Positions 1 through 64,000 of a stretch of DNA of 64,000 nucleotides are shown here, piece after piece. Within the stretch, counting starts at the first letter, position 1; each line of letters begins with the position of its first letter. The notes beneath the pieces were generated by a model that ran no database searches, was not told the origin of the DNA, and was given only the letters and a program-made list of their open reading frames with translations. The position numbers and the translations under genes were made by a program. Source of the DNA: Helicobacter pametensis ATCC 51478 (GTDB taxonomy: Bacteria; Campylobacterota; Campylobacteria; Campylobacterales; Helicobacteraceae); NCBI RefSeq assembly GCF_000518225.1, contig NZ_KI912401.1, positions 143,546 to 207,545 on the forward strand, written 5' to 3'.

Positions 1-1167
1 TACAATGTAGAACCATATCTAAAACAATGCCTTGATTCTGTGATCCATCAAACCTATCAAAATCTCCAAATCATCCTTGTAGATGATGGAAGCACAGATC
101 AAAGCTTTGAGATTGCTTATGAATACTTCCAAAAAGATCAAAGAATCTCAATTATCCAAAAACCCAATGGTGGTCTTAGTCAGGCTAGAAATGTAGGGAT
201 GGATTATCTAATGTCTCTAACCCCACCCCCCACAGACTACACAGTCTATGCCCACTCTAAACCCTTTGCCCCTGATTACATTCATTTCCTAGATAGTGAT
301 GATTGGTTTGAGTTAGATTGCATTGAGAAGTGTGCAGAGATTTTTGCTAGTCATCCTCAGGTTGATATTGTGTGGCATGAGCATTCATGGTTTTTAGAAG
401 AGATTCAGAAGAAAGACACTACCTCTATCTGGCCCAAAATTAAATTGCTCAAAGGATATGCCTATCCTCCAGAGCAAATCTTTGCTCAAATGTGCACACG
501 ACATTTTAACTTCGCTTGGCAAGGAGCCTTTAGATCAGAATTTGCACACCAAGTGCGCTTCATTGAGGGGATCGAATTTGAGGATGTAGCCTATGGCATG
601 ATGCTCTTTTCGTGTGCAAAATTGATCTACCTCTCAGATCAGAGGCTTATGTGCTATAGAATCCGCCCCAATTCAATTTGTCAGAGAACTCTGACCAAAG
701 ATCCCAATCTTATCCCCACCTACGCACCTTATATGCAGGTATTGATCGATGCATTTGGTGGGGACTTCAAGAAGGCAAAGTTTTATAGCTTTTTTTATGC
801 AGATTGCATCAATATCATCAAAACACATCAGTGGATTTTGGAAAAAGAGATCGAAGAGGAAAATCCAGCCTTGGCTAGTGAGCTTAGAAGCTTTCTTGCT
901 TTTAGGGCTCTTGTGTTTATATTTTCACGCAAGCATTGGTTTGGATCAATCGATCCTTACAAGACTCAAGAGATGTGTGATCAGATCCAAAGCTATGGAT
1001 ATAAGCCCAATGCCTTGCGCATCCAGATTCAAATCTTGCTTCATAAATTTGAAGGATTTAATATCCGAGTCTTTTTGAGAGAAAAAATCCCCTTTATTTA
1101 TATTCCCCTCAGAAGTATCAAGAGGCTGATTTATTCTCTATTTGTAAGTGATAGAATACGATCCTAA
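1..1167 (+). CDS. Family 2 glycosyltransferase, 5' end outside window
   Basis: This is the C-terminal part (388 residues visible) of a GT-A fold glycosyltransferase that would add a sugar to a surface glycan such as lipopolysaccharide. The reading frame is open from base 1, so the true start lies upstream; the first GTG at base 40 is inside the conserved domain. Visible family marks are VDDGSTD (bases 79-99), the GGLSQARN segment and the metal-binding DSDDW (292-306). Between the ARN helix and DSDD sits an unusual proline-rich insert of about 20 residues encoded by a C-rich stretch. Acceptor and donor sugars cannot be told from sequence. Confidence 0.9.
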   Translation, partial: YNVEPYLKQCLDSVIHQTYQNLQIILVDDGSTDQSFEIAYEYFQKDQRISIIQKPNGGLSQARNVGMDYLMSLTPPPTDYTVYAHSKPFAPDYIHFLDSDDWFELDCIEKCAEIFASHPQVDIVWHEHSWFLEEIQKKDTTSIWPKIKLLKGYAYPPEQIFAQMCTRHFNFAWQGAFRSEFAHQVRFIEGIEFEDVAYGMMLFSCAKLIYLSDQRLMCYRIRPNSICQRTLTKDPNLIPTYAPYMQVLIDAFGGDFKKAKFYSFFYADCINIIKTHQWILEKEIEEENPALASELRSFLAFRALVFIFSRKHWFGSIDPYKTQEMCDQIQSYGYKPNALRIQIQILLHKFEGFNIRVFLREKIPFIYIPLRSIKRLIYSLFVSDRIRS

Positions 1168-1193
1168 TTTTGATTTTTGCAAAGGGAATGATT

Positions 1194-2540
1194 GTGAAGA
1201 AAAATCTAACTTTATTTTTAAAGATCTTTTTTGTTTTGTCACTTGTTGTTGGTGGGGTGGCTTTGGCTGTTTCTAATTCTCAAGAAAAGAGTGAAAAAGA
1301 GCAAGCCCAAAATCGCCTTGAGCCTTACAAAAAACTTCGCAAGGTGATCAATCTTGTCGAAAATCATTATGTCGATGAAGTCAAGATCGATGAGATTGTG
1401 GATAAGGCAATCGAGGGGCTTTTAGCAAATCTTGATGCACACTCTGCTTATTTGAGTGAAAAAAAATTCAAAGATCTTAAAGCTCAGACTGATGGTGAAT
1501 TTGGGGGGATTGGCATCACTCTTGGACTCAAAGATCATGCCTTGACAGTTATCGCTCCTCTTGATGATTCTCCAGCGGATAAGGCGGGGATGAAATCAGG
1601 GGATGTGATTTTGAAAATCAATGACAAAAGCACGCTCAATATGGGGATCGATGATGCGGTGAATCTTATGAGAGGAAAGAAGGGAACATCACTCAAGCTC
1701 ACTATTTATCGCAAAGGTGAGAGCAAGCCACTTGTATTTGATCTAAAGAGAGATATCATCAAGGTAGATTCTGTCTTTGGTCGCAAGATTGATGGAACTG
1801 ATTTTTATTATATCCGTGTGAGTTCTTTTGACAAAAATGTCTCAAGCAGTGTAGAAAAATTGCTCAAAAAGGCAGGCAAAATCAAAGGAATCATCCTTGA
1901 TCTCCGCAATAATCCAGGAGGATTGCTCAATCAGGCAGTGGAGCTTTCGGAGTTGTTTATCAAAAATGGTGTGGTGGTCTCCCAAAAGGGTCGCACCAAG
2001 GAAGATAATGTCGCCTTCAGTGTCAATGGAAAAGCCCCTTATGCAGAGATTCCGATGGTTGTCTTGATCAATGGTGGAAGCGCGAGCGCTAGTGAGATTG
2101 TCGCAGGAGCGATGCAAGATCATAAAAGGGCTGTTTTGGTGGGTGAGCAAAGCTTTGGCAAAGGAAGTGTGCAAGTCGTGATTCCTCTTGGCAAAACAGA
2201 TGGTCTCAAACTGACAACTGCCAAGTATTATCTCCCTAGTGGACGCACGATTCAGGCTGTAGGAATCAAGCCTGATATTGAAGCATTTTATGGAGATGTC
2301 CCTCAGGGTGATAAAAACGCTCTAGAGATCAAAGAGGCGGATTTGAGAAAACATTTGGAGGGCGAATTAGAAAAGCTTGATGAGGGCAAAAATAAGCAGT
2401 CCAAAAAAGAAAATAAAAAAACTAAAACTCAAGAAAAAACTATCACTCCTGAGATGCTGATGAAAGATAATCAGCTCAAAGTAGGTGTTGATGTGCTTAA
2501 GACTTGGGGTGTAATTGAGACAAAGCAAGAGAAAAAATAA
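1194..2540 (+). CDS. ctpA: Carboxy-terminal processing protease, S41 family
   Basis: This is a periplasmic serine protease that trims C-termini of exported proteins. The order is a signal-anchor (first about 30 residues), a PDZ domain (around 80-160) and the S41 core with the nucleophile in GGSASASEIVAG and the general-base lysine in SFGKGSVQ, followed by a lysine/glutamate-rich linker and a short tail. I prefer GTG at 1194 (448 aa), because AAAGGGA lies about 7 bases upstream; TTG 1170 and ATG 1188 are possible. The next two genes match the H. pylori HP1350-HP1349-HP1348 order, so the three probably form one operon. Confidence 0.95.
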   Translation: MKKNLTLFLKIFFVLSLVVGGVALAVSNSQEKSEKEQAQNRLEPYKKLRKVINLVENHYVDEVKIDEIVDKAIEGLLANLDAHSAYLSEKKFKDLKAQTDGEFGGIGITLGLKDHALTVIAPLDDSPADKAGMKSGDVILKINDKSTLNMGIDDAVNLMRGKKGTSLKLTIYRKGESKPLVFDLKRDIIKVDSVFGRKIDGTDFYYIRVSSFDKNVSSSVEKLLKKAGKIKGIILDLRNNPGGLLNQAVELSELFIKNGVVVSQKGRTKEDNVAFSVNGKAPYAEIPMVVLINGGSASASEIVAGAMQDHKRAVLVGEQSFGKGSVQVVIPLGKTDGLKLTTAKYYLPSGRTIQAVGIKPDIEAFYGDVPQGDKNALEIKEADLRKHLEGELEKLDEGKNKQSKKENKKTKTQEKTITPEMLMKDNQLKVGVDVLKTWGVIETKQEKK

Positions 2541-2549
2541 GGCATTTTA

Positions 2550-3647
2550 ATGAGAAAAATCCTTTTCTTGCTTGCCTTGATCATTGGCTCGCTTATTGCC
2601 TCTGGGCATTCTAAGATTGTTTATTTGCGTTTGCTTACTCCTTTGGATAAGGGGGAGGAGTTTTATGTAGGACAAAAAATACAGCTCAAATATAGTCTTT
2701 TGCTTTTTTCTGGCGCTTCGCTGATGGATGTGGAGTTTATCCCCAATTCCAATAAGGTCTTAGCTGATGGAGTTGAGATTCTCAATCCCAATTCAAGCTG
2801 GATCAAAAAAGAAGATGATTCATATGAAAATACCTTTATTTACAAGATCAAAGCTCCCAATTTTGCTATCCCCACATTGAAAGTTATGGCGATCTCTCAA
2901 GATGGGAGCTATGCTGATAGTGATGAAAATAAGGGAAAAAAATTTGAAGCTATTGCTTTGGATGGAGAGAAATATACAGGGGTGCTGAGTGAAGATCTGA
3001 GAGTCAGCAATGTCAGAGCCAAGAAGTATGATGAGTGGAATAATATTATGGTGTTTGATCTAGAGAGCAAGAGGGGGAATCTTGAGGATTTTAAGCTTAA
3101 GGAAATCACAAAACAGGGATTTCATGAAGAAGTTATTGAGCAAGATGATGGAAGAATGAGGGCGATGTATTATTGTGTGCTACCAGCACATCTCAAAGAG
3201 TTAAAGTTCACATTTTTCAATCTCACGACCTTGCGATATGAAGAGAAGATCATTCCTATCGTGCTTCAAAGCGATCGTGTGAGCACACAGAGTGATTTGG
3301 AGCCCAAAAATAATTTTTTGATTTTTAGCAATATTGTTTTGGCTCTTTTGGTTGTGGCATTGCTAGTTTTGGCTTTTTTCTTGCGTTCATATAGGCGAAT
3401 TTTTTGGATTTTAATTCTTACTAGCGTAGTGTTATTGGTATTTTGGATTTATGGAATCTTGGGTGTGAGAGAAGTTGTGCTCAAACCTAATGCCAAGATC
3501 ACAATCTTGCCAACACAAAATTCAACTTTGATGCAAAGTGTGAGTTTTCCTCTGAGGGTGGAGGTGATTGGGGGGCATGGAGGGTTTTATAAGATCAAGC
3601 TTGAAGATTCTAGGATTGGATGGGTGAGAAAAGATGAGTGCCAGTAA
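2550..3647 (+). CDS. Exported/membrane protein with C-terminal SH3-like domain (HP1349-like)
   Basis: This is a conserved protein of unknown function, 365 aa. Visible parts are a signal peptide (about residues 1-20), a beta-rich periplasmic region, two membrane spans (about 254-279 and 285-305) and a C-terminal segment from about 314 that reads like a bacterial SH3 domain, ending IGWVRKDECQ. The region before the spans has the alternating pattern of BatD-like oxygen-tolerance proteins, but I cannot confirm that. It lies 9 bases after ctpA and overlaps plsC by 14 bases, so it is probably co-expressed with both. A role at the cell envelope is inferred. Confidence 0.75.
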   Translation: MRKILFLLALIIGSLIASGHSKIVYLRLLTPLDKGEEFYVGQKIQLKYSLLLFSGASLMDVEFIPNSNKVLADGVEILNPNSSWIKKEDDSYENTFIYKIKAPNFAIPTLKVMAISQDGSYADSDENKGKKFEAIALDGEKYTGVLSEDLRVSNVRAKKYDEWNNIMVFDLESKRGNLEDFKLKEITKQGFHEEVIEQDDGRMRAMYYCVLPAHLKELKFTFFNLTTLRYEEKIIPIVLQSDRVSTQSDLEPKNNFLIFSNIVLALLVVALLVLAFFLRSYRRIFWILILTSVVLLVFWIYGILGVREVVLKPNAKITILPTQNSTLMQSVSFPLRVEVIGGHGGFYKIKLEDSRIGWVRKDECQ

Positions 3648-4335
3648 GCTTAGGGGGATTGTTGCGACATTGAGCATTGCCATAGGATTGGCAATCATTA
3701 TGTTTTTTATGAAGTTTTCAGAGAGGAAGAATAATTCGCGTTTTGCACGCACATGGTGTAGGATATTTTTCCCATTTAATCGTTTTGAGCTCGAGATTTA
3801 TGGAGCCTTTGATGAAAGGGCTGAGATTTTGATGCTCAATCATCAATCCGCTGTAGATATCATCGTTCTTGAAGGATTGCATCCACAGAATCCTTGCTGG
3901 ATTGCCAAGAAACAGCTCGGTGAGATTCCTTTCTATGGTTATGCATTGAAGGGACCGAAAATGATTCTAATCGATCGTGAAGATCGATCCAGTTTGCTTC
4001 ATATTTTTAAAGAATCCAAAAGAGCACTAGGAGAGGGGAGACCTCTTGTGATTTTTCCTGAAGGGACGCGATGCAAGGATGAGAGCAAATTTTTGCCATT
4101 TAAAAATGGAGCAAAAATGATTGCTGAGAAACTCAAATTGCGTGTTCAGCCTGTTGTTTTGGTGAATTCTAGTCGGATTTATGATAGCTCTATGATGCAA
4201 AGTAGAGGAAACAAAATGAGGATTGTTGCCCTCAAGTCATTTGATCCCTTGGAAGTTGGGGAGGATTGGTATGAGAGATTGGAGGGGCAGATGCAGGATG
4301 TGTATCACAAGCATTATAGAGAGCTAAATTCCTAA
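3634..4335 (+). CDS. plsC: 1-acyl-sn-glycerol-3-phosphate acyltransferase
   Basis: This enzyme acylates lysophosphatidic acid to phosphatidic acid at the inner membrane, the second acylation of phospholipid synthesis. It has an N-terminal membrane span (about residues 8-27), the catalytic box NHQSAVD (69-75) that fits NHxxxxD, and the substrate-binding FPEGTR (141-146). The length of 233 aa is typical. The ATG at 3634 overlaps the upstream gene by 14 bases, and its stop directly abuts the next gene's ATG. Confidence 0.95.
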   Translation: MSASKLRGIVATLSIAIGLAIIMFFMKFSERKNNSRFARTWCRIFFPFNRFELEIYGAFDERAEILMLNHQSAVDIIVLEGLHPQNPCWIAKKQLGEIPFYGYALKGPKMILIDREDRSSLLHIFKESKRALGEGRPLVIFPEGTRCKDESKFLPFKNGAKMIAEKLKLRVQPVVLVNSSRIYDSSMMQSRGNKMRIVALKSFDPLEVGEDWYERLEGQMQDVYHKHYRELNS

Positions 4336-6288
4336 ATGGCACTTTTGTCACTTTGTGAAGCCTCCAAGGCTTTTGATCTCAAAATCATTCTCTCTTCAGT
4401 TTCATTTTCGATTCAAGAGGGAGAGAGAATCGCGATTGTGGGTAAGAATGGGTGTGGGAAATCCACTCTCTTAAAGATTTTATTGCAAGAGTGTGATTTG
4501 GATGAGGGGGAGAGAATCATCCAAAATAATCTTAAGCTTTCATATTTGCCTCAGATTCCAGAGTTTGATCCAGCATTGAGCGTTCAAGAGGCGATAGAGG
4601 CAAGCTTAGTCGAGCTCAAATCCACTCACAAACGACTCCATGAGGTCAATTTAGCTCTACAAAACACGCCCAATGATCAGAATCTACTCAAAGAATATGA
4701 AGAGCTGACACTAGTTTTGGATGGACTAAATGCGTGGGATTTGGATGCCAAAGTAGAGGAAGTGATTGATGCATTTTCTTTACATGAGTTTAAATATCGC
4801 AGTATTGCTTCCTTGAGTGGAGGAGAGCAAAAGCGCGTCGCACTCTCACAAATCCTATTTCAAAAATGTGATATTTTGCTTCTTGATGAGCCGACAAATC
4901 ATCTTGATGTGGAGATGGTGGAATTCCTTGAGCAAAAGCTCTTAGCGCTCAAAACTACACTTGTGCTCATCAGTCATGATCGCTACTTTATTGAGAATCT
5001 TGCAACGCGTGTGGTGGAAGTAGAGAATGGAAAGCTTGCTAGCTTTGATGGAGGCTATGCGAGTTATCTTGCACAAAAAGAAGAATTACTACGCGCTTTG
5101 AGTAGGGAGCATGAAGTGCTTCTTAAGCTTCTCAAAAATGAAGAAGAGTGGCTTAGAAGAGGAGTGAAAGCACGACTAAAGCGTAATGAAGGGCGCAAAA
5201 AAAGAGTGTTAGAGATGCGCCAAAAGGCCAAATCCAACCCATCGATCATCCACAAAATGAAGCTTGAGCTTCAAAGAGAGCAGAAAGCATTCAATCGCAC
5301 TGAAGGCAAAAACAATAAAAAAATGCTTTTTGAAGCCAAGGAGATCACGCAAAAAATGGGAGATAAAATCCTCTTTGAGCATTTGAGTTTTAGAATCTTG
5401 CAAAGAGATAAGATTGCGATTGTGGGGAAGAATGGAAGCGGGAAAAGCAGTCTTCTCAAAGTGCTTTTGGGTGTGGATCAGCCTATGAGGGGAAAACTTG
5501 AGCGAGGAGAGATTAGGATAGGGTATTTTGATCAACATCGAATGATGCTAGATGATGAGAAAAATATCTTAGAGACTTTTTGTCCTTTTGGTGGGGATAG
5601 AGTGGATGTGAGGGGGAAAAATATGCATGTATTTGGCTATCTCAAAAATTTTCTTTTTCCCAAGGAATTTCTCAATCAAAAGATTGCCAATCTAAGTGGA
5701 GGAGAGAAAAATCGCCTAGCCTTGGCATTGCTCTTTACAAAAGAATATGATTGTCTGATCTTGGATGAGCCGACCAATGATTTGGATATCGCAACGATTA
5801 ATATTTTGGAAGAGAATCTAGCTCTTTTTGATGGCTGCGTATTGATTGTGAGTCATGATCGCTATTTTGTAGATAAGGTGGCAGAGAGACTGTTTGTTTT
5901 TGAGGGGTCGGGGGTTGTGCATGAGTATTATGAAAGCTATAGTCAATATCTAGAAGACAAAAAAGAGCTAGCTCAGTATGAGAAACTTGAGCAAGAGATC
6001 GCTTTGGGGGAGACAGAAAAGAGTGAGAGAAAAGAAGAAAAGAAAAAGGAAGTCAAACTCAGCTATAAAGACCAAAGATTGCTAGATCTGTTGCCTAGTG
6101 AGCTTGAAGAGATGGAGAGTAAGATCAGAGAGCTTGAGTATGAGCTAAGTGATCCAAATCTTTATCAAAAAAAAGGGATTTCTGTGATTGCTGGAGAGCT
6201 AGAAGAACTAAGGGGGATCTATGAAGAAAAGATGATGATTTATTTTGAGCTACTGGAGAAAAGTGAAGCATTAAAGAGTGAGACATAA
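4336..6288 (+). CDS. ABC-F family ATPase (Uup-like)
   Basis: This is a soluble duplicated ABC ATPase of the ABC-F class, which acts on ribosomes rather than in transport; no membrane spans are present. Domain 1 has GKNGCGKST, LSGGEQKR and LLLDEPTNHLD; domain 2 has GKNGSGKSS, LSGGEKNR and LILDEPTNDLD. A charged linker of about 80 residues separates them, and a C-terminal coiled coil rich in E and K (about 545-645) is the mark of the Uup subgroup. It begins immediately after the plsC stop. A second ABC-F protein of the YbiT type lies at 58791. Confidence 0.9.
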   Translation: MALLSLCEASKAFDLKIILSSVSFSIQEGERIAIVGKNGCGKSTLLKILLQECDLDEGERIIQNNLKLSYLPQIPEFDPALSVQEAIEASLVELKSTHKRLHEVNLALQNTPNDQNLLKEYEELTLVLDGLNAWDLDAKVEEVIDAFSLHEFKYRSIASLSGGEQKRVALSQILFQKCDILLLDEPTNHLDVEMVEFLEQKLLALKTTLVLISHDRYFIENLATRVVEVENGKLASFDGGYASYLAQKEELLRALSREHEVLLKLLKNEEEWLRRGVKARLKRNEGRKKRVLEMRQKAKSNPSIIHKMKLELQREQKAFNRTEGKNNKKMLFEAKEITQKMGDKILFEHLSFRILQRDKIAIVGKNGSGKSSLLKVLLGVDQPMRGKLERGEIRIGYFDQHRMMLDDEKNILETFCPFGGDRVDVRGKNMHVFGYLKNFLFPKEFLNQKIANLSGGEKNRLALALLFTKEYDCLILDEPTNDLDIATINILEENLALFDGCVLIVSHDRYFVDKVAERLFVFEGSGVVHEYYESYSQYLEDKKELAQYEKLEQEIALGETEKSERKEEKKKEVKLSYKDQRLLDLLPSELEEMESKIRELEYELSDPNLYQKKGISVIAGELEELRGIYEEKMMIYFELLEKSEALKSET

Positions 6289-6289
6289 A

Positions 6290-6337
6290 ATGAGTTTAGA
6301 TAGAATCCGTGCATTAGAATTTGGCGGAGTGGAGTGA
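6290..6337 (+). other. 15-codon open frame before the ATPase gene
   Basis: An ATG one base after the ABC-F stop opens 15 codons (MSLDRIRALEFGGVE) and stops four bases before the ATPase ATG at 6342. Its last codons supply the purine-rich GGAGTGAGG ribosome site of that gene. It could be a coupled leader peptide, the scar of a gene interrupted when the cassette entered, or chance. There is no evidence that it is translated. Confidence 0.25.
6301..6306 (+). promoter_or_regulatory. Possible -10 element before ATPase/nuclease pair
   Basis: TAGAAT lies 36 bases before the ATPase start and resembles the Helicobacter sigma-80 -10 hexamer; a second TAGAAT is at 6315-6320. No good -35 is seen, which is usual in this genus. 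The assignment is weak. Confidence 0.3.
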
Positions 6338-6341
6338 GGAA

Positions 6342-7694
6342 ATGAAAGAAAAATTAGTGATTAAAAATTTTGGACCTATTGCTTCTGCTGAAATTGAAAT
6401 AAAAAAGATGATGGTTTTTATCGGAGATTCAGGAAGTGGAAAGAGTGTTGTGCTTAAACTTCTCTCACTCTTTCGCTGGATTTATAAAAAACTTTCTATT
6501 GATTCTGAATACAAGTTTGATGATTGTCGAGAAATTTTAAGGCAGTCTGGGTTGCTAGATTTTTGTGTGAGCGAAGAGTTTGGATTATTTCATTCAAATG
6601 TTTTTGAAAGTAAGGCAATTTATTGTGTCGGAGAATCTGTTGTTGAAATTAGTTGCAAAAATGGAGGATATAAACTTGATTGTTCTAAATATAAAAGTGA
6701 GGGAGAGGTAATCTATGAAAAAGTTTCCTTTATTGCCGATGATCGAATTATCCTCCCTTTGGTTTTTAATCAGCAAATGAGGGTTTCAAAGTTTCCTTAT
6801 CACCTAGAGAAGACATATGAAGATTTTTTTAAGGCTACGGATAAAAGTTTTACAAATGGTGCAAGGATAAATATAGAGACAATGGATATTTGGCTCTCTC
6901 AAAAAACGGAAGGGATTCGTCCAGTCTATTATCTTGAGAATAAAGATGGCTCAATTCGATTTCACAATGCTTCTTCTGGAATGAAATCAGCTTCAATTAT
7001 CGAAACAATTACTTCGTTTTATGCTCAAAACTATGATGAAGCAAAAAGGCAATTTTCTGACTTGGAATTTCATCGTAAAATAAAACAGGAAGAGATTACT
7101 ATTTTAGAAGATTTACCAGAAAGAATGAAAAAAATGGATGCCGTTCTTAAGGAGGACAAGAAAAACGAATTTAGTGCAAAAAAAATGAAACCTATTTTGA
7201 ACGATATGAAAGATACGCTTGATAAGCTTAAAATTTTTTTAAAAGTTAATGTGGAGATGCAAAGAATAGAGAATTTAGAATATCGCCTAAGTTTTTTTAT
7301 TGAAGAGCCAGAGCTGAGTTTATTTCCAACAGCTCAGAAGAGATTGGTGGATTATCTTGTAGCACTCACTTTCAAGAAAGATAAAAACATCAGAATGGCT
7401 TTTTCAACGCATAGTCCTTATATCCTTACTTCACTCAATTGTCTTCTTAAGGCTTACAAACTTGCAGAAGAATTTCCATCACTAAGAGAAAAAATTAAGA
7501 AGATTGTTGATGAAAAATATTGGCTCAATCCAAAAGAGTTTGATGCTTTTATGGTGGAAAATGGAGAGGTGTATTCAATTTGCAAAGAAGAGAATGAGGG
7601 GTTAATATTGGCAGAAAAAATTGATGGAGTATCTGATGAGATTAGAGATGTTTTTGATGAACTTATTGATTTGGAGTTGGAGATGAAAGATTGA
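6342..7694 (+). CDS. OLD/AAA_15-like ATPase, first gene of a two-gene cassette
   Basis: This is a 450-aa ABC-type ATPase of the SMC/OLD-like class. Motifs are Walker A GDSGSGKS (28-35), a signature-like ASSGMKS (210-216), Walker B IEEPELSLF (320-328) and the H-loop STHSPYIL (355-362). A charged, probably coiled-coil stretch lies at about 225-300. Unlike OLD nucleases it has no C-terminal TOPRIM domain; the likely nuclease is the next gene, whose TTG start overlaps this stop. I chose ATG 6342 because GGAGTGAGG is well placed. Base composition is AT-richer than the flanking ABC-F and ilvE genes, which suggests acquisition. ATPases of this kind act as sensors in defence systems such as PARIS, Septu and AbiL; this pair matches none that I recognise. 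Confidence 0.85.
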   Translation: MKEKLVIKNFGPIASAEIEIKKMMVFIGDSGSGKSVVLKLLSLFRWIYKKLSIDSEYKFDDCREILRQSGLLDFCVSEEFGLFHSNVFESKAIYCVGESVVEISCKNGGYKLDCSKYKSEGEVIYEKVSFIADDRIILPLVFNQQMRVSKFPYHLEKTYEDFFKATDKSFTNGARINIETMDIWLSQKTEGIRPVYYLENKDGSIRFHNASSGMKSASIIETITSFYAQNYDEAKRQFSDLEFHRKIKQEEITILEDLPERMKKMDAVLKEDKKNEFSAKKMKPILNDMKDTLDKLKIFLKVNVEMQRIENLEYRLSFFIEEPELSLFPTAQKRLVDYLVALTFKKDKNIRMAFSTHSPYILTSLNCLLKAYKLAEEFPSLREKIKKIVDEKYWLNPKEFDAFMVENGEVYSICKEENEGLILAEKIDGVSDEIRDVFDELIDLELEMKD

Positions 7695-8215
7695 AGTGCA
7701 ATGTTGTAAAACTTGAATGTCCTTTTAAGGAAAAAAGTATTGAATTTGGTTGCAAAGAGGATAGTCTTTGTTGTGAGCTTGGAGGACAATTAATAGTTTG
7801 CGAAGAAAAGAAAAAGAAATTTCAATTAAGAATAGATAACAATGAATCTTTTTATAAAGCCAAACTTGATGACTGTATAGAAAAGAAAAAAAATGATGCA
7901 ATAAGATGTGATTATATCATTTTTAATCAAGATAGAAGTAGGGCGATTTTTCTTGAATTAAAAGGGAACGATCTAAAAAAAGCTGTAGATCAAATTGAGG
8001 CAAGTCTTAAGCGATATCCTCAACTAGGAACGCAGGAGAAGATTCTATGTATTATTTCATCACGAGGAATACCGGTTAAGACTGATGAACAAAAACCTGA
8101 ACATAGAGAAGCTTTAAAAACATGGAAGAAATTGACAGAGGAGAAACTGAGACATATAAGTAGTTCAAAACTTTGTCTTCAATATGATGGAAACACTTTT
8201 AAAAAAGGAGGCTGA
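7691..8215 (+). CDS. PD-(D/E)XK-like nuclease candidate, partner of the ATPase
   Basis: This is a 174-aa protein not recognised by name. Residues 74-91 fit a restriction-endonuclease-fold active site: D74 after RC, then a strand of hydrophobic residues, then E89-L-K91 in IFLELKG, followed by a helix with Q101 (AVDQIEASLKRY). The first 40 residues hold six cysteines (3, 10, 21, 27, 28, 37), which could bind zinc or an iron-sulphur cluster. The start is TTG in a TTGA overlap with the ATPase stop, with GGAG about 10 bases upstream, so translation is coupled. Its last codons contain the ilvE ribosome site. A nuclease function is inferred from the motif only. Confidence 0.7.
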   Translation: MKCNVVKLECPFKEKSIEFGCKEDSLCCELGGQLIVCEEKKKKFQLRIDNNESFYKAKLDDCIEKKKNDAIRCDYIIFNQDRSRAIFLELKGNDLKKAVDQIEASLKRYPQLGTQEKILCIISSRGIPVKTDEQKPEHREALKTWKKLTEEKLRHISSSKLCLQYDGNTFKKGG

Positions 8216-8216
8216 T

Positions 8217-9152
8217 TTGACCCAGTCACAATGGATTTGGAAGAATGGTGAGTTTATTCCTTGGAAGGAAGCGACTACCCATCTTTTGAGTCATAGCTTG
8301 CATTATGGAAATGCTGTATTTGAGGGGGTGAGAGCCTATCCGACAGATAAGGGATTGGCTATTTTTCGTCTTCAAGAGCATACTCAAAGACTGCTAGATT
8401 CTGCCAAGATTGTCGCCCTTGATTGCTCTTTTGGATTTGATGAGCTTTGTAAGGCTCAAATTGAACTTGTGAGGAAAAATACTTTTAGGGGGGATAAAAG
8501 TGTTTATATCCGTCCTTTGATTTATTTGGGATATGGAGATTTGAGGGTGGCACATTACCACTCTCCTATTGAGGTGATGATGGCATGTTGGGAATGGGAT
8601 GGATATTTGGGTGAAGATGCACAAAGTCGTGGCATCAGAGTGAAAACTAGCTCTTTTAGACGCCCATCTAATCAATCAGGATTTCTAAAAGCCAAGGTCT
8701 CAGGCAATTATCTCAACTCTCAGCTAGCGCGTTATGAGGCATATAAATGCGGGTTTGATGAGTGTATTTTGCTTGATGATTCTGGCTTTGTGACTGAAGC
8801 AAGCAGTGAGTGTTTGTTCGTAGTGAAAAAAGATGAGTTTATCACACCTCCATGGGAGAATACGCTTTGCTCAATCACACAAGAGAGCGTGATGCAAATC
8901 ATTCAAAAAGAAGGATATAAACTCACTCAAAGAGCAATTACACGCGATGAGATTTATACAGCTGATGAATGTTTTTTGGTCGGAACTGCTGCTGAGATTA
9001 CGCCAGTTGTTGAGCTAGATTTCCGCAAGATTGGGGATGATTTTCCCAAGACACGATGGATTCAGGAGAGATTTAGCCAAGTTGCAGGTGGAGAAGATCC
9101 TGATTTTTTACATTTTTTAACTTATATTCAAGGAGAAACTGATGCCAATTGA
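8217..9152 (+). CDS. ilvE: Branched-chain amino acid aminotransferase
   Basis: This is a fold-type IV PLP transaminase that interconverts valine, leucine and isoleucine with their 2-oxo acids. Marks are HSLHYGNAVFEGVRAY near the N-terminus, the PLP lysine in FLKAKVSGNYLNS and the EASSECLF region. The start is TTG 8217, with a near-perfect AAGGAGG five bases upstream; the ATGs at 8184 and 8187 lie within the preceding gene and have no such site. The product is 311 aa, close to the family norm. It overlaps the following SPFH gene by 11 bases. Confidence 0.93.
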   Translation: MTQSQWIWKNGEFIPWKEATTHLLSHSLHYGNAVFEGVRAYPTDKGLAIFRLQEHTQRLLDSAKIVALDCSFGFDELCKAQIELVRKNTFRGDKSVYIRPLIYLGYGDLRVAHYHSPIEVMMACWEWDGYLGEDAQSRGIRVKTSSFRRPSNQSGFLKAKVSGNYLNSQLARYEAYKCGFDECILLDDSGFVTEASSECLFVVKKDEFITPPWENTLCSITQESVMQIIQKEGYKLTQRAITRDEIYTADECFLVGTAAEITPVVELDFRKIGDDFPKTRWIQERFSQVAGGEDPDFLHFLTYIQGETDAN

Positions 9153-10221
9153 TCTAAATGAGCATTTGAAGAAAAAAAATATGAATCGAGAGGAAAAGCC
9201 CCAAGGAGAACCTAGGAGGGAGACACCTAAGCGTGATTTCACGCCTGATTTTGGAGGGAAAAAGCTTGGATTTTTGATCGCTGGGGTGGTGATTGTCGTG
9301 CTTTTGGTTTTGGCACGACCATTTGTAGTGATCAACTCTGGTGAGGTGGGGATCAAAGTGACTGCTGGAAAATATGACAACACCCCATTGCAGCCTGGAT
9401 TTCATTTCTTTGTGCCAATTCTACAAAATGTAATTGTGGTGGATACGCGGGTGAGAATCATCAATTTTTCTCGCACAGAGGATATGGGAGTGATGGGAAA
9501 AAATCAAGGGATTTTTAGAAATGATGCAATTTCTGTGATGGATTCTAGGGGACTTTCTGTCTCAATTGAGCTCACCGTGCAGTATTCGCTCAATCCAACT
9601 AAAGTCCCACAAACTATCGCAACTTATGGACTTTCTTGGGAGCAAAAGATCATCAATCCTGTGGTGCGTGATGTCGTAAGAAGTGTAGTAGGGCGCTATC
9701 CTGCTGAAGAGCTTCCCATCAAAAGAAATGAGATTGCTCAAATGATTAGCACAAATATTCAAGATGAGATTGCTAAGCTCCCCAACTCTCCTGTCAGTCT
9801 TGATTCCGTTCAGCTTAGAGAGATCGTGCTTCCCAACAATATCAAAGAGCAGATTGAAAAAGTCCAAATTGCACGCCAAGAATCAGAGCGTGTGAGATAT
9901 GAAGTTGAGAGAGCCAAGCAAGAAGCAGAGAAGGTTGCCGCTCTAGCACGAGGTGAAGCAGAGGCAAATCGAGTGAGGGCACAAGGTGTGGCTGATGCGA
10001 TTTTGATCGAGGCCAATGCTCAAAGCAAGGCCAATAAAACAATCGCTGATAGTTTGACTTCAAGACTTTTGGAATTGCGTCAGATTGAAACTCAAGGCAA
10101 GTTCAATGAAGCACTAAAAGTCAATAAAAATGCACAAATTTTCCTCACTCCTGGTGGAGCTGTGCCTAATATTTGGGTTGATTCTAAAAATAAGCAAAAA
10201 TCCACTAGCACAAATAGATAA
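9142..10221 (+). CDS. SPFH/band 7 (prohibitin-like) membrane protein (HP0248-like)
   Basis: This is a 359-aa SPFH protein that organises membrane microdomains or protease complexes in related families. It has a charged N-terminus (MPIDLNEHLKKKN), one membrane span (about residues 36-58), the SPFH domain (about 60-250), an alanine/glutamate-rich coiled coil with repeated QEAEKVAALARGEAEANR-type heptads (about 245-300), and a conserved tail FLTPGGAVPNIWVD. The start overlaps ilvE by 11 bases and the sequence closely matches H. pylori HP0248 from memory. The specific partner is unknown. Confidence 0.88.
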   Translation: MPIDLNEHLKKKNMNREEKPQGEPRRETPKRDFTPDFGGKKLGFLIAGVVIVVLLVLARPFVVINSGEVGIKVTAGKYDNTPLQPGFHFFVPILQNVIVVDTRVRIINFSRTEDMGVMGKNQGIFRNDAISVMDSRGLSVSIELTVQYSLNPTKVPQTIATYGLSWEQKIINPVVRDVVRSVVGRYPAEELPIKRNEIAQMISTNIQDEIAKLPNSPVSLDSVQLREIVLPNNIKEQIEKVQIARQESERVRYEVERAKQEAEKVAALARGEAEANRVRAQGVADAILIEANAQSKANKTIADSLTSRLLELRQIETQGKFNEALKVNKNAQIFLTPGGAVPNIWVDSKNKQKSTSTNR

Positions 10222-10223
10222 GA

Positions 10224-10775
10224 ATGAATACTCTTAGTCAATGGATCTATCAAGCTCGAGAGGGGATCATCCAGATCTCCTCCCTCTTGAGTTATTTTGA
10301 TCTATTGATCTTTTTTGGATGTTTTTTACTCTTTGCTCTTTTGTATATTGTGGCTTGTATTTTGGCAAGAGTGAGGTTTGGTATCCCTCAATTTTTTAAA
10401 GTATGTGCTTGGAGTGTGCTGCTAGCCACGCCAATCTTTATTGTATGGATCAATCAAAATATTCTCTATAAAAATAGAGTTGAATACAAGATGGCTAAGC
10501 ATTTGGAATATAGCCCTACTTTTTTTGTTGATGGTCTTGTTTATAATGAAGGAAGGGGACAGATTGGAAAGTGTTTTTTTGTTTTGGATATTTTGCGTCC
10601 ATCTGATTCTTGGAAACATAAGATTTTGAATGCCTTCTTGCCTTATAAACAATACAAATACGAGATCGCTCAAGAGATCAAACAGGGTAAATCACAAGAT
10701 TTTCAAATCACAATCAATCAGTTTCCCTACAAGCTTTATCAGATGAGAGTGGAATGCTATGGAGGTAGATTGTGA
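10224..10775 (+). CDS. Small two-span membrane protein, DUF2393-like
   Basis: This 183-aa protein of unknown function begins two bases after the SPFH gene and is probably in its operon. It has two membrane spans (about residues 25-50 and 60-78) followed by a C-terminal domain of about 100 residues, placed on one side of the membrane. The arrangement next to an SPFH protein recalls the HP0248-HP0249 pair of H. pylori and the DUF2393 family, but this is from memory. A partner role for the SPFH protein is inferred from position only. Confidence 0.65.
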   Translation: MNTLSQWIYQAREGIIQISSLLSYFDLLIFFGCFLLFALLYIVACILARVRFGIPQFFKVCAWSVLLATPIFIVWINQNILYKNRVEYKMAKHLEYSPTFFVDGLVYNEGRGQIGKCFFVLDILRPSDSWKHKILNAFLPYKQYKYEIAQEIKQGKSQDFQITINQFPYKLYQMRVECYGGRL

Positions 10776-11464
10776 AGATTCTCTTCTCTCCTAGTGAGGG
10801 TAAGGCATATTCGAGGCAGAAAGATATGCTTTCTCCACACATTGCTTCACTTCATCAGCAGTATTTGCATTTTGTGCGATCTGCAAGTGTGGAGGAATTG
10901 CAAAAATTATGGGGGATTAAGAAAATAGATGAGTTTGAAAAGATTAGAGAATCTTCACTACAAGCTCATACGATGAGAGCGATTGAGTGTTATAGCGGTG
11001 TGGCTTATGAGGCGTTAGATTTTGCTTCTTTGGATAAAAGAGAGCAAGATTTTGTTTTGGAATCTGTGTTGATTTTTAGCAATCTTTTTGGGGTGGTGAG
11101 AGCTGGAGAAATCCTGCCTTTTTATAAACTCAAGCAGGGAGAAGGGTTTGAGGGAGTGAGCACAAAAGCCATCTATCAAAAATCTCAAGATCAAATTGAC
11201 TTACTTTGTGGAGATGATTTGATTGTGGATTTGAGGGCAGAGTTTTATCAGAAACTCTATGTCCCCAAAGCACATTATGTGACTTTTGAGTTCTTAAAAG
11301 ATGGCAAGAAAATCAGCCATTATGCTAAGTATTACAGAGGACTGGTTTTGCGAGAGATCGCTAAGCATCAGAGTGTTGATGAGATTTGGAAATATTTGAG
11401 TGATCTCACTTTTCTTGGTTTTCAAGACAAAAAAAACTGCACAAAACTTGTCTTTAGTCTCTAA
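10772..11464 (+). CDS. yaaA: YaaA family peroxide stress protein
   Basis: This is a 230-aa cytoplasmic DUF328/YaaA protein. In E. coli YaaA lowers free intracellular iron during hydrogen peroxide stress. Family marks are the N-terminal MKILFSPSEGK, the YSGVAYEALDF block and the VDLRAEFYQ and FEFLKDGKKISHYAK segments. GTG 10772 overlaps the upstream stop as GTGA, with GGAGGT about six bases before it. It is the last gene of the run that starts at ilvE; a 76-base gap with a likely promoter for the next gene follows. Confidence 0.9.
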   Translation: MKILFSPSEGKAYSRQKDMLSPHIASLHQQYLHFVRSASVEELQKLWGIKKIDEFEKIRESSLQAHTMRAIECYSGVAYEALDFASLDKREQDFVLESVLIFSNLFGVVRAGEILPFYKLKQGEGFEGVSTKAIYQKSQDQIDLLCGDDLIVDLRAEFYQKLYVPKAHYVTFEFLKDGKKISHYAKYYRGLVLREIAKHQSVDEIWKYLSDLTFLGFQDKKNCTKLVFSL

Positions 11465-11501
11465 ACTTGCCAAAACAAAGCCATCAGCCCAAAAGCTTTG
11501 A

Positions 11502-11507
11502 TAAAAT
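11502..11507 (+). promoter_or_regulatory. Likely -10 element of pycB
   Basis: TAAAAT in the context TTTGATAAAATTGAG lies 34 bases before the pycB ATG, in the only gap of this region. The ribosome site AAAGGGA follows. No -35 is evident. Confidence 0.4.
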
Positions 11508-11540
11508 TGAGGCCTTTTAATCAACAAAGGGATACATCAA

Positions 11541-13268
11541 ATGAAACAAATCAAAATCACAGAAAATTCACTCAGGGATGGAATCCAGTCTCTTTTGGCG
11601 ACTCGCGTGATGACACAGGACTTGCTTGAGGCTGCCAAAATCTTTGAAGACATCGGATTTTATAGCGTAGAAGTTTGGGGTGGAGCGACTTATGATGCGT
11701 GTTTGAGGTATCTCAATGAAGATCCATTTGAACGACTTAGTGCCTTTAAGGCAATTTTCAAAACAACTCCGCTGCAAATGTTGCTTAGGGGGCAGAATCT
11801 TGTCGGTTATCGCCATTATGGCAATGATGTAGTGAGGGAATTTATCCGCTTAAGTAGTGAATCGGGGATTGATATTTTTAGAGTTTTTGATGCGCTCAAT
11901 GATGCTTCCAATCTCAAAGTCAGCATTGAGGCCATTTGCAATCAGGGCAAACATGCTCAGGGTGCGATTTGTTATACCACTTCACCTGTGCATCACCGAA
12001 AGTTTTTTGTCTCTTATGCCAAAGAGCTTTTGGCGATGGGGTGTCAGAGTTTGGCGATCAAGGATATGGCTGGATTGCTTAAGCCTTTTGAGGGCTATGA
12101 GTTGATTAAGGCAATCAAAGAAGAGACGGGGGCTAGTATTGCACTTCATGTGCATAGCACGACAGGATTTGCCTTTGGAACTCATCTCAAAGCACTGGAG
12201 GCTGGAGTAGATATCTTGGATTTAAGCAATAGTGCTCTAAGTGGAGGTACATCTCATCCAAGCACTCAGGCGATGGTTGCGACCTTGCAAGAGACACCAT
12301 GGGAGACTGGATTAGAGATTGAAAAAATGGAGCAGGCTTCTAAGATTCTCAAAAAAGTGCGTCAAAAATATGCGATGTATGAATCAAGTTTTAATCAAAT
12401 TGATACAGAGATCTTGAGCACTCAAATCCCAGGAGGAATGATCTCCAATCTTGCCACTCAGCTTAAAGAACAAAATGCACTTGATAGGATGCCAGAGGTT
12501 GCACAAGAGATTATTGAGGTGAGGAAAGATTTTGGATACATTCCATTGGTCACTCCCACTAGTCAGATCGTGGGGACTCAGGCTGTGCTAAATGTCTTGC
12601 AGAATGAGCGCTACAAAACACTCACAACAGAATCAAAAAATCTTATCTTAGGACTCTATGGCAAAACACCAGCCCCCATCTCTCCATCTCTCAAAGAGCG
12701 AGTAGGAGAAGCAGAGAAGAATCTAGAAGATGAAATGCCAAGGGCGATCCAAGAGAGCAGAGGATTTGCAACAAAGCCAAGTGATGTGATCTCTTATGCA
12801 TTATTTGGAGAGATGGCGCGTCAATACTTGGAGCAAAAAGATAAGCAACAGCCCCAAGATCTTTTGCATCAAGATTCTCAAAACTTGGGCAGATATTTTG
12901 AACTTCAAAGTGGAGGAGAGCGCTATGAGGTGGAGATCTTGGATGTGCAATCTTGCAAGGTCCATCTAAAAATCAATGGAGAAGAGAGAGAGGTTGGAAT
13001 CTCTGCTATGGATAGTGCATCAGAGATGGATGAGGAGATCTTTCAGGAAAACGCGATCTTTGCTCCAATGAGTGGAGTATGCACCAAGATTTTTGTCCAA
13101 GCCAATCAAAGGGTGAAGTGTGGAGAAGTGCTTGGTATGATTGAGGCGATGAAGATGGAAAATGAGATTCTTGCACCCAAGGATGGAGAGATTCAAGAGA
13201 TTTGTATCGCTCAAGGTGAGAGTGTGAATCCAAAGAAGATTTTATTTTTATTAAAGGAAGAAGAATGA
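11541..13268 (+). CDS. pycB: Pyruvate/oxaloacetate carboxylase subunit B (biotin carrier)
   Basis: This is a 575-aa carboxyltransferase subunit that moves CO2 between biotin and pyruvate/oxaloacetate. The N-terminal HMGL-like domain opens with the family ENSLRDGIQS motif and contains the metal/substrate segments VEVWGGATYD and LHVHSTTG. A PYC/OADA domain follows, then a C-terminal biotinyl domain with EAMKMEN, the biotinylated lysine being about residue 538. The A subunit (biotin carboxylase) is not in this window. In Campylobacter the two-subunit enzyme is anaplerotic; H. pylori lacks it, as far as I recall. A biotin synthase gene is at 25558. Confidence 0.93.
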   Translation: MKQIKITENSLRDGIQSLLATRVMTQDLLEAAKIFEDIGFYSVEVWGGATYDACLRYLNEDPFERLSAFKAIFKTTPLQMLLRGQNLVGYRHYGNDVVREFIRLSSESGIDIFRVFDALNDASNLKVSIEAICNQGKHAQGAICYTTSPVHHRKFFVSYAKELLAMGCQSLAIKDMAGLLKPFEGYELIKAIKEETGASIALHVHSTTGFAFGTHLKALEAGVDILDLSNSALSGGTSHPSTQAMVATLQETPWETGLEIEKMEQASKILKKVRQKYAMYESSFNQIDTEILSTQIPGGMISNLATQLKEQNALDRMPEVAQEIIEVRKDFGYIPLVTPTSQIVGTQAVLNVLQNERYKTLTTESKNLILGLYGKTPAPISPSLKERVGEAEKNLEDEMPRAIQESRGFATKPSDVISYALFGEMARQYLEQKDKQQPQDLLHQDSQNLGRYFELQSGGERYEVEILDVQSCKVHLKINGEEREVGISAMDSASEMDEEIFQENAIFAPMSGVCTKIFVQANQRVKCGEVLGMIEAMKMENEILAPKDGEIQEICIAQGESVNPKKILFLLKEEE

Positions 13269-14299
13269 AATTGAGTTTGATTTTTGGGGGGAAAAGTTAT
13301 GAGCATGAGATCAGCATTGTCAGTGCAATTTCGCTTTCAAAAATTCTAGAGATCACTCATTTTATTTTTCTAGATTATGAACATCAGTTTTTTCTCATCC
13401 CCAAAGAAAAGATGAAGTCAAATACCTTTAGTTCTGGAGCATATAAGCAGTGCAAGAAGCTTATGCCAACTTATGGGGATTTTGTGAGTGCTGGATTTTT
13501 GGGGGATAAAAAACTTGGAGTGGAGAGGGTTTTGAGTGTGGTGCATGGAGGTGATGGAGAAGATGGGGTGCTCTCTTCGCTCTTGGAATTTTATCGCATC
13601 CCTTTTATCGCTCCAAGAAAAGAAGCTTGTATCTTGAGCTATGACAAGGAGCTCACTAAGCTCTATGCTCAATCTAGGGGAGTTAAAGTGCTTGGATATG
13701 AGGTATTTTCTGTGCAGAATCCCCCGATATCACTCAAGCACTATCCTGCGATCATCAAGCCATCGCGTTTGGGAAGCTCTATTGGTGTCAATGTGGTGAG
13801 GGATGAAGCAGGTCTTGCTTATGGACTAGATTGTGCATTTGAGTATGATGATCGCATTATTGTTGAGCCTTTTGTGGAGGGAGTTAGAGAGTATAATCTA
13901 GCAGGGTATAGAGATCATGAGGGTAAGATCGTATTTTCAATCGTGGAAGAGCCAAAGAAGGCAGATTTTTTAAATTTTGAAAATAAATATTTGGATTTTT
14001 CACGCACAGAGCAAGTATTGAGGGCTGAAATCTCTGAAGCTCTTGAGCAAAGTTTGAGAGAGAATTTCATCAAGCTTTATGAAAATTGCTTTGAGGGGGC
14101 AATCATTCGCTGTGATTTTTTTGTGATCGATGGAGAGGTATACCTCAATGAGATCAATCCAATCCCTGGTTCTATGGCTAATTATCTCTTTGAAGATTTT
14201 TCATCTGTTGTTGCTGGGATCTCTCTTCCATTGATGCGTGAGATTAGTGGAAATTATGCATATATCCACAAGATTCAAAGAGCCAAAGGGAAGGCTTAA
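13265..14299 (+). CDS. ddl: D-alanine--D-alanine ligase
   Basis: This ATP-grasp enzyme makes the D-Ala-D-Ala dipeptide for peptidoglycan. Visible marks are an N-terminal FGGKSYEHEISIVSA, HGGDGEDGVLSSLLE, the ATP-binding KPSRLGSSIGV segment and the metal/ATP site ENCFEGAIIRCDFF ... YLNEINPIPGSM. The length (344 aa) is usual for Helicobacter. It overlaps pycB by four bases (ATGA) and is followed by hydrolase, murF and HIT genes, the H. pylori HP0738-HP0741 order; murF uses the product of this enzyme. Confidence 0.96.
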   Translation: MKLSLIFGGKSYEHEISIVSAISLSKILEITHFIFLDYEHQFFLIPKEKMKSNTFSSGAYKQCKKLMPTYGDFVSAGFLGDKKLGVERVLSVVHGGDGEDGVLSSLLEFYRIPFIAPRKEACILSYDKELTKLYAQSRGVKVLGYEVFSVQNPPISLKHYPAIIKPSRLGSSIGVNVVRDEAGLAYGLDCAFEYDDRIIVEPFVEGVREYNLAGYRDHEGKIVFSIVEEPKKADFLNFENKYLDFSRTEQVLRAEISEALEQSLRENFIKLYENCFEGAIIRCDFFVIDGEVYLNEINPIPGSMANYLFEDFSSVVAGISLPLMREISGNYAYIHKIQRAKGKA

Positions 14300-14301
14300 A
14301 G

Positions 14302-15030
14302 TTGGCAAAGAAATTTTTGGAATTTGAGGGGAATCGATTTGAGATTGCCTATGAGATGATCGATCATCAGATGGATCGATGGATTGTCTTTTTGCATGGT
14401 TGGGGAAGTAATAAGGGATTGATGAAACAGGCTTTTGGCCATTGTTTTGAAGGATTTAATCATCTCTATATTGATTTGCCAGGTTTTGGGCAGAGTCAAA
14501 ACCACATTGCGCTAAAGACCACTCAATATGCACAGATTCTAAAAATCTTTTTTGAATCTTTGCAGATTGATCCTTTGGAGAATATGATTGTTGGGCATAG
14601 CTTTGGAGGGAAAGTTGCTGCGCTTTTGGCTCCTAAAGAATTAGTTTTGCTCAGCTCTGCTGGGATCATTGAGCCAAAACCTCTCAAAATCAAAGCCAAA
14701 ATTTATCTTGCAAAATTTGTCAAAAAGATTGGGTTTTCTTATAAGGGATTGAGATCAAAAGATGCCAATGGCTTAAATGAGGGTATGTATCAGACATTTA
14801 AAAATGTGGTTGATGAAGATTTTTCATCAATCTTTGCTTCTTTGCCATCAAAGACTTATATCTTTTGGGGTACACAAGATCGTGCGACTTCTCTTGTAAG
14901 TGGAGAAAAGATCGCTTCTTTGATACATCTAAGTCATTTTCTTGCTTTTGAGGGAGATCATTATTTCTTTTTGAAATATGCAAAAGAGATAGATGATCAG
15001 ATTCAGAGATGGAGGAAGAGCGTTGAGTAG
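14302..15030 (+). CDS. Alpha/beta hydrolase (HP0739-like)
   Basis: This is a 242-aa alpha/beta-hydrolase. The nucleophile elbow is GHSFGG with S100, the oxyanion region is FLHGWGSNKG, and the histidine of the triad is probably the one in GDHYFFLKY near the C-terminus. The start is TTG 14302, with AGGGAAGG upstream. The H. pylori homologue carries the name 2-hydroxy-6-oxohepta-2,4-dienoate hydrolase by similarity only; the substrate is unknown. Its fixed place between ddl and murF suggests a cell-wall related role, which is inference. Confidence 0.85.
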   Translation: MAKKFLEFEGNRFEIAYEMIDHQMDRWIVFLHGWGSNKGLMKQAFGHCFEGFNHLYIDLPGFGQSQNHIALKTTQYAQILKIFFESLQIDPLENMIVGHSFGGKVAALLAPKELVLLSSAGIIEPKPLKIKAKIYLAKFVKKIGFSYKGLRSKDANGLNEGMYQTFKNVVDEDFSSIFASLPSKTYIFWGTQDRATSLVSGEKIASLIHLSHFLAFEGDHYFFLKYAKEIDDQIQRWRKSVE

Positions 15031-16477
15031 TGTATGGCTGATTGCCCTAGATTATGTGTTTTTGTTTGTTTTGGCATATTATTTGATGAACAATCTTCAG
15101 TGGTATAACTATAGCCTTTATCGTGTTTTGACCAAACATCACAAACGCTCTTGGCATTTGTTTTATTTTGTTTTTCCTCTCATTGCTTATGGATTCAGTG
15201 CTTATATGGGGTGGGTAACTTACTTTTATTTTGCATTGATTGGTTTGTATCTGCCGATCTTTGTTTATTGGATATTGAGATTGGATAAACCGCTTAAATG
15301 GACTGGGCGTGTTTGGAGATTTTTTGGGATCTTGGCCTTGTTTGCTTCTGTTGATGCTGGACTTGAGCTTGTTTATGGAGAAGTGTTTGGATCTTTTGTC
15401 ATGGCTTTGGGGTTTGCGTTGCTATGTTCGGATTTGTCTGAAATGATGCTTTTTAATCGCTACAAAAAGCTTGCACGCGAAAAAATTGCTTCGATGACAC
15501 AACTCAAGATCATCCTAATCACCGCAAGCTATGGAAAAACAAGTATCAAAAACTATCTTTATCAGATTCTCAAAGCCAGATTTCGTGTGCAAGCAACACC
15601 AAGAAGTGTCAATACACTCAAGGGTATCGTAGCTGATATCAATACAAATCTTGATCTACAAAGTGATTTTTATATCGTAGAAGCAGGTGCAAGGCAGAGG
15701 GGAGATATCGCTGAGATTGCTGAGTTTTTGAATCCCCAGTTTGTCATTATTGGCAAAATAGGGCCTCAGCACTTGGAATATTTCAAATCATTGGATCAAA
15801 TTGTGGAGACTAAATTTGAGGCTTTGAGATCTAGTCGCTTAAAATGTGCATTGATTGAGAGAAGCAATCCTATGCCTGAAAATCTCCCAAGATATGCTGA
15901 TAGAGCCAAAGGAGAGATTGATAGAATCAGCTCAACACTTCAGGGCACAAAATTTGACATGCTACTTGAGGGGGAATGGTATCAGTTTGAGACGAAGGTT
16001 TTGGGAAGTTTCAATGCTCATAATATCGCGCTTTGTATTGAGATGGCTCAAAAGATCGGCCTTAACCTCAATGAGATTGCAAATCGCGTGAGGAGACTAG
16101 AGAGTGTGGAGCATCGCTTAAGTAAAAGTGAGGTTGGAGGAAAGGTGATCTTGGATGATAGCTTTAATGGGAATCTTGAAGGAATGAAAGAGGCGATCAA
16201 AATCTCTTCAGAGCATCAAGGACGCAAGGTGATTGTCACACCAGGGATCATTGAGAGCACAGATGAGATGAATGTCTGTTTGGCACAAGAGATTGATAAA
16301 GTATTTGATGTAGTGATCATCACTGGAGAGCTCAATGCCAAGATTCTCTCTCAAGAGATCAAGCATGCCAAAAAGATCTTGCTCAAAGATAAAGATGCTA
16401 TGGAAAACACACTCAAGGCATCTCTCAAAGAGGGTGATTTGGTGCTTTTTGCCAATGATGCACCAAGCTATATTTAA
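15023..16477 (+). CDS. murF: UDP-N-acetylmuramoyl-tripeptide--D-alanyl-D-alanine ligase
   Basis: This enzyme joins D-Ala-D-Ala to the UDP-MurNAc tripeptide, the last cytoplasmic step of the muropeptide. The Mur ligase core shows the P-loop ITASYGKTSIKNY, the ligase segment VEAGARQRGDIAEI and the later ILDDSFNGNLEGMKEA. It differs from classical MurF in an N-terminal region of about 140 residues with several membrane spans, as in other Campylobacterota, so it is probably membrane bound. TTG 15023 is chosen because GGAGGA lies six bases upstream (484 aa); it overlaps the previous gene by eight bases. Confidence 0.92.
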   Translation: MSSVWLIALDYVFLFVLAYYLMNNLQWYNYSLYRVLTKHHKRSWHLFYFVFPLIAYGFSAYMGWVTYFYFALIGLYLPIFVYWILRLDKPLKWTGRVWRFFGILALFASVDAGLELVYGEVFGSFVMALGFALLCSDLSEMMLFNRYKKLAREKIASMTQLKIILITASYGKTSIKNYLYQILKARFRVQATPRSVNTLKGIVADINTNLDLQSDFYIVEAGARQRGDIAEIAEFLNPQFVIIGKIGPQHLEYFKSLDQIVETKFEALRSSRLKCALIERSNPMPENLPRYADRAKGEIDRISSTLQGTKFDMLLEGEWYQFETKVLGSFNAHNIALCIEMAQKIGLNLNEIANRVRRLESVEHRLSKSEVGGKVILDDSFNGNLEGMKEAIKISSEHQGRKVIVTPGIIESTDEMNVCLAQEIDKVFDVVIITGELNAKILSQEIKHAKKILLKDKDAMENTLKASLKEGDLVLFANDAPSYI

Positions 16478-16487
16478 GGAGGAGGTT

Positions 16488-16976
16488 GTGGATATTTTAT
16501 ATGCTCCGATGAGAAGCCATTATTTAAAGCATGGTGTCTCTGGAGAATGTGTGTTTTGTGAGATTTCAAAAGAAGCTCACAAAGATGAAGAGCATTATGT
16601 GTTTTATCGTGATGAAGTTTGTTTTGGGGTGATGAATCTCTATCCTTATACCCCTGGACATTTGATGTTTATCCCTCATATGCATATTGATTCTCCTCAT
16701 TTGTTGAATCTAGAGCAATGGTCGCATCTAGCCAAACTTACGCGCAAAGGTTGTGAGATGCTCTATGCCTTTGGTGCTCAAGGGATCAATAGTGGGATCA
16801 ATATCAGAAGTGCTGGAGGGGCTGGGATTCCTGAGCATCTTCACTGGCATCTTGTTCCACGCTTTGAGAGAGATACAAATTTTATGACCTCTATTGCACA
16901 GACGCGAATCTATGGTTGTGAATTTGTTGAAATCTTTAATAAAATCCAGCAATTATCTAAAGAATTTTTGAGATAA
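16488..16976 (+). CDS. HIT family nucleotide hydrolase/transferase
   Basis: This is a 162-aa histidine-triad protein. The catalytic motif HLHWHLVPR (HxHxH) is complete, and an N-terminal CVFCEI and the segment YPYTPGHLMFIPHMH are those of the AP4A-hydrolase/phosphorylase-like branch. GTG 16488 follows AAGGAGGAGG with good spacing and lies 10 bases after murF. It corresponds to HP0741 in the conserved ddl-hydrolase-murF-HIT order. The physiological substrate is unknown. Confidence 0.9.
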   Translation: MDILYAPMRSHYLKHGVSGECVFCEISKEAHKDEEHYVFYRDEVCFGVMNLYPYTPGHLMFIPHMHIDSPHLLNLEQWSHLAKLTRKGCEMLYAFGAQGINSGINIRSAGGAGIPEHLHWHLVPRFERDTNFMTSIAQTRIYGCEFVEIFNKIQQLSKEFLR

Positions 16977-16985
16977 GGAGTGTAG

Positions 16986-17831
16986 ATGAAAAAGTTGGTG
17001 TTTTTGTGTTGTTTGACTTTGACTTTTTTGATGGCAAGTAGTCGTTGGGATGCGTATTTGTTTAGCGATGACTATACGACTGTAAGACAGGGGATAACGC
17101 GTGGAGGAGATCTGAATTCGCGTTGGAGAGGGATGACACCTCTTTATAATGCTTGTCGAAGTGGATGGGCAGATATCGTAGAGTTGATGATCAATCGAGG
17201 TGCAGATGTCAATGCCAAAAGTTATGGAGAGACTGTTTTGCTTAAAGCTGCTGGTAAAAAGGTCAATGATGTTACATTGGCCAAAGTTTTGCTTAGCAAT
17301 GGTGCAGATGTCAATGCTCAAGACACACAAGGTAATACAGCGCTCTATCATGCCATTATGAATAAAAATGGAAAGATGATCAAGCTTTTGCTAGATAATG
17401 GTGCGGATATGTATATCAAGAACAAAAGAGGAGATAGTCCAGCTAGATTTATCCTCTCCAAAAAATCAATGCCATCAGTGAGCTTTGATAATCCCGATTT
17501 GATGCTCTCTGCTCAATCTTTTTTACTTGGAAGAAGCACGGTACCGGTTGGAGTTGTCAATAAAACAGCACAATTTATGAAGATCTCACAAATAGCAGTG
17601 TATTTCAATGGAGATTTGCTTGGCTCTATTCAGGTCAATATCAATGTCGCACCACGAGCCAAAATGCCAAATATTGGATCAATCAAACTTCCAGCAACTT
17701 TCTATCAGAATCTCAAAATCAAGGAAAATGGGCGTGCTGTGGTCAAATACGGATTGGCAGTCGAATATAGCCTTGATGGAAGCTCAAAAAGCTTTGAAAA
17801 CTCAAAAGATATTGAGTTAGCTCTCTGGTAA
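16986..17831 (+). CDS. Exported ankyrin-repeat protein
   Basis: This is a 281-aa protein with a signal peptide (about residues 1-18, ending LMASS) and three to four ankyrin repeats between about 45 and 160, seen as GMTPLYNACRSG, RGADVNAKS, NGADVNAQD and NGADMYIKN units. A beta-rich C-terminal half of unknown type follows. It is probably periplasmic and would bind protein partners. Its ATG is nine bases after the HIT gene, so it is likely in the ddl-murF operon. Its 3' end overlaps the convergent xseA by 15 bases. Confidence 0.85.
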   Translation: MKKLVFLCCLTLTFLMASSRWDAYLFSDDYTTVRQGITRGGDLNSRWRGMTPLYNACRSGWADIVELMINRGADVNAKSYGETVLLKAAGKKVNDVTLAKVLLSNGADVNAQDTQGNTALYHAIMNKNGKMIKLLLDNGADMYIKNKRGDSPARFILSKKSMPSVSFDNPDLMLSAQSFLLGRSTVPVGVVNKTAQFMKISQIAVYFNGDLLGSIQVNINVAPRAKMPNIGSIKLPATFYQNLKIKENGRAVVKYGLAVEYSLDGSSKSFENSKDIELALW

Positions 17832-19052
17832 TCTTTGAGCTTTGAATGTGATCTTTGGGCTTGTAAGCTCAAAGACTTCTCTCTCTTTGATCTCCTCTGC
17901 TTGGATGATTTTCCCATTTTTTGTGAGTTGGACATAGCCATTTTTGAGTTTTTGTGCGGGATCATAAGAGATAAATAATTGTCTGAGTGTAGAGAGCTCA
18001 TCTTGGAATCTTTTGATGGGATTGGATGAGCCAAAAAGAGTTTTGAGTGCTTGAAGCTCTTGTTCTTTGTGTTGAAGTAGTGTATGAAGCTTGAGCTGGA
18101 GCATTTGCCCAATCTGTGTGCATGCATCTTCTTGAAGTTTGAGTTTGTGTGTGTGATTTGCTAGCTTATATTGCTCTTGGAGGGAAGAGAGCAAGAGGGA
18201 GCGATTTGAGAGGATTTGTTCAAAGCGATGGCTTAGGGTTTCTCTCATCTCTTGGAGTGCATAAAGCCATTGGGTTTGATCAGGGAGCAAAAGCTCGATC
18301 GCTCCACTTGGAGTGGGTGCGCGCCAATCAGCGACAAAATCACTGATCAAAACATCGCTTTCATGTCCAATTGCTGAGATGATGGGGGTTTGGGCTTGAA
18401 AGATGGCATCAGCAACCATTTCTTCATTGAAGGCCCATAGATCTTCTTGGCTGCCTCCGCCACGAGCTAAAATGATGCAATCAAATCCCATAGAATCAGC
18501 AAGTGCGATATTTTGAGTGATCGAGTATTTGGCTTGCTCTCCTTGCACAAGGGTATTGATGATGACAAATTGTGTCAATCTCCAGCGTTTTTGGGCGATT
18601 TTGAGCATATCTTGGAGTGCTGCTCCTGTGCTTGATGTAAGCAGGGCGACTTTTTGGGGGAAAGTGGGAAGGGGTTTTTTGTGTGCAAAATAACCTTGGA
18701 CTTCAAGCTTTTTTTTGAGATCTTCATATGCTTGAGCTAGCTGACCAGTTTTAGAAGAGAGGATTTGTTTGCAAAGGATTTGATAGTTGCCCTTTGGTGG
18801 ATAGACGCTTAGCCCACCTATGACTTCAATCTGCATCCCCTCTTGAAGGCGAACTTTGAGATGCTGGGCATTTCCACGGAATAAAACACATGCGATATTG
18901 CTCTGAGAATCTTTGAGACTAAAATAAATATGCCCACTTGAGTGAAAGGTGAGATTACTGATCTCTCCTTGGACATAGACAGAAAGAAAAGTTTCTTCTA
19001 GGATAGATTTGATTTGGGTGTTGAGCTCATAAACGCTTAGAGGTTTTTGCAT
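17817..19052 (-). CDS. xseA: Exodeoxyribonuclease VII large subunit
   Basis: This is the nuclease subunit of exonuclease VII, which degrades single-stranded DNA in repair. It shows the N-terminal OB fold (LSVYELNTQIKSILEE, FLSVYVQGEISNL), the catalytic core with ILARGGGSQEDLWAFN and ISAIGHESDVLISD, a coiled-coil region (about 300-360) and the C-terminal DPAQKLKNGYVQ segment. I place the start at ATG 19052 (411 aa) with AAGGA upstream; 48 residues of open frame before it run into the divergent promoter region and have no family similarity. The small subunit XseB is not in the window. Confidence 0.94.
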   Translation of the reverse strand: MQKPLSVYELNTQIKSILEETFLSVYVQGEISNLTFHSSGHIYFSLKDSQSNIACVLFRGNAQHLKVRLQEGMQIEVIGGLSVYPPKGNYQILCKQILSSKTGQLAQAYEDLKKKLEVQGYFAHKKPLPTFPQKVALLTSSTGAALQDMLKIAQKRWRLTQFVIINTLVQGEQAKYSITQNIALADSMGFDCIILARGGGSQEDLWAFNEEMVADAIFQAQTPIISAIGHESDVLISDFVADWRAPTPSGAIELLLPDQTQWLYALQEMRETLSHRFEQILSNRSLLLSSLQEQYKLANHTHKLKLQEDACTQIGQMLQLKLHTLLQHKEQELQALKTLFGSSNPIKRFQDELSTLRQLFISYDPAQKLKNGYVQLTKNGKIIQAEEIKEREVFELTSPKITFKAQRLPES

Positions 19053-19128
19053 CAGATTCCTTGATGGATGGGATGGGAGAAGTTTCTGATCAGAGATCAA
19101 AAATGCAACTATATCAAGATACAAAAGA

Positions 19129-19134
19129 TACAAT
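19129..19134 (+). promoter_or_regulatory. Likely -10 element of the type III R-M operon
   Basis: TACAAT lies 32 bases before the res ATG in the 114-base gap between the divergent xseA and res genes. The same gap holds TTTCTGATCAGAGATCAAA (19083-19101) with a TGATCA palindrome that could be an operator, but I have no support for that. Confidence 0.4.
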
Positions 19135-19166
19135 TCTGCTTTTAAAAAATATGAAAGTAATGAAAG

Positions 19167-22112
19167 ATGATTTTTGAATCTCAACAATACCAACAAGACT
19201 GTATCAATAACATTGTCACGCTTCTAAAAGATTTTGATTTTGCTACACACGATATACAAAGTTTGCAAAAGTGTTTCAAAAACTTTTACTCCCACACACC
19301 CCAGCCTATCCAAACCCTAAGCGATAGAAAAAATATTGATATTCTTATGGAAACAGGAACAGGAAAAACTTTTACCTATCTCAATACAATCTTTGAGCTC
19401 CACAAACACTATTTTCAAAACAAATTTATCATCTTTGTGCCGCGCAAAGCTATTGCCGAATCTGTCAAACAAAATATCAATCTCACAAGAGATTATTTTT
19501 ACGCTCAATACTCTAAGCACCTCAAAGCTTATTATTACAGCGATGAAAAATCCCTAAGCAATATCATCAATGGCTATATCAAAAACACAGATGAGCTCTC
19601 TGTGCTTATTCTCACAAACAGCTCGATAGACAAAGGAGAAGCAAATAGTCAAGACTCTAAAAATGGGAAGAAAAAGAGAAATCTCTCGACCAATATTTTG
19701 CGAAGAGAGCATGAAAAACTTTTTAGCAATGCCACGATTTTAGATGAGATTGTTGGACTGAAGCCCATCTGTTTTATTGATGAGCCACATCTCCTTAAGG
19801 GTGAAAAGTTTGATGAAGTTTTTCAAAATTTTCAAACGCTTTATTTTCGCTTTGGTGCGACATTTCCCACAGAAGAACCACACAAGCTTAGCAATCTTGC
19901 TTATTGTCTTGATAGCATCAGTGCTTTTAGAGAATACCTTGTCAAACAAATCAATGTCCATACTCTCTATGAAAATACACTTACACCCAAACTGATCTCA
20001 AGCCACCCCAAAGAGAAAAACGCAATATTTTCTTATGTGATTGACAACATCACACACAAAGCAAGTGTATATTTTGGAGAAGACATTGGAGAAAAACTGC
20101 ATTTTCCTCAATGGAAAAGCAAAGATATTATCAAATACAAAACCAATTTAATCATCCTAAGCAGTGGGGAAGAAATCCACAAGCTTTCCACCTCCTATGA
20201 GCTAGATGATTCTCAAATCTCTAATCTCATCTCCACAGCCATAGATTTACATTTTGAAAAAGAAGAGGAACTCCTCAAAAAAGGAATAAAAGCTCTTTGT
20301 CTTTTCTTTATCCCTCACATTGATGATTTTAGAGGGCAATCCCCAAGGATTAAAAATATCTTTGAAAAACTCTATATCCAAAAGCGAGAAAAAGTCCTAA
20401 GCAACCCCGATCTCTCTGAAAGTTACAGAGCCTATCTAGCCAAAGACTTCAACGATAAAGGAGAGCTTTGCGTAGCAGGGGGATATTTTAGTGGAGACAA
20501 AGGAACAAAAGATGATAAAGAAGCCGAGGGGGTAAAGCTCATCCTAGAAGAGAAAGGAAAACTTCTCTCTATCAAAACTCCTCTAAGATTTATCTTTAGT
20601 GTTTGGGCTTTGCAGGAAGGGTGGGACAATCCCAACATCTTTACTCTTGTCAAACTTGCAAGTTCTACTTCATCTACAAGTCGTCATCAGCAAATCGGAA
20701 GAGGGCTAAGGCTTGCAGTCAATCAAGAAGGAAAACGAATCACCCACACTCACTGCAATGGGGATGACAATCTCTTCTATGATATCAATGCTCTTGATGT
20801 GCTTATTAGTGGAGAAGAGGGATTATTCATCGAAGAGCTACAAAAGGAGATTGAAGACACAAGTTTTGTTTTTAATCATAAAACCCTCCACAAAAACATC
20901 CTTTACTCTCAACTTCATTTCACTCCAGATGAAGCCGAAGATTTTATCTATCATCTAAGAAAAAGAAGTAAAGCGATTGAAGCAACCACAAGAGAATTCT
21001 ATAAGTGCATAAAACCAATCTATGAAGTCCTTAGAGATGAAAAAGAAGACTTTTTGGAAATTCTAAGAGAGGAGAGCTATCTGAGAGCTCTAGATCTCTT
21101 CAAACCCTCCTCCAATAAACGCAATCAAACCAATGATGCCAACAAACGCAAATCCACAGCAGGGATAAGAAAAGAGCTTGCAAACGAGTTTCGCACTCTG
21201 TGGGAAAGTATCAACCAAAAAGCCAAGATTGTCTATAAAGACATTCAAACTCAAACGCTTATAGAAAATATTGCCAAAGCTTTCAATTCTCTTTCAATCA
21301 ACTCAGAGACTACCACCCTCCTTACAAAGCGTTATGATCCCCAAAGTGGAAAAATACAAAAAATCAAAGAAGAAATTCTTTCTGCCAAACTTTATTCCAA
21401 CACCTCTTTGATGATGACTAATCTCATCGAATTTGCAAAGAGTGAAAAACTTCCTCTTAGTTTTTTGCTCCAAGTCTATCAAGCTCTTGATCAGAGTAAA
21501 ATCATCACAAATCCCAAGCAATCTCTTCAGCAACTTAAAACTATTATTCAAGATGAAATCCACTCCAATATCATTCAAAGTATCTCCTATGATTTCATCC
21601 AGACTCAAATCAGTGCTGAAGATTTGCTCTATGATTCACAAGGCAATCCAAGAGAAAGTATCCTTTGTGAAAAGCTAGGACGCTATATTGATGAGGGAAG
21701 CAAACCACAAGAAAACTATCTCTATGACAAAGTAATCTTTGATAGTCAAATCGAGCTTACAGCCATCACTCAAGATCCAAAGCATATCAATGACCTCACA
21801 ATCCAAGTCTATGCCAAACTTCCTAAATTTTCTATCCCTACACCTTATAAAAACTATGAGCCAGACTTTGCCTACCTCATCAGTACCCAAGATGATCAAA
21901 AAATCTTCCTTATCTGTGAGACAAAAGGCTATGGGAGTGAGAGAGATATCCCGCCCACAGAGCAAAAAAAGATCGACTATGCCAAGAAGTTTTTCCAAAA
22001 ACTTCAAGAATATTTGGGAGAAAGTGTGAAAATTCACTTCAAAACACGCATCAATGCCCAAGAACTCAAAGATTTGCTACACAATATCGCTACCCAAGGA
22101 GAAAGCAAATGA
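19167..22112 (+). CDS. res: Type III restriction enzyme, Res subunit
   Basis: This 981-aa subunit translocates or switches on DNA with ATP and cleaves when paired with Mod. The SF2 helicase motifs are Walker A METGTGKT (61-68), the DEPH box (205-208) and motif VI HQQIGRGLR after the EGWDNPN segment. The C-terminal nuclease site is PDF (899-901) followed by CETKG (917-921), the PD-(D/E)XK arrangement of type III Res. No truncation or frameshift is seen, so it looks functional. It overlaps mod by four bases (ATGA). Res before mod is the less usual order for type III operons. Confidence 0.93.
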   Translation: MIFESQQYQQDCINNIVTLLKDFDFATHDIQSLQKCFKNFYSHTPQPIQTLSDRKNIDILMETGTGKTFTYLNTIFELHKHYFQNKFIIFVPRKAIAESVKQNINLTRDYFYAQYSKHLKAYYYSDEKSLSNIINGYIKNTDELSVLILTNSSIDKGEANSQDSKNGKKKRNLSTNILRREHEKLFSNATILDEIVGLKPICFIDEPHLLKGEKFDEVFQNFQTLYFRFGATFPTEEPHKLSNLAYCLDSISAFREYLVKQINVHTLYENTLTPKLISSHPKEKNAIFSYVIDNITHKASVYFGEDIGEKLHFPQWKSKDIIKYKTNLIILSSGEEIHKLSTSYELDDSQISNLISTAIDLHFEKEEELLKKGIKALCLFFIPHIDDFRGQSPRIKNIFEKLYIQKREKVLSNPDLSESYRAYLAKDFNDKGELCVAGGYFSGDKGTKDDKEAEGVKLILEEKGKLLSIKTPLRFIFSVWALQEGWDNPNIFTLVKLASSTSSTSRHQQIGRGLRLAVNQEGKRITHTHCNGDDNLFYDINALDVLISGEEGLFIEELQKEIEDTSFVFNHKTLHKNILYSQLHFTPDEAEDFIYHLRKRSKAIEATTREFYKCIKPIYEVLRDEKEDFLEILREESYLRALDLFKPSSNKRNQTNDANKRKSTAGIRKELANEFRTLWESINQKAKIVYKDIQTQTLIENIAKAFNSLSINSETTTLLTKRYDPQSGKIQKIKEEILSAKLYSNTSLMMTNLIEFAKSEKLPLSFLLQVYQALDQSKIITNPKQSLQQLKTIIQDEIHSNIIQSISYDFIQTQISAEDLLYDSQGNPRESILCEKLGRYIDEGSKPQENYLYDKVIFDSQIELTAITQDPKHINDLTIQVYAKLPKFSIPTPYKNYEPDFAYLISTQDDQKIFLICETKGYGSERDIPPTEQKKIDYAKKFFQKLQEYLGESVKIHFKTRINAQELKDLLHNIATQGESK

Positions 22113-23971
22113 TAGATAAGCAAGAAGCTCAAAAAAAAGGACTAAACATCATCGATAGCACAAAAGAGAATAATCCTCTAAAATCCATACTAGAGCAAAA
22201 TTTCCCTGACACCCTAAGTGAAGGGCATGTCAATCTCAAAGCTCTTGCTATGCTTTTGGGACTTGATCCTCACTCCAACGCTCAAGGCTATGAGCTCACT
22301 TTCACAGGCAAGGGTTTAGCCAATACTCTCTACACCACTCCTACAGAATTTGAACTAAGTGAAGAAGTAGAGAGGGGCAAAGACAGGGAATCTACAGGGA
22401 ACTCCATCATCATCGGCGATAATCTTGATGTGCTAAAAATCCTCAAATCCGCCTACTATGAAAAAATCAAAATGATTTACATCGATCCCCCCTACAACAC
22501 CAAAAGTGAAAACTTCATCTATCCTGATGACTTCAGAAAAGATTATAGAAAGATTTTGCGTGAAGTGGGGTTGCTTGAGATTGATGAAGAGGGCAAAGAG
22601 GTAGAGAGCAAGACACTTCAGACTTTTCGCAATATCACAGGCTCAAGAAGCCATAGTGGATGGCTTAGCTTTATGCTCCCACGCCTCAAACTTGCTAGAG
22701 ATTTACTCAAAGAGGATGGGGTGATTTTTATCAGCATTGATGATAACGAACAAGCCAATCTCAAGATTCTATGTGATGAGATTTTTGGAGAGGAGAATTT
22801 TGTAGGGGATTTTATACGAAAGACAAAAAGCACAACAAATGATGCAAAAATTGGAATTAATTATCAGCATGAATTTTTGCTTTGCTATGCAAAAAACAAA
22901 GATTATACAATCTTACTTGGAGGACAAAAAGATTTGAGTCAATACAAAAATCCAGATAATGATCCAAACGGAGAATGGGTTTCAAGTGATCCAAGTGCCA
23001 AAAGCGGAAAAATGGAAATGAATTATTTTGCTATCACCAATCCATATACAAGAAAAGAAGAATATCCACCCAAGGGAATGTTTTGGCGTTTTTCAAAAAA
23101 TACAATTCAAAAACATATTGATGAAGGGAGAATTTGTTTTAAAAAAGAACATAAAGAAAATGAAAGGAGCTTCATTTATAAAAGATATCTAAAAGATTTA
23201 AAAACGACGCTTAAAACATTTAATACTCTTTCTTTTACCGATAATATTTTTATGAATCAAAAAGCCACTAAAGATTTGATTGAGTTTAATATGGTTGAAT
23301 ATTTTTCCTATCCAAAAGGTGTGGAATTTATCAAAACAATTCTCAATCATTCTACAAATGATGATTCTGAACTTGTTCTTGATTTCTTTGCAGGGAGTGG
23401 GACGACAGCACAAGCGGTAATGGAACTCAATGCAGAAGATGGGGGTAATCGACGCTTTATCCTAGTGCAACTCCCTGAGCCTATCGATGAGAACAAAAAC
23501 AAAACAGCTTATGACTTTGTGAAAAACGAGTTAGGTAGAAGTGAGCCAAAGATTAGTGACATCACTATTGAGCGAGTTAGTCGTGCAGGGGAGAAGCTCA
23601 AGGGCGAGGGGCTTGTAACTTCAGGAGTAGATATCGGTTATCGCGTGTATTCATTGAGTGAAAAAGCAAGACTAAGTGATGAGGGGAGTATCATCCCTCA
23701 TAGTGCCACCACTTCTCCCCAAGACATTGCTAGAAACCTTGCACTCTTTGCAGGGAAACCCTTGCATATCCCATTAGAGGAAATCGTGACAGACAAGCTC
23801 TTTGTGTGTGAAGATATCCTTTGTGTAGTGGGGATTGACAAAGAAGTAGAAGAGAAAATCTTAGAGGACAAGAACAGAGCCATTTTCATCGATGGCTATG
23901 GTAATCATAGCTTAGAATCTTTCCTCAACCTCAATATCCCCAACGACGAGCGTGTGAATGTGGTGTATTGA
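22109..23971 (+). CDS. mod: Type III DNA N6-adenine methyltransferase, Mod subunit
   Basis: This 620-aa subunit recognises the DNA site and methylates adenine. The order of motifs, DPPYNT (126-131) before FFAGSGTT (426-433), makes it a beta-class methyltransferase with its target-recognition domain between them, about residues 230-420. That middle part is AT-richer than both flanks, which suggests domain exchange. An A8 tract lies at codons 8-10. The ATG overlaps the res stop as ATGA; the next gene begins at the stop (TGATG). The recognition site cannot be read from the sequence. Confidence 0.93.
   Translation: MIDKQEAQKKGLNIIDSTKENNPLKSILEQNFPDTLSEGHVNLKALAMLLGLDPHSNAQGYELTFTGKGLANTLYTTPTEFELSEEVERGKDRESTGNSIIIGDNLDVLKILKSAYYEKIKMIYIDPPYNTKSENFIYPDDFRKDYRKILREVGLLEIDEEGKEVESKTLQTFRNITGSRSHSGWLSFMLPRLKLARDLLKEDGVIFISIDDNEQANLKILCDEIFGEENFVGDFIRKTKSTTNDAKIGINYQHEFLLCYAKNKDYTILLGGQKDLSQYKNPDNDPNGEWVSSDPSAKSGKMEMNYFAITNPYTRKEEYPPKGMFWRFSKNTIQKHIDEGRICFKKEHKENERSFIYKRYLKDLKTTLKTFNTLSFTDNIFMNQKATKDLIEFNMVEYFSYPKGVEFIKTILNHSTNDDSELVLDFFAGSGTTAQAVMELNAEDGGNRRFILVQLPEPIDENKNKTAYDFVKNELGRSEPKISDITIERVSRAGEKLKGEGLVTSGVDIGYRVYSLSEKARLSDEGSIIPHSATTSPQDIARNLALFAGKPLHIPLEEIVTDKLFVCEDILCVVGIDKEVEEKILEDKNRAIFIDGYGNHSLESFLNLNIPNDERVNVVY
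22131..22138 (+). repeat. A8 tract near the 5' end of mod
   Basis: Eight adenines at codons 8-10 of mod. Slippage by one base here would stop Mod synthesis. Eight A's are short for phase variation, so this is only a possibility. Confidence 0.35.
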
Positions 23972-25536
23972 TGTCTAAAAATCCAAATATTACAGATTAT
24001 GAAATAGGAATCATTAAGGCGCTTATTGATATAGAGATACCTAATCAAGAGATTTTAGGATGTATTAACCACTATCGAGGAAATATAAAGAATCACATAA
24101 ATAGCGGGCGTATTCCAGATATTAAGCAGGGGCGTATTGGGAAAGAAATCATGGCGTTAAGCGAAAGAGAAGCTCGAGATTTTTTGGAAAGATATAGCAC
24201 TTTCGAGCTTAAAGCAGATGGGCTAGAGAGTTTGCTGAGTCATACAAATCTAACGCTACATATAAAAGAAAATGAAAAAATTGAATTTAAAAAAAGTTTT
24301 CATGGTTTCAAGAATTGGGACAAAGTTCTTAAACCAATTCAAGGCATGGCAAATAATTGTGGGGGATATATTTTCTTTGGAATAGAAGAAAAAGATGAGA
24401 TAAACAAAGATCATGAGGGTGGAAAAATTCTTGGACTTGAAGAGAAGCAGGTTAATTATTTTAATGTTGATTCTAGAGAAATTAGTAATCATCTAAACTC
24501 TTACTTTCAGGAGGAAATTAAGATTGAAAGATTTGAGCGAGAGATTGAGGGAAAAACAATATGTGTTTTAAGAGTTTATGAATCTGATAATAAGCCAATA
24601 ATCAATAAAAATGGTGAAATATTTTATCGCTATAACGGTCAAGTAGCAAAAATACAAAAACTTGACTTGGTGAGAATTTTACGGCAACAACAAGAAAAAA
24701 ATGTAATGCTCACTCTTAACAAGCATCTTGAAACTATTTTAAAAAATGGAGTAGAGAATTCTGCGATTCTCAATATTCAAACTGGAGATGTCAGCGGAAA
24801 AAGTGGCAATTTTTTGATTGAAAAAGAACTATTGAAGGATATACATTTCATTAAAGAGGGGCACTTTGTGGAGAAAAATGGAGCTCCTGCCTTGATTTTG
24901 AGGGGAGAAATAAAGCCAATTGATAATATAGGAACAGTTACATCTGTTCATATCCCAAAAAGCATCAATGAAACAGAAATTTATCGATGTTTTTTTAATC
25001 AAGATGAAATTAGTCCACAAGAAGCAAAGGAATATCTTAAGACGCTTTCCGAATCTCAGATGTACTGGCTTCCAATAAGATATTTTATGAAAAAAGCAAA
25101 TTTATCTCTAGAGGAAACTTTAATTTTTTTTGAAACCTTAAAACAAGAAACACAGAAATCTAAAAATGTCGAAAAGAAAATTAGCAACCTTCAGAAGAAC
25201 GATCCACAAAAAGAAAATAATTGTCTTTTCCTAGATCAGATTAAAAATCAAGCAAAGCTTACTACTTTTATAAAAAAAGATAGCGATATTGAAAAGATTG
25301 CTCGCTCTATTCTAAGTTTAGAACCCCAAGATTTTGAGGTGAGCTATATAATCCAAGAAGTAAAAAGTCTTTATGATTTCTGTCGTGAAAATGAAAAAAA
25401 GACTCAAATATCTATTGTTAGAAAAGCTATTGCTTATATTGATAAGATTTTATTTGATCAGAGGTTGATGGAAAAAGAAGTAAAAAATCAAATGGAGCAC
25501 TACTCCAAGGTAGAGAAATCAAAGAATATCCCATAG
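23971..25536 (+). CDS. AlbA_2/Schlafen-like protein, third gene of the type III R-M operon
   Basis: This is a 521-aa protein. Residues 1-75 look like a helix-turn-helix/DNA-binding region (YEIGIIKALIDIEI, NHINSGRIPDIKQG). Residues about 97-240 match the AlbA_2 (Schlafen AlbA_2) pattern: EKIEFKKSF, then MANNCGGYIFFGIEE, then EIFYRYNGQVAKI. The C-terminal half (about 250-521), rich in K and E, is not recognised. The gene starts at the mod stop (TGATG), so it belongs to the R-M operon, and it is AT-rich. AlbA_2 proteins occur as putative nucleic-acid-binding or ATP-dependent regulators and in defence loci; the role here is unknown. The start could also be TTG 23968. Confidence 0.8.
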   Translation: MSKNPNITDYEIGIIKALIDIEIPNQEILGCINHYRGNIKNHINSGRIPDIKQGRIGKEIMALSEREARDFLERYSTFELKADGLESLLSHTNLTLHIKENEKIEFKKSFHGFKNWDKVLKPIQGMANNCGGYIFFGIEEKDEINKDHEGGKILGLEEKQVNYFNVDSREISNHLNSYFQEEIKIERFEREIEGKTICVLRVYESDNKPIINKNGEIFYRYNGQVAKIQKLDLVRILRQQQEKNVMLTLNKHLETILKNGVENSAILNIQTGDVSGKSGNFLIEKELLKDIHFIKEGHFVEKNGAPALILRGEIKPIDNIGTVTSVHIPKSINETEIYRCFFNQDEISPQEAKEYLKTLSESQMYWLPIRYFMKKANLSLEETLIFFETLKQETQKSKNVEKKISNLQKNDPQKENNCLFLDQIKNQAKLTTFIKKDSDIEKIARSILSLEPQDFEVSYIIQEVKSLYDFCRENEKKTQISIVRKAIAYIDKILFDQRLMEKEVKNQMEHYSKVEKSKNIP

Positions 25537-25557
25537 AATTTCATAAAAGGAGTTGAA

Positions 25558-26451
25558 ATGAAACGAGAGGTTTTTCTATGCTCGATCAGCAATGTCAGCA
25601 GTGGAGGGTGTAGTGAGGATTGTTCTTATTGCACACAGAGCGCACATTATGAGACCAATGTCCCACGATATAAATACAAAGATCCCAAAGAAGTGATCAA
25701 TGAAGCCAAAGAACTCAAAAAATATGGAATGGTGGGATTTTGCCTAGTGACCTCTGGGAGGGGGCTTGATGATAAGAAATGTGACTATATCGCCTCTTTG
25801 GCTCAAGAGATCAAAAAAGAGGTGAGCGATATCCATCTCATTGCATGTTGTGGGAGAGCAAGTGAAGATTCTCTAAAACATCTCAAAGCCCACGGAATCG
25901 ATACTTACAATCACAATCTTGAAAGTGCTCAAAGTTTTTTTGGATCCATTTGTCGCACGCATACTTGGGAAGAGAGATTTGAGACTTGTGAGAATGCATT
26001 GAAGGCTGGACTTGGGCTGTGTAGTGGTGGGATTTTTGGACTAGGGGAGGAGTGGGAACATAGAATCGAGCTTTTGAAAGCCTTGCGTTCTCTCTCTCCT
26101 CATTCTGTACCCATCAATTTTTTCATCCCTCACCCCTCACTCCCTCTCAAGCGTGAAGTGATGAGTAAAGAAGAGGCATTGGAATGCATTCTTTTGGCCA
26201 AAGAATATCTGCCCAATGCTAGATTGATGATTGCTGGAGGAAGAGAGAGGGTGTTTGGAGAAGATCAGAAAAAAATGTTTGAGTATGGAATCAGTGCCAT
26301 TGTTTTGGGAAATTATCTCACGACACTTGGAGAAACCCCCAAAAAAGATCTTGAAATGCTTCAAAAATACGATTTGCAGATTATGGATATCCAAGCAAGT
26401 CTAGCTCTTTTGAAGCGAGAAGGGCTTGGCTTGGCTCAAGAGTGCAAATGA
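25558..26451 (+). CDS. bioB: Biotin synthase
   Basis: This radical SAM enzyme inserts sulphur into dethiobiotin. The SAM cluster motif is CSEDCSYCTQSAHY (CxxxCxxC), and later cluster ligands lie in HLIACCGRASE and CSGGIFGLGEEWEHR. The product is 297 aa and lacks the N-terminal extension of E. coli BioB, as in H. pylori HP1406. ATG 25558 is preceded by AAAAGGAGTTGAA. It follows the R-M operon by 21 bases, so it may be read from that operon or from a promoter inside it. Its cofactor product would serve PycB (11541). Confidence 0.95.
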   Translation: MKREVFLCSISNVSSGGCSEDCSYCTQSAHYETNVPRYKYKDPKEVINEAKELKKYGMVGFCLVTSGRGLDDKKCDYIASLAQEIKKEVSDIHLIACCGRASEDSLKHLKAHGIDTYNHNLESAQSFFGSICRTHTWEERFETCENALKAGLGLCSGGIFGLGEEWEHRIELLKALRSLSPHSVPINFFIPHPSLPLKREVMSKEEALECILLAKEYLPNARLMIAGGRERVFGEDQKKMFEYGISAIVLGNYLTTLGETPKKDLEMLQKYDLQIMDIQASLALLKREGLGLAQECK

Positions 26452-27278
26452 ACTCTTATCGTGTTTGTCAAAGAATCAAATCTCTGTATAACTTTCTCAC
26501 TCATGAAGATGAGTTATTTGTCTATGCATCTTCATTGAGTTTTTATACGATTTTTGCTCTGATTCCTTTGCTTTTGATTGTGCTCTCTATCCTCTTGCTT
26601 TTACCTGATTTTCAAAATACATTTTTGGAGATCAAAGATTTTTTGCTCTCCAATGTGCTGCCCACACACTCTGAGGTCGTTGCACGATTTTTAGATCCTT
26701 TGCTTGTGCATAGCTCCAAGATGGGGATTGTGGGCTTTGTTTATATTCTCTTTACTTCGATTTTGTTTTTTCGAAACTATGAATACATTACTTCCAAAGT
26801 CTTTAGGAGTTCGCCTAGAGCATTTTTTGATTCACTAAGTATGTATTGGATGCTTGTCTCGCTATTTCCGCTTTTTTTGGGAATCTCTTTTTATTTTGTT
26901 TTTGAGCTAAAAAGTCTTTGGGGATATTGGAGTTTGGGTCCTTTGTTTGTGCAATTGATGCCTATTTTGGGAGGTTGGTTTGTGTTTTTGGTGCTTTTTA
27001 AAATCTCAGCCAACAAAAAGCTTGATCTCCAAGCCCTTGTTTTTACCTCTTTGCTCACCTCATTGAGCTGGAATATCGCCAAATGGATCTTTGTCTATTA
27101 TGTTGCTTTCAATCATTCTTATAAGACGATCTATGGCTCTGTTTCTTTTGTGCTTTTTGTGATGCTTTGGATTTATGTTTCATGGTTGATTGTATTGTTT
27201 GGGATGCGGATTTGTGAGGGGATTCATCAAAAGAAAAATGTGGTTTTAAATAAGAAAAATGTAGAATCTCAAGCCTAA
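26448..27278 (+). CDS. YihY/BrkB family inner-membrane protein
   Basis: This is a 276-aa polytopic membrane protein with about six membrane spans and the family segment FVYASSLSFYTIFALIPLLL at the first span. The family was once called ribonuclease BN by mistake; its function is not settled. ATG 26448 overlaps the bioB stop (ATGA); a GTG two codons earlier is also possible. The bioB-yihY pair repeats H. pylori HP1406-HP1407. Confidence 0.88.
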   Translation: MNSYRVCQRIKSLYNFLTHEDELFVYASSLSFYTIFALIPLLLIVLSILLLLPDFQNTFLEIKDFLLSNVLPTHSEVVARFLDPLLVHSSKMGIVGFVYILFTSILFFRNYEYITSKVFRSSPRAFFDSLSMYWMLVSLFPLFLGISFYFVFELKSLWGYWSLGPLFVQLMPILGGWFVFLVLFKISANKKLDLQALVFTSLLTSLSWNIAKWIFVYYVAFNHSYKTIYGSVSFVLFVMLWIYVSWLIVLFGMRICEGIHQKKNVVLNKKNVESQA

Positions 27279-27290
27279 AAAGGAGAAGTT

Positions 27291-29192
27291 ATGCAAAAAC
27301 AAATAATGTCAGATACACTCAAGATTTTATGCGCTGATATGGTTCAGCGTGCCAATAGTGGGCATCCTGGAGCACCGATGGGTCTATCAGATGTAGCCGT
27401 TGTATTATCTCATCATCTCAAAATCAATCCCAAAGATTCCGCTTGGCTCAATCGCGATCGCTTGATCTTTAGTGGAGGGCATTGCTCAGCCCTTGTGTAT
27501 GCCTTGCTTCATTTGTGGGGATTTGATGTGAGTTTGGAGGATTTGAAAAATTTCCGCCAACTTGGGAGTAAAACCCCTGGACATCCTGAGTTTGGTCATA
27601 CTCATGGGGTAGAGATCACGACAGGGCCATTGGGACAGGGAGTAGCTAATGCTGTGGGATTTGCTATGGCAAGCAAATATGCTCAAGGAATCTTGGGAGA
27701 GGATGTGATCTCTCATTTGGTGTATTGTTTGTGTGGGGATGGGGATTTGGAAGAGGGGATTAGCTATGAGGCTTGCTCACTTGCTGGTCATCATCAGCTC
27801 TCAAATTTGATTCTCATTTATGATAGCAATAAGATCACAATTGAGGGAGAGACCAAGATCGCTCTTAGTGAGGATATAAGAGCTAGATTTGTAGCTCAAG
27901 GATTTGATGTGTTTGAGTGTGATGGTCATGATTTTGAAAGCATTGATCTAGTTCTGACTCAAGCCAAAGATTCCTCTAAGCCTTCTTTGATCATTGCTCA
28001 TACAGTGATTGGGAAAAATGCCTCTAGTATGGAGGGAAGTCACAAAACTCATGGCGCACCCTTGGGTGAGGAGGTTTTGAGAGCGAGCAAAAAATCGATG
28101 GGATTTGATGAGAATCAATCTTTTGTGATTAGCCCTGAGATCAAGAGTGCTTTTGAGGCAAGTATCGCTTCAGGGATGGTGGAATGTGAGCGATGGAGAG
28201 ATTCTCTTTCTCAAGAGGTGAGGGCAAAGATTGAAGAGCTGTATTCACCTGATTTTTCAAAAGTGCAGTTTCCGACATTTGAGAGTGGAGCAAAGATTGC
28301 CACAAGAGTGAGTAATGGAGAGATTTTAAATGCGATTGCTCAAAGCTATGGGGGGTTGATTGGTGGGAGTGCTGATCTTGGCCCCTCAAACAATACTCTC
28401 CTCAAAAATGAGGCAGATTTTCCACTTGGGCGTAATTTGCACTTTGGTGTGAGAGAGCATGCGATGGGTGCGATTTGCAATGGGATTGCAAACTATGGAC
28501 TGTTTTTGCCTTATTGTGCGACATTTTTTGTCTTCAGTGATTATATGGCTCCAAGTGTGAGGGTAGCAAGCATTATGAATAGTCGTGTGTGGTATGTTTG
28601 GACGCATGATAGTATCGGTGTGGGTGAAGATGGAGCGACACATCAGCCTATTGAGCAGCTCTCCCACTTCAGGGCAATGCCCAATCTTTATGTCTTTCGT
28701 CCAGCAGATGCCAATGAAAATGTCGCTTGTGCTCAAGTTGCCCTAGAGCTTAACTCTCCAAGTGCCTTTGTACTCAGCCGTCAGAATCTTGAGGTTTTAT
28801 CTCATCAAGTGACGAAAGACATGGTAAGCCATGGGGCGTATGTGATCTTAGAAGATCAAAATCCTGATGTGATCCTTGTAGCAACAGGATCAGAGGTCAA
28901 TCTAGCACTCAAGGGAGCAGAAGTGCTAAAAAATCAAGGAAAATCCGTGAGAGTCGTAAGTATGCCATGTATGGAACTCTTTGAGCAACAAGATGAAGCC
29001 TACAAAAATAGCATTCTTGGAGATCGAGAAAAAACGATTGCGATTGAGGCATCAAGAGGAGTAGAGTGGTATCGCTATGCCAAAGAAGTGATCGGGATGC
29101 AGGGATTTGGTGCATCTGGAAAGGGAGATGAGTTGTTTGGGCATTTTGGAATCAGTCTTGATCATTTGCTTGAGGTTGTTCAAAAGCTTTGA
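27291..29192 (+). CDS. tkt: Transketolase
   Basis: This thiamine-diphosphate enzyme transfers two-carbon units in the non-oxidative pentose phosphate pathway. Marks are SGHPGAPMGLSDVA near the N-terminus, the ThDP motif GDGDLEEGISYEAC, the middle-domain FGVREHAMGAICNG and the C-terminal VRVVSMPCMELFEQQ. The length of 633 aa is typical. AAGGAGAAGTT precedes ATG 27291, and the gene overlaps addB by four bases, repeating the H. pylori tkt-addB order. Confidence 0.96.
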   Translation: MQKQIMSDTLKILCADMVQRANSGHPGAPMGLSDVAVVLSHHLKINPKDSAWLNRDRLIFSGGHCSALVYALLHLWGFDVSLEDLKNFRQLGSKTPGHPEFGHTHGVEITTGPLGQGVANAVGFAMASKYAQGILGEDVISHLVYCLCGDGDLEEGISYEACSLAGHHQLSNLILIYDSNKITIEGETKIALSEDIRARFVAQGFDVFECDGHDFESIDLVLTQAKDSSKPSLIIAHTVIGKNASSMEGSHKTHGAPLGEEVLRASKKSMGFDENQSFVISPEIKSAFEASIASGMVECERWRDSLSQEVRAKIEELYSPDFSKVQFPTFESGAKIATRVSNGEILNAIAQSYGGLIGGSADLGPSNNTLLKNEADFPLGRNLHFGVREHAMGAICNGIANYGLFLPYCATFFVFSDYMAPSVRVASIMNSRVWYVWTHDSIGVGEDGATHQPIEQLSHFRAMPNLYVFRPADANENVACAQVALELNSPSAFVLSRQNLEVLSHQVTKDMVSHGAYVILEDQNPDVILVATGSEVNLALKGAEVLKNQGKSVRVVSMPCMELFEQQDEAYKNSILGDREKTIAIEASRGVEWYRYAKEVIGMQGFGASGKGDELFGHFGISLDHLLEVVQKL

Positions 29193-31360
29193 AAGAAACA
29201 CTTTTTGTCTTCTCTAGTTCGCGTTCACTAGAGAGTTTTGCATTTGCTCAAGAGGGATTCCTCCCTCCATCTCTGACCCTTGAGGAGTTTTTCTCCCAAT
29301 CCCTCATCGTCCCAAACAAAACAAAAGCACCGCTTATTTTGCAAAAAATTCTGCTTGCAGAAGTACTTAAAGAGTTTGAATTTGATGATCAAGAGAAGCA
29401 GTTTTTGTTTTTTGAATATAACTTTTTGGGTTTTTTGGAGACTTCTCCATTTCTTTTAGCACTTTTTAGTGAGATGTTTGGAAGTCAGGTGGAGCTTGAG
29501 GAAATCTCTTTGGGAGATATTTATGGTGAGTATCAAGATCATTTGAGGGTGCTTGAGAAGATTTATTGTGCATATCGATCCAAATTAGATGAACTTGATC
29601 TCTATGATTTTCCTTGGAAATATGATTTATTTTGGGATTATCTTGAGACTTTTGGAGAGATTCGGTGCTTTATTGATGGATTTTTATCTCGCTTTGAATG
29701 GGAAATACTCAATCAAATCGCTCAAAAAATCCCACTCTCTCTAGACCTTCATATCGATGAGTTTAACCTCCCTTATTTTGCTCATCTCTCTCCAGCTCTC
29801 AGCATCAATCATCAATACACTATCTCTTTATCTAGTGGTGAGATTTTGAGCTCAAAACCTTGGAATCTAGAAGGGGAAGTAGGGGTGAGTGCATGTGATT
29901 TGAGGATTGATGAATGCAGTGTGGTGATCCAGAGAGTGCAAGAGTGGCTCAAAGAAGGAGTAGATCCAGATAAAATCGCGATTGTATTGCCCAAAGAAGA
30001 TTTTGCAAAATTTTTATTTGCAAGCGATAGGGGAAGGAATTTCAACTATGCGATGGGCAAACAAAATGATGGCTTGAAAAAGCAGCTTGATCAGATCTTT
30101 GATCATTGCAGACATTTGGATGGAGCAGCGCTATTTGATCAGATAAGATCTGAGATTCTCAAATTATCAATTCAGGAGAAAAGCAAGGAAAAAATGCTAG
30201 AGATTGCAGCGATGTTTGAGAGAAATCTTGCATTTGTGCAATCTTTGGAGATTCAAGAAATCCTTGAACTCTTATTCTATGAGCTCAAGAAACTCAGAGA
30301 AGATGATCATAGTGGGGGGAAAGTCAAAGTGATTGGTGTGCTTGAGACGCGAGGAGTTAGATTTGAGAGAGTGATTGTTGTGGATTTTAATGAGGATAAT
30401 ATCCCCTCTCTTTCTTTTCAAGATATGTTTTTAAACACTCAGATGCGTCAAAATCTTGGGATGCCAACACTGAGAGATAAGCAAAATCTTCAAAAACACT
30501 ATTATCTTGAGCTTTTTAAAAATGCACAAAAAATCGAGCTAACCTATTTGCGTCTTGGGCTTTCATCTTTCCTCAAAGAAGCCAAGATTCCACATAAGAT
30601 TGAAGATAATCGCTTCACACTTTTTGCTCCCGCTCAAAAGAGAGAATATGTAGAAGATAAGATTTGCGCAAAAGTTGGGAAGGATTTTGTCTTCTCATCG
30701 ACTTCATTGAGAGCATTTCAAGAATGCAGACGAAAATTTTATTTTTTGTATTTGAGAAAACTCAAGGAAGAAAAAAAACGAGAAGTTTTCTTGGGACAGA
30801 AGATTCATCAATTACTTTATGAATCCTATAGAGATACTTCTTCAATCCAAGAAGCACGCAAACTCTTTGAGCAAAAGATGTTTGCTTGGAAAGAAGAGAG
30901 TGAGAGTATGAGATTTGGAATGGAGCTAGATCTTGCTGTGCGCAAAATGCAGAAGTTTTGGTCTTGCGAGATGAATTGTCCTCCAGATGAGATTTTGTAT
31001 TTGGAGCATTCATTTGATCTAGAGTGGCATGGAGTGAAGTGGAATGGGAGAATTGATCGGATTGATCGTGTGGGGGATGTGATTAGAGTGATTGACTACA
31101 AATTTACAGATCATGCAAGCAGTGATGTGATCCAAGGAGCAATTTATGCTCACTATGTTCAAGATCTTTTTCCTTATGCATCTATTGAGACTTATTTGAT
31201 GCCACTCAAAAATGGAAACTACACACAAGTGGATGTGCAAAAGGGAGAGGAAAAAGTCGCTAGTCTTGTTTGTGAAGTCTTACAAGAAGAGAGTTTTGAT
31301 AAAACACATGCAAGATCTCATTGCACAGATTGCTCTTTTAGAGTGTTGTGCAATCGATGA
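29189..31360 (+). CDS. addB: AddB-like exonuclease subunit
   Basis: This is a 723-aa subunit of the AddAB helicase-nuclease for double-strand break repair. The C-terminal nuclease has IDRID (622-626) and VIDYKF (634-639), the PD-(D/E)XK metal site. Four cysteines suited to a 4Fe-4S cluster are C513 and the C-terminal C712, C715 and C721 (CTDCSFRVLC). No Walker A P-loop is visible in the N-terminal helicase-like part, so that part may be structural or Chi-sensing only. TTG 29189 overlaps the tkt stop as TTGA. An A8 tract lies at 30771-30778. AddA is not in the window. Confidence 0.87.
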   Translation: MKETLFVFSSSRSLESFAFAQEGFLPPSLTLEEFFSQSLIVPNKTKAPLILQKILLAEVLKEFEFDDQEKQFLFFEYNFLGFLETSPFLLALFSEMFGSQVELEEISLGDIYGEYQDHLRVLEKIYCAYRSKLDELDLYDFPWKYDLFWDYLETFGEIRCFIDGFLSRFEWEILNQIAQKIPLSLDLHIDEFNLPYFAHLSPALSINHQYTISLSSGEILSSKPWNLEGEVGVSACDLRIDECSVVIQRVQEWLKEGVDPDKIAIVLPKEDFAKFLFASDRGRNFNYAMGKQNDGLKKQLDQIFDHCRHLDGAALFDQIRSEILKLSIQEKSKEKMLEIAAMFERNLAFVQSLEIQEILELLFYELKKLREDDHSGGKVKVIGVLETRGVRFERVIVVDFNEDNIPSLSFQDMFLNTQMRQNLGMPTLRDKQNLQKHYYLELFKNAQKIELTYLRLGLSSFLKEAKIPHKIEDNRFTLFAPAQKREYVEDKICAKVGKDFVFSSTSLRAFQECRRKFYFLYLRKLKEEKKREVFLGQKIHQLLYESYRDTSSIQEARKLFEQKMFAWKEESESMRFGMELDLAVRKMQKFWSCEMNCPPDEILYLEHSFDLEWHGVKWNGRIDRIDRVGDVIRVIDYKFTDHASSDVIQGAIYAHYVQDLFPYASIETYLMPLKNGNYTQVDVQKGEEKVASLVCEVLQEESFDKTHARSHCTDCSFRVLCNR

Positions 31361-31389
31361 TAGGAAGAAAATGGGGGGATGAGGGAGTA

Positions 31390-31653
31390 TCATTGGCTAA
31401 GCTGTGCGTCTTGTTCGCATTTGTGAAGCCAGATAAAAACTTCGGCTAGCGCATGATAGAGCTCGGAGGGAACTTCTTGGTCGAGATTGAGATCGATCAT
31501 AGAATCCACAAGTTCTTTGTTTTGAAAGAGGGGGATATCCCATTGGATTGCTTTTTGGATGATGGCATTGGCGATCTCGCCTTTACCTGATGCGATCACT
31601 TTGGGTGCATGATCTTGATAGGCCTTATATGCAAGGGCGACAGCTTTTTTCAT
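31390..31653 (-). CDS. flhX: FlhB C-terminal domain homologue (FlhX)
   Basis: This 87-aa protein resembles only the cytoplasmic C-terminal part of the flagellar export switch FlhB (KKAVALAYKAYQDHAPKVIA, then IPLFQNKELVDSM). In H. pylori such a protein (HP1575) can substitute for the cleaved FlhB C-terminal piece. It lacks the NPTH autocleavage motif, as expected for the post-cleavage part. It lies 10 bases after ribE on the same strand and converges with addB. Confidence 0.85.
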   Translation of the reverse strand: MKKAVALAYKAYQDHAPKVIASGKGEIANAIIQKAIQWDIPLFQNKELVDSMIDLNLDQEVPSELYHALAEVFIWLHKCEQDAQLSQ

Positions 31654-31663
31654 ACTTTTTCTT

Positions 31664-32272
31664 CTAGTAGCCTAAGGTGATTTGATCAAATTGATCCCAT
31701 TGGTTTTGTTTCTTGCAAGAAAGAATATGTGCAATGCTTCGCACAATCATATCTGTCTCGATATTGACTCTTCTGCCGACTTTGTATGTGTGAAATAAGG
31801 TTTGCTTCAAAGTGTGTGGGATCAGTGTGAGAGAGAGGAGATTGTGGGTGCATTCTGAAATTGTTAGACTAATTCCATCAATTGTGATGGATCCTTTGGG
31901 AATCAAAAGATGAGTGATGTGAGAGGGGACTTGGATGAGAAAATCGCTTTGATTGTGGTGATGTTTGATCTGTGTGATTTCTCCAATCGCATCGATATGT
32001 CCTTGGACAAAATGCCCATCAAAACGATCACTCATCTGAAGTGCTGGTTCGATATGGGCTTGGTATTGGAGATTTTCTGTGGCAATTTTTTCTTGTGTGT
32101 GATGTGTGAGCTCTAGGATGAAGCCATCGTTTTTGTTTTCAATCACAGTCAGACAAGCTCCATTGACTGCGATGCTATCTCCAATTTTTGGTCGAAGAGG
32201 GCTTTGAATATAGAGTTTATTTTCTTTAAAATCTTTGATTGGGGCGATTTCTCGCACAAGTCCGCTAAACAT
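31664..32272 (-). CDS. ribE: Riboflavin synthase alpha subunit
   Basis: This enzyme dismutates two lumazine molecules to riboflavin. It has the expected internal duplication: MFSGLVREI ... IAVNGACLTV in barrel 1 and FVQGHIDAIGEI ... ITIDGISLTI in barrel 2. The length of 202 aa is typical. ATG 32272 is 70 bases from the divergent tatD. In H. pylori this gene is often named ribC (HP1574). Confidence 0.95.
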   Translation of the reverse strand: MFSGLVREIAPIKDFKENKLYIQSPLRPKIGDSIAVNGACLTVIENKNDGFILELTHHTQEKIATENLQYQAHIEPALQMSDRFDGHFVQGHIDAIGEITQIKHHHNQSDFLIQVPSHITHLLIPKGSITIDGISLTISECTHNLLSLTLIPHTLKQTLFHTYKVGRRVNIETDMIVRSIAHILSCKKQNQWDQFDQITLGY

Positions 32273-32289
32273 AATTTTCCTTTTCTATG

Positions 32290-32295
32290 TAGAAT
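32290..32295 (+). promoter_or_regulatory. Likely -10 element for tatD and downstream genes
   Basis: TAGAAT in TATGTAGAATTGCG lies 47 bases before the tatD ATG, in the 70-base gap between divergent genes. It would serve the long plus-strand run of envelope genes. Confidence 0.4.
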
Positions 32296-32342
32296 TGCGC
32301 TTCATTTTTGAAAGTATATTTGAAAGTATTAGAGGAAAAGAA

Positions 32343-33104
32343 ATGATTGATTCTCACTGCCACTTAGATAGCGAAGTTTTTCAACAAGATTTAGAAAATG
32401 TCTTAAATGCAGCAAGGGAGGCTGGGGTAGATAGCGTCATTATTCCTGGAGCGGATCTTGCTGATGCTCCAAGAGCTATAGAGATTGTCAATCGATATGA
32501 AAAAATCTTTTTTGCAAGTGGGGTGCATCCCTATCATCTTGACACTTTTGATTTAAAAAGCATTGAATCAAATCAAAATCATCCTAAATGTGTCGCAATA
32601 GGCGAGTGTGGTTTGGATTATTTTCGATTGCCACTAGAAGATGTGGAGCAATATAAGCAGAGACAAAAAGAGTGCTTGATCGCTCAAATTGAACTTGCAA
32701 TTTCTCTCAATAAACCTTTGATTCTTCATGTGAGAGATGCGAGTGGAGATATGGCTGAGATCTTGAGGGCTTATCCGAGGGCTAGAGGGGTTTTTCATTG
32801 CTTTAATGCCGATAGAATCCTGCTTGATTTTAGTGATCGTTTTTATTATGGGATTGGTGGAGTTTTGACATTTAAAAATGCTAAGAGATTGGTGGAGGTA
32901 TTGCCCTTGATTCCTAAAGAGCGTTTATTGCTAGAAACTGATGCACCTTATCTCACCCCACATCCTTTTAGGGGAGAGAGAAATGAGCCCAAATATATTC
33001 CCTTGATTGTAGAAAAAATGGCAGAGATTCTAAATCTTTCTGTGCAAGATATTAGAGAGCTATGCAGACAAAATACTCAAAAACTCTTTAATTTATTTTT
33101 GTAA
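32343..33104 (+). CDS. tatD: TatD family metal-dependent deoxyribonuclease
   Basis: This is a 253-aa TIM-barrel hydrolase of the TatD family with 3'-5' DNase activity in characterised members. Metal ligands are visible in DSHCHLD (N-terminus), GECGLDYF, LILHVRDA, GVFHCF and LLETDAPYL. ATG 32343 is chosen because MIDSHCHLD is the family start and AGAGGAAAAGAA precedes it; 36 residues of upstream open frame have no similarity. It matches H. pylori HP1573. Confidence 0.94.
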   Translation: MIDSHCHLDSEVFQQDLENVLNAAREAGVDSVIIPGADLADAPRAIEIVNRYEKIFFASGVHPYHLDTFDLKSIESNQNHPKCVAIGECGLDYFRLPLEDVEQYKQRQKECLIAQIELAISLNKPLILHVRDASGDMAEILRAYPRARGVFHCFNADRILLDFSDRFYYGIGGVLTFKNAKRLVEVLPLIPKERLLLETDAPYLTPHPFRGERNEPKYIPLIVEKMAEILNLSVQDIRELCRQNTQKLFNLFL

Positions 33105-33173
33105 AATGGCGGATTTATTTTTCAAGTGCGGATTGGCGTTTTGACTTAGGTTATAAAGTTGTAGGATTTGAGT

Positions 33174-34295
33174 TTGAAAAAATTATTGATTTCTTGTGGT
33201 GTTGGGTGTTTGCTGTTGTCTGAAGTGATGGGGTATGGGGGGCAGGTTGATTTCAAGATGCCTCAGGTGCGCTCTAGTGAGGGGATTTTGAATTCTTTTG
33301 ATTTGGATGTGAGTTTTCTTCCTGCTCTCAATCAAGCCAATATGACTTATGAGAGAAGTGTGCAAGCAAGATGGGAGTATTTTGTCCAAAAATTTGATCA
33401 AGGATATGAGGTGATTCCCACATTGCGATTGATGATGGCTGAGGCTGGGATCCCTCAAGAGTTTTTATTCCTTGCAATGGCAGAATCAGAATTTTCAATG
33501 CGTGCCTATAGTCCCAAAAAAGCAAGTGGAATCTGGCAGCTTATGCCAAAGACTGCCAAAGAGCTTGGATTGCAGATCAATGACTATATTGATGAACGAC
33601 GCGATCCCATCAAGAGCACCAAGGCAGCGATTCGCTATCTCAAATATCTTAAAAATGTGACAGGGGAGTGGTATCTAGCCGCGATGGCATATAATTGTGG
33701 GATTGGTCGATTGCAAAAAGCGATCAAAAAGGCAGGGACGAAAGATATTCAAACCTTGATCGATCCGCACAAAGCCTATCTTCCAAAAGAGACGCGATAT
33801 TATATTCGGATGATTTTGGGGATGAGTTTGGCATTTAATAATGCGGATGTTTTGAAAAATGAAAATAAAGAATATTTTCTCAATCGTGGTGCAAGTAGCA
33901 CGATTACGGGTGTAGAGGTTGATGCTGGCACACCCTTGCTTGAAATTGCTCAATCCATCAATCTCTCACTAGAAGAACTCAAGAAATACAACAAGCATTT
34001 TAGATACAACTTCCTTCCCCCAGGCAAGGGTAAATACACAGTCTATGTCCCCTACAATAAACTATCTGCTTTTAAGCAAAATTTTCAGCCTACCAAAAAT
34101 CAAAACACAATGTATGTTTTGCATCGTGTCAAAAAGGGGGAGACTTTCTATAGTATCGCCAAAAAATATAAGACGAGCGTCCAAGAGCTTCAGACGATCA
34201 ATGAACTCAAGAATGATCATTTAGCCATCAAGCAATCACTCATTATTCCTATCCTCAAAGAAAACTATAAAAAGAGAATTGCTCAAAATCGATGA
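33174..34295 (+). CDS. mltD: Membrane-bound lytic murein transglycosylase D
   Basis: This enzyme cleaves peptidoglycan glycan strands to 1,6-anhydro-muropeptides. It has a signal peptide (about residues 1-20), the SLT lysozyme-like domain with catalytic glutamate in AMAESEFSMRAYS and the SGIWQLMPKTAKELGL motif, and two LysM repeats in the last 140 residues (one reading VKKGETFYSIAKKYKTS). TTG 33174 has AGGA seven bases upstream; TTG 33168 is the alternative. It overlaps rlpA by four bases; the pair matches HP1572-HP1571. Confidence 0.93.
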   Translation: MKKLLISCGVGCLLLSEVMGYGGQVDFKMPQVRSSEGILNSFDLDVSFLPALNQANMTYERSVQARWEYFVQKFDQGYEVIPTLRLMMAEAGIPQEFLFLAMAESEFSMRAYSPKKASGIWQLMPKTAKELGLQINDYIDERRDPIKSTKAAIRYLKYLKNVTGEWYLAAMAYNCGIGRLQKAIKKAGTKDIQTLIDPHKAYLPKETRYYIRMILGMSLAFNNADVLKNENKEYFLNRGASSTITGVEVDAGTPLLEIAQSINLSLEELKKYNKHFRYNFLPPGKGKYTVYVPYNKLSAFKQNFQPTKNQNTMYVLHRVKKGETFYSIAKKYKTSVQELQTINELKNDHLAIKQSLIIPILKENYKKRIAQNR

Positions 34296-35203
34296 GATTC
34301 TCATATTTTTTGACTCTTGGGATTGCTCTTGTTTTGATAAGTTGCTCAAGCAATAGCGTCTATCGTGGAGGAATTGGAGGGTTTAGTGATTATGAAGATC
34401 TTGAGCTTTATCGCAAGGGAACCCCTCTGGATCCAGCCTACAATGAGAGTGGTGATTTTGTAGAGCAAGGTGGGGGAAATGTAGATGTGAGGGGGATGCG
34501 CGAATCTAAGGCGATACAGCGAGCCACAATGCGTCCTTATAAAATCGATGGAAAGTGGTATTATCCTCAGAGAGTGAGTTTGGGAGAACGATTTGATGGG
34601 ATTGCAAGCTGGTATGGTCCAGATTTTCACGCCAAGAAGACTTCTAATGGCGAGATTTATAATATGCATGCTCATACAGCAGCAAGTAAGATTTTGCCAA
34701 TGAATACAGTAGTGAGAGTCCATAACAAAGAAAATGGAAAAACAACTATTGTGCGAATCAATGATCGTGGTCCCTTTGTGGATGGACGCATCATCGATCT
34801 CTCCAATGCTGCAGCTCATGAGATCGATATGGTCCAAAAGGGAACGGCGCGTGTTGTTGTTGAGGTGATTGGATTTAAGGGAGTGATTGGAGCAAAAATG
34901 AGCAAGCCTCAAGAGATGACTAAAGAGCTCAAAAAAGAATTTGAAATTGGTGCGACAGAGGAGAGTGTTGATGGTGGGATATTTGCACTTCAGATCGGGG
35001 CTTTTAGGCGTCAAGAGGGAGCAGAGGAATTGAAGCAGAAATTTGACCAGCTCAAAAATTACAAAACAATCATTCAAGTGCAAGAACTTGAAGATGGAGA
35101 TATTTATCGTGTGATGATTGAGGGATTTAGAAGCGAAGAGGAAGCCAATGATTTTCTATTGAGGCATCCAAATATTAGACGAGGGATAATTATAAGAGAA
35201 TGA
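34292..35203 (+). CDS. rlpA: RlpA-like lytic transglycosylase lipoprotein
   Basis: This is a 303-aa outer-membrane lipoprotein. The lipobox LISC gives Cys18. A double-psi beta-barrel (about 107-190) has GIASWYGPDFHAKKTSNGE and VRINDRGPFVDGRIIDLS with the catalytic aspartate. A SPOR peptidoglycan-binding domain (about 225-300, FALQIGAFRRQEGAEEL) follows. Family members cleave naked glycan at septa. It overlaps mltD and kdsC by four bases each, so the three are translationally coupled. Confidence 0.93.
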   Translation: MRFSYFLTLGIALVLISCSSNSVYRGGIGGFSDYEDLELYRKGTPLDPAYNESGDFVEQGGGNVDVRGMRESKAIQRATMRPYKIDGKWYYPQRVSLGERFDGIASWYGPDFHAKKTSNGEIYNMHAHTAASKILPMNTVVRVHNKENGKTTIVRINDRGPFVDGRIIDLSNAAAHEIDMVQKGTARVVVEVIGFKGVIGAKMSKPQEMTKELKKEFEIGATEESVDGGIFALQIGAFRRQEGAEELKQKFDQLKNYKTIIQVQELEDGDIYRVMIEGFRSEEEANDFLLRHPNIRRGIIIRE

Positions 35204-35694
35204 TCAAATTGCTTGCATTGGATGTGGATGGGACTTTGACAGATGGAAAGGTCTATTACTCAGATAGTGGAGAAGAGCTAAAGGCATTTAATATCAAAGA
35301 TGGTTTGGGTCTGAATATATGGAAGAAGCTAGGACGAAAGAGTGCAATTATCACAGGGAGAACTTCTTCTGTTGTTGAGCTGAGGGCTAGAGAGCTTGGA
35401 ATCGATTTTGTTTTTATGGGGATTAAAGATAAGGGCGAGGTTTTGCAGAGATTGCAAGGAGAGCTTCAAATCACGGCTAGAGAAATTGCAAGCATTGGAG
35501 ATGATTTAAATGATTTGGCTATGTTTGCACACAGTGCTTTGAGTTTTATGCCCAAAGATGGATCAGCACTTCTCAAAAAACATGTGAAATACATTTTAAA
35601 TGCCAAAGGAGGAGAGGGTGCCGTGAGAGAGATGATTGAGATGATTTTGGAGCAAGAGGGGCAGGGAGAGTGTTGGTTTGAATTCTTCCATTAA
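35200..35694 (+). CDS. kdsC: 3-deoxy-D-manno-octulosonate 8-phosphate phosphatase
   Basis: This HAD-type (C0, capless) phosphatase releases Kdo from Kdo-8-P for lipopolysaccharide inner core. Motifs are LDVDGTLTDG (I), ITGRTS (II), the lysine in GIKDKGE (III) and GDDLNDLAMF (IV). The length of 164 aa is typical. It starts by ATGA overlap with rlpA and is followed by lptC and lptA, so Kdo synthesis and LPS transport are grouped. Confidence 0.94.
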   Translation: MIKLLALDVDGTLTDGKVYYSDSGEELKAFNIKDGLGLNIWKKLGRKSAIITGRTSSVVELRARELGIDFVFMGIKDKGEVLQRLQGELQITAREIASIGDDLNDLAMFAHSALSFMPKDGSALLKKHVKYILNAKGGEGAVREMIEMILEQEGQGECWFEFFH

Positions 35695-36238
35695 GGTTTA
35701 TCTTTTTTTTCTAGGAATCTTGGTGTTTTCGATTCTTTTTATTGTGCGACCACCAGAGGGTGAACAGAAAAAGAATCGCAATCAAGAAGAGATTGCTACA
35801 CTAGAAGTTCTGGATTTTACGCTTTTTAGCGCAGTTGGAAATTATCCTGAAACCAAAATTGTGGGCAGACGCGGGATGCAATTTGAAAATCGTGATGAAT
35901 TTTGGGATTTTTATTTGACGAACTATAATCGTGATATTGGTGGTCTTAGGGCTTTGAAAACACAGGGAGATGAAGAAAACTTCTATGTCGCTCATGGAAT
36001 CAAGCGTGATGATCGCTATATTTTTAATGGAGAAATTTACTATAGCAATACAGATGGAATGAGTTTCAAGGCCAATAAGGGGGTGTTCTATCTCAAGCAA
36101 AGAATTTTTCAAACCGATGGGGCATTTTTTATGCAGACTAAAGAGGGAGAATTTGAGGGGGAGAATTTGAAATATGAGGGGATATCTCAGAGAATGGAAG
36201 CTCAATTTCCAAAGGGGAATATATGGCTAGAAGATTGA
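35678..36238 (+). CDS. lptC: LPS export protein LptC-like
   Basis: This 186-aa protein has one N-terminal membrane anchor (about residues 5-22) and a periplasmic beta-jellyroll, with segments such as YIFNGEIYYSNTDGMSF and KANKGVFYLKQRIFQTDGAF typical of LptC. It would bridge the LptBFG complex and LptA. The start is probably TTG 35678 with GGGAGAG upstream, overlapping kdsC by 17 bases. A T8 tract lies at 35703-35710. It matches HP1569 in position; sequence conservation of this family is low. Confidence 0.82.
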   Translation: MNSSIKVYLFFLGILVFSILFIVRPPEGEQKKNRNQEEIATLEVLDFTLFSAVGNYPETKIVGRRGMQFENRDEFWDFYLTNYNRDIGGLRALKTQGDEENFYVAHGIKRDDRYIFNGEIYYSNTDGMSFKANKGVFYLKQRIFQTDGAFFMQTKEGEFEGENLKYEGISQRMEAQFPKGNIWLED

Positions 36239-36696
36239 TTACCTTAATGATCCTTGCGGGGTTTTTGTATGCTTCAGAGAAGCTTGAAGTCACTGCAGAT
36301 AAGATTATTTCCAATCAAAGTCAAACAGTGATTAGTGGAAATGTGGTCATCAAAAGAGAGCAAGACATACTTTATGCCAAAAAAGTCACTGTCAAGATGG
36401 GTAAGGATAGGCGCCCTTCCAAATATGAAGCGATTGGGGAAGTGAAGTTTTTTGTCAGAACAAATGATGGGCGTAAGATGCGAGGTGGAGGAGATAAGAT
36501 TATCTATGATGCACTCAAAGATGAGTATCGCTTGCTTGGAAAAGCATGGGTGCAAGAAGATAAAAAACCAAATGCAATCAGGGGGGAAGAGATCGTTCTC
36601 AATCGCAAGAGTGGGGCGGCAAGTGTTGTGGGTGGCAAGAAAAAGCCTGCAAAGATTATTTTCACATTAGAAAAACAAGAGGAGAAAAAGAAGTGA
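36223..36696 (+). CDS. lptA: LPS transport periplasmic protein LptA (OstA-like)
   Basis: This 157-aa protein has a signal peptide (about residues 1-16) and an OstA/LptA beta-jellyroll starting KLEVTADKIISNQSQ and VISGNVVIKREQD. It would form the periplasmic bridge that carries LPS to the outer membrane. It overlaps lptC by 16 bases and engB by four. Confidence 0.9.
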   Translation: MARRLITLMILAGFLYASEKLEVTADKIISNQSQTVISGNVVIKREQDILYAKKVTVKMGKDRRPSKYEAIGEVKFFVRTNDGRKMRGGGDKIIYDALKDEYRLLGKAWVQEDKKPNAIRGEEIVLNRKSGAASVVGGKKKPAKIIFTLEKQEEKKK

Positions 36697-37289
36697 TAAG
36701 AGATGCTAGATTTCTTGCCTCAGCTTCAAATCTTGCACAATGCCCTCAAGCTCAAAATATTGAGATTGCTTGTCTGGGAAGGAGCAATGTGGGAAAATCA
36801 AGCTTTATTAATCTCTTTCTTGGCAAAAAAGGATTGGCCAAGAGTTCATCTACCCCTGGCAAAACGCGTTTGATCAATTTTTTTGAGGCTATTTATGAGA
36901 TGGATGGGGTATTGATCCCTTTTAGGATTGTTGATCTTCCTGGTTTTGGATATGCCAAAGTCTCCAAAGATCAAAAACAAATGTGGGAGAAAAATCTACT
37001 TGAATTTCTTCAGCATAGGCATAGCCTTAAGCTTTTTATCCATCTCATCGATTCCCGCCATCCTCATTTGCCAATTGATCAAGAGGTGGGTGTGTTTTTG
37101 CAGAAATTGTGTCGAGGAGATCAGAGGGTTATGGAGATTTTTACAAAAGCAGACAAACTGAAAAATCAGGAGAAAAGCTCTTTGTTGGCCCAGCATAAAT
37201 GTCTCATTTCAACAACTCCAAATGAAGGTAAAATAACCCCCTTAGATTCTCTGCGCAAACAGGTGATTACTTCAGCTTTAGGACAATGA
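36693..37289 (+). CDS. engB: Ribosome biogenesis GTPase EngB/YsxC
   Basis: This is a 198-aa TrmE-Era-type GTPase needed for assembly of the large ribosomal subunit. Motifs are G1 GRSNVGKSSF, G2 SSTPGKTRLINF, G3 DLPGFGYA and G4 TKAD, followed by G5-like STTPNEG. GTG 36693 overlaps the lptA stop (GTGA). It matches HP1567. Confidence 0.95.
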   Translation: MIRDARFLASASNLAQCPQAQNIEIACLGRSNVGKSSFINLFLGKKGLAKSSSTPGKTRLINFFEAIYEMDGVLIPFRIVDLPGFGYAKVSKDQKQMWEKNLLEFLQHRHSLKLFIHLIDSRHPHLPIDQEVGVFLQKLCRGDQRVMEIFTKADKLKNQEKSSLLAQHKCLISTTPNEGKITPLDSLRKQVITSALGQ

Positions 37290-37290
37290 T

Positions 37291-37746
37291 TTGAAATATG
37301 AAAAACCCACTTTGAGTGATATTCCACAAATGCTTGCTCTAGTCGAGCCAGAAGTGCAAAAAGGCAATATTTTGCCAAGAAGCCAAGATGAGATTGCCAA
37401 TACGATCCGCTCTTATGTGATTGCACGAGATGAGGAAAAGATTGTTGGTTTTTGTGCGCTTTATATCTACACTCAAAAACTTGCTGAGGTGCGTAGTTTG
37501 ATTGTAAGTGAGGAGTATCAAAATCAAGGGATTGGTAAAGAGCTTGTATTGCGTGTTTTGCAAGAGGGCGAAATGCTAGGGATTTGTGAGTTTTTGGTGC
37601 TGACTTATCGTGAAGCTTTTTTTAAAAAATTGGGCTTTGAAGTGATCGAAAAAACAGAGATTCCCAATCATAAAATCTGGACAGATTGTATTAAGTGCAA
37701 ACATTTTCCACAATGCAACGAGATAGCACTATTCAAACGCTTATAA
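37291..37746 (+). CDS. GNAT acetyltransferase, probable N-acetylglutamate synthase
   Basis: This is a 151-aa GNAT protein. The acetyl-CoA loop is YQNQGIGKELV after VRSLIVSEE. The N-terminal GNILPRSQDEIANTI and C-terminal WTDCIKCKHFPQCNE with three cysteines are features I associate with the short ArgA-type N-acetylglutamate synthases of Campylobacterota. TTG 37291 lies directly after the engB stop. Assignment to arginine synthesis is inference; other GNAT substrates are possible. Confidence 0.75.
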   Translation: MKYEKPTLSDIPQMLALVEPEVQKGNILPRSQDEIANTIRSYVIARDEEKIVGFCALYIYTQKLAEVRSLIVSEEYQNQGIGKELVLRVLQEGEMLGICEFLVLTYREAFFKKLGFEVIEKTEIPNHKIWTDCIKCKHFPQCNEIALFKRL

Positions 37747-38160
37747 GATTTTTTGCAATCTTTGGGTGTTTTGCAATTTATATTTATTTCACAGATATTT
37801 ATGTTGTGCTTCCTCCAATGCTTGGAATCTTATTTTTGTTTTTTTGTCATTATCTTCAAGAGAGTGATTTTCAAAAGTTATTTTTGGTGCTGTTGTGCCT
37901 GCTTTGGATGGAGCTTGATAAAAATCTGAGTTTTGGGGGGTTATTTTTTTATTTTTTATTTCTTTATTTTGTGATTTATCTTCCGCTGATGTATCTTTTC
38001 TCCAAAGCTGTGTATATGAAAATCTTTTATGTGTGTTTGGTGTATTGCGGTTTTGGAATCTTATATTCTTTGTTTTTTGCTTCAGATTATGTGGATTTTG
38101 GGGATCTTTTGATGTTGTTGGGTTTGTATATGCTTGGTGAAGGGGTAATGGTTTTATTGC

Positions 38161-38177
<17 letters not shown>
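37713..38177 (+). CDS. Small polytopic membrane protein, possible MreD
   Basis: This is a 154-aa protein with about five membrane spans and little else. It overlaps both the GNAT gene (by 34 bases) and the PBP2 gene (by 17). MreD is a small five- to six-span protein usually encoded just before mrdA, so this could be a diverged MreD; no motif proves it. ATG 37713 is preferred; GTG 37695 is also in frame. If it is not MreD, it is an unnamed partner of PBP2. Confidence 0.65.
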
Positions 38178-42119
<3,942 letters not shown>

Positions 42120-42123
<4 letters not shown>

Positions 42124-42848
42124 TCGAGCAACTCTTAGGGATCCAAAAACTTCAGACTAGCACTCATCAGCGTCTTAGTCATTTTAATGCGACCTTGCCT
42201 ATTTTGATTGAGGTTCTCAAAAAAACAAAGCCTAATCATTATTTGTTGATGGTGGGAAATCAAGTTTTAGAGACAAAAAGTCTCAAAAATTTGCAAGTAG
42301 GAGAGCGCTATTTTGCTTTGATGCGACACTCTTCTGTGGGGGGATTGATGCTCTCATCGCTCAAACCAGAGCCAAAGATTCCCAAAGGAGTATTGGAGCT
42401 TTCATGGGATGAGGTGACTAGATTGGTGCAAGATCATGGAGCTAAGAGGGAGTTGCAAGAGTATGCATTGGATAAAATGGCTTTAGCAAAAACAAGAGAT
42501 GAGTTTTTGGCATGGGGATTTTATCTGCTTGGGATGCAAAGGGAAATCTTGAGTTTTTGGGTGGAACATCAAGAGAAGAAAACCTTTATGCAAATTGGAC
42601 GCAAGAAAAATGGATTGGTTTTTTATGCCATGTTTCCACATTTGGGGGAAATGAATGGAAGAATCTATTTTTGTCAAAAAGAAGATGAAATGATACTTGA
42701 GCTTGGTGTGAGTTACGAGAGTGTCGCGTCGTTTTTGAGGGAGAAACAAGAGGAACTTGTAGGGGTGGGGCGACTTATTTTGCATGTAAGAGACAAAATC
42801 ATTCCTCTTTTTTTGCCTCAAGAACAGCTATTGGATCTAAAAATTTAG
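42120..42848 (+). CDS. Conserved hypothetical protein between coaBC and uppS
   Basis: This 242-aa soluble protein is not recognised. It has no signal peptide or clear membrane span. The last 60 residues (FPHLGEMNGRIYFCQKEDEM, then ASFLREKQEELV) weakly recall the C-terminal domain of FliK-like hook-length proteins, but I would not name it on that. ATG 42120 overlaps the coaBC stop (ATGA), so expression is coupled to the CoA and undecaprenol genes. H. pylori HP0842 has a similar place after coaBC, from memory. Confidence 0.7.
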
Positions 42849-42853
42849 GATAA

Positions 42854-43549
42854 ATGATGCAGGAATTAAAGCATTTAGCCATCATTATGGATGGTAATGG
42901 AAGATGGGCTCAAAATCGTGGAAAAAGACGCATAGAGGGACACAAGATGGGGGCAAATGTTGTGCGCACGATTACCACATGGTGTGCCCAAAATGCCATC
43001 TCCACTCTCACACTTTATGCATTTTCAACGGAAAATTGGAAGAGGCCAAAGTATGAAGTCGACTTTTTGATGAAGATGTTGAAGAATTATTTAGATCAAG
43101 AGCTAGAAACTTATCAAAAAAACAATATTCGTTTTTTTGCGATTGGAGATATTGATGCCTTTTCCTCTCCACTCAAAGAAAAAATCTTTGAAGTTCAAGA
43201 AAAGACAAGTCAAAATAATGCACTCACACAGATCTTGGCTCTTAATTATGGAGGCAAAAATGAGCTTAGTCGTGCAATTTTGCACAATAAAGAAAGAATC
43301 TCTCAAGCTAGCAATGCTCAAGAAATAGAGAAAGTGCTTGAGGATTCTCTAGATACACGAGGGATCCCTAGCGTGGATTTGCTTTTGAGGACTGGAGGAG
43401 AGCAGAGATTATCAAACTTTTTGCTTTGGCAGTGCTCCTATGCAGAGCTATTTTTTACCCCCACACTCTGGCCAGATTTTACGATTGTGGAATTAAATGC
43501 AATCATCGATCAGTTTTTAAAACGCCATAGGCGCTTTGGGGGACTTTAG
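42854..43549 (+). CDS. uppS: Undecaprenyl diphosphate synthase
   Basis: This cis-prenyltransferase builds the C55 lipid carrier for peptidoglycan and glycans. Motifs are IMDGNGRWAQNRG (catalytic Asp and phosphate site), TLYAFSTENWKRP and the C-terminal DLLLRTGGEQRLSNFLLWQ and AELFFTPTLWPDF. The length of 231 aa is usual. ATG 42854 or 42857 follows TAGGA. The stop overlaps the convergent flippase gene by four bases. Confidence 0.96.
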   Translation: MMQELKHLAIIMDGNGRWAQNRGKRRIEGHKMGANVVRTITTWCAQNAISTLTLYAFSTENWKRPKYEVDFLMKMLKNYLDQELETYQKNNIRFFAIGDIDAFSSPLKEKIFEVQEKTSQNNALTQILALNYGGKNELSRAILHNKERISQASNAQEIEKVLEDSLDTRGIPSVDLLLRTGGEQRLSNFLLWQCSYAELFFTPTLWPDFTIVELNAIIDQFLKRHRRFGGL

Positions 43550-45321
43550 CTTGCATTGGTGAGGGGGGTGATAGTGATTTGTCGATCACATCGCTCAACT
43601 GTGCTGAGACGATGGGCAATCACAAGAAGGGTTTTATCTTGACTTAGTTCATAGATTTCATCCATGATTTGAGCCTCTGTCTGATTGTCTAGAGCACTTG
43701 TGGCTTCATCAAGGACTAAGATTTCTGGATTGTCATAAATTGCTCGCGCGATTCCGATGCGCTGTTTTTGCCCTCCGCTAAGCTTGATTCCTCCATCACC
43801 CACATGGGTTTCAATCCCATCATGCTCTTGGAGAAAATCATAAATTTTTGCAATTTTGCAAGCTTGAATAATCTTTTCCTCATCATATTCTGAAGCAAAA
43901 GCAATATTTTCTGCCACTGTTCCATCAAAAAGATAGATACTTTGTGGGATATAACCAAACTTCTTTCTCCATGACTTGATATTGTCTTGAGTGAGTGGAG
44001 TATCATCCACAAGGATCTTTCCAGAATTTGGGACATAAAATCCTGAAATAATATCTACAAGGGTGCTTTTGCCTGCTCCACTTGGACCTACAAAGGCAAT
44101 TTTCTCCCCTTTTTTGATTGTGAGATTGAAGTCTGAAATGATTTTTTTATCTTCTTGATAGGCAAAATGAATGTCTTGTAATGTGATTTGTGAGTGGAAG
44201 TGGATGGGTTGATCTCCTTCGGCTCTGGGGATATTTTTGAGCTCTTCATAAACAAGCTCTATAGCCTTTCCATTCATTTTCATTGAATTGTAATTATCTA
44301 AAATCTTCATAACAGAAGGTAGCACCTTGTAGAGAGCCAAAGCATACATCGAGATGATGGGCAAAACCGCACTTGCATCATCATATTTGTATAAAACATA
44401 AGCCACACTTGCAATCAAAATACAGAAACCAAGAGTTTCCAAAATATTTCGTGTCATTCCCATCAGGGTTTGTGTCGTCACTTCAATCTTTGCACGATTG
44501 TAGCCTTGATCTAAGAAGGCTTGCTCAAGCTTTTCTTGAGAATCTTTGATTTTGATGATTTTGAAATTACCAAAAGTGCTTGAGAGAAGATTCAAAAATC
44601 CTCCCTCAACTTTGATTTTTTCTGCTCCTCTTTTGCCCAAACTCTTACTGATTGTTTTGGTAACTAAAAAAATCTTGATTGTGAGCATGAGAGTTAGAAC
44701 AAGAGTCATTTTCCAGCTCACTTTAAGGAGAATGATGTATAAACATCCAATTGTAAAAAATTCTGAATATAGAAATAAAAATGAGCGAATAAACTGAGAG
44801 GTGCTCATCGCATCATTCAAAATATTTCTACGAACAAGATCAGAATTTTTATTGACAAAATCTACATAGTTTGTGCGCAAAAGTTTTTGAAATAGGCGAA
44901 ATGATGTGTCGTGATACTTTCTATATGCAAATAAATTGATCGAATAATCATAGAGAATCTTATAAAGAGAGCGAAAGATATAAAATGCAAGCAAAGCCCC
45001 GCTAAAAACAAACATAAATTGCTGAGTGCTAGAAAAATCAAAGAGATTGTAGATCATTGAGCCATATTTGCTATTGATAAGCATAGAGGGATTGGAAGCA
45101 AAAGTGATGAAAGGCATAATAATCCCCACACCAATAGTTTCGATGAGAGAGAGCAAAATAGTCATAAAGAGCAAAATAATGAGTGAAACTTTGTCTTTGC
45201 GTGTTGTTAAGAATCTGAATTTTTCTAAATTGCTTGTTGTTGGTTTTTGTTCACTAGGTTCTGTTTCTGATCGTTTTTTTGTTTTGGTCTTTGAATTTGC
45301 TTGAGATTTATTGCTTGTCAT
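43546..45321 (-). CDS. ABC-type lipid-linked oligosaccharide flippase (PglK/Wzk-like)
   Basis: This 591-aa half-transporter has a basic N-terminal tail, about six membrane spans (residues 50-330) and an ATPase with GPSGAGKSTLVD, LSGGQKQRIG and ILVLDEATSALD. The pattern resembles PglK of Campylobacter and Wzk of H. pylori, which flip undecaprenyl-pyrophosphate-linked glycans. ATG 45321 is chosen, with GGAG in GGAGATTGATG upstream; it overlaps the acetyltransferase by 14 bases. It is the last gene of the ten-gene minus-strand run, and uppS, which makes its lipid carrier, converges on it. Confidence 0.88.
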   Translation of the reverse strand: MTSNKSQANSKTKTKKRSETEPSEQKPTTSNLEKFRFLTTRKDKVSLIILLFMTILLSLIETIGVGIIMPFITFASNPSMLINSKYGSMIYNLFDFSSTQQFMFVFSGALLAFYIFRSLYKILYDYSINLFAYRKYHDTSFRLFQKLLRTNYVDFVNKNSDLVRRNILNDAMSTSQFIRSFLFLYSEFFTIGCLYIILLKVSWKMTLVLTLMLTIKIFLVTKTISKSLGKRGAEKIKVEGGFLNLLSSTFGNFKIIKIKDSQEKLEQAFLDQGYNRAKIEVTTQTLMGMTRNILETLGFCILIASVAYVLYKYDDASAVLPIISMYALALYKVLPSVMKILDNYNSMKMNGKAIELVYEELKNIPRAEGDQPIHFHSQITLQDIHFAYQEDKKIISDFNLTIKKGEKIAFVGPSGAGKSTLVDIISGFYVPNSGKILVDDTPLTQDNIKSWRKKFGYIPQSIYLFDGTVAENIAFASEYDEEKIIQACKIAKIYDFLQEHDGIETHVGDGGIKLSGGQKQRIGIARAIYDNPEILVLDEATSALDNQTEAQIMDEIYELSQDKTLLVIAHRLSTVERCDRQITITPLTNAS

Positions 45322-45880
45322 CATCAATCTCCATAATTTCTCCATTGTTTTCTTGATACAAACTTGTATCGTAACTATCTTTTGCAATTTTATTGTCAAA
45401 AAGCATTTTTTTGCCTCCTTTATCCACCCATCCAACTTGTCTTGCAGGATTCCCTACCATTAAAGCAAAGGGCTTGACATCTTTTGTGATGACGCTTCCT
45501 GCACCAATGAGAGCATATTTTCCGATTTTTACTCCACAGATAATCGTCGCATTTGCTCCAATTGAGCATCCTTTCTCTAGTAATGTGGGTTTAAATTCAT
45601 TTTTGCGATTGATAAAACTTCTAGGATTGATGACATTGGTAAAAACCACGCTTGGTCCAATAAAAACTTCATCTTCACATATCACACCCTCATATACGCT
45701 GACATTGTTTTGGATTTTGACGCCATTGCCGATTTGGGCATTTGGGCCGATCATACAATTTTGTCCGATATTGCAATTTTTACCAATCTTTGATCCTGAT
45801 AAAATATGGCAAAAATGCCAAATCTTGCTTCCCTCACCGATAAAACAATCAGGATCGATAAAACTACTGGGATGAATCAT
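45308..45880 (-). CDS. wbpD: Left-handed beta-helix sugar N-acetyltransferase (WbpD/WlbB-like)
   Basis: This 190-aa hexapeptide-repeat acetyltransferase has many I/V-G repeats (SKIGKNCNIGQNCMIGPNAQ, VKIGKYALIGAGSVITKDV) and ends with VGNPARQVGWV. In the WbpABED (Wlb) pathway this enzyme acetylates the 3-amino group of UDP-2-acetamido-3-amino-2,3-dideoxy-glucuronate. It directly follows a WbpB-like oxidoreductase with a one-base gap, which supports that role. WbpE (aminotransferase) and WbpA are not in the window. Confidence 0.82.
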   Translation of the reverse strand: MIHPSSFIDPDCFIGEGSKIWHFCHILSGSKIGKNCNIGQNCMIGPNAQIGNGVKIQNNVSVYEGVICEDEVFIGPSVVFTNVINPRSFINRKNEFKPTLLEKGCSIGANATIICGVKIGKYALIGAGSVITKDVKPFALMVGNPARQVGWVDKGGKKMLFDNKIAKDSYDTSLYQENNGEIMEIDDDKQ

Positions 45881-45881
45881 C

Positions 45882-46826
45882 TTAAGCTTTCAAAAAAGAG
45901 TGCAAACAATCTCCACTCTTTGTCTTCATATGGCGGATTTTGTAAGTAAGATCTACTGAAGCTTTGGCTTCAATTGCTCTAAATCCCCCTCCGCTTAAAA
46001 TGTCACGATAGCTCTCGGTATGAAGATCTGTGAATCCATCGCTAAATTCAAATTCATCTCCATCAAGTCTTAGGCTTCTAAAAGTCGGCTTTTGGGCAGC
46101 TTGGACTTCAGAGGGAAGGGTTTGTCTATCCACACTCAAAAACCACTTTACTCTTGCATGCTCAAGTTCAAGGTATCCTGCTTTTGTTTTGGGATTTGAT
46201 AGATGCACCTCGGCTTCTTTGCATTCTCCAAAAATCCATTGCAACATATCAAAAAAATGCACCCCAATATTGCTAGCAATCCCTCCACTCTTGCTCTCAT
46301 CACCCTTCCAACTAGTGAAATACCACCTCCCGCGGCTTGTGATGTAGGTGAGCTCAAGTTCATAGATTTTGTGAGGATTTTCTTTGAGTTCTTGCTGCAC
46401 TTTTTCTCTTAGAGCAATGATCTTGGGATGAAGTCGGAGTTGTAAAATCGTATAGATATTTTTCTGATATTCCCCCTCAAGTTCTAAGAGTGCATCAAGA
46501 TTCCAAGGGGTTAGCACAAGAGGTTTTTCACAAATCGCATCAGCACCATTGCGCAGGGCTAGACGGATATGGGCATCATGGAGATAGTTTGGAGAGCAGA
46601 CACTTAGATGAGTGATACCTTCTTTTTGGCGTCTGAGCTTTTCGATGTGACGATCAAAGCGCTCAAATTCTGTAAAAAAATGAGCTTCTGGAAAATAACT
46701 ATCCATGATTCCCACACTATCATGAATATCTAGCGCACAGACTACCTCACCCCCATTTTCTTTGATCGCTTTTAAATGGCGAGGAGCAACAAACCCTCCA
46801 ACTCCAGTGATTGCAAATTTCTTCAT
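45882..46826 (-). CDS. wbpB: Gfo/Idh/MocA family sugar oxidoreductase (WbpB/WlbA-like)
   Basis: This 314-aa NAD-dependent oxidoreductase would oxidise C3 of UDP-GlcNAcA. The N-terminal Rossmann fold reads FAITGVGGFVAPRHLKAIKE, with the catalytic lysine in CEKPLV, and the C-terminal domain has SNIGVHFFDMLQWIFG. The whole sequence resembles WbpB of Pseudomonas, including ILQLRLHPKIIALREKVQ. ATG 46826 follows GAAGGG with seven-base spacing; it starts one base after fcl. Confidence 0.87.
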   Translation of the reverse strand: MKKFAITGVGGFVAPRHLKAIKENGGEVVCALDIHDSVGIMDSYFPEAHFFTEFERFDRHIEKLRRQKEGITHLSVCSPNYLHDAHIRLALRNGADAICEKPLVLTPWNLDALLELEGEYQKNIYTILQLRLHPKIIALREKVQQELKENPHKIYELELTYITSRGRWYFTSWKGDESKSGGIASNIGVHFFDMLQWIFGECKEAEVHLSNPKTKAGYLELEHARVKWFLSVDRQTLPSEVQAAQKPTFRSLRLDGDEFEFSDGFTDLHTESYRDILSGGGFRAIEAKASVDLTYKIRHMKTKSGDCLHSFLKA

Positions 46827-46827
46827 T

Positions 46828-47856
46828 TTAAACCCTTCTTTGATAGCTTTGATAAACCTGTGTGATTCCATCTTTGAGATTGATTTTGGGCTTCCAGCCT
46901 AGGGCGTTGAGTTTTGAGCTATCAAGAAGTTTTTGCATCGTTCCATCAGGCTTGCTAGAATCAAAGACAATCTCTCCTTCAAAGCCGATGATTTCACGGA
47001 TCAAAGACGCTAAATCAACGATAGAAATATCTTCCCCATAGCCAATATTTAGATGCGTGTTTTTGATCTCTTTTTGATTTTTGGTGAGATCTGTAAAATC
47101 AATATTTCGCATCACAAAAATACAGGCTTTAGCCATATCACTTGAGTGCAAGAATTCTCTTCTTGGCTTCCCGCTTCCCCATATCTCTACTTTATCTTTG
47201 AAGATTCCATATTGTGCTAAATCCCTAGGATCACCAAAATCTCGTTTGATTTCTTCTATTTTTCCTAACGATAAGAGTTTGGCAAGATGAAATTTGCGCA
47301 ATAGGGCAGGGAGGACATGGGAGTTTTGCAAATCAAAATTATCATTTTCTCCATAGAGGTTTGTGGGCATGACAGAGAGAAAATTTGTGCCATATTGGAG
47401 GTTGAAACTCTCGCACATCTTAAGTCCTGCAATTTTGGCAATCGCATAAGGTTCATTGGTGTATTCAAGCTCACTTGTGAGCAAAACATCTTCGCTCATA
47501 GGTTGAGGAGCGTTTTTTGGATAAATACAGCTTGAGCCTAGAAACAGAAGCTTTTTGACTTTGAATTGGTGGGCATTGTAGATGAGGGCATTTTGCATGG
47601 CAAGATTTTGATAGATAAAATCTGCTCGATAAGTATTGTTTGCCAAGATTCCCCCAACTTTTGCCGCACAGAAAAAGACATATTCTGGTTTGTGAGATTT
47701 AAAAAATTCACCCACTTTTGCAAAATCACACAAATCAAGTTGGGCATGGGTTTTGGTGATCAGATTTGTATAGCCTTGAGATTGCAATTCTTTTAAAATT
47801 GCAGAGCCCACAAGTCCGCGATGCCCAGCAATAAAGATCTTAGAATCTTTTTGCAT
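46828..47856 (-). CDS. fcl: GDP-L-fucose synthase
   Basis: This bifunctional epimerase/reductase converts GDP-4-keto-6-deoxymannose to GDP-L-fucose. Marks are FIAGHRGLVGSAI (NADP loop), the catalytic SSCIYPKNAPQPM, and YAIAKIAG (YxxxK). ATG 47856 is chosen, with AAGGAG six bases upstream (342 aa); TTG 47874 is weaker. It follows gmd by 10 bases, so the two enzymes act in sequence from one transcript. Confidence 0.95.
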   Translation of the reverse strand: MQKDSKIFIAGHRGLVGSAILKELQSQGYTNLITKTHAQLDLCDFAKVGEFFKSHKPEYVFFCAAKVGGILANNTYRADFIYQNLAMQNALIYNAHQFKVKKLLFLGSSCIYPKNAPQPMSEDVLLTSELEYTNEPYAIAKIAGLKMCESFNLQYGTNFLSVMPTNLYGENDNFDLQNSHVLPALLRKFHLAKLLSLGKIEEIKRDFGDPRDLAQYGIFKDKVEIWGSGKPRREFLHSSDMAKACIFVMRNIDFTDLTKNQKEIKNTHLNIGYGEDISIVDLASLIREIIGFEGEIVFDSSKPDGTMQKLLDSSKLNALGWKPKINLKDGITQVYQSYQRRV

Positions 47857-47866
47857 GACTTGCTCC

Positions 47867-48979
47867 TTACTCAAAATATCTCATAATCTTGTGTCCGCCC
47901 TGTTGCAAATAACGATCTTTTTTCATCAAAGCCAAATCAGACTTCATCATATCCTCAACAAGCATTTTGAGATCATATTGGGGTTCCCAGCCTAGCTCTT
48001 TTTTGGCTTTGCTTGGATCTCCTAGCAAGAAATCTACTTCTGTTGGGCGGAAATACTTGGGAGAAACTGCTATGACCTCTTGACCTATTTGGAGGTTAAA
48101 CTCAGGATTGGAGCAAGAGGCGATATAGCCTTTTTCATCCACACCTTCACCCCTAAATTCAATCTCAATTCCCAAATAACCAAAAGCCATTTTGACAAAA
48201 TCACGCACCTCTGTTGTGATTCCTGTGGCGATGCAAAAGTCTTGAGGTTTATCTTGTTGCAAAATAAGCCACATTGCCCTTACATAGTCTTTGGCATGAC
48301 CCCAATCTCGCTTGGCTGAGAGATTCCCAAGATAGAGCTTATCTTGCAATCCTAGAGCGATTTTGCTCACAGCTCTTGTGATTTTTCGTGTCACAAATGT
48401 CTCTCCGCGGATTGGACTTTCGTGGTTGAACAAAATTCCATTGCAGGCAAACATCCCATAAGCTTCGCGATAATTGATTGTGATCCAATAGGCATAGAGT
48501 TTGGCACATGCATAGGGAGAACGAGGATAAAAAGGAGTTTTTTCACTTTGTGGAATCTCTTGGACAAGTCCATAGAGTTCGCTTGTGGAAGCTTGATAGA
48601 TTTTGCTTTTTTTCTCCAATCCAAGGATTCTGAGAGCTTCTAGCAATCTCAAAGTCCCGATTCCATCGGCATTAGCTACATATTCAGGCTCTTCAAAGCT
48701 TACAGCCACATGACTCATGGCAGCAAGATTGTAGATTTCATCAGGTTGCACCTCTTGGACGATTCTGATCAGGTTTGTGCTATCTGTTAGATCCCCATGG
48801 TGAAGATGAAAATGCACATGGCTTTCGTGGGGATCTTGATAGAGATGATCGATGCGATCAGTGTTAAAAAGTGAGCTGCGACGCTTGATCCCATGGACTT
48901 CATAACCCTTTTGAAGTAGGAATTCAGCCAAATATGCGCCATCTTGACCCGTGATTCCTGTAATGAGTGCTTTTTTCAT
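47867..48979 (-). CDS. gmd: GDP-mannose 4,6-dehydratase
   Basis: This SDR dehydratase makes GDP-4-keto-6-deoxy-D-mannose from GDP-mannose. Marks are [18 protein letters not shown] (NADP loop), [18 protein letters not shown], the catalytic QASTSELYG and [10 protein letters not shown], and [16 protein letters not shown]. The length of 370 aa is usual. AAGGAG precedes ATG 48979. The start lies inside the end of the fucosyltransferase gene (56-base overlap), in another frame. Confidence 0.96.
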
Positions 48980-49943
48980 ATTTTCTCCTTGATGTGAAAT
49001 TGATTTTTTGCAATAAAGGTGATGTGAAATTTACTGGATCATGAACCCTCTTTCTATACCAATAACTTAGATTATTTTGCCTTCTGCTGGCTTTGGAGAT
49101 AGGCTGAGTAAAAATATGATCAAAAAACTTTTCAAGTTTTTGCTCATAAGTTTGCTGAAGATCATCGATCAAAAAGGCTTTTTCTTGCAAAACTTTTAGA
49201 TAAGCCTGTGGATTAGAATCTAGATAGAGAATGTATTGGATTGCTTCATCCATTGAAGAAAAATTGGAGAGATTGATGAGGGCTTTTGGATTGATCCATT
49301 GATCAATTTCTGAATCCCCCCAATAGATAGGGATGGTTTTGGCACAGAAAGCTTGGATCAGTTTTTCTGTGCAGTAATGAGGAGAGGAGGTATTTTCAAA
49401 AGCAATATTAAATTTATAAGAAGAGATAAAGGTATGCTTGTCTGCAATGATTCTCCCAATATTGTTTTTAAATCTCCCTCCACTGGCAACAAACTTATAT
49501 GCGCTTAAAGCATCGAAAAATTTTTCTCGAATCGGATGTGCATACTTGTTACTTACAACAAAACTACAAAATTCTCTCTTGCTAAGATCATATGTGATAT
49601 TTTGATGTTTGCTTTGTACAAGTTGAATGATGGGCTGCTGTTTGTGGGTGTATAAAAAAGGCAAAGGAAAGCGTAAGTAGCGATCAGCAAATGTAAGATC
49701 ACAAAATCCCAGTGCATAATCATAGAGATTGAAGTCAGGAATCACATCTTCACCTGTGAAGAAAATCTTGATGCAATCATACTGAAAATGCTCTTCTCCA
49801 AATAGAGAGCACAGAAGGTAGTCAGGCTCCTCGCTTTGGATGATATTGTATTTCCTAGAAAGAAACTTGATGAAATAATTGCCATAGAAATCATGATTCC
49901 ACCAATCAGTCATCTTGAGCTTAATCGTTGGTTTGATTTTCAT
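48924..49943 (-). CDS. GT10 family fucosyltransferase
   Basis: This 339-aa enzyme would transfer fucose from GDP-fucose in alpha-1,3 (or 1,4) linkage, as in Lewis antigen synthesis. Family marks are [20 protein letters not shown], then DRYLRFPLP, and the donor-binding [10 protein letters not shown] plus [20 protein letters not shown]. The C-terminal tail (about 280-339) is basic, as in H. pylori FutA, but without heptad repeats; its last 18 residues are encoded inside gmd. The start at 49943 could instead be the ATG 10 codons later. Supply of GDP-fucose comes from manC, gmd and fcl in the same run. The linkage specificity is not readable. Confidence 0.9.
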
Positions 49944-50802
49944 TTTTTCCCTTGTTTGAGAAATGGGTTGAGAAATCAGAATCGCTTCGGATTCTTAAAA
50001 AAGTCGGAAATCTTGGATTGCCCTTATTGGTGTGTCCAAAAAATTTGTAAGTGATGATTGTACCAATTGAGGGAGGATTTTTGCGAAAATTCTCATCCAT
50101 ACCACTTCCGATTTTGATGATTTTCTCTCCATCTTGGCACAAAAATGATCCCACCATTCCCTCAAATTTTCCCTTTCCTTGAATGAAGCGCGTGATTTTG
50201 CACTCCCTGTCTTGATAGGTTTTGCATTTCATTGCTTGTTTGTTGCGTCCGGTATAGTAGGGAGCGCTTTTGTCTCTGATCACGATCCCTTCTCCATTTT
50301 CTTGGATGATTTGCTTGAGAATGGAGGCAAGGGGAGAAATGAGGGGAGAGTGGGGGATGATTGAGATAAAGGGTGCGTAATGATTGGCTAGATAGTCTTG
50401 GAGGACACTCAAACGCTGGATGAGATCCCCTTGTTGATGAGGCACTTCAAAGATATGGAATCTGAGATTTTTCCACTCCATTGAGCGATTTTTATTTTTG
50501 ATGATTGAGACAATGTTTTCAAAATCCCCTCTCTTACTCCACAGCTCTCCATCAATGGCAAAGGGAGGGAAGTTTTGGGTAAAAAATGCGGGAGGATTGA
50601 GTTTTTTTCCACTGCGTGTATAGAGGGCTTTTCCATCCCAATATGCTCGCACACCATCAAGTTTCTCGCTCCAGAGATATTGATGAGGATTTTGTGCGAT
50701 CAATGCTTCATCACAGGGCGCAAGCAAGAGAAGCTCTCTACCTGCTAGAAATCCAAATACAAAATAAAGGCAGAAAAAAATCTTAAGCACGATGAAAATC
50801 AT
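49921..50802 (-). CDS. Exported ATP-dependent DNA ligase (LigE-like)
   Basis: This minimal ATP-dependent DNA ligase of 293 aa has a hydrophobic N-terminal signal (about residues 1-21). The adenylation motif I is KLDGVRAYW with the lysine near residue 47. Later motifs are AIDGELWSKRGDF (III), GEGIVIRDKSAPY (IV) and MKCKTYQDRECKI (V), followed by an OB domain. Such periplasmic ligases occur in Gram-negative bacteria that take up DNA and may mend incoming or extracellular DNA. The position between manC and the fucosyltransferase is odd. ATG 50802 overlaps manC; TTG 50808 is possible. Confidence 0.87.
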   Translation of the reverse strand: MIFIVLKIFFCLYFVFGFLAGRELLLLAPCDEALIAQNPHQYLWSEKLDGVRAYWDGKALYTRSGKKLNPPAFFTQNFPPFAIDGELWSKRGDFENIVSIIKNKNRSMEWKNLRFHIFEVPHQQGDLIQRLSVLQDYLANHYAPFISIIPHSPLISPLASILKQIIQENGEGIVIRDKSAPYYTGRNKQAMKCKTYQDRECKITRFIQGKGKFEGMVGSFLCQDGEKIIKIGSGMDENFRKNPPSIGTIITYKFFGHTNKGNPRFPTFLRIRSDSDFSTHFSNKGKNENQTND

Positions 50803-52159
50803 CCTCAAGTCTTATGATGTCATCTTCTCCGACATATTCTCCCACTTGCACCTCAATCATGACAAGATCGAGTTTGCCTTGATTGCTAAGACGATGAGGC
50901 ATGCCCATAGGGATATAGGTTGATTCATTGCTTTGAAGGAAGATTTCTTTCTCCCCAATTTGCACATAGGCTGATCCACTGATGACGATCCAGTGCTCAT
51001 TGCGGTGAAAATGCTTTTGGAGACTTAAGCGCTTTTGGGGCTTGACGATGATTTTTTTGATCTTGTAGAATTGCCCCTCTTCCAAAACTTCATAACTCCC
51101 CCATGGGCGATAGACTAATGAATGAGTGTTTAAAATCTCTTTGCCTTCAAGTTTTTGAACAATCTCTTTGACTTCTTGGGTGCGGCCTTTTTGTGAGATG
51201 AGCAATGCATCTTTGGTCTCAATAATGGCTAGAGAATTGATTCCAATTAGAGCAGTGGGTTTGGAGGCTAAGATGAAATTATCTTTAGAATCTTTGCAAG
51301 TGAGCTCTTGAGAGGAGCTATTGCCATTTTGATCGCATTCAAACTCTGTAAGCAAACTATCAAAGCTCCCCACATCATTCCAAGCAAAAGTGCTGGCAAC
51401 CATAGCGATTTTTTGAGTTTTTTCCATCAGGGCATAATCGATGCTGATTTTTGGGATCTCTTCCATTCCTTTGAGCCAAATGAAATTGTGTTCTTTATTT
51501 GATTGAGCAAGAATCTTTTGGCTTTTTTCTAGCAATTCTTGGGCATGGATTTGGCACTCTGCAAGAAAAGTTTGAACCTCAAAGCAAAACATTCCACTAT
51601 TCCAATAATACTCTCCACTTCTAAGAAATTCTTCTGCCTTGTGTTGATCGGGTTTTTCATGGAAGCCAAGGACAGAGGAGTTTTTAGAGTGGATATAGCC
51701 ATAGCCTGTGTGAGCAGAAGAGGGTGAGATACCAAATGTGATGATTTTTCCCTCTTGTGCTTTATAAATCGCCTCTTTGACATTCATAGCAAAAGCCTCA
51801 AAATCACCGATCAAATGATCGCTTGGAAGAGCCAAAATGATATCTTTAGCGCTAGCTGATAATGCACCCAAAATCAATGCCGCAGCACTATCTCTTGGAG
51901 AATCCTCAAGCAAAAATGTCTCTACTTTTCCATATGTTTGACTTTGTTCTTGTGCTAGGAAGTAGTGATTGATATTGGTGATGACTTCGACTTGCCCCTC
52001 TATTTGAAGAGATTCCAAAAGCTCAAAAGAGCGCTTGAGTGTTTTTTGAAAGAGAGTTTCATCAGGAAAAAGAGGAGCAAATTGCTTAGGAAGCATAGTT
52101 CTTGAGAGTGGCCAAAGTCTCGTGCCAGATCCCCCGCATAAAATCAAGATTTTAATCAT
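50783..52159 (-). CDS. manC: Mannose-1-phosphate guanylyltransferase/mannose-6-phosphate isomerase
   Basis: This bifunctional enzyme provides mannose-1-P guanylylation, and probably phosphomannose isomerisation, for GDP-mannose synthesis. The N-terminal domain starts LILCGGSGTRLWPLSRTMLP (pyrophosphorylase loop), with ALPSDHLI and the FHEKPD segment. The C-terminal cupin has KRLSLQKHFHRNEHWIVISG. The length of 458 aa is typical. Its ATG overlaps the fkbM stop in this sequence. Phosphomannomutase is not in the window. Confidence 0.95.
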   Translation of the reverse strand: MIKILILCGGSGTRLWPLSRTMLPKQFAPLFPDETLFQKTLKRSFELLESLQIEGQVEVITNINHYFLAQEQSQTYGKVETFLLEDSPRDSAAALILGALSASAKDIILALPSDHLIGDFEAFAMNVKEAIYKAQEGKIITFGISPSSAHTGYGYIHSKNSSVLGFHEKPDQHKAEEFLRSGEYYWNSGMFCFEVQTFLAECQIHAQELLEKSQKILAQSNKEHNFIWLKGMEEIPKISIDYALMEKTQKIAMVASTFAWNDVGSFDSLLTEFECDQNGNSSSQELTCKDSKDNFILASKPTALIGINSLAIIETKDALLISQKGRTQEVKEIVQKLEGKEILNTHSLVYRPWGSYEVLEEGQFYKIKKIIVKPQKRLSLQKHFHRNEHWIVISGSAYVQIGEKEIFLQSNESTYIPMGMPHRLSNQGKLDLVMIEVQVGEYVGEDDIIRLEDDFHRA

Positions 52160-52869
52160 TTATAAACTCCTTGTCTTGGAAAAAGAGAGTATTGAATGTC
52201 TTGGCAAAAAGCTTGTAGTTTTGAGCTGATAAATAAACATAAAGAGGAGAGGAGAGAATTTCTTCCATATCCCCCCCCCCCTAGAGCCTCTACAAGCAAA
52301 ATTTTGGGGCGATATTTGATCCAATCATTTGTCTCCAAGACTTCCAAATCCAAGCCCTCCACATCAATGCTCATAAAATCAATTTGTTGATTTGGTGAAA
52401 GATGCTTATCTAGGATTTGATTGAGTGGTTTTGTTTCCATTGTATAGGTATGGATGAGTTGATAGTGTGGGTTTTGTAAGATACGGGTGATCGCCTCTTC
52501 TTTGAAGGTATTGAGTGCTGATTCGTTGAAAGAAAAATACTTAAGAATCTGTCCTTCTTTTCCTATTGGGGTTTCAATGTTGATGTCTCTTGGTCTATGA
52601 GTATTAAAAAGCTTCATTGAATGAGGCATCGCATCGATATTGATACCCTTCCAACCTCTTTTGTAAAACAAATATGTGTTGGAAAATCTAAAAGGATGAT
52701 GTGCCCCAACATCAATATAAAAGCCCTCCCTTTGATGTTCAAAAATTCTTTTTAAGATGAGATCCTCACCCTCTTGAGAATAAGCCTTATTGGCATAAAG
52801 GGCAAATGTATTTTTGAGTGAGTGAAAGATGGATTGTGCATAGGGGATTTTTTTGATGAGATGTTTCAT
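52156..52869 (-). CDS. FkbM family methyltransferase, probably phase variable
   Basis: This 237-aa SAM-dependent methyltransferase is of the FkbM family, likely a sugar O-methyltransferase for the surface glycan. Visible are GFYIDVGAHHPFRFSNTYLF (SAM site), GWKGINIDAMP and IDFMSIDVEGLDLEVLETND. After RPKILLVEAL comes an 11-base poly-G tract (52271-52281). In this sequence the frame then reads YGRNSLLSSL and ends GVYK. With 10 or 13 Gs it would read DMEEILSSPLYVYLSAQNY then KLFAKTFNTLFFQDKEF, which is the usual FkbM C-terminus. So the gene is probably in an off or altered phase here. It overlaps ccoG and manC by four bases each. Confidence 0.88.
   Translation of the reverse strand: MKHLIKKIPYAQSIFHSLKNTFALYANKAYSQEGEDLILKRIFEHQREGFYIDVGAHHPFRFSNTYLFYKRGWKGINIDAMPHSMKLFNTHRPRDINIETPIGKEGQILKYFSFNESALNTFKEEAITRILQNPHYQLIHTYTMETKPLNQILDKHLSPNQQIDFMSIDVEGLDLEVLETNDWIKYRPKILLVEALGGGGYGRNSLLSSLCLFISSKLQAFCQDIQYSLFPRQGVYK
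52271..52281 (-). repeat. Poly-G tract (11 G on the minus strand) in fkbM
   Basis: Eleven Cs on the plus strand form an 11-base poly-G tract in the coding strand of fkbM. Tracts of this kind slip during replication and drive phase variation in Helicobacter and Campylobacter. It is by far the longest homopolymer I found in the window. Confidence 0.92.
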
Positions 52870-54203
52870 GGTTGCTCCTTGGGATAGATAAAGACTGTGC
52901 GTCTTTGGGTTGTGATAGAAGGATTTTGTGTGCTTGAGATTTTGATAGTGATAGGGATGGAGAGATCACGCGCTGGATTTTGGAGTTTGCCTTTATATTT
53001 GAGGATCAAAACCGTGCGTCTTTTCTGACCTCCTTTGATAAGAATCTTATGTTTGGGGCGTGTTATCTCTAGATCTGGATGACTGATTGAGATGATGAAG
53101 TCTTGATTTTTTTGATTGAGATTTTCTATGAGGAGTATGTATTCATTTGTGATGCTTTGATCAGTATGGATTGTATAAAGCGATGTGGGTCTAGTGATAT
53201 TGAGAAGGATCTGATCGTGTTTTTCACCCATAAAAAAAGCTAGAAAGATACTCAAAGTCAGCACGAAGCTATACCCAATGGTTTTGGTCCTCCAGTATTT
53301 GATCTTGGAGTTTTGCCTGATGGCATTAGGACTGCTCCACTGGACAAGACTTGGTTTTTGGAATTTTCCCATCACACTTGTGCAAGCATCCACACACTCT
53401 AGACAATTGATGCACTCAAGTTGCATTCCAGCCCTAATATCAATATGTGTTGGACAGACTTTGACACATTTTTGGCATTCAATGCATTCAGCCTCTGGAA
53501 TCCTTTGCTTGAGCGGAAGCGGGATACGCTCCTTATGTGAATCAAAGAGTGCTCCTCCTCGCCTTTCATCATAGATCACACTTTGAGTGTCTTCATCAAA
53601 AAGCACGCTTTGAACACGAGAATATGGACAAACATAGATGCAAAAATTTTCTTTAAGAAAGAAAATATCAAAGGTGAAAAAAGCACCAATCCCAATCCAA
53701 AACCCAAGCAATACAAGATGATCTTTGGGATCAAGAAGATAGGTAAAAAAATCACTTGGTGGCACAAAATAAAATAACAAAACAGCGCTTGCACAAAAAC
53801 AAAGCACAGTGATAATTAAAAATGAAATAAGTTTTTTGAGTTTGGCAGACCAAGTGGAGAGATCTTGAGTTTTTTGCTTGTTGGAGATCTTGTTGAGTTT
53901 GAGAATCTTACCCTCAATCAGATCTCTTAAGATCACGCGAAAGATTGTCTGAGGGCATGCCCATCCACACCAAAAACGCCCAAGGAGCGTCGTGATGAAA
54001 AAAATCCCAACAAAAAGAATAATAAGCAAAAAAGGCATCACATAAAGTTCTTGCATACTAAAAACTAAGCCCAAAAGATGGAGCTCTTTGTGATCAAAGG
54101 AGAGGAGGAAGATTTGGTTTTGATTGATTTGAATGAAGGGTAAGATACACGCAATAAGTGTGATACAGCAATAAGTGATATAGCGTTTCAGTCGGTATTG
54201 CAT
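52866..54203 (-). CDS. ccoG: Cytochrome c oxidase accessory protein CcoG (FixG/RdxA)
   Basis: This is a 445-aa polytopic membrane ferredoxin-like protein that helps insert copper into cbb3 oxidase. It has about five membrane spans, the motif GRFWCGWACPQTIFR, a CVYPYSRVQ-type segment (here YVCPYSRVQSVLFD) and two 4Fe-4S sites CIECQKCVKVCP and CINCLECVDAC. The C-terminal periplasmic Ig-like domain is beta-rich. ATG 54203 follows AAGGAG. It is the first gene of the ten-gene run although its job is respiratory, so surface-sugar genes may share its promoter. Confidence 0.95.
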   Translation of the reverse strand: MQYRLKRYITYCCITLIACILPFIQINQNQIFLLSFDHKELHLLGLVFSMQELYVMPFLLIILFVGIFFITTLLGRFWCGWACPQTIFRVILRDLIEGKILKLNKISNKQKTQDLSTWSAKLKKLISFLIITVLCFCASAVLLFYFVPPSDFFTYLLDPKDHLVLLGFWIGIGAFFTFDIFFLKENFCIYVCPYSRVQSVLFDEDTQSVIYDERRGGALFDSHKERIPLPLKQRIPEAECIECQKCVKVCPTHIDIRAGMQLECINCLECVDACTSVMGKFQKPSLVQWSSPNAIRQNSKIKYWRTKTIGYSFVLTLSIFLAFFMGEKHDQILLNITRPTSLYTIHTDQSITNEYILLIENLNQKNQDFIISISHPDLEITRPKHKILIKGGQKRRTVLILKYKGKLQNPARDLSIPITIKISSTQNPSITTQRRTVFIYPKEQP

Positions 54204-54245
54204 AGGAGCTCCTTAATCCAGCTAGCCAAGGATGAATATCTTTTT

Positions 54246-54268
54246 GTATATTAGATAGAATTATATAC
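54246..54268. promoter_or_regulatory. Inverted repeat GTATAT-N11-ATATAC in divergent promoter region
   Basis: Perfect six-base arms (54246-54251 and 54263-54268) lie between the divergent ccoG and outer-membrane protein genes. The right arm overlaps candidate -10 elements on both strands. It could be a repressor operator, or it could be chance in AT-rich DNA. Confidence 0.35.
54260..54265 (-). promoter_or_regulatory. Candidate -10 element of ccoG and the sugar operon
   Basis: The minus strand reads TATAAT here, an exact consensus, 57 bases before the ccoG ATG. It overlaps the plus-strand TATACT, so the two promoters would exclude each other. Confidence 0.4.
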
Positions 54269-54269
54269 T
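54264..54269 (+). promoter_or_regulatory. Candidate -10 element of the outer-membrane protein pair
   Basis: TATACT lies 34 bases before the TTG start at 54298 in an AT-rich context. Confidence 0.4.
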
Positions 54270-54297
54270 TAAGTTTTTAGAGTCTAGAGGGATTGGA

Positions 54298-55362
54298 TTG
54301 AGTTTGATTGGGCGTGTTTTTTGTGGAATATGTTTGGGGTGTGTCTTGCATGCTGAGATTCCTTACTGGTCTGCTCAAAGTCTTGCATCCGTTTTTTACT
54401 CTCAATTTGATGCCTTCCATCTGCACTCTCGCTCTTTGTTTGCTCGCAGTGGAGCTTTGCGTTCCAATACTTTGAACAACTCTGTATGGTTTAATGAAGA
54501 GTTTGGATTTTTGAAGCACAGAGCTTTAGACTATGCGCTTGAAGATCAAGGGTTTTATAATAATTTGAGCTTTGGAGCTGATACATTTGTGGCATTACCC
54601 AAAGCCCAGCTCTACATTGGTGGAGTGCTTGATATTATCGCTGGCACATCCTCTTCCCCTCTATATAAGGGAGATAAGGGGAGCTATGGAGTGGGCGCAT
54701 ATTTGACTTATTTTCATCATTCACGATTCTTTATTGATCTGTATTTGAAGTTTTTTTATGCGACACAGACTGTCGTTTTTGCCAACTCACCCTTGCAAGA
54801 TTCTGTTTGGGGGCTGGGGGCTGGGAATTTTGCTCTAGGGATCAATATCGGTCAGCGTTTTGATACATCTTTTTCTCCATTTCTTCCCTCATTTTTTTTT
54901 CTAGAGCCATCTGTGAGTGTGGAGAGTGGCTATTTGCCAAGTCAGAAATTCACTTTAAGAAATCAAATCACTGGAGAAATGCAGGGCTTTATACCGCTAG
55001 GAATCAAAGCCAATCTTGCCTTTGGATATGAATGGAATAGGGCTTTTAGAGGATCTCTTAAGGGGGGAGTTTCTCTTGAATATGATCCCAAGATCAATGG
55101 AGTGATTAGGATTGAAGATGGGATTTCTTCATCTCTTAGACTTCCTGAGCGTTATGATTTTCGAGTGGGATTGTTTATGGAGGGTGATTTCATACTCAAT
55201 CAGAGTTTTAGATTTTTTGTGCGCTCTAAAAGCACTTTTTCAGGCAAGCTCAACACAATATATGCGATGAATCTTGGGATGCGTTTTAGTTTTGGCAAAG
55301 TCTCCAAGCATGGATTGCATTCTAAGCAGACAATTGATTGGAATGAGGAGAGAAGGCAATGA
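54298..55362 (+). CDS. Outer-membrane beta-barrel protein, first of a pair
   Basis: This is a 354-aa exported protein with a signal peptide (cleavage likely after VLHA, about residue 19) and alternating amphipathic strands over its whole length, ending with NLGMRFSFGK close to the C-terminus. Segments such as GSYGVGAYLTYFHHSRFFID and LYLKFFYATQ look like an autotransporter-type barrel without a passenger. TTG 54298 has GAGGGA five bases upstream. A T9 tract lies at 54892-54900. The next gene is a probable paralogue. The ligand or cargo is unknown. Confidence 0.75.
   Translation: MSLIGRVFCGICLGCVLHAEIPYWSAQSLASVFYSQFDAFHLHSRSLFARSGALRSNTLNNSVWFNEEFGFLKHRALDYALEDQGFYNNLSFGADTFVALPKAQLYIGGVLDIIAGTSSSPLYKGDKGSYGVGAYLTYFHHSRFFIDLYLKFFYATQTVVFANSPLQDSVWGLGAGNFALGINIGQRFDTSFSPFLPSFFFLEPSVSVESGYLPSQKFTLRNQITGEMQGFIPLGIKANLAFGYEWNRAFRGSLKGGVSLEYDPKINGVIRIEDGISSSLRLPERYDFRVGLFMEGDFILNQSFRFFVRSKSTFSGKLNTIYAMNLGMRFSFGKVSKHGLHSKQTIDWNEERRQ
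54892..54900 (+). repeat. T9 tract inside the first outer-membrane protein gene
   Basis: Nine Ts encode Phe-Phe-Phe at about codons 199-201 of the barrel gene. A one-base slip would truncate the protein in mid-barrel. The tract is in frame here. Confidence 0.4.
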
Positions 55363-56330
55363 GGCGAGGGGTGGGATATATCCTCATAGCTGCCTCTTTG
55401 GCAAATGCGCAAACTCTTTTTCATACTCAGAGCAAAATCTTCACCTATGAGCAGAATCTTCAGCGCAAGCACATCGAACAAATGCGTTTTGATTCTGCAT
55501 ATGATTGGCGAGGTTGGGGGCTTATCAATAGTGGGATTAGGAATAATTTCATCGGAGAAACTCTTTTAGCTGCTGATGTTTTGCCCCAGATTGCTTTTGA
55601 TCGATCTTATGTTTTATCTAATGGTGAACTGATGATCGGTGCTGATCTTAATGGGAGTGGTGGGGTGCTTTATGGAGGGGAGGATGAGGCAACTTTTGGG
55701 GGATATGGAATGGGTGTTTATATGCTTTATCGCACACAGTCAGATTGCTATCTTTCACTAGGTTTGAAATTTGTCCAGATTTTTCAAAATTCTTATGATC
55801 AGTGGTTGCAGAATATTATGGGTTTGTTAGATGTGGGAGTGGGAAAAAAGTTTGATTTTGGAGATCGATATTTTATTGAGACAAATATCCATTTTGGTAT
55901 GGGAGTGATCTCTGATTTGCATTTTGCTTTTAAGCAAAATGGACAGAATATCAAGCTTGATTCTCAAGAGAATCTCCCTTTTAATTTTTTGACAACTTTT
56001 TCTATAGGCAAGCAAATTGGTAAGCATCAGGTCAAAACAAGCATTTCTCCAAAATTTGATTTTTATGGTTTGGGCAAGATTTTTAGAGAAACTCCACAAG
56101 GTTTGAGCACTCATAATCCAGACTTTCATTTTGATCTTTTATTGTCTATTGCTTATGATGCACAAATATGGGAAGGCGCTCACTTTTTTACTTATGCTGA
56201 TTTTTATTCGCTGCAATTTGAAGCAATGATTGGGGCTGGCATACGCGTTGAGTTTGGAGAGAATAAATATAAACCACTCAAATATCCCAAAATCAAGCTA
56301 GACAAACTCAAAAAAACTTATTTGAAATAA
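55359..56330 (+). CDS. Outer-membrane beta-barrel protein, second of a pair
   Basis: This is a 323-aa protein with a signal peptide (cleavage likely after SLANA, about residue 17). Amphipathic strands run throughout, and GGYGMGVYMLYRTQSDCYLS with LGLKFVQIF parallels the GSYGVGAYLTYF and LYLKFFY segments of the preceding protein, so the two are probably diverged paralogues. The barrel end VEFGENKYKP is followed by a basic tail of about 18 residues. The ATG overlaps the previous stop (ATGA), so the pair is translated together. Confidence 0.73.
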   Translation: MRRGVGYILIAASLANAQTLFHTQSKIFTYEQNLQRKHIEQMRFDSAYDWRGWGLINSGIRNNFIGETLLAADVLPQIAFDRSYVLSNGELMIGADLNGSGGVLYGGEDEATFGGYGMGVYMLYRTQSDCYLSLGLKFVQIFQNSYDQWLQNIMGLLDVGVGKKFDFGDRYFIETNIHFGMGVISDLHFAFKQNGQNIKLDSQENLPFNFLTTFSIGKQIGKHQVKTSISPKFDFYGLGKIFRETPQGLSTHNPDFHFDLLLSIAYDAQIWEGAHFFTYADFYSLQFEAMIGAGIRVEFGENKYKPLKYPKIKLDKLKKTYLK

Positions 56331-56337
56331 ATCTATA
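56330..56337 (+). repeat. Left copy of an 8-bp direct repeat flanking the helicase-nuclease gene
   Basis: AATCTATA begins at the last base of the outer-membrane gene stop. An identical copy lies at 58746-58753, right at the helicase stop. It may be a target-site duplication, or chance. Confidence 0.35.
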
Positions 56338-56347
56338 GGGAGAAAAA

Positions 56348-58747
56348 GTGGAGATTTTTCAATATCTAAAGGAAATTTCTCAGTTTGTTGGACCAACATA
56401 TATCACAGAAAATGGAAAACAAAGAAGAATGTTATATGATTTTTGCTATTCAAAGATTGATTATCCAAAAAATCTTTTGGATAATTTTTGCAAAAGATGC
56501 TTAAATAGGGAAAAGAGGCAAAAGGAAAGAACTACGATTTACCCATTTGGTTTTAATTTGAGTCAAAAAAAGGCAATAGATGAAGCACTGCAAAATTCAA
56601 TTAGCATAATCGAAGGTCCTCCAGGAACCGGAAAAACACAAACGATTCTCAATATCATTGCCAATGTTGTCTTGGAGGGGAAAAGCGTTGCTGTCGTTTC
56701 AAACAATAATTCCGCAATACAAAACATAGAAGAAAAACTAAGAAAATATTCTCTTGATTTTATTTGTGCAAAATTAGGAAGTTTTGAGAACAAAAAACAT
56801 TTTATTCAATCTCAGAGGGAAGAATTGCCACAGATTGGAAAGAAGAGTTATAGTGCAAAAGAATTAAAAGTTTTACATCGACAACTTCAAGAGATTTGTA
56901 TTGGCTTAGATAAAAAACTCTTGCAGCAAAATCAACTTTTTGAAACAAAGAGAATACTTTCTTCTTTACAGATAGAAAAAGAGTATTTCAAAGATTACTT
57001 ATCACATAATTCCCTTGTAAGTTCTTCTTTGGTAGCTTTAAAAATTAATTCTTCACAAATGGCATCTAAAATTCTTTCTATTTGCCGAAGGAAGCAGAGT
57101 CTTAAAAAAATTGTTGTTTTGATTTTTTTAAGATTTTGGGATAGAAGTTTGTTCTTATTTTATCGTTTAATTAAAGAGCTCGGAGAGATTGATAAGGTTA
57201 CGGGGGCAGTTCAAGAAAGATTCTATGATTTGAAAGTTTTAGAACTTTCTAGAGAAATCAAAAATCTAGAAAAAGATTTAAAAAGATACAACTTCAAAGA
57301 AAGAATACAAGAGAGTACAAGGTTATCTCTTGAAATTTTTTCTTCCTTTCTTCAAGGAAAATATTCTAAAAATCGTAAATCCTATACTCTTGAGGATCTT
57401 TTTTATAAATCTGATCAATTTTTAAAAGATTATCCATTGATTTTGAGTACAACATATTCAATTTATGGGAGTCTATCAAAGAAAGTAAGTTACGACTATT
57501 TAATTATGGACGAGGCATCCCAAGTGGATTTATGTACTGGTGCACTTGCTTTGCATTGCTCAAAAAATGCTGTAATTGTTGGAGATACAAAGCAATTGTC
57601 GAATATTGTTCCAAAAGAACAAAGTAAAATATTTCGAGATCTTTTTAAAAAATATTCAATAACAGAGAGCTATCGTTATGAGACACATAGTTTTCTTTCT
57701 TGTATTGCTGAAGTATTTCCTCAGATTCCAAAAACTCTATTAAGAGAACATTATCGCTGTCATCCCAAGATTATTGAATTTTGTAATCAAAAATTTTATA
57801 ATGGAAATCTTGTGATACTAACCGAAGAGAAAGAAGAAGATATACCTCTAGTTCTTTATAAAACAGTCAAAGGAAATCACCAAAGAGATTATATCAATCA
57901 AAGACAAATTGATGTGATTGAGCAAGAGATTATTAACCAATATAATTTAAATATAAAAAATAATTCAGTAGGAATTATTGCTCCATATCGAGCTCAGGTT
58001 GGTGAATTAAGAAAAGTATTTGGTACCCATGGTTTAAAAATTGATACAGTAGATAGTTTTCAGGGGCAAGAAAGCCAAATTATTATTCTCTCAACAGTCA
58101 ACAACAAGAACTCAGAGTTTATTGATAACCCTAATCGATTAAATGTGGCAATTTCTCGTGCTGTTGAAAAACTTATCGTTGTGATTAATGATGATGAAAG
58201 CTTGATAAGAGATGGTAATATAGGGGATTTAGTGCGCTATATTCAATATCATAATTTTGAGATTCGGGAAAGTAAAATTTTTTCTATTTTTGATTTTTTG
58301 TATCAATGCTATACACAAGAAAGATTAGAATTTCTTGCTAGGTACAAGAAGGTTTCTAGATTTGATAGTGAGAATTTAATTTTTTATCTCTTAAAAAAGA
58401 TTTTAAAGTTATTTCCTTCTTTTGACTTTGCGATGCATGTTCCCCTTAAAATGATCATAAAAGATACTAATTTGCTTAATAAAGATGAAAAAAAATTTAT
58501 TTTTCACCCAAATACACATGTAGATTTTTTGATTTTTAGCAAAATTGATAAAATGCCCAAACTTATTATCGAAGTTGATGGAAGTGCTTTTCACAAAGAA
58601 GAAAGTAGGCAGTTTTTACGCGATAGGATAAAAGATGGAATTCTAAAAAAATATCATCTTGATTTTTTGCGACTAAAGACGGATGGGAGTCAAGAGGAAG
58701 CAAAGATTATAGAAGTTTTGAATTTTATCAATGGAAGTTTGAGATAA
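56348..58747 (+). CDS. SF1 (Upf1/DNA2-like) helicase with C-terminal nuclease-like domain
   Basis: This is a 799-aa protein. The Q motif GFNLSQKKAIDEAL is at 68-81, Walker A GPPGTGKTQT at 90-99, Walker B MDEAS about 387-391, motif III VGDTKQLSNI about 411, YRCHPKIIEFCN about 468, motif V VDSFQGQES about 566 and motif VI NRLNVAISRA about 595. A long insert between motifs Ia and II is probably coiled coil. The last 120 residues (HVDFLIF, then KLIIEVDGSAFHKE and RDRIKDG, about 720-770) fit a DUF2726/Vsr-like PD-(D/E)XK domain. GTG 56348 follows AGGGAG. It is AT-rich against its neighbours. Single-gene helicase-nucleases are known in phage defence; this one is not named. Confidence 0.85.
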   Translation: MEIFQYLKEISQFVGPTYITENGKQRRMLYDFCYSKIDYPKNLLDNFCKRCLNREKRQKERTTIYPFGFNLSQKKAIDEALQNSISIIEGPPGTGKTQTILNIIANVVLEGKSVAVVSNNNSAIQNIEEKLRKYSLDFICAKLGSFENKKHFIQSQREELPQIGKKSYSAKELKVLHRQLQEICIGLDKKLLQQNQLFETKRILSSLQIEKEYFKDYLSHNSLVSSSLVALKINSSQMASKILSICRRKQSLKKIVVLIFLRFWDRSLFLFYRLIKELGEIDKVTGAVQERFYDLKVLELSREIKNLEKDLKRYNFKERIQESTRLSLEIFSSFLQGKYSKNRKSYTLEDLFYKSDQFLKDYPLILSTTYSIYGSLSKKVSYDYLIMDEASQVDLCTGALALHCSKNAVIVGDTKQLSNIVPKEQSKIFRDLFKKYSITESYRYETHSFLSCIAEVFPQIPKTLLREHYRCHPKIIEFCNQKFYNGNLVILTEEKEEDIPLVLYKTVKGNHQRDYINQRQIDVIEQEIINQYNLNIKNNSVGIIAPYRAQVGELRKVFGTHGLKIDTVDSFQGQESQIIILSTVNNKNSEFIDNPNRLNVAISRAVEKLIVVINDDESLIRDGNIGDLVRYIQYHNFEIRESKIFSIFDFLYQCYTQERLEFLARYKKVSRFDSENLIFYLLKKILKLFPSFDFAMHVPLKMIIKDTNLLNKDEKKFIFHPNTHVDFLIFSKIDKMPKLIIEVDGSAFHKEESRQFLRDRIKDGILKKYHLDFLRLKTDGSQEEAKIIEVLNFINGSLR

Positions 58748-58753
58748 TCTATA
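58746..58753 (+). repeat. Right copy of the 8-bp direct repeat
   Basis: AATCTATA here overlaps the TATAAT -10 candidate of the ABC-F gene, and matches 56330-56337 exactly. Confidence 0.35.
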
Positions 58754-58755
58754 AT
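58750..58755 (+). promoter_or_regulatory. Likely -10 element of the YbiT-like ABC-F gene
   Basis: TATAAT is an exact consensus 41 bases before ATG 58791, in a 43-base AT-rich gap; CAAGGA follows as ribosome site. Confidence 0.5.
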
Positions 58756-58790
58756 TTTATTTTTTAAGTTATTTTTCCAAGGATTTAGCA

Positions 58791-60392
58791 ATGTTACAAA
58801 CCATCAATCTTACAATGCGTTATGCGACAAAGAAATTATTTGAAAATGTCAATATCAAACTAGATAGCGGGAAGCGTTATGGGCTTATTGGTGCAAATGG
58901 TGCAGGGAAATCCACTCTTCTTAAAATTCTAAGTGGAGAGTATGAGGCAAGTAGTGGGGAGATCGTGATCAATCCCAATGCACGCCTTGGAGTATTGGGA
59001 CAGAATCAGTATGCCTTTGAAGAGCTTAGTCTCAAAGATGCTGTGCTCATTGGCAACAAACGCCTCTATGATGCGATCAAAGAAAAAGAAAAGCTCTATA
59101 TGGAAGCTGATTTGAGTGATGAGAAAGTCAATGAGAGATTAGGAGAACTTGAAATTATTTGTGCTGAAGAAGATCCGATGTATGAATATGATGTGGTGAT
59201 TGAAAAGATTTTGCAAGATCTTGGATTCCCTTCATCGCAGCATGATGAACTGATGAGCACAATCACTGGAGGAGATAAGTTTAAGATTTTGCTCGCCCAA
59301 GTGCTCTTCCCCAAGCCTGATATCCTCTTCCTTGATGAGCCGACAAACAACCTCGATCTCCACTCTATTTCTTGGCTAGAAGAAAATCTCAAGCGCCATG
59401 AAGGGACAATGGTGGTTATCTCTCACGATCGCCATTTTCTCAATGCAGTTTGTACGCATATCTTAGATGTAGATTTTGGGACTGTGAGGGAGTTTAGTGG
59501 GAATTATGATGATTGGTATATTGCCTCAACACTCATTGCAAAGCAACAAGAAGCTGAACGCAACAAAAAACTCAAAGAAAAAGAAGAACTTGAAAGCTTT
59601 ATCGCTCGATTCTCTGCAAATGCAAGTAAGGCCAAGCAAGCCACATCTAGACAAAAACAACTTGAAAAACTCGATATCCAAGCCTTGGCTGTGAGCTCAA
59701 GACGCGATCCAAGCATCGTCTTTAAGCCCAAACGAACGATTGGAAATGAAGCACTAGAGTGTGAGGGGGTCAGTCATGCTTATGGAGATAAACAGGTGCT
59801 CAAAGATGTGAATCTCAAGATTCTCCCAGGAGATAAGATTGCTTTGATTGGAGCCAATGGCGTGGGCAAAAGCACGCTGTGTAAGATTCTGATAGAAGAG
59901 ATGAGTCCAGATAGTGGGAGTGTGAAGTGGGGTGCGACAACTGAGAGGGGATATTTTCCTCAAAATGTAAGTGAGGAGATCAAAGGAGAAGAAACACTCT
60001 ATGAGTGGCTAAGAAGTTTTGATAAAAAGGCAGATAGTAATGAGATTAGATCCAATCTTGGACGGATGCTTTTTAGTGGGGAGGAGCAAGAAAAGAGTAT
60101 CAATGCCCTAAGTGGAGGAGAAAAACATCGTATGGTGCTAAGCAAACTTATGCTTGAGGGGGGGAATTTTTTGATTCTTGATGAGCCTACAAACCATCTT
60201 GATCTTGAGAGCATTATCGCATTAGGTGAGGCACTCTATCGCTTCAATGGCAATGTGATTTGTGTCAGTCACGATAGAGAACTCATTGATGCCTATGCCA
60301 ATCGAATCATAGAGCTAAGGTTTGGAGAAAATGGGGCAGAAATCATTGATTTTAGGGGGAGTTATGAGGAATATTTGGAGAGAGGAAAATAA
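58791..60392 (+). CDS. ABC-F family ATPase (YbiT-like)
   Basis: This is a 533-aa ribosome-associated ATPase with two ABC domains. Domain 1 has GANGAGKSTLL, a diverged signature ITGGDKFK and LFLDEPTNNLD; domain 2 has GANGVGKSTL, LSGGEKHRMV and LILDEPTNHLD. The linker (about 240-310, rich in K and E) is the interdomain arm that reaches towards the ribosome. It lacks the C-terminal coiled coil of the other ABC-F protein at 4336. It matches H. pylori HP0853-type proteins. Confidence 0.92.
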   Translation: MLQTINLTMRYATKKLFENVNIKLDSGKRYGLIGANGAGKSTLLKILSGEYEASSGEIVINPNARLGVLGQNQYAFEELSLKDAVLIGNKRLYDAIKEKEKLYMEADLSDEKVNERLGELEIICAEEDPMYEYDVVIEKILQDLGFPSSQHDELMSTITGGDKFKILLAQVLFPKPDILFLDEPTNNLDLHSISWLEENLKRHEGTMVVISHDRHFLNAVCTHILDVDFGTVREFSGNYDDWYIASTLIAKQQEAERNKKLKEKEELESFIARFSANASKAKQATSRQKQLEKLDIQALAVSSRRDPSIVFKPKRTIGNEALECEGVSHAYGDKQVLKDVNLKILPGDKIALIGANGVGKSTLCKILIEEMSPDSGSVKWGATTERGYFPQNVSEEIKGEETLYEWLRSFDKKADSNEIRSNLGRMLFSGEEQEKSINALSGGEKHRMVLSKLMLEGGNFLILDEPTNHLDLESIIALGEALYRFNGNVICVSHDRELIDAYANRIIELRFGENGAEIIDFRGSYEEYLERGK

Positions 60393-60403
60393 GAGGAGAG
60401 ATT

Positions 60404-61714
60404 TTGAAAAAGCTTAATTTGTTTGCACCCCTTTTAGATGAAAGCAAGGATTCTATCTTGCAGTGCCAACAAGCTATGATCTTGGATAAAAAAGCTAAAT
60501 ATTTTGATTTTACTGCATCGGGTTTGGCGATGTCTTTGATCCAAAAGCGCTTGCAAAAATTTTTACCCTTCTATGCAAATACACATTCCAATAGCGCAGC
60601 ACATTCTATTTTGACTACCAAAGTCTATGAGGAAGCCAAGCAAAAGATTAGAGAATGTTTGGGACTTGGAGAAGAATTTGCATTGATTGCTGTGGGGAGT
60701 GGCTCAACAGGAGCGATTAAAATGTTTCAAGAGATTATGGGGATCTATATTCCACCTAGGACAAAGATGCTTCTAGCTCCCTATCTCAAGCACCTCTCCC
60801 TTCCTTCTGTATTTGTTGGATCTTATGAGCATCATTCCAATGAAATTAGCTATCGCGAGGGATTGTGTCAGATTGAGAGAATCCCTCTCAATAATGAAGG
60901 ATTGATTGATCTTGAGATCCTCAGACAAAAGATTCAAAATGCTCAAAATCCGATAATTGGATCTTTTAATATCGCATCCAATGTAACAGGAATCATCTCT
61001 CCCTACCAAGAAATCTCAAAGATCATTAGAGGTCGGGGAGGGATTGTGGCTTTTGATATGGCGGCAAGCTCTCCTTATATGAATATCTCAAGCTCTCTTT
61101 TTGATGCATGTTTTCTTTCATCACATAAGCTTTTGGGAGGCGTTGGGGGAAGCGGACTGCTTGGAATCAGAAAAAATCTTATTGATGTGAATTTGCCTCC
61201 AACTTTTGCTGGAGGAGGAACGATCAAAAATTCTAGTAAGCGCAAGCATGAGTTTTTGGATGATATTGAAGAGCGTCAAGAGTCGGGGACACCAGGGATT
61301 TTGCAACTTCTAACTTCAGCTCTTGCTTATCAGCTTCGCAATGAGGTGGGATTGGATTTGATTCATGCCCGTGAAAAAATTCTCACTCAAGCATTTATCT
61401 CAGAGCTCAAAAATATCCCAGCATCTATTATTTATGGCAATCTTGAAGCAGAGCGATTGGGGGTGGTGTCATTTAATATTGGCGGGATTTCCCCTTATGA
61501 TTTGGCTTTGGAGTTAAGCAATCAATATGGGATTCAAACAAGAGCTGGATGCTCATGTGCTGGACCCTATGGTTGTGATTTGTTTGGATATGATGATGAA
61601 CTCCAGCAAAAACCTCTTTGGTTGAGGGCCAGTATCCATTGGAGTCATAGTATTGATGATATTGAATATTTTATGGAATCTTTGATAAAGGCGATCAAAA
61701 AACTCCGTGGTTAA
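60404..61714 (+). CDS. Class V aminotransferase, NifS/SufS-like (HP0405-like)
   Basis: This is a 436-aa PLP enzyme related to cysteine desulphurases. The PLP lysine is in CFLSSHKLLGGVGGSG, and a cysteine-rich segment AGCSCAGPYGCDLFG lies near the C-terminus where desulphurases carry the catalytic cysteine. GSTGAIKMFQE and GSFNIASNVTG are the cofactor-binding segments. It differs from the housekeeping NifS, so its substrate is uncertain. TTG 60404 follows AGAGGAGAG. It overlaps the next gene by eight bases. Confidence 0.85.
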   Translation: MKKLNLFAPLLDESKDSILQCQQAMILDKKAKYFDFTASGLAMSLIQKRLQKFLPFYANTHSNSAAHSILTTKVYEEAKQKIRECLGLGEEFALIAVGSGSTGAIKMFQEIMGIYIPPRTKMLLAPYLKHLSLPSVFVGSYEHHSNEISYREGLCQIERIPLNNEGLIDLEILRQKIQNAQNPIIGSFNIASNVTGIISPYQEISKIIRGRGGIVAFDMAASSPYMNISSSLFDACFLSSHKLLGGVGGSGLLGIRKNLIDVNLPPTFAGGGTIKNSSKRKHEFLDDIEERQESGTPGILQLLTSALAYQLRNEVGLDLIHAREKILTQAFISELKNIPASIIYGNLEAERLGVVSFNIGGISPYDLALELSNQYGIQTRAGCSCAGPYGCDLFGYDDELQQKPLWLRASIHWSHSIDDIEYFMESLIKAIKKLRG

Positions 61715-62849
61715 AAAACTTTTCTTTATTCATTTGGTTTGTATGAGTTTATTTGGGATGGGCTTTGCCCCTATGGGCAATGTATCGACTTCACTTGGTG
61801 GAGCGGGAGTGGCCCTTAGAAATTCAGCTTGGGGTTTGTATTACAATCCAGCTCTTCTCTCCAGTGATCCTAGAAGTAAGTTTTCTTTCAGTGTTGGGCT
61901 ATGGATGTCTATGAGCGATCTCAATCCTTTGCTAGAAGGAGTCCAAAATGCAACACCTGAAAATATCTCTTCAATCTTTGCCTCACTCAAAAATCCAAGA
62001 GCTACTCTAGCAACACAAATGGGAGTAGTTGCACAAATTGGAGGATTCTCGCGCATCACAACCACTGCTATTGCAGATGAATATGGGAGATTGATTAGTC
62101 AAATGACAGAGAAGCAAATGAGTGCTTTTGCCATTGGTGCTTTTGCCATCTCTCAGACAAAAGTAGCTTTCAAAGATGTGGGATATTCCAACTATGATGC
62201 GATTAGTTTTGGTATCGCTTTGATGGAGGTTCCCATCGGTTATGCCTATAAGCTTGAGACTTCATTTGGAGATTTTAACTTTGGTGCTGCCTTGAAGTAT
62301 ATGCGTGCAGCATTTGATGATTCATCCTATAGGGGTCATGTTCAAAATGAGATTCAAATCAAGCTCCCCAATTTTCTCAAAGCACCGATTGCACAAAATT
62401 TTGGGATTGACTTGGGATTTTTGTATTCGATTGCTGATGTTCATATTGGTTTGAGTGCCAAAAACATCAATTTCCCCACATTTAGATCTTTGGGCAAGAG
62501 CATTAAACTTCCTATGAGTTTGCGAGCTGGGGTTTCATATGAGTTTTTGAAACATTATGCCATCACTATGGATATGGATTTGCTTCCCCAAAGTTTTTCA
62601 GATACGCTTCCTGAAAGTCAGATGATTGCTTTTGGGGTGATGGGGGATTATACTTTTGTTGATTTTCGCTTGGGTGTCGGGCTTGATCTTGCTGATTTTA
62701 ATGAGACAAGAATCACAGCAGGATTCAATCTCTATGGCATTGTTGATATTGTGGGTGAGATGGGATTCAACTTTGCCAAAAGTGGGGCTTCCAAGATTGC
62801 CTTGCCGACCAATTTTGGCTTCAAAGTCGGGAGTACTTTTACTTTTTAG
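61707..62849 (+). CDS. TraF-like/OMP-type outer-membrane protein (HP1083-like)
   Basis: This is a 380-aa protein with a signal peptide (about residues 1-18) and the motif [20 protein letters not shown] and LYYNPALLS that defines TraF_2/PorV-like barrels; strands continue to a C-terminal [10 protein letters not shown], ending in Phe as outer-membrane proteins do. The TraF name does not imply conjugation here. GTG 61707 overlaps the previous gene by eight bases and has no clear ribosome site. It converges on pyrB with an 11-base overlap; H. pylori HP1083-HP1084 are arranged similarly. Confidence 0.8.
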
Positions 62850-63720
62850 CCTGATTGATCAAAAAATCTATCACAGCCATACGCACAAAAACCCCATTTT
62901 GAACTTGTTCTAGCACCTTGCTTCTTGGATCATCCAAAACATAATCAGAGATATCAATATTGCGATGCACCGGTCCTGGATGCAAAATGATGAGATCTTT
63001 TTGGGCAATTCTCTCTTTTGTGATGCAGAAATCTTGCGCATAATCTTGAAGACTTCCATAAGTTTGGATGGAGTGTCGCTCTGTTTGAGTGCGTAAGCTC
63101 ATCAAGGCATCACAGCTTTCTATGGCCTCCATGATAGAATGTGTGCTAGGCAATGATGTGGGGGGCAGGAAATGTGGAGGAGCGACTAGAAGAATCTGAG
63201 CTCCAAATCTTGGTAGCAAAGCGATATTGCTATTGGCAACTCTTGAGTTTTTGATATCACCAATGATGGCAATCCTCTTGCCTTCCAAAGATCCAAAATG
63301 CTCAAGAAGTGTCATCAAATCAAGGAGTGCTTGGGTGGGGTGAGAGTGTGCTCCATCCCCTCCATTGATGATGGGGCATGAAACTTTTGGCGTGAGAAAA
63401 TATCCCGCACCAGCTTTACTGTGTCGAATAACGATTGCATGCGGATTCATTGCATTGAGATTGGCCGCTGTGTCTCTGAGTGTTTCACCTTTGGAAGTTG
63501 AGCTCTTGGCAACATCTAGGCGGATAACATCTCCTCCAAGATTTTTGATCGCCATCTCAAAGCTACTGAGCGTGCGCGTAGAGTTTTCAAAAAAAGTAGT
63601 GATGATTTTTTTGTCTTTGAGTGTTTTTGAGATATTGCCTTGTTTGTATTCATGAGCTTTTTTGAGGATATTGAGAATTTCTTCATCGCTTAAATCATTG
63701 ACATGGATAAGGTGACGCAT
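62839..63720 (-). CDS. pyrB: Aspartate carbamoyltransferase catalytic subunit
   Basis: This enzyme makes carbamoyl-aspartate in pyrimidine synthesis. The carbamoyl-phosphate motif [11 protein letters not shown], the SKGETLRDT loop, [18 protein letters not shown] and [14 protein letters not shown] are all present. ATG 63720 is chosen (293 aa) with AAGGAG about nine bases upstream; the 47 residues of open frame before it have no similarity. No regulatory subunit PyrI is seen. Confidence 0.96.
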
Positions 63721-63749
63721 AGGATGATCTCCTTGATTTTTGTTTGTAG

Positions 63750-63755
63750 ATTCTA
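63750..63755 (-). promoter_or_regulatory. Candidate -10 element of pyrB
   Basis: The minus strand reads TAGAAT 30 bases before the pyrB ATG. Confidence 0.35.
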
Positions 63756-63780
63756 ACAAAGTTGAAGAATGTAGCTGTGT

Positions 63781-63786
63781 TAAAAT
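63781..63786 (+). promoter_or_regulatory. Candidate -10 element of the terminal lipoprotein gene
   Basis: TAAAAT in GTGTTAAAATATTG lies 26 bases before the ATG at 63812, divergent from the pyrB promoter. Confidence 0.35.
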
Positions 63787-63811
63787 ATTGATTTTTTGAA
63801 GGTGTGAAGAG

Positions 63812-64000
63812 ATGCGGATTTTTGGGGTTTTGTTGGTAATTTTTTTGATGGGATGTAGCAATCTAAATCACCCTAGATTCTCAAAAAATTTTTATGATGA
63901 GAAAAGGATGCAATTGACACGCAAGGCAGATTTGATAGAGAATCAAAAAACTGCCTTAGTTGCATTTTCGACATATTTGAGTGATTTAGAGAGTGATCGA
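63812..64000 (+). CDS. Lipoprotein, 3' end outside window (HP1085-like)
   Basis: The first 63 codons of a lipoprotein are visible: a hydrophobic signal [15 protein letters not shown] with lipobox LMGC (Cys15), then a charged helical stretch ([18 protein letters not shown]). It is cut by the window end, so no function can be given. In H. pylori an unnamed lipoprotein gene (HP1085) follows pyrB, which agrees with this position. Confidence 0.75.

Follow-up and report, generated by a model that had tools for sequence, protein, structure and literature searches.

The window analysed here is a stretch of 64,000 nucleotides from Helicobacter pametensis ATCC 51478, the genome of which comprises 1.435 Mb in 11 contigs. 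Two genes, one for an ATPase and one for a small partner protein, lie in this window between a gene of the ABC-F family and ilvE, as follows:

4336..6288, plus strand: Uup-like ABC-F gene, upstream flank
6278..6306, plus strand: weak sigma-70-like promoter match GTGAGA-17-TAGAAT (9/12), between the ABC-F stop and the cassette
6342..7694, plus strand: ATPase subunit (WonA-like OLD-ABC, PDC-M29A family), 450 aa, ATG at 6342, TGA at 7694
7691..8215, plus strand: effector subunit (predicted WonB-like PD-(D/E)XK nuclease), 174 aa, TTG at 7691, TGA at 8215
8217..9152, plus strand: ilvE, host operon gene, starting 1 nt past the effector stop

The ATPase and effector genes are joined via a TTGA overlap, and both open reading frames, the overlap and the length of the second product agree with the original prediction for this DNA. 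A longer version of the ATPase could start from a TTG at 6321, and the TTG start of the effector is kept in the same-genus orthologue. The GC content of the cassette is 0.32 vs 0.40 for the ABC-F gene and 0.41 for ilvE, which bears out the earlier description of the pair as AT-richer than both of its neighbors; this AT-richness is matched by only 3% of the window segments of the same length. No terminator-like site was found between the effector gene and ilvE. Promoter matches near the cassette show no excess over shuffled sequences, and the match at 6278..6306 is no evidence by itself. The stretch at positions 6290-6337 of the window (ATGAGTTTAGATAGAATCC...) resembles the sequence immediately 5' of ilvE in another genome of the genus (G060, L061), a resemblance that would fit an insertion of the cassette between ilvE and its promoter.

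The ATPase and its small partner

The ATPase carries the motifs GDSGSGKS (K34), IEEPELSLF (E321/E322) and STHSPYIL (H357) and is recognized by the Pfam families AAA_15 (1.9e-15) and AAA_21 (3.7e-11), with no Pfam match to TOPRIM, as had been read from the motifs at the outset. Its characteristic residues are the Walker A K34, R135, the signature S211-S212-G213, the catalytic Walker B E322, and the H-loop H357. Among 20-24 ATPase homologues, K34, R135, S211-S212, E322 and H357 are invariant or nearly so; the alignment rows lacking K34 appear truncated or wrongly started, and one homologue (L067) has Ala at the position of E322. The protein also has a helical insert at residues ~212-310 and a C-terminal extension at residues 363-450. 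Comparison of the AlphaFold model (pLDDT 85.7, pTM 0.83) with solved structures by Foldseek identified Septu and retron PtuA as the closest (E 5e-10), and a profile search against solved structures placed an OLD nuclease, PtuA and AriA closest. In the PADLOC library the best match is PDC-M29A (9.3e-35), followed by AriA (7.2e-18) and PD-T4-4_A (7.6e-14), and PDC-M29A is matched by all nine family members of the ATPase that were scanned.

The partner protein is not recognized by any curated family: TOPRIM, HNH and DUF4435 effector domains have no match in Pfam or PADLOC, and searches against solved-structure sequences, either with the single sequence or with a profile, gave nothing meaningful. 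Among the PADLOC models it matches PDC-M47B (3.2e-5) and PDC-M56B weakly and the PDC-M29B models not at all at E<=1; PDC-M29B is matched by five of the 11 effector homologues (best 5e-10). The D74...E89-L-K91 arrangement noted in the original prediction is confirmed. All 29 effector sequences, down to 13% identity, share D74, E89, K91 and Q101, and 28 of them have D60. In the AlphaFold model (pLDDT 80, pTM 0.80), D74 precedes a strand at 75-79, a strand at 84-90 ends at E89/K91, and a helix at 95-108 bears Q101; this is the order of a PD-(D/E)XK core in which beta strands replace the usual first helix. Foldseek with this model yielded no significant match (best E 0.05), and the list, in which PD-(D/E)XK enzymes are frequent, is headed, without significance, by Can2, MunI, Hef/XPF and a Holliday resolvase, with HincII and PfoI also appearing. 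The first of these, Can2, is a PD-(D/E)XK enzyme that cuts RNA as well as DNA. We read the effector as a divergent PD-(D/E)XK fold, for which the sequence signature is a stronger argument than the model. The predicted fold is nuclease-like, though its Foldseek matches are non-significant, and together with the conserved catalytic signature it agrees with the expectation of a PD-(D/E)XK-like nuclease different from the effectors of the better known ATPase systems.

Distribution, insertion sites and natural chimeras

Homologues of the effector were found by sequence at 6.5e-11 and weaker, the named relatives being mostly Campylobacterota. They occupy 34 places, two of which start at a contig end and were left out of the linkage count; in all 32 assessable places an ATPase homologue lies directly upstream. 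The distance matrices of ATPase and effector correlate (Mantel r 0.71, 0/10000 permutations, 19 pairs). The pair is rare and its occurrence patchy: within the order 11 of 299 genomes carry it, and in the phylum sample 14 of 397. In viral contigs and plasmids the effector of the window was not found, and relatives from phages or plasmids are limited to distant fragments and one Bacteroides plasmid. One genome (G118) carries three divergent effector homologues (C27, C54, C19), of which the C19 copy begins at a contig end, and at L065:4681-5882 the ATPase gene seems to be split into two ORFs in the assembly.

Both filled and empty versions of several sites are available. In the same genus, G326 carries orthologues of both genes, likewise between ABC-F and ilvE (63% identity for the ATPase and 64% for the effector by tblastn; flanks 62-83% identical to those in the window), and in G073 the site is empty, with ABC-F adjoining ilvE. 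G049 has a pair inserted between apt and trpB, with the ATPase start replacing the TAATG stop/start overlap of the empty apt-trpB sites, and G118 has one between cdsA and dxr; the genes of each of these two couples are adjacent in most relatives examined. Other pairs are found next to dxr in a second genome (L081), before hypF in three (L083, L084, L086), after obg (G011), and after ddl (G487). Insertions in core operons keep a stop/start overlap or near-contact (TAATG etc.) at L069:5158-6805, L077:987-2575, L079:6918-8594, L083:2567 and L084:6417. The genes that flank the G487 pair (L071) correspond to the ddl-hydrolase neighbors at 13265-15030 of the window, which are 3 nt apart; the G487 flanks also include an additional MoeA-like gene and an assembly gap.

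Some relatives adjoin known defense genes or mobile elements. At L064:4513-6757 (G490) a pair overlaps, via TAATG, the specificity gene of a type I restriction-modification (R-M) system, with a methyltransferase gene downstream (HsdS/HsdM), HsdR lies near L091, and AbiLi lies near L065. In Sulfurovum G284 (L076/L089; L076:5466-10290) a pair occupies the first cassette position in a chromosomal integron; four attC-like repeats and further cassettes with toxin-antitoxin-like genes come after it, and the integron integrase is on the opposite strand (TIGR02249, 415.7 bits vs a cut-off of 265). The unit thus moves, and in many cases it comes to lie in the same direction as core genes. In 12/25 pairs vs 5/29 AbiEii controls, a co-directional ORF has its start at -4 to +1 nt relative to the stop of the effector gene (Fisher one-sided p 0.016), AbiEii serving as the control and Shedu being too rare for this use; with repeated sites collapsed p is 0.14, and we do not retain operon-embedding as a general statistical claim. 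The constant presence of the ATPase, the patchy occurrence in varied sites and the R-M or Abi genes beside some relatives uphold the earlier assignment of the pair to the defense-type units.

One group of homologues has a mosaic ATPase. Up to the H-loop THSPYIL, the ATPases of L082-L086 are 44-67% identical to the L068-L070 subfamily and 25-38% to L004/L008; past this motif they are 53-67% identical to the L004/L008 subfamily vs 28-39% to L068-L070. The nucleases of L083 and L084 side with L004/L008 (52-53% vs 21-26%). This pattern fits a recombination near the H-loop in which the C-terminus and the nuclease were kept together, and it is suggestive of a C-terminal extension that docks the nuclease, only suggestive because the chimeras form one clade. 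A family-wide co-evolution of the ATPase C-terminus with the effector was rejected: the excess correlation (0.83 vs 0.62) vanishes without L083/L084 and hence belongs to the chimera clade alone.

Proposed function and relation to known systems

The closest described counterpart is WonAB from the WASA-1 prophage of V. cholerae (Nat Microbiol 2025), which combines an OLD-ABC ATPase with a variant PD-(D/E)xK nuclease (PMC12137116; review PMC12409358). Both WonAB proteins are needed, and mutants in the ATPase motifs or the nuclease lysine lose protection; activation leads to growth arrest via translation inhibition, with genomic DNA not degraded and phage DNA replication proceeding (PMC12137116).

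We consider it likely that the pair in the window is a two-subunit, WonAB-like anti-phage system, with an ATPase sensor and a nuclease effector, carried as a promoterless cassette in a housekeeping operon. The ATPase would form an ABC-type dimer and sense some sign of phage infection. Its C-terminal extension would carry the small PD-(D/E)XK nuclease, for which the natural chimeras provide indirect support; the chimeras are also in line with the prediction that WonB docks on the C-terminal extensions of WonA (PMC12137116). Once activated, the nuclease may cut cellular nucleic acid through D74/E89/K91, and growth would be arrested before virions are made; by analogy with WonB only, an RNA of translation is a more likely target than genomic DNA. 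The pair would travel as a cassette without a promoter of its own and insert between housekeeping genes that run in one direction, which in the window are ABC-F and ilvE. The insertion itself is evident from the filled and empty sites; the pair would be expressed with the host operon, probably co-transcribed with ilvE.

A target in phage or host DNA, attacked directly by the nuclease of the same type of pair in the manner of Septu or Gabija, is rather unlikely in our view. PD-(D/E)XK enzymes are mostly DNA cutters, the weak fold matches of the effector include MunI, HincII, PfoI, Hef/XPF and Hjc, and the ATPase is structurally most similar to the Septu PtuA; however, the top fold match, Can2, cuts RNA too, and WonB halts translation in cells whose genomic DNA is left intact and whose phage DNA replicates (PMC12137116). 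A small nuclease with a regulator, encoded by overlapping genes, would also suit a selfish addiction module of the toxin-antitoxin type, with an anti-phage role absent or incidental, as would its stable maintenance in operons and the integron array in which one relative adjoins toxin-antitoxin-like genes. We regard such a module as improbable, given the relatives beside R-M/Abi genes, the patchy presence of the pair, and the observation that WonB without WonA is not toxic, from which a simple toxin-antitoxin model was argued against for WonAB (PMC12137116).

Since two species have the pair at the same site, with a divergence about that of the flanks, a stably inherited cellular role is also compatible with the data, and an archaeal OLD-family ATPase reportedly acts in the cell cycle (PMC12796447). 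Even so, a domesticated function of the OLD ATPase, be it in DNA repair, in stress or in the control of the ilvE operon, seems very improbable for a low-GC pair that is absent from most congeners and relatives and is inserted at unrelated sites across genomes. Returning to the WonAB-like defense system, we offer one generalization as a tentative possibility: PDC-M29/WonAB-like pairs may be modular promoterless defense cassettes that spread by inserting precisely where one gene of a core operon stops and the next begins (apt-trpB, cdsA-dxr, hydrogenase/hypF, ABC-F-ilvE), borrow the expression of essential genes, and diversify by swaps of the ATPase sensing half, with the C-terminal extension and the nuclease forming the effector module.

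The present analysis carries a recently described class of abortive-infection systems, in which an ATPase is combined with a nuclease, into the Campylobacterota, providing about 30 divergent pairs as well as natural empty sites. The natural chimeras make it testable how such ATPases hold and trigger their nuclease. Defense-type genes hidden in housekeeping operons would be missed by methods based on defense islands.

The ATPase fold of the window pair is related to those of PARIS (AriA/AriB), Septu (PtuA/PtuB), Gabija and OLD, whereas the effectors of these systems (TOPRIM/DUF4435, HNH, and TOPRIM fused to the ATPase) have no counterpart in the pair. We rejected PARIS for want of a match to the TOPRIM/DUF4435 effector AriB, Septu for want of one to the HNH effector PtuB, and OLD/Gabija GajA since there is no fused C-terminal TOPRIM and the 450-aa ATPase ends in a short C-terminal extension. 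PD-T4-4 and PDC-M47 share the combination of an OLD-ABC ATPase with a PD-(D/E)xK nuclease, and the effector weakly matches PDC-M47B; PD-T4-4 was nevertheless rejected, the PD-T4-4_A score of the ATPase being well below that for PDC-M29A and PD-T4-4_B having no match. A much closer PD-T4-4 relative is a second divergent ATPase and PD-(D/E)XK-like pair of the same genome (G000:C5:107195-109168, or L073:3196-5168; ATPase matching PD-T4-4_A at 4e-122), just upstream of which lies a gene for an OLD/AriA-like ATPase (L073:911-2851).

The statement in the original prediction that the pair matches no defense system has to be withdrawn: a system already cataloged as a PADLOC candidate, PDC-M29 (PDC-M29A with PDC-M29B), scores best in the library both for the ATPase and for effectors from several relatives, although the effector in the window itself falls below the PDC-M29B models, and WonAB has the same architecture. 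Like WonAB, the pair combines an OLD-type ABC ATPase that lacks TOPRIM with a small PD-(D/E)xK protein encoded downstream, and the residues essential in WonAB recur in it (in the ATPase the Walker A K34, an R, the Walker B E and the H-loop H; in the nuclease the ExK lysine). In one relative (L091), K33/R172/E295/H328 and effector K71 lie close to the positions K34/R182/E300/H333 of WonA and K71 of WonB (PMC12137116), a comparison of spacing only. The window pair differs from WonAB in several ways: the N-terminal insert of the ATPase is shorter (R135), a long helical insert precedes Walker B (E322), the nuclease has an N-terminal extension of ~20 residues, and the location is a housekeeping operon in a Campylobacterota genome instead of a prophage. 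WonAB was placed by its authors in the 'OLD-ABC ATPase + Novel REase' class of an ABC-ATPase survey, with a similarity to PD-T4-4 noted (PMC12137116). The window pair fits the architectural definition of WonAB, the likeness being one of architecture and residue spacing; there is a good probability that it works like WonAB, and it is very probably a divergent representative of the recently described ATPase-nuclease class of WonAB and the candidate PDC-M29.
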